A stretch of DNA of 12,422 nt, taken from contig JACNHM010000300.1 in the NCBI GenBank assembly GCA_014383605.1, positions 1 through 12,422 of the forward strand, written 5' to 3'. The position numbers and the translations under genes are program-made. This document shows, in pieces, positions 1-12,422 of this stretch (position 1 is its first letter; each line of letters begins with the position of its first letter). Under the pieces are notes generated by a model. The model saw only the letters and a list, made by a program, of their open reading frames with translations. It was not told where the DNA came from and did no database searches. This stretch comes from Chloroflexota bacterium (lineage in GTDB: Bacteria; Chloroflexota; Anaerolineae; UBA3071).

Positions 1-197
1 TTCAGTTCGGATACTTGCAGATTCAGCATGGCCGGATACATCATCAGAAACAAACAGATGCCAATGGGGATAGAGATGCCGCGAATCTGCCAGGAGTCGA
101 TGGCTTCACTGATCCCAGGCACTGTCTGGGATAGCACCACTCCGACAACCATGCAAAGCGCAACCCACAGGGCGAGATACTTTTCAAACTTGCTCAT
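1..197 (-). CDS. acr3: ACR3-type arsenite efflux permease, N-terminal part (runs off window)
   Basis: Only the first 65 codons are inside the window; the gene continues leftward past base 1. The protein opens MSKFEKYLALWVALCMVVGV, then a hydrophobic helix, a short loop with VPGISEAI, and a second helix containing PIGICLFLMMYPAML. This order matches the N-terminus of the ACR3 (bile/arsenite/riboflavin transporter) family, which exports arsenite across the inner membrane by proton-motive force. The ATG at 197-195 is preceded by a strong AAGGAGG Shine-Dalgarno sequence seven bases away. The gene lies 34 bases downstream of an ArsR repressor on the same strand, so the two form a minimal arsenic resistance operon. 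The conserved ACR3 cysteine is not in the visible part. The family call rests on the N-terminal pattern and the arsR neighbour. Confidence 0.8.
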   Translation of the reverse strand, partial: MSKFEKYLALWVALCMVVGVVLSQTVPGISEAIDSWQIRGISIPIGICLFLMMYPAMLNLQVSEL

Positions 198-231
198 TAC
201 TTTGCCTCCTTGTTTTTTGTTGATTGATTCC

Positions 232-567
232 TCAGCATTGATTACATTTCCTTGGCCCGCACGACGGCAGCCGAGGTTGAATGCGGTTGACATCCAGGAG
301 ATGGTTCATGGCCTGGTTCAGTTCTGTCAGAGCCTCTTGATCTATCGAGTAATACACCCAGCGTGCATCCTCAGGATCACGTTCGCTCTGGACCAGACCA
401 ACCTGGCGCAGAATGCGCAGATGGTGTGAGATCAGGCTGAGTGATAGTCCCAGCGACTCGGCTATCTCGCAATTGCACTGAACCCCCTCCATGAGCGTGT
501 CAAGAACGCTCAAGCGCGTGGGGTCGCTGAGCGCTTTGAGTGCCTGCGCCAAAGTTTGTGTCTTCAT
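232..567 (-). CDS. arsR: ArsR-family arsenite-responsive repressor
   Basis: A 111-residue winged-helix regulator of usual ArsR length. The N-terminal helix reads KALSDPTRLSVLDTL, followed by a C31-N-C33 pair at the start of the recognition-helix region, then SLSLISHHLRILRQVGLV, the ArsR DNA-binding signature. The CxC pair sits where classical ArsR proteins carry the arsenite-binding cysteines. The tail adds C103, C108 and C111, a possible extra metal(loid) ligand set. In the family, As(III) or Sb(III) binding releases the repressor from its operator. The gene precedes the ACR3 permease on the same strand, so it most likely autoregulates that operon. The ATG at 567 is chosen, with GAGG just upstream; a GTG at 582 would add five residues but has no ribosome site. 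Confidence 0.9.
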   Translation of the reverse strand: MKTQTLAQALKALSDPTRLSVLDTLMEGVQCNCEIAESLGLSLSLISHHLRILRQVGLVQSERDPEDARWVYYSIDQEALTELNQAMNHLLDVNRIQPRLPSCGPRKCNQC

Positions 568-617
568 GACCTCACATATCACTATGGTTAGTGCTCGATG
601 GCTGGGTGGCGCGTCGA

Positions 618-645
618 ATATAGTTTAACGTGCGTTGAATTATAT
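618..645 (-). promoter_or_regulatory. Palindromic ArsR operator overlapping the arsR-acr3 -10 box
   Basis: ATATAGTTTAACG (618-630) and the reverse complement of 633-645, ATATAATTCAACG, match at 11 of 13 positions around a two-base centre. The palindrome covers the -10 box, where a repressor would block RNA polymerase. Assignment to ArsR is inferred from position next to the arsR gene. Confidence 0.7.
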
Positions 646-666
646 CAGCAACTTCGTTTTTGTCAA
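639..666 (-). promoter_or_regulatory. Sigma70-type promoter of the arsR-acr3 operon
   Basis: On the minus strand TTGACA (666-661) is followed after 16 bases by TATAAT (644-639), two perfect consensus hexamers. The predicted start of transcription is near 632, giving a leader of about 65 bases before the arsR ATG at 567. The -10 box lies inside a palindrome, consistent with strong transcription when the repressor is released. Confidence 0.85.
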
Positions 667-715
667 ATCCGACCTTACTGCTCTGATATGACGAAGAAGG
701 GAGTATTCGAGGATG

Positions 716-739
716 ATCCGGGGCACCGTAGCCCCGGAT
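716..739. repeat. Perfect 9-bp hairpin, REP-like palindrome
   Basis: ATCCGGGGC (716-724), a six-base loop ACCGTA, then GCCCCGGAT (731-739). The stem is GC-rich and perfect. The next segment, ATCTGGG at 742-748, can also pair imperfectly with CCCGGAT at 733-739, giving an alternative fold. There is no T-tract on either side, so it looks more like an extragenic palindromic repeat than a Rho-independent terminator. It could still slow or protect the 3' end of the operon transcript arriving from the right. Confidence 0.5.
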
Positions 740-743
740 GAAT

Positions 744-783
744 CTGGGCTGTGGCGAGTGTACACCCCTGACCGCCAGCCCAG
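744..783. repeat. 8-bp inverted repeat CTGGGCTG/CAGCCCAG
   Basis: CTGGGCTG at 744-751 is exactly complementary to CAGCCCAG at 776-783, with a 24-base loop that contains the self-complementary octamer GTGTACAC (758-765). It directly follows the 716-739 hairpin, so the two may be parts of one structured repeat. Function unknown. Confidence 0.4.
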
Positions 784-978
784 TTGCAGCGGCTCACAAG
801 AGGACCTTCCGCTACTCCTTATCCACTGTGGCATGGGCAGTACCGTGATCAGGAAGGCGCGATCCATGCTTCTGTCATCAAGGGGCAGATGATAAGCGCT
901 GGTAACGTGCGTATCGTTTGGTCGAAGGTTCCTATGCCCACGGTGAGGGCAACTCGGTTCTCATTGTGTGCTCCATTA

Positions 979-1530
979 TCACGATCCCTTCTTGCCGATG
1001 GCGGGCATATCCACAGCCAGCAGTTCGGCCAGTTGAGCCAATTGCGGGGCGTGTTGGGGCTCTTGAAGCGGGGTGCAATCCTCCAGTCTCACGTGACCCA
1101 TCATCAACTTGGTGGCAAAGATAAAACAGGTCGGCTGGCCGCAGGCTTTGCAGTTGGTCTGCGGAAGGAGTTTGTAAATCTCCATTGGCCCCGGCCTCTT
1201 GTGCATCTCATAGTCCGGCTCAATCTCCTCCCGCCGCCTCCAGGTGCGGTTGACCAGGTCGACCAGCCCTTTCGCTACGTTCTCCGCCTGCGTCCGGTCC
1301 TCCAGGTGGCCGATGGCGATTTTGTAGGGCCAGAAGGCGATGTTGCGCCCGCCCTTCTTCCAGGTCAGAGAGGGCGCATTGGCGATGTACACCGCGCCGC
1401 GCAGGGTGCGGTTCAGGTAGGGCAGCACCGGGCTGATGTCTACCTGGAGACGGACGATAGCGGCAAACTCCTCGGCCCCCGGCTCGCAGGGCACGCTTTC
1501 TACTTCCAGATCATAGTTCTCGATCAGCAT
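979..1530 (-). CDS. Small 4Fe-4S protein with CoFeSP/RnfB-type cluster motif
   Basis: A 183-residue protein and the last gene of the long operon. The C-terminal part carries C127-x2-C130-x4-C135-x16-C152 within NCKACGQPTCFIFATKL, the pattern of the 4Fe-4S domain found in corrinoid iron-sulfur proteins and RnfB-like proteins (Pfam PF04060 type). The N-terminal about 115 residues form a separate domain with VDISPVLPYLNRTL and LTWKKGGRNIAFWPYKIAI, which I recognise from uncharacterised Fe-S cluster proteins of anaerobes but cannot assign a reaction. There are no membrane segments, so it should be cytoplasmic. The ATG at 1530 has an excellent GAGGTGATC ribosome site; the TTG at 1548 is rejected. 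The start lies 14 bases after the permease stop. Electron transfer or redox sensing is likely; the partner is unknown. Confidence 0.85.
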   Translation of the reverse strand: MLIENYDLEVESVPCEPGAEEFAAIVRLQVDISPVLPYLNRTLRGAVYIANAPSLTWKKGGRNIAFWPYKIAIGHLEDRTQAENVAKGLVDLVNRTWRRREEIEPDYEMHKRPGPMEIYKLLPQTNCKACGQPTCFIFATKLMMGHVRLEDCTPLQEPQHAPQLAQLAELLAVDMPAIGKKGS

Positions 1531-1544
1531 CGGATCACCTCGAT

Positions 1545-2276
1545 TCAATCCAAGCGTCGCGCCAGGACGCGCACGGCCAGGGCGAATAAGACGACGGCAA
1601 ACGCTCCCAGTATCAGCAGATCGAGCGCAGCTTCAAGGGGCGAGCCGCCAGCCAGCGCCGTGTGCAGCACTTCCACGGAATAGGTCAGCGGCAGGAGGCG
1701 GGCGACGACCTGCAAGCCCGGCGGTAGCGACGCCACCGGCACAAACACGCCACCCAGGAACATCATGGGGAAGCGGATGAAGTTAGCCAGGGTCTGGGCC
1801 TCGAAGACCTCTTTCACGGCCACCGAAACGAACGCTCCCAGCGCCGAAAAGGTCGCCGCCGAAAACAGCAAGGCCAGGACGAGCAGAAGCCAGTTGACAC
1901 CGTTTGCACCGAAGGCGCCCAGCACGATAACCAGCACGACCAGCGTCACCGTCAGCCCAAAGACTATCCCACCCAGCAATTTGCCCGCCAGGAGCGCCGG
2001 CAGGCGCACCGGCGCCAGGAGCAGCCGTTCCAGCGCCCCGACTCGCCGCTCGAAGACAATGACAATGGCTTCCATCGAGCTGGTGCCGAACAAGAGGGTC
2101 AGGCCCAGCAGCCCCGGCACCAGCCCGCGCAGGTCGCCTGGATTGCGGATGGCAAAGGCCAGGACGAAGGCGAAGGGGAACAGGATGCCCCAACTGATGT
2201 TAGGAGGTTTGAAGTAGTAGGCACGCAAGTCTTTCAAACCGATGTAAAACATGCCCCGCAGATCATCCGCCAGCAT
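1545..2276 (-). CDS. ABC-2 type exporter permease (pair 2)
   Basis: A 243-residue integral membrane protein with about six hydrophobic segments, the size and layout of DrrB/ABC-2 permeases. A short cytoplasmic N-terminus is followed by a first helix near ISWGILFPFAFVLAFAI, then the family's ERRVGALERLLLAPV coupling segment near residues 76-90. Later come FSALGAFVSVAV and the loop FLGGVFVPVASLPPGLQ before the last helices. It should be the membrane half of an exporter driven by the ATPase encoded just upstream, whose stop it overlaps by 14 bases. AAGGAGG lies five bases before the ATG. Substrate unknown: the family moves drugs, lipids, polysaccharides or peptides. It resembles the permease at 4431-5195 in size and motifs, suggesting an old duplication. 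Confidence 0.9.
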   Translation of the reverse strand: MLADDLRGMFYIGLKDLRAYYFKPPNISWGILFPFAFVLAFAIRNPGDLRGLVPGLLGLTLLFGTSSMEAIVIVFERRVGALERLLLAPVRLPALLAGKLLGGIVFGLTVTLVVLVIVLGAFGANGVNWLLLVLALLFSAATFSALGAFVSVAVKEVFEAQTLANFIRFPMMFLGGVFVPVASLPPGLQVVARLLPLTYSVEVLHTALAGGSPLEAALDLLILGAFAVVLFALAVRVLARRLD

Positions 2277-3222
2277 TGCCGCCTCCTTTACCCCCCTTCT
2301 CAGCCAGCATCACCTCGCTGCTGAGGCCGGTGAGCCTCACGAATACATCCTCCAACGTCGGGCGGCCGGTGTTGACAGCCAGCACGTGTCGGCCATCGGC
2401 TGTGGCCTGTGCCAGCGCTGCCTTGACCGTCGCAGCCACATCGTCACCGTCGAAGCGGGCTGTCCTGACGGCGCCGTCACCGTCGGCCAGGGTCACTTCA
2501 ACAGTCGTTGTGCCCTCCACGCTCGCTTTGAGCCCTTCCACCGTGTCCAGGGCGACGATGCGCCCCCGGACGATGATGGCGATACGGTCGCACAGCCGCT
2601 CCGCCTCCTCCAGATAGTGGGTGGTCAGGAAGACCGTCACCCCCTCGTCCCGCAGACTGGCGATCATCCGCCGCAGGTTGCGGGCGCTCATCACGTCCAG
2701 GCCGGTGGTGGGCTCGTCCAGGAAGAGCAGAGGGGGGCGATGGGCCAGGGCAGCGGCAATGGTCAGCGCTCGCTTCATGCCCCGGGAGAGTTTGGCAAAG
2801 GGCGTGTCCCGTTTCTCGCTGAGGCGAAAGCGTGCCAGCAGTTCTTCAGCCCGTGTCGCCCGCTCGCTGCGCGGCACACCGTAGAGTTGCATGGCGAAGA
2901 CCAGGTTGTCGAAAGCCGACAGTTCGTCGTACAGGTTTGACTGTTCCGGCACGACGCCAATGTGTTTCTTGATGCGCGTCACGTCGGCAGCCAGGTCGAA
3001 GCCCAGGACGCGCGCTTCGCCGGAGGTCGGACGCGTCAGGCCGGTCAGCATGCGGATGGTCGTCGTCTTGCCGGCGCCGTTGGGCCCCAGGAAGCCGAAG
3101 ACCTCCCCCTGGCGCACGGTGAAGTCTATGCTGTCCACGGCGCGCACCGGGGGCCTCCTCTTGCCCGTCTGGTAGACCTTGGTCAACCCTGAGACTTCGA
3201 TGACGTTGGCTCGTTCAGGCAT
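2263..3222 (-). CDS. ABC exporter ATPase, DrrA-like (pair 2)
   Basis: A 319-residue nucleotide-binding subunit. Walker A GPNGAGKT is at residues 46-53, the signature LSRGM at 145-149, Walker B LLFLDE at 165-170 with D-loop TTGLD, and the H-loop histidine in LTTHYLEEAERLCDR near 202. The last about 80 residues form the extra C-terminal domain typical of DrrA-like ATPases and end in the LEDVFVRLTG box. It should hydrolyse ATP at the inner face of the membrane to power the adjacent permease. The ATG at 3222 is chosen because the sequence from MPERANVIEV matches the family start and GGAG precedes it; an upstream in-frame start at 3267 lies inside the preceding gene. The gene overlaps the transporter stop at 3215 by eight bases, so translation is probably coupled. 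Confidence 0.93.
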   Translation of the reverse strand: MPERANVIEVSGLTKVYQTGKRRPPVRAVDSIDFTVRQGEVFGFLGPNGAGKTTTIRMLTGLTRPTSGEARVLGFDLAADVTRIKKHIGVVPEQSNLYDELSAFDNLVFAMQLYGVPRSERATRAEELLARFRLSEKRDTPFAKLSRGMKRALTIAAALAHRPPLLFLDEPTTGLDVMSARNLRRMIASLRDEGVTVFLTTHYLEEAERLCDRIAIIVRGRIVALDTVEGLKASVEGTTTVEVTLADGDGAVRTARFDGDDVAATVKAALAQATADGRHVLAVNTGRPTLEDVFVRLTGLSSEVMLAEKGGKGGGNAGG

Positions 3223-4414
3223 CTTGCATCGCTCCGCGCAGTCTGGGACAGGCACAGGGCAACACACCCCGGTGGCGCAGTTCTCGCACCAGATAGGCCG
3301 CGGCCAGTCCGGCTGCGAAGCCCACAGCCATGTTGGTCACCACCGAGAGGGCGGCGGTGAACAGGGCCAGCCGCAGGCCCCAGCCCTTCAGACCAAGTAC
3401 CACCTTGCCCAGCTCAATCCCCACCAGGAACATCATCGCCCCCACCAGCGGCATGGGGAAGGCCGCCAGCAGGTTGCCGATGGACTTCCCCAGGAACAGC
3501 CCCAGGGAGATCTCGATCAGCCCTTCGATGATGTTCGTGCCCCCGGTGCGGGCGCCGAAGTAGTATTGCCCGGCCAGCCCCCCGGCGCCGTGGCACAGGG
3601 GCATGCCCCCGAAGAAAGCCGGAATCACGTTCATGAAGCCCATGTTCAGCATCAGCCGTTCTTCGCTCACCGGCTTGTCCGGGAAGTAGTCCCGGATGAG
3701 GGCGACGGTGGCGATGACAGCGTTGGTGATGGAAAGCGGGATCTGGGCGAAGCCAGCCACGAGCATGGCTCGCCACACATTGTCCAGGCGGGGCAGAGTG
3801 AGAGGCGGCAGGGTGATGGCCAGCTCCAGCGACCGCCCCAGTTGACCCTGCCAGGCGATGATGCCCACCCCCAGCAGCATGAGCACGATGGCCGCCGGGG
3901 CGTAGCGGTTCTCCCGCAGGAGAAGCACGATGGCGATGGCCACCAGCCCCAGAAGCGGGGCAGGGCGCATCATTTTGAGCCCCTCCCAGGCCAGCATGAT
4001 CCCCAGGGCCAGTTGGATGCCCCGCACCACGAACATAGGCGTCCAGCGCACGATGTGGCGCATCAGCCCGGTCAAGGCCAGGACGAACCAGGTGATCCCC
4101 AGGCCCAGCCCCGAGGCATAGACCAGGGGAGCCGGCCACCTCTGAGAGATGGCGGCCACGGCGATGACCTTCTTGGGCTCCACGGGCATGGGCAGGCGGT
4201 AGACCAGGCCGGTGGCGATGTTGACCAATCCCATCCAGATGAACAACCCGGCCGGATCGAGGCCGCAGACCACGATGTAGCCGATGGCCAGGGGGAACAG
4301 CGTGCCGAAATCCCCCATGGAGCCGGCCAGTTCCCGCAAGTTGAACTCGAAGTCCTTGTGCTGCCTCTTGGGGCCCTTCCCTTCGGTTACTCCGCGACCC
4401 TCATGTTCCGTCAT
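3215..4414 (-). CDS. MOT1-type molybdate/sulfate permease
   Basis: A 399-residue polytopic membrane protein with about ten hydrophobic segments. Two signature regions identify the MOT1 (MFS_MOT1, SulP-related) family: GSMGDFGTLFPLAIGYI near residues 31-47 with PMPVEPKKVIAVAAI near 75-89, and the second-half repeat MPLCHGAGGLAGQYYFGART at 271-290. Characterised members take up molybdate; many bacterial ones are listed as putative sulfate transporters. The ATG at 4414 follows AAGGG, 16 bases after the stop of ABC permease 1; an in-frame GTG at 4429 is an alternative. Its place between two ABC exporter pairs is unusual, because high-affinity molybdate uptake normally uses ModABC. Whether it carries molybdate, sulfate or another oxyanion such as tungstate or arsenate cannot be told from sequence. 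Confidence 0.87.
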   Translation of the reverse strand: MTEHEGRGVTEGKGPKRQHKDFEFNLRELAGSMGDFGTLFPLAIGYIVVCGLDPAGLFIWMGLVNIATGLVYRLPMPVEPKKVIAVAAISQRWPAPLVYASGLGLGITWFVLALTGLMRHIVRWTPMFVVRGIQLALGIMLAWEGLKMMRPAPLLGLVAIAIVLLLRENRYAPAAIVLMLLGVGIIAWQGQLGRSLELAITLPPLTLPRLDNVWRAMLVAGFAQIPLSITNAVIATVALIRDYFPDKPVSEERLMLNMGFMNVIPAFFGGMPLCHGAGGLAGQYYFGARTGGTNIIEGLIEISLGLFLGKSIGNLLAAFPMPLVGAMMFLVGIELGKVVLGLKGWGLRLALFTAALSVVTNMAVGFAAGLAAAYLVRELRHRGVLPCACPRLRGAMQDA

Positions 4415-4430
4415 AGCACCCTTCGCCACA

Positions 4431-5195
4431 TCAGTACCCCAGTCGCCGGCCCCGCCGATGCATCCACACCGGCGGCACCATGAACAGGATACCGCTTGCC
4501 AGAAGCACAAGCAGGTCCAGCCAGGGGTTGAGCAGGCCCTTCCCCAACACGGCGTGGTTCATCAGGTCCTGGGCGTAGGTCAGCGGCGAGAGGTAGGCCA
4601 CCGCCCGCGCTCCTGGCGCCATCTCCGTCAGCGGAATGAAGACGCCGCTGATGAACAGCAGCCCCCAGCGCAAGAGGGTGCTGGGCATCTGTACGTCGCC
4701 GGGATTGCGCGTGGGGATGGAGCCAAAGATCAGGCCCAGGGCAGAGAAGGAGAACGATCCCAGGATAACCCCGGCCACCAGCAGCCAGGGCTGGGCGATA
4801 GTTGCCCCGAAGGCCACCACGCCGACGAGCAAGGAGAAGACGGACACGCTAATGGCGAAGAGGGCGCCCACCGCCGCCTTGCTCAGGAGCAGAGTCAGGA
4901 GTGACATCGGCGCGGCCAGCAGCCGGTCGTAGGTACCCAGTCGCCGCTCCAGGGGGATGATGAACGGCCCGGCAGCCGCCGCCGTAAAGAAGGTGGTCAG
5001 GGCCAACAGCCGGGCCACGCCCTGGGCAGCCGCCATCTCCCGTCGCACCGAGAAAGAGAAGAACATGAAGAACGGCATCATGAAGCCGAACATGATCATC
5101 CCCGGTCGGAGATAATGAACTTTCACGTCCTTCACGATCACCACCCAGGCCTGGGCCAGTTCGTCTTGTAGCCGTTGCAGCAGTGCGCCTTTCAT
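4431..5195 (-). CDS. ABC-2 type exporter permease (pair 1)
   Basis: A 254-residue membrane protein with about six helices, including PGMIMFGFMMPFFMFFSF near residue 31, LLALTTFFTAAAAGPFII, SVFSLLVGVVAFGATI, SFSFSALGLIFG and the loop FISGVFIPLTEMAPGAR. The segment PLERRLGTYDRLLAAPMS after the second helix is the usual ABC-2 coupling element and parallels ERRVGALERLLLAPV in the second permease. The ATG at 5195 overlaps the ATPase stop by four bases (ATGA), a classic translational coupling, and GGGAGGTG lies five bases upstream. The longer frame back to 5414 is antisense-like filler inside the ATPase gene and is rejected. Partner: the ATPase at 5192-6211. Substrate unknown. Confidence 0.91.
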   Translation of the reverse strand: MKGALLQRLQDELAQAWVVIVKDVKVHYLRPGMIMFGFMMPFFMFFSFSVRREMAAAQGVARLLALTTFFTAAAAGPFIIPLERRLGTYDRLLAAPMSLLTLLLSKAAVGALFAISVSVFSLLVGVVAFGATIAQPWLLVAGVILGSFSFSALGLIFGSIPTRNPGDVQMPSTLLRWGLLFISGVFIPLTEMAPGARAVAYLSPLTYAQDLMNHAVLGKGLLNPWLDLLVLLASGILFMVPPVWMHRRGRRLGY

Positions 5196-6211
5196 CGTCC
5201 ACCTCCCATTTGCCCTTTCATCCCTCGTCGCCGGGGCTTTTCTCCCTGCATTTCGTGGCGCACCGTTCCCACCTGTTGGCCGGTGAGTTCCAGGAACACG
5301 TCCTCCAGGCTGGGCCCCAGCGTGCTGAGGTTGATCACCTTCAGGCTGTTCGCCCGGGCATAGTCCATCACCTGGGGCAGCAAAACCGAGGGGTCTTCGG
5401 TGTACAGCCGCCACTTGTCGCCCATCTTGACCGCGGTGGTCACCCCCGGCAGTGCCGCCAGCGCTTCACCGTGGGTTTGGCCGTCCGGCTCCAACGCCAC
5501 CTCCACCGACTGCACCCGCCGGAAGGCCGCCTTCAGCCGCTCCGGGGTGTCAATGGCCGCGATCTGCCCGTGGTCAATGATGGCCACCCGATCGCAGAGT
5601 TGATTCGCCTCCTCGATCTGGTGGGTGGTCAGGAAGATGGTAGTGCCTTCGGCGTTGAGCTGACGGATCAGGTCGCGGATGGCATGGGCGCTCTGGACGT
5701 CCAGCCCCGGCGTAGGCTCGTCCAGGAAAAGGAGTGTCGGCCGGTGGATGATGGCCATGGCGATGCTCAGGCGGCGGCGCATTCCCTTGGAAAAGTTCTC
5801 TACCTTGACGTCCCGCTTCTCCCACAGACCAAATGTTTCCAACAACTGCTGCGCCCGTTCCGCCCGCTCGGCGCGAGGTACCCGGTAGAGTTGGGCGGTG
5901 AACATCAGGTTGTCCCAGGCGCTCAGCTCGGTGTAGACGTTGGACTCCTCCGGCACCAGGCCCATCTGTCGCTTGACCGGATAGGCATCGCGGGCCAGGT
6001 CGTGGCCATTGATGATGATGTGGCCCTCGGTCGGCTCCAGCAGTGTGGTCAGCATGCGCTGGGTGGTCGTCTTGCCCGCACCGTTGGGCCCCAGAAAGCC
6101 AAAGACCTCGCCCTGATGCACGGCGAAGTTGATGTGGTCCACGGCCAGCACGCCGGAGTCCGGCGGGCCATACACCTTGGTCAGGTCATTCACTTCGATG
6201 GCATGGTTCAT
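5192..6211 (-). CDS. ABC exporter ATPase, DrrA-like (pair 1)
   Basis: A 339-residue ATP-binding subunit. Walker A GPNGAGKT at residues 41-48, signature FSKGM at 140-144, Walker B LLFLDE at 160-165 with TPGLD, and H-loop LTTHQIEEANQLCDR around His197. A C-terminal domain of roughly 110 residues ends in the LEDVFLELTG box of DrrA-type ATPases, then a basic tail rich in Arg, Lys and Gly. Overall motif spacing follows the second ATPase of the operon. The ATG at 6211 has GGAGGT nine bases upstream and lies seven bases after the deacetylase stop. It should energise the permease encoded directly after it. Whether the two ATPases and two permeases form two separate exporters or one mixed complex is open. 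Confidence 0.94.
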   Translation of the reverse strand: MNHAIEVNDLTKVYGPPDSGVLAVDHINFAVHQGEVFGFLGPNGAGKTTTQRMLTTLLEPTEGHIIINGHDLARDAYPVKRQMGLVPEESNVYTELSAWDNLMFTAQLYRVPRAERAERAQQLLETFGLWEKRDVKVENFSKGMRRRLSIAMAIIHRPTLLFLDEPTPGLDVQSAHAIRDLIRQLNAEGTTIFLTTHQIEEANQLCDRVAIIDHGQIAAIDTPERLKAAFRRVQSVEVALEPDGQTHGEALAALPGVTTAVKMGDKWRLYTEDPSVLLPQVMDYARANSLKVINLSTLGPSLEDVFLELTGQQVGTVRHEMQGEKPRRRGMKGQMGGGR

Positions 6212-6218
6212 CGGTTGT

Positions 6219-6962
6219 CTACCTCCACTGAAGAGATACCGGTGTGAACAAGTCGTCTTCCATCCGCGCCTGCGCCCGCCGAAAGTGCTCTCTCCCCAGA
6301 AACAGGCGCTGCTTCTCCTCCGGCGCGGCCAGGATAGGCGAGTTGCCCAGCTGCGTGCGGTGGCAACGGATGGCGGCCAGCTTCTGCTCCCAGACGGCTG
6401 TCACGTCCACCGCCAGGGTCACTTCCTCGTCGGGGGTGGTATGCAGGTGAGTCAGCCCCAGGGCTTCAGCCACCGAACGAGGCACGGCCAGGTGGTAGAG
6501 CGCGGCCGGCGCGTCCGGCCCCAGGGCAGCCGCCCGTTCGAAAGCCAATGCCGCCCAGTGGCTTACGGCGATGTGGTCGGGATGGCCAGAGAGGCCATCG
6601 GGCGGCCAGGTGAGGAGCACCTGAGGCCGCAGTTCCCGGATGGCCGCCAGCACCTGGGCCACAGCTTCTTCCTCGTCCACGCCGGCCAGGGCGCCGTCGT
6701 GGTAATCCAGCAAGATGAGCGGCCCGATGCCCAGGGCGCGACAAGCACACTTCAACTCAGCCTGCCGCACCTGGCTCGCCTGCTGCGAGGTCAGACCCGG
6801 CACTCCGGCCTCGCCTCGGGTGGCGCACAGCACCCAGACCCGCACGCCATGTTGGGCCAACAAGGCCAGCGTCCCACCGCAGCGAAACGACTCGTCGTCG
6901 GGATGAGCGAAGACGGCCAGCAACTTTGAGCCGGTCACTGCTTGGCCCGCCGTCGTCGCCAT
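6219..6962 (-). CDS. LmbE/PIG-L family N-deacetylase
   Basis: A 247-residue enzyme with the LmbE/PIG-L fold. The metal-binding motif AHPDDE is at residues 19-24 after a hydrophobic strand (KLLAVF), and the third ligand motif HPDH is at 127-130 in GLSGHPDHIAV. Members are zinc-dependent hydrolases that remove acetyl groups from N-acetylglucosamine conjugates, for example in mycothiol or bacillithiol synthesis (MshB, BshB), glycolipids or antibiotics. The substrate here cannot be named, but the thiol and metal theme of the neighbourhood makes a sugar-thiol or glycoconjugate role plausible. The ATG at 6962 overlaps the upstream small gene by 28 bases and has only a weak GGA site. The in-frame GTG at 6938, sharing GTGA with the upstream stop, is a serious alternative and would give the usual short N-terminus. 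Confidence 0.9.
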   Translation of the reverse strand: MATTAGQAVTGSKLLAVFAHPDDESFRCGGTLALLAQHGVRVWVLCATRGEAGVPGLTSQQASQVRQAELKCACRALGIGPLILLDYHDGALAGVDEEEAVAQVLAAIRELRPQVLLTWPPDGLSGHPDHIAVSHWAALAFERAAALGPDAPAALYHLAVPRSVAEALGLTHLHTTPDEEVTLAVDVTAVWEQKLAAIRCHRTQLGNSPILAAPEEKQRLFLGREHFRRAQARMEDDLFTPVSLQWR

Positions 6963-7177
6963 TTGGTCCAGTACGGTAACAAGAGCAGATAGGCACCGGT
7001 CAGGGCCAGGCACAGCATCAAGACCTGTTGGACTATCTGAACCCGATTCACGATCTCCACCGTTGCCTGTCCTGCTGGCGTCAGTCTCAAGACAAAGAAG
7101 ACCGGAATCAGGATGACCGTGGGCACGGCAAGCCAGCGGTGAACCTTGCGCACATAGCGATTTAGAAACTTGCTCAT
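6935..7177 (-). CDS. Small two-helix membrane protein, PepSY-associated-like
   Basis: An 80-residue protein. The basic, amphipathic start MSKFLNRYVRKVHRWLAVPT leads into a hydrophobic helix (VILIPVFFVLRL), a short polar loop (TPAGQATVEIVNRVQ), a second helix (QQVLMLCLALTGAYLLLLPYW) and a very basic tail (KWRRRRAKQ), so both ends probably face the cytoplasm. The RKVHRWLA start resembles the N-terminal segment of PepSY-associated membrane proteins, but the PepSY domain itself is absent. The ATG at 7177 has GAGGG upstream. The 82-base gap before it carries a six-base stem (7223-7228/7237-7242) but no promoter that I can support. The function is unknown; an accessory to the exporters or a small redox membrane component are guesses. 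Confidence 0.7.
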   Translation of the reverse strand: MSKFLNRYVRKVHRWLAVPTVILIPVFFVLRLTPAGQATVEIVNRVQIVQQVLMLCLALTGAYLLLLPYWTKWRRRRAKQ

Positions 7178-7222
7178 GTACCCTCGTATCCGCAAAGGTA
7201 TCCGCCCCGTAGAGGGACATGA

Positions 7223-7242
7223 GAGAGGCCGATTGACCTCTC
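7223..7242. repeat. Short inverted repeat in the gap before the two-helix protein gene
   Basis: GAGAGG (7223-7228) and CCTCTC (7237-7242) can form a six-base-pair stem with an eight-base loop in the only sizeable gap (7178-7259) inside the PadR operon. No T-tract follows on the minus strand. It might tune transcription between the two regulatory genes and the transporter part, but this is speculative. Confidence 0.3.
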
Positions 7243-7259
7243 CCCCGTAACGCAACCGA

Positions 7260-7463
7260 CTACGCTTCCTTCAGCTCAGCGATGCGCTTCTGCACAGCCT
7301 CGACTTCCGCCTGGAGTGCCTTCAGGTACTCCTCTAGCCAGGCAACGTACTCCTCCCGGCCGGGAAAGCGCCATCCGAGATAGAAGCCAGGCCCCCAGGC
7401 GGAGCTGCAGCAGCACCCACCACCGTGGCCGTGATGGCCGTGATAACCACAGGGTCCACACAT
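7260..7463 (-). CDS. Tiny Cys/His-rich protein with C-terminal coiled coil
   Basis: A 67-residue protein in two parts. Residues 1-20 (MCGPCGYHGHHGHGGGCCCS) contain five cysteines and four histidines among glycines, a likely metal-binding segment. Residues 36-67 (REEYVAWLEEYLKALQAEVE and following) form a charged amphipathic helix with heptad-like spacing, probably a coiled coil that oligomerises or binds a partner. Small proteins of this type (DUF5320-like layout) are often found beside PadR regulators, as here: the gene starts five bases after the padR stop and has an excellent GGGAGGTGA ribosome site. It may buffer or deliver a metal, or sense it together with PadR. No enzyme motif is visible. 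Confidence 0.8.
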   Translation of the reverse strand: MCGPCGYHGHHGHGGGCCCSSAWGPGFYLGWRFPGREEYVAWLEEYLKALQAEVEAVQKRIAELKEA

Positions 7464-7468
7464 ATCGT

Positions 7469-7870
7469 TCACCTCCCTTCTGATGATTGAAAATGCGTCT
7501 GATATTCGGCCAAGAAGCGGTCCAATCGCTCCCGGGTGTGGCGGATGTTCACCGCCCAGGCATGGAGATATTCCAGCCCCTCGTCGGTGATCTGGTATAC
7601 GCGGCGAGCCGGGCCGCGCCCCTCCGTGTCCCACGATGATCGCACCAGCCCCTCTTGCTCGAACTGGTGCAGGGTGCGGTAGAGCAAGCCGGGGTCAGCA
7701 GCAGGGGCGTCGTCATCCTGGCCGAGTTGCTCCATCAGCTCGTAGCCGTGGGCGGGCTTTTGCACCAGGAGCAACAGCAGCCAGGGCTGCATGAAACCCC
7801 GCACTCGCCCTCTCCCAGGACAGCACCTCCCCTCGCTTTCGTTGTACTCTTTGTGATGGCCGTTACACAT
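7469..7870 (-). CDS. PadR-family transcriptional regulator with N-terminal Cys/His cluster
   Basis: A 133-residue regulator. Residues about 26-105 are the PadR winged helix: MQPWLLLLLVQKPAHGYELMEQL, then LLYRTLHQFEQEGLVRSSW and the wing GPARRVYQITDEGLEYL. A C-terminal helix (VNIRHTRERLDRFLAEYQTH) should give the dimer interface. The N-terminal extension has C2, H5, H6, C16 and C17 followed by a basic GRGRVRG stretch, suggesting metal or thiol sensing. It is the first gene of the long minus-strand operon and probably represses its own promoter. The ATG at 7870 is preceded by AGGAGGG eleven bases away; a TTG at 7900 is rejected because it lies too close to the transcription start. Confidence 0.9.
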   Translation of the reverse strand: MCNGHHKEYNESEGRCCPGRGRVRGFMQPWLLLLLVQKPAHGYELMEQLGQDDDAPAADPGLLYRTLHQFEQEGLVRSSWDTEGRGPARRVYQITDEGLEYLHAWAVNIRHTRERLDRFLAEYQTHFQSSEGR

Positions 7871-7907
7871 CAGACCGCTTCCCTCCTGACTATAAGACAA
7901 TATCTTC

Positions 7908-7926
7908 TATATGACCAACACATATA
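7908..7926. promoter_or_regulatory. Candidate PadR operator
   Basis: TATATG (7908-7913), seven bases, CATATA (7921-7926): a perfect six-base palindrome at the predicted transcription start, touching the -10 box. PadR proteins typically bind dyads of the ATGT-N8-ACAT kind; this one is close but not identical. Assignment is by position beside the padR gene. Confidence 0.5.
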
Positions 7927-7954
7927 TTATACTCAAAAACCACCTCCTTGTCAA
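7926..7954 (-). promoter_or_regulatory. Consensus promoter of the padR-to-Fe-S operon
   Basis: On the minus strand TTGACA (7954-7949), a 17-base spacer and TATAAT (7931-7926): both hexamers and the spacing are perfect sigma70 consensus. The predicted start is near 7919, giving a leader of about 49 bases to the padR ATG at 7870. No other convincing promoter is seen down to 979, so all ten genes may be one transcript. Confidence 0.85.
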
Positions 7955-8057
7955 ATTGAGGTAGGAGGGTCCGATGAGTCTGCAGCGGCACAGGTTACCA
8001 GAAGGAGGTCAGCGATTGCCTCATGAGCTGCTTCTGCACAAGTGATAGCCCCTGCCA

Positions 8058-8102
8058 GACAGGCCCTCTGCTGGGCCCGTGCGAGCCCGGCGGGGGCCTG
8101 TC
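8058..8102. repeat. Long stem-loop just past the zinc-ribbon gene
   Basis: GACAGGCCC (8058-8066) pairs exactly with GGGCCTGTC (8094-8102). Inside the 27-base loop, CTGGGC (8071-8076) can pair with GCCCGG (8085-8090) with one G-U. It starts two bases beyond the stop of the minus-strand gene ending at 8105, so it could end or stabilise that transcript. There is no T-tract, so it is not a textbook intrinsic terminator. Confidence 0.5.
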
Positions 8103-8104
8103 GT

Positions 8105-8323
8105 TTATCCCGATGCGTGTTTCACTCTCAGCTTCCTGTCGCAGTCCATGCAGAGATCAGTGGACTTGTTTGTCCAAAAGTGCATTCCGCAGTTGGGGCA
8201 CGTGACACGCCGCAGGCTCGTGTTGTGCGGTCGGCGCGGCCGCAGTTCCGGCGGCAGCTCGGCGTACCTATCGGCCACACATGCACATGGTTTTGGTTGG
8301 CTTTTGGGCTTTTGCCCAGACAT
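8105..8323 (-). CDS. Small zinc-ribbon protein
   Basis: A 72-residue protein with a typical zinc-ribbon pair: C42-P-N-C45 and C58-M-D-C61, spaced by 12 residues (GMHFWTNKSTDL). The N-terminal 40 residues are basic and proline-rich with an extra C13/C15 pair. Such proteins bind one zinc ion and may contact nucleic acid or protein; no specific role can be given. The ATG at 8323 follows GAGGT six bases upstream, and the gene begins 18 bases after the thioredoxin-like stop, so it is probably the last gene of the permease operon. A Cys-rich frame on the opposite strand (8023-8205) is judged a shadow of this gene. Confidence 0.75.
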   Translation of the reverse strand: MSGQKPKSQPKPCACVADRYAELPPELRPRRPHNTSLRRVTCPNCGMHFWTNKSTDLCMDCDRKLRVKHASG

Positions 8324-8341
8324 GACGACCTCTGGCGCAAT

Positions 8342-8587
8342 CTACGAGCTCTGTGCGGCGCGGAGCCACTCGACGATCTGCTCCTTGCGCGGAAGGTGTC
8401 CTGAGGACTTGACTTCGCCGTTGATCACCAACGCTGGCGTGCTCATGACTGCGTAGGCCATGATGCCGTCCACCTCCCTGACCCTGGTGAACGTCGCCTC
8501 GACGCCCATCTCACTGGCTGCTTCCCGGGCGAGTTGTTCGAGCCTATGGCACTTGGGGCATCCCATGCCCAGGGTTTTGATTTCCAT
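8342..8587 (-). CDS. Thioredoxin-like small redox protein (CPKC)
   Basis: An 81-residue glutaredoxin-size thioredoxin fold of the Thioredoxin_3 / redox-active disulfide protein 2 type. The active site G9-C10-P-K-C13 follows a first strand (EIKTLG), and the cis-proline region STPALVINGEV is at residues 49-59. In the family, the two cysteines cycle between dithiol and disulfide. These proteins are commonly encoded next to COG0701 permeases, as here: the permease ends 36 bases upstream. AAGGAG lies eight bases before the ATG. A plausible job is reducing the permease, its cargo or the arsenic/thiol adduct, but this is inference. Confidence 0.9.
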   Translation of the reverse strand: MEIKTLGMGCPKCHRLEQLAREAASEMGVEATFTRVREVDGIMAYAVMSTPALVINGEVKSSGHLPRKEQIVEWLRAAQSS

Positions 8588-8623
8588 TGGAACTCTCCTT
8601 GGAACGGTTTTGCTGCTGTTGTT

Positions 8624-9997
8624 TCAGCGAATGAACCAGCCGAAGATCAGCCCCGAAAGGGTGCTGAAGACGGTCACCAGCGACACGTAGGTCCACGTCT
8701 TCTTGCGGCCAATCACCGAGTTGGTGATGAGGATAGACTGCAGGCTTAGCTCCGGGTCGGCCAGCAGGTAGGCCAGCAGCGGCCCACGGTGCATGCCCAG
8801 GGCGAGGAAGGTCTGGGCGATGGGCACCTCCACCAGAGTGGGAAAGTACATAAAGACGCCGAACAGTACACCAATGAAGTTGGCCCACACCGTGTTACGC
8901 CCGGCGATGGCTTCGATCCACGTTTTGGGGATGATGGCCCGCGCCATGCCGGCCACAAAGACGCCCACCAGCAGCAAGGGCATGATCTGCTTGACGAAAC
9001 GCCACATCTCCCAGAGCCACTCCTGAAGCTCGTGGGCCTGGAAGCGGGTGGCGGCTACCCACCACACGGCGGCGATGAGCGCCATCTCGGCCAGCAACTT
9101 GCCTGTGACGCCCACGCTCAGGCCGTGTCCTGAGCCTGTCGAGGGGTCACCAGCGACCGCCGCGACTTTGAACGACGCCACGATCAGTGTCAGCGAGACC
9201 AACCCCAGGGCCACGTAGGTCCAACGGTTGAACCCTTCGTCCACGTTGTTCAGCCCCAGCCAGGCAGTGATGGCGATGAGGATCAGCAGGCCGATCAGGA
9301 GCACGCCGTGCACGCTCACGCCCTCGATGCCCAGAGCGGGGTTCGGCGGCACAACACCATCGAGCCAGGCCTGGAGAGAACCAGCCCACGAGCCGGGGAG
9401 TGTGAAGGTAGCGTAGCTGTTCGTGAGCAGGCCCACCTGGAGTGTCCCGGCGATCAGCACGCCCAGCAGCAGGGCGAAGAAGACCCACGTGCGGCCCTCC
9501 ACCTTGGCCTCCTGGGCGAAACCACGTCCGCCGTTGGTGGCCGCATGGTGAGCCTCGTCGTCCTGGCGGAAGAACCAGGCCATCAGCAGGCCGATGGTGA
9601 TGCCGAAGATGATGGAAAGCACGATCCGCGCCAGGGCGATGTCCATGCCGATCTGAACGCCGGTGAAGGAGATGGCCAGGATGTTCACCGCCGGTCCGAC
9701 GAACAGGAAGGTGATTGCCGGCCCCAGGCCAGCGCCCTTCTTGTAGATGCTGGCGAAGAGCGGCATGATGGTACAGGAACAGACCGCCAGCACAAAGCCA
9801 CCCAATGCCGACGCCGGGTAGGAAATCCACTTGGGGGCGTCTCGGCCCAGGTACCTGGTGATGGCTTCCTTGGGAACGAGGGCGGCCAGCGCGCCAGCGA
9901 TAAAGAAGGCCGGCAGCAGGCACAGCAGCACATGGGCCGCCAGATAGGCCGTCAGGCTGCCTAGTCCGGTTTGCAACAGCGTGAGGAAGTAGTTCAC
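8624..9997 (-). CDS. ArsP/COG0701-family permease (DUF318)
   Basis: A 457-residue membrane protein with about ten helices in two halves, each with a conserved gate-like segment. The first half has VCSCTIMPLFASIYKKGAGL (C73, C75) then ITFLFVGPAVNILAI; the second has ANFIGVLFGVFMYFPTLVEVPIAQ and LQSILITNSVIGRKKTW. This is the PF03773 predicted permease family that includes ArsP, an efflux pump for trivalent organoarsenicals; many members have no proven cargo. The GTG start at 9997 has AAGGAG nine bases upstream; no ATG fits better. Odd point: residues 284-295 (DPSTGSGHGLSV) in a loop between two helices come from a palindromic repeat, an in-frame insertion. Downstream the thioredoxin-like gene follows closely. 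An arsR gene lies upstream on the same strand but is separated by a plus-strand unit. Confidence 0.88.
   Translation of the reverse strand: MNYFLTLLQTGLGSLTAYLAAHVLLCLLPAFFIAGALAALVPKEAITRYLGRDAPKWISYPASALGGFVLAVCSCTIMPLFASIYKKGAGLGPAITFLFVGPAVNILAISFTGVQIGMDIALARIVLSIIFGITIGLLMAWFFRQDDEAHHAATNGGRGFAQEAKVEGRTWVFFALLLGVLIAGTLQVGLLTNSYATFTLPGSWAGSLQAWLDGVVPPNPALGIEGVSVHGVLLIGLLILIAITAWLGLNNVDEGFNRWTYVALGLVSLTLIVASFKVAAVAGDPSTGSGHGLSVGVTGKLLAEMALIAAVWWVAATRFQAHELQEWLWEMWRFVKQIMPLLLVGVFVAGMARAIIPKTWIEAIAGRNTVWANFIGVLFGVFMYFPTLVEVPIAQTFLALGMHRGPLLAYLLADPELSLQSILITNSVIGRKKTWTYVSLVTVFSTLSGLIFGWFIR
9113..9148. repeat. Palindromic repeat inserted in frame within the permease gene
   Basis: The core is GCTCAGG (9116-9122), a six-base loop, CCTGAGC (9129-9135), followed by CTGTCGAGGGG. 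It reads as the widespread dispersed repeat with TCGACAGGCTCAGGAC on the minus strand. Its length is a multiple of three and it encodes a Gly/Ser-rich loop, so the frame stays open. Only one copy is in the window; the claim of dispersal is from general knowledge. Confidence 0.6.
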
Positions 9998-10010
9998 TGT
10001 GAAGCGCTCC

Positions 10011-10039
10011 TTGACGGATTTGAGGTTCGCTGGTATACT
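10011..10039 (+). promoter_or_regulatory. Promoter of the Phd/DUF5678-retropepsin unit
   Basis: TTGACG (10011-10016), a 17-base spacer, then TATACT (10034-10039) with an extended -10 TG at 10031-10032. The predicted start near 10046 leaves a leader of about 17 bases to the ATG at 10063. The -35 box overlaps the ribosome site of the divergent permease gene, so the two directions may interfere. Confidence 0.75.
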
Positions 10040-10062
10040 CTTGGTTGAAGCGAGGTGATGCC

Positions 10063-10491
10063 ATGAAACGAATAGTACTGAAAGAATCCCGTGCGCCCTA
10101 TACTTTGGATATCGAGGAAGAGGCGCTTAGCCGGGAACCGTTCATCTTGGAGAGCGATGGCAGAGCCGTGGCTGCCGTGATCCCTATCGCCGACTATCAG
10201 ACCTTTCAGGCTTGGCGGGAAAGCCAGGCCATGGAGGAAAAACGACGTCAAGACCTGGGGGCCTTTGAGCAAGAGCGACGGGCTTTTGAGCGTCTGAAGC
10301 CCGAGCTGCTGCGCATGTATCGAGATCAGTGGGTGGCCATTTACCAGGGAAACGTCGTCGAGGTTGGCCAGGAGCGGTCGCAAGTGCTGGACAGGGTCTA
10401 TGATCGTTTCGGTTATGTCCCCGTCTATGTGCAGCAAGTAGAAGAGCAACCACGCGTCTACAAGTTGCCGCATCGAAGGGTGGTGCGTTGA
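10063..10491 (+). CDS. Phd/YefM-like N-terminus fused to a DUF5678-like domain
   Basis: A 142-residue protein in three parts. Residues about 10-55 (EPFILESDGRAVAAVIPIAD, then YQTFQAWRE) resemble the start of Phd/YefM antitoxins, including the alternation typical of their DNA-binding dimer sheet. Residues 55-85 are a very charged helix. Residues 83-126 (WVAIYQGNVVEVG, then VLDRVYDRFGYVPVYVQQV) match the pattern of DUF5678 proteins, whose function is unknown. The ATG at 10063 has GAGGTGA a few bases upstream; an in-frame ATG at 10045 lies at the predicted transcription start and is rejected. The stop overlaps the next ATG (TGATG), so the aspartic protease is translationally coupled. It may be a regulator or a partner/substrate of that protease. 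Domain calls are by eye. Confidence 0.75.
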   Translation: MKRIVLKESRAPYTLDIEEEALSREPFILESDGRAVAAVIPIADYQTFQAWRESQAMEEKRRQDLGAFEQERRAFERLKPELLRMYRDQWVAIYQGNVVEVGQERSQVLDRVYDRFGYVPVYVQQVEEQPRVYKLPHRRVVR

Positions 10492-10871
10492 TGTGGGCCT
10501 ATGACCAAAGCATTCATCCACCTGCCCTATTTGTAGATACCCTTGTCTCTCGTCCCATCAGCGCCGCTTTGAGCCGACCGCTGCGAGCTCAACTGGACAC
10601 GGCGGCTGACATCTCGTGCATTCCCGCTGACCTTGTTGATCAACTTGGCCTCTTGCCCACCAGCACCATTCTGGCGCAGGGCTACGATGGTGTACAGACT
10701 GTCGTAGACATCTATCTGGTCACCTTGGAAGTAGCTGGTGCCCGATTCCGTTATCTCGAAGTCGTGCCCATTCCAGAGCAGTACGCTCTCCTGGGTCGAG
10801 ATGTCCTCAACCGTTTCTACGCTCAACTGAACGGTCCTGACTTGACCTTCCACCTGAGCACTTCGCCATAG
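10491..10871 (+). CDS. Retropepsin-like (clan AA) aspartic protease, single domain
   Basis: A 126-residue protein. The catalytic motif L35-D36-T-A-A-D40 (AQLDTAADISCIP) and the later hydrophobic-hydrophobic-Gly motif LLGRDVLNRF at 100-109 are the two hallmarks of single-domain pepsin-fold proteases, which act as homodimers like retroviral protease. Length fits a single retropepsin unit. There is no signal peptide or membrane segment, so it should act in the cytoplasm. The ATG at 10491 shares a base with the stop of the upstream DUF5678-like gene, showing coupled translation; a TTG at 10488 is less likely. Bacterial stand-alone retropepsins of this kind have almost no known substrates; the coupled upstream protein is the obvious candidate partner. 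Whether the enzyme is active cannot be told from sequence. Confidence 0.82.
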   Translation: MWAYDQSIHPPALFVDTLVSRPISAALSRPLRAQLDTAADISCIPADLVDQLGLLPTSTILAQGYDGVQTVVDIYLVTLEVAGARFRYLEVVPIPEQYALLGRDVLNRFYAQLNGPDLTFHLSTSP

Positions 10872-10931
10872 GGATGTGCGGCCCTTCCCGCTGCTGTGCT
10901 CCCCATTGAGGCCACTCTCCTCGCCCGGCCG

Positions 10932-11276
10932 CTAACCTCTTCGGTTCTGGCACTTGGGGCAAGGACAGTGGGGCAGGGGGCGCACCGGCGACCGGCGGCT
11001 GGCATCCGTCGCCTCCCCTTGCGCCAGCGTCAGCAGCGCCGGCACCCGCTCGTCCGCCAGTTGGTAGAAGACGTATAACCCCTCCTGGCGGTCACTCACC
11101 AGCCCCGCCTGGCGCAGCACAGCCAACTGCTGGGAGATGTACGGTTGCCGCAGGCCCAGCAGCGCTTCCAGGTGGCAGACGCAGGCTTCATCCTGTTCCA
11201 GCGCCTCCAGGATGCGCAGCCGGGCCGGGTGGGCCAGGGCTTTGAAGATCTGTACTGTGCTGGCATGCTCTGTCAT
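10932..11276 (-). CDS. ArsR-family metalloid-responsive repressor (second copy)
   Basis: A 114-residue winged-helix repressor. IFKALAHPARLRILEAL is the first helix pair; C32-V-C34 sits at the metalloid-binding position (ACVCHLEALL), followed by the recognition helix QPYISQQLAVLRQAGLV and the wing RQEGLYVFYQL. The tail adds C104, C106 and C109 (HCPCPKC), so up to five cysteines could bind As(III), Sb(III) or a soft metal. It differs clearly from the arsR at 232-567 in sequence and in the recognition helix. The ATG at 11276 follows AGGAG eight bases upstream; the frame back to 11381 crosses the promoter and is rejected. The gene probably controls itself and, ancestrally, the permease operon on the same strand downstream of the intervening plus-strand unit. 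Confidence 0.9.
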   Translation of the reverse strand: MTEHASTVQIFKALAHPARLRILEALEQDEACVCHLEALLGLRQPYISQQLAVLRQAGLVSDRQEGLYVFYQLADERVPALLTLAQGEATDASRRSPVRPLPHCPCPKCQNRRG

Positions 11277-11293
11277 GAGGCGGCTCCTGGAAG

Positions 11294-11315
11294 TATATTC
11301 AAAATACTGAATGTA
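11294..11315. promoter_or_regulatory. ArsR-type operator upstream of the second arsR
   Basis: TATATTCA (11294-11301), six bases, TGAATGTA (11308-11315): seven of eight pairs match. ATTCA-N6-TGAAT is the kind of dyad bound by ArsR/SmtB proteins. It lies just downstream of the -10 box of the minus-strand promoter, over the predicted transcription start. Confidence 0.7.
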
Positions 11316-11344
11316 ATTGTACCACGGTAGGGCTGTGCTGTCAA
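11316..11344 (-). promoter_or_regulatory. Promoter of the second arsR gene
   Basis: Minus strand TTGACA (11344-11339), 17 bases, TACAAT (11321-11316): perfect -35 box, one mismatch in the -10 box and ideal spacing. The predicted start near 11309 lies inside the palindromic operator, giving a leader of about 33 bases. Confidence 0.8.
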
Positions 11345-11372
11345 ATTCCGGCAAGCATCTTGTGCAGTCGTC

Positions 11373-11384
11373 GTCGTGCACGAC
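11373..11384. repeat. 12-bp perfect palindrome between two divergent promoters
   Basis: GTCGTGCACGAC is exactly self-complementary and lies about midway between the -35 boxes of the divergent arsR (11339-11344) and csoR-family (11398-11403) promoters. It could bind a third regulator acting on both, or be chance in GC-rich DNA. Confidence 0.4.
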
Positions 11385-11397
11385 CGCGTTTTTGGAT

Positions 11398-11425
11398 TTG
11401 ACAAGTTGGCGATTGTATGTATACT
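11398..11425 (+). promoter_or_regulatory. Promoter of the CsoR-family regulator / OsmC genes
   Basis: TTGACA (11398-11403), 16 bases, TATACT (11420-11425). The predicted start is near 11432 with a leader of about 60 bases to the ATG at 11492. The region just after the -10 box carries dyad and direct repeats that could be the operator of the regulator. Confidence 0.75.
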
Positions 11426-11444
11426 ATACCCCAGTATTGTATGT
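11412..11444. promoter_or_regulatory. Candidate CsoR-family operator
   Basis: ATTGTATGT occurs twice, at 11412-11420 and 11436-11444, 24 bases apart and flanking the -10 box. Between the copies lies the dyad ATACT (11421-11425)/AGTAT (11433-11437) around ATACCCC, a TACCCC half-site like those seen in many CsoR-type operators. Assignment is by position and resemblance. Confidence 0.5.
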
Positions 11445-11491
11445 GAGACTCAACTCGCGGAGACCTGTGGATGGTGATAGGGAGGGGCAGC

Positions 11492-11770
11492 ATGGCTGAG
11501 ATTGCTTCCTCAGAAGTGAAAACCGATTTACAGCATCGGCTGCGGCGCATTGAAGGGCAGGCGCGGGGCGTGCAGCGGATGATTGACGAGGGGCGGGACT
11601 GCAAGTCCATCTTGCAGCAACTGGCGGCCATTCGCTCTGCTGCTCATCAGGCCAGCCTGGTGCTGGTGCGCTCATACGCCACGCAGTGCCTGAGTGAACC
11701 CTGGCGCGGCGAGCCATCGCCTACTGAGCTGGTCAACGAGCTGGTCGGCGTGCTGGCCAAGATCGCCTGA
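11492..11770 (+). CDS. CsoR/FrmR-family metal- or thiol-sensing repressor
   Basis: A 92-residue all-helical regulator of the DUF156 family. It shows the family pattern LQHRLRRIEGQARGVQRMI, then DCKSILQQLAAIRSAAHQA and SYATQCL. Aligned to copper-sensing CsoR (Cys36, His61, Cys65), the ligand positions here are C37, Y62 and C66: both cysteines are present but the histidine is a tyrosine. That argues against Cu(I) sensing of the classical type and fits a two-cysteine persulfide or thiol sensor such as CstR, though this is inference. The ATG at 11492 has GGAGGGG just upstream; the frame start at 11471 has no such site. It leads a plus-strand gene set that ends in an OsmC peroxidase, which it probably regulates. 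Confidence 0.9.
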   Translation: MAEIASSEVKTDLQHRLRRIEGQARGVQRMIDEGRDCKSILQQLAAIRSAAHQASLVLVRSYATQCLSEPWRGEPSPTELVNELVGVLAKIA

Positions 11771-11808
11771 ACTATGGGAGCGGACAGGAAAGGCGGGGAT
11801 TGCAAGGG

Positions 11809-11892
11809 ATGGAAAACGTGGGCGAAATCATCGTCTTCATCGCCTTTGCGTTGCTGTGGTTATTGGCCATGCGCAAGGGCGGCGGCGGTTGA
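11809..11892 (+). CDS. 27-residue single-helix membrane peptide
   Basis: A short frame between the sensor and osmC: MENVGEIIVFIAFALLWLLA followed by MRKGGGG and a stop. One strong hydrophobic helix with an acidic start and a basic, glycine-rich end suggests an inner-membrane peptide with the C-terminus in the cytoplasm. Upstream there is AGGCGGGG at 11791-11798 at a usable distance, and AAGGG directly before the ATG. The frame is closed, in the correct direction and well placed in the operon, but it is too short to be sure by sequence alone. No function is known to me. Confidence 0.5.
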   Translation: MENVGEIIVFIAFALLWLLAMRKGGGG

Positions 11893-11909
11893 GGAATAGA
11901 CCGCGAGTG

Positions 11910-11928
11910 CTGATCCCGTGCGGATCAG
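11910..11928. repeat. 7-bp hairpin before osmC
   Basis: CTGATCC (11910-11916), loop CGTGC, GGATCAG (11922-11928): a perfect hairpin in the 69-base gap before osmC. No T-tract follows. It may affect messenger stability or transcription between the peptide gene and osmC. Confidence 0.4.
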
Positions 11929-11961
11929 GCGATATTCGACATAACATCGGAGGAACACTCA

Positions 11962-12420
11962 ATGGCTGTAGCTGAAGTCAGTGTGAAATGGACCGATAGG
12001 AAGCAATTCGTGGGCACCGACAGCACCAAGCATTCGGTGGTCATCTCAGCTCAGGATGCCGAGAACGGCACGGGCATGAAGCCTTCGGACATGCTCCTGC
12101 TGGCCCTGGGCGGCTGCTCGGGGGTGGACGTCGTCAGTATCCTGGCCAAGCAGCGCCAGGAGCTGACAGGCTTGGAGATGCGCATCGGCGGCGAGCAGAG
12201 CGATGAGGACTGGCCCCGGCCCTTCCGCAAGATCCACGTCGAGTACATCCTCAAGGGCAAGGGGTTGACGGAGAAGGGTGTGGCTCGCGCCATTGGGCTT
12301 TCGCACGAGACGTATTGCTCGGTGGGCAGTACCATCGAAGGTGTGGCCGAGATCACGTACAGCTATAAGATACACGACGAAGGCGAAGCTGACGTGCAAA
12401 ACGTAAAACGTAAAACGTAA
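11962..12420 (+). CDS. osmC: OsmC/Ohr-family peroxidase
   Basis: A 152-residue OsmC-fold protein. The two redox cysteines of the family are C52 in ALGGCSGVDVVSIL and C119 in SHETYCSVGSTIEG, and the N-terminal strands with MKPSDMLLLAL are typical. Members reduce organic or fatty-acid hydroperoxides with two cysteines, normally as homodimers in the cytoplasm; some act on persulfides or other sulfur stress. GGAGGA lies seven bases before the ATG. The gene is last in the plus-strand set behind the CsoR-family sensor, so expression probably follows its ligand. Oddity: the last residues NVKRKT and the TAA stop are made by an AAAACGT tandem repeat, so the natural end was probably replaced by the repeat. 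Confidence 0.9.
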   Translation: MAVAEVSVKWTDRKQFVGTDSTKHSVVISAQDAENGTGMKPSDMLLLALGGCSGVDVVSILAKQRQELTGLEMRIGGEQSDEDWPRPFRKIHVEYILKGKGLTEKGVARAIGLSHETYCSVGSTIEGVAEITYSYKIHDEGEADVQNVKRKT

Positions 12421-12422
12421 AA
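12398..12422. repeat. AAAACGT tandem repeat (microsatellite)
   Basis: Three full copies of AAAACGT and then AAAA up to the window edge, probably continuing beyond it. It overlaps the last codons and stop of osmC. A unit of seven is not a multiple of three, so changes in copy number would change the frame of the tail, though a TAA appears early in each frame. Confidence 0.9.

Follow-up and report, generated by a model that had tools for sequence, protein, structure and literature searches.

The gene pair and its surroundings

Two short plus-strand genes lie side by side in the window, the whole stretch of 12,422 nucleotides of Chloroflexota DNA that was analyzed (Table 1). The first encodes a protein that we call the partner and the second encodes a retropepsin-like aspartic protease. 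The stop codon of the partner overlaps the start codon of the protease, which suggests that translation of the two genes is coupled. A promoter-like site precedes the pair; no operator-like inverted repeat was found around it (9980-10100), and the window has zero Rfam matches at gathering scores.

Table 1. Features of the gene pair, its flanks and, in the last row, small genes of a different type at other loci
Feature	Position	Strand	Basis or remark
ArsP_1 permease, flank	8624..9997	-	
Sigma-70-type promoter-like site	10011..10039	+	TTGACG, 17 nt with TG, TATACT (extended -10); consensus match only
Partner gene, 142 aa	10063..10491	+	antitoxin-like N-terminus, long helix, DUF5678, tail
Phd/YefM-like N-terminal segment of partner, residues 1-55	10063..10227	+	relatives have other types or none
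DUF5678 core of partner, residues 81-126	10303..10440	+	PF18929 at 81-112; AF2 model
C-terminal tail of partner, residues 127-142	10441..10488	+	candidate peptide for the protease cleft
TGATG stop-start overlap, partner/protease	10489..10493	+	sequence
Retropepsin-like aspartic protease, 126 aa	10491..10871	+	
Predicted catalytic Asp36-Thr37-Ala38 of protease	10596..10604	+	sequence; Asp36 invariant in 41/41 aligned
LLGRD motif of protease, residues 100-104	10788..10802	+	sequence
ArsR-family repressor, flank, parted from permease by the pair	10935..11273	-	
ATYEG...LP...VPD-type genes (other loci)	L195:1204-1428, L198:1646-1870 (-), L197:1054-1395, L225:1137-1370, L205:1172-1384		

The partner matches PF18929 (DUF5678) in Pfam with 29.1 bits, over a curated cut-off of 23.2, and the AF2 model folds this domain as beta-beta-alpha-beta over residues 90-125. 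Its N-terminus resembles Phd/YefM (PF02604) at 14.5 bits, below the curated cut-off of 29.8. From residue 131 on, confidence in the model is low, with a mean pLDDT of 53 and 46 for the blocks of residues 131-142. A chorismate mutase match in NCBIfam (17 bits versus 158) and a PDB sequence match of the partner (E 0.45) were both dismissed as chance.

The protease matches Asp_protease_2/gag-asp_proteas over residues 29-108 above the curated Pfam cut-offs. Both PF13650 and PF13975 pass, in line with the single-domain retropepsin-like protease of the original prediction, and no further Pfam family matches up to E 1. This profile match, together with the DT(G/A) and hydrophobic-G-R-D motifs, places the enzyme among the retropepsin-like proteases (clan AA, A2-type), whose fold it has. 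Gly102, like Asp36, is invariant among the 41 aligned sequences, and no membrane or signal segment is evident by inspection. Neither protein carries a Zn HEXXH protease or Xre HTH domain (Pfam, E up to 1), and neither matches an anti-phage defence family of PADLOC-DB 2.0.0 (0 families, E up to 1).

How did the pair come to lie between the permease and the repressor? Relatives of the permease occur in 15 of 121 Chloroflexota genomes. Upstream of each of the five closest relatives (56-60% identity) lies an ArsR gene in the same orientation, directly adjacent in four and parted from the permease in the fifth by an ORF that looks, by eye, like a methyltransferase. The inspected ORF lists of these five relatives do not hold the pair between the two genes. 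Thus, the pair seems to have been inserted, on the opposite strand, into an arsR-permease unit (8624-11273 of the window). Mobile DNA yielded no copies: no plasmid or phage sequence matched the protease, 81 stretches of viral contigs matched a pattern but none was confirmed, and the partner had no match in plasmids. Beyond the pair, promoter-like sites at 11316-11344 (-) and 11398-11425 (+), each matching at 11 of 12 positions, diverge between arsR and a CsoR-type repressor gene.

Recurrence of the pair in bacteria and archaea

An alignment of the protease was used to scan a genome-contig collection covering 84,980 species. Twenty-two protease loci were confirmed, in Chloroflexota, Latescibacterota, Verrucomicrobia and Planctomycetota and in the archaeal Nitrososphaeria and Thermoproteales. 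At all 22, the next upstream gene on the same strand contains, by visual inspection, a DUF5678-like segment, the upstream ORF of L012 being cut by the contig end; in Pfam, L005 (12.0 bits) and L008 (13.3 bits) fall below the DUF5678 cut-off and L006 is not listed. A scan of the genome contigs with an alignment of the partner gave zero matches. Among 67 related pairs, stop and start codons share 4 nt in 32 and 1 nt in five more, so that the pair has the operon arrangement of type II toxin-antitoxin loci: two genes, partner first, overlapping.

A wider protease profile gave 150 matches in 17 genomes picked for having the pair; 120 loci of these genomes were reduced to 104 distinct retropepsin-like frames and scored. 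A DUF5678-like segment is fused or lies no more than 400 nt upstream in 68 frames and is absent from 36, mostly distant ones. Among the 49 best-scoring frames (E up to 2e-20), 48 have a DUF5678 partner and the remaining one sits at a contig edge. Since these loci had supplied part of the training set of the profiles behind the counts, the 17 genomes were also examined with Pfam families alone. Of 74 PF18929 matches, 33 then had PF13975 in the same orientation 112-249 nt downstream, and conversely 33 of 98 PF13975 matches had such a neighbor; three PF13975 neighbors lay upstream of PF18929 and none on the opposite strand.

Could two small genes have become adjacent by chance, in one lineage only? 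The pair occurs in four bacterial phyla as well as in two groups of archaea, in fused, overlapping and tightly spaced forms, and among 78 loci 55 have the two genes next to each other or fused, as against about 0.05 neighbors expected from density. These observations refute a chance neighborhood, to which we give practically no credence.

A subgroup of retropepsins follows a different small gene, of an 'ATYEG...LP...VPD' type, which also ends at the start of the protease (Table 1). Three of these genes were submitted to Pfam and had no match; they are perhaps a second partner family. One archaeal genome of the sample (G308, 1.5 Mb; L207, L211, L228, L229) holds 17 retropepsin-like matches, several of them without a DUF5678 neighbor.

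Starting instead from DUF5678, we found PF18929 in 20 of the 21 genomes holding loci L001-L021, in 14 of 101 Chloroflexota, in 7 of 79 Planctomycetota and in 22 of 121 members of the archaeal phylum, these phylum samples including their center genome; none of 14 control genomes had it. The search produced 140 rows, 126 of them distinct, of which 89 were made into loci and examined. Eight long enzymes of about 550 residues (L054, L055, L056, L058, L060, L062, L064, L065) and two sub-threshold DUF5678 matches rejected by eye, L068 (chance) and L102 (an ABC ATPase), were excluded, which leaves 79 loci. An intact retropepsin is adjacent at 53 of the 79 (L039, L051 and L085 being weak or assigned by eye, and L107 short), two are fused, four are tandem arrays, nine have a broken or degenerate protease, ten lack one on their strand and one meets a contig edge, a classification made partly by eye. 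Evenly drawn genomes, with center genomes left out, contribute 41 of these loci, distributed as 29, 2, 1, 3, 5 and 1 over the same classes. Among 101 downstream ORFs, at most two per locus, gag-asp_proteas was matched 42 times and Asp_protease_2 also 42 times (Pfam, E up to 0.01). At one locus (L201, G013:C844), a single protease is preceded by three tandem DUF5678 matches.

The excluded enzymes appear to be a second use of DUF5678, without a retropepsin. In 8 of the 14 Chloroflexota genomes, PF18929 occurs only as the N-terminus of such proteins of about 550 residues; L055 and L060 are of the CCA-adding/poly(A)-polymerase type (PolyA_pol and HD in Pfam), and the others were assigned by length and N-terminus. 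Together with the 10 of 79 loci that lack a same-strand retropepsin, these enzymes show that DUF5678 is found apart from the protease as well. A further arrangement, on the reverse strand of L074, joins what looks by eye like a receiver domain to DUF5678; the next ORF (763-1467) has no Pfam match and is not retropepsin-like.

The two halves of the pair can also be a single protein. In a Planctomycetota sample genome, one ORF of 200 residues (L071) contains DUF5678 (1.7e-8) on the N-terminal side of Asp_protease_2 (2.4e-10), and a second fused ORF (L076) occurs in the same genome. The two genes are thus a real, recurring module, a conserved overlapping operon of a DUF5678 partner gene and, downstream, the gene of a retropepsin-like protease whose active-site motif is intact. 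The original prediction of a compact unit of two overlapping genes is borne out by the TGATG junction and by the upstream DUF5678-like gene at every one of the 22 protease loci, and its proposed genome-wide search for the unit returned the six groups named above. It had named two observations that would count against it, a lack of profile similarity and separation of the genes in relatives; both were looked for and neither was encountered.

Co-inheritance, partner architecture and damaged copies

As many as 11 pairs were counted in one genome. Of the 68 pairs, 59 pass thresholds of E 1e-10 for the protease and 1e-4 for DUF5678. Across these, distances between the DUF5678 segments follow those between the proteases (matrix correlation r 0.73; r 0.78 among paralogues of the same genome). 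When partners were shuffled within genomes, r averaged 0.34 and never exceeded 0.55, and none of 2000 shuffles reached the observed value. This co-variation shows that the two genes are inherited as cognate pairs; it does not in itself imply contact, and it may come from co-inheritance of neighboring genes alone. Conserved neighborhood and cognate co-variation together lend support to the tight coupling to a dedicated partner that had been proposed from the window.

The N-termini of the 59 partners were sorted by eye into Phd-like (9), RHH-like (30), HTH-like (1), short or absent (16) and other (3). Of the partners sent to Pfam, only that of L006 passes a cut-off for its N-terminus (Phd/YefM, 31.7 bits); matches below the cut-off include CopG_antitoxin in L010 (9.6e-4) and MarR/AbiEi in L098/L099 (1e-4 and better). 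Mapped onto the protease tree, the N-terminal classes fall into clusters that require at least 10 changes. Replacement of the N-terminus therefore seems to have happened, though not often. Free shuffling does not fit this clustering, and well-supported branches alone force one change per class. DUF5678 and the protease form the constant core, while the partner N-terminus varies. Of the Phd/DUF5678 partner originally described, the joining of an antitoxin-like N-terminus to DUF5678 stands, and the Phd part proves to be neither constant nor core.

The tail that follows DUF5678 recurs across the different N-terminal types. Within their last 22 residues, 28 of 59 partners carry a motif [RPE][ST][PG], as against a mean of 5.8 and a maximum of 13 in 1000 shuffles, though it was picked after viewing the tails and is absent from the other 31. 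A Shine-Dalgarno constraint as the sole cause of tail conservation is disfavored, as the codons vary.

Is the partner a repressor that the protease destroys? Under this logic, that of ImmA-ImmR, DUF5678 would dock the protease, and a signal would trigger cleavage of the partner in its tail or linker, derepressing the operon and perhaps other genes. The DNA-binding type of N-terminus seen by eye in 40 of the 59 partners argues for such a pair, as does the conserved, low-confidence tail as a possible cut site, and the COG2856 Zn-protease/Xre pairs share its two-gene and fused forms, according to excerpts of PMC2701414. However, 16 of the 59 partners have no recognizable DNA-binding part, which makes repressor cleavage unlikely as the shared core function. 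Moreover, this logic predicts that cells tolerate a protease without its repressor, whereas no intact protease of the close family was seen unpartnered, apart from the one at a contig edge. We judge this explanation unlikely overall. Because the N-terminus varies or is missing while DUF5678 and protease stay together, the 'protease-controlled repressor' of the original prediction could be no more than part of the story.

Damaged copies bear on the direction of dependence. DUF5678 core and tail are kept beside a broken protease in L026, L034, L037, L043, L047 and L066, with the partner N-terminus missing or frame-broken in L026 and L037, and both genes look damaged in L089 and L105. Of the 48 partnered proteases of the close family that are intact, one has a partner that looks frameshifted (L137). 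A first count of 8/64 broken proteases versus 1/48 broken partners (p 0.044) fell once L089 and L105 were removed for their damaged partners, and the resulting 6/61 versus 1/48 is not significant (p 0.10, one-sided). This non-significant difference hints weakly that loss of the partner makes the protease intolerable or non-functional; the asymmetry would also fit a partner required for folding.

A further proposal is that DUF5678 recruits substrate or aids folding and is needed for activity, in the manner of CtpA with LbcA, the enzyme being an ordinary housekeeping or stress protease. A needed partner would explain why the close proteases are always paired, and the natural DUF5678-protease fusion fits as well. 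The DUF5678-like segment of the CCA-adding enzymes hints at a general binding domain, and other protein factors are involved with known bacterial A2 peptidases, CtpA-LbcA being cited in the excerpted text of PMC11957791. On the other side, toxin-antitoxin-like modules are the more typical setting for variable antitoxin-type N-termini, an upstream partner gene and a patchy, multi-copy occurrence. We likewise judge an activator or adaptor unlikely. As to the sign of the partner's effect, the present data favor neither restraint nor activation.

A candidate regulated protease and its known counterparts

The reading that we put forward, with a probability of about 0.4, is a regulated-protease module in which the partner uses DUF5678 and the tail to bind the protease and hold it back, while its N-terminus autoregulates expression. 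The protease would be a cytosolic homodimer, as are other retropepsins, with DUF5678 as a dedicated protease-binding domain and the conserved tail lying in or near the active-site cleft. Newly made protease would be held inactive by the partner, acting as an antitoxin or as a pro-domain in trans. The exchangeable N-terminus (Phd-, RHH- or HTH-like) would bind the promoter of its own operon and so tie expression to the level of free partner, and once the partner was lost or degraded, the protease would be set free to act on a target. Such logic would be a counterpart of type II toxin-antitoxin or ImmA-ImmR systems with an aspartic protease as effector. It is possible, though doubtful, that the pairs form a new toxin-antitoxin-like family of bacteria and archaea, with the retropepsin as effector, DUF5678 as constant inhibitor, the tail as pseudo-substrate in the cleft and the DNA-binding N-terminal part interchangeable.

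Strict pairing, fusion and co-variation give DUF5678, so far a family without an assigned function, a testable role as the dedicated partner of a retropepsin. They also provide a candidate regulator for these proteases, in a group of which few prokaryotic members have known roles. If the partner is an inhibitor, the outcome would be a family akin to toxin-antitoxin systems in which the effector is an aspartic protease, and cytosolic aspartic proteolysis would be a regulated effector arm in prokaryotes. The enzyme shares the fold of HIV protease, and inhibitors and assays of that class may help in testing.

The original prediction knew of no described system with this make-up, and we found none among the listed titles of the open-licence literature on bacterial and archaeal retropepsins, clan AA proteases, protease toxins and toxin-antitoxin systems. 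No link between DUF5678 and retropepsins appeared in that literature, where the term DUF5678 was seen only in a plant-disease context. A term search of a type II toxin-antitoxin survey (PMC2701414) gave no aspartic protease pair, COG2856-Xre being the nearest analogue, and the clan AA paper PMC2642776, in the portion consulted, deals with other retropepsins.

The pair resembles type II toxin-antitoxin systems (Phd-Doc, YefM-YoeB, VapBC and RHH types) in its antitoxin-type N-terminus joined to a C-terminal part, the upstream position of the partner, the overlap, and paralogues that each have their own partner. It differs in that its candidate effector is retropepsin-like and the Phd match of the window partner is sub-threshold, and the likeness is one of gene make-up. 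To our knowledge, the usual toxin folds of type II systems do not include a retropepsin-like protease.

With ImmA-ImmR and COG2856-Xre, the pair shares a protease joined to a DNA-binding partner, two-gene or fused forms, several copies per genome and toxin-antitoxin-like loci; ImmA is required for the proteolytic inactivation of ImmR (excerpts of PMC2701414). In contrast to the Zn HEXXH protease and Xre HTH of those pairs, the present one combines an aspartic retropepsin fold with DUF5678, and whereas COG2856-Xre is abundant in phages by the same excerpts (PMC2701414), no copy of our pair turned up in the searched collections of phage, viral and plasmid sequences. APRc of Rickettsia conorii (PDB 5c9b), with 15% identity to the window protease, is a retropepsin-like enzyme on its own in the available part of its description (PMC4140852), whereas the window protease is partnered. 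Two other bacterial retropepsin-like peptidases, like the window protease, sit in operons with functional partners, as far as their excerpted descriptions go: RimB, which removes poly-glutamate, has the operon partners RimA/RimK and also occurs as a RimB-RimK hybrid protein (PMC11957791), and RloA has RloB/RloC (PMC12239564). Judged by those descriptions (PMC11957791, PMC12239564), the present pair is set apart from both by its DUF5678 operon partner, and its protease, with its matches to other Pfam families, may differ as well.
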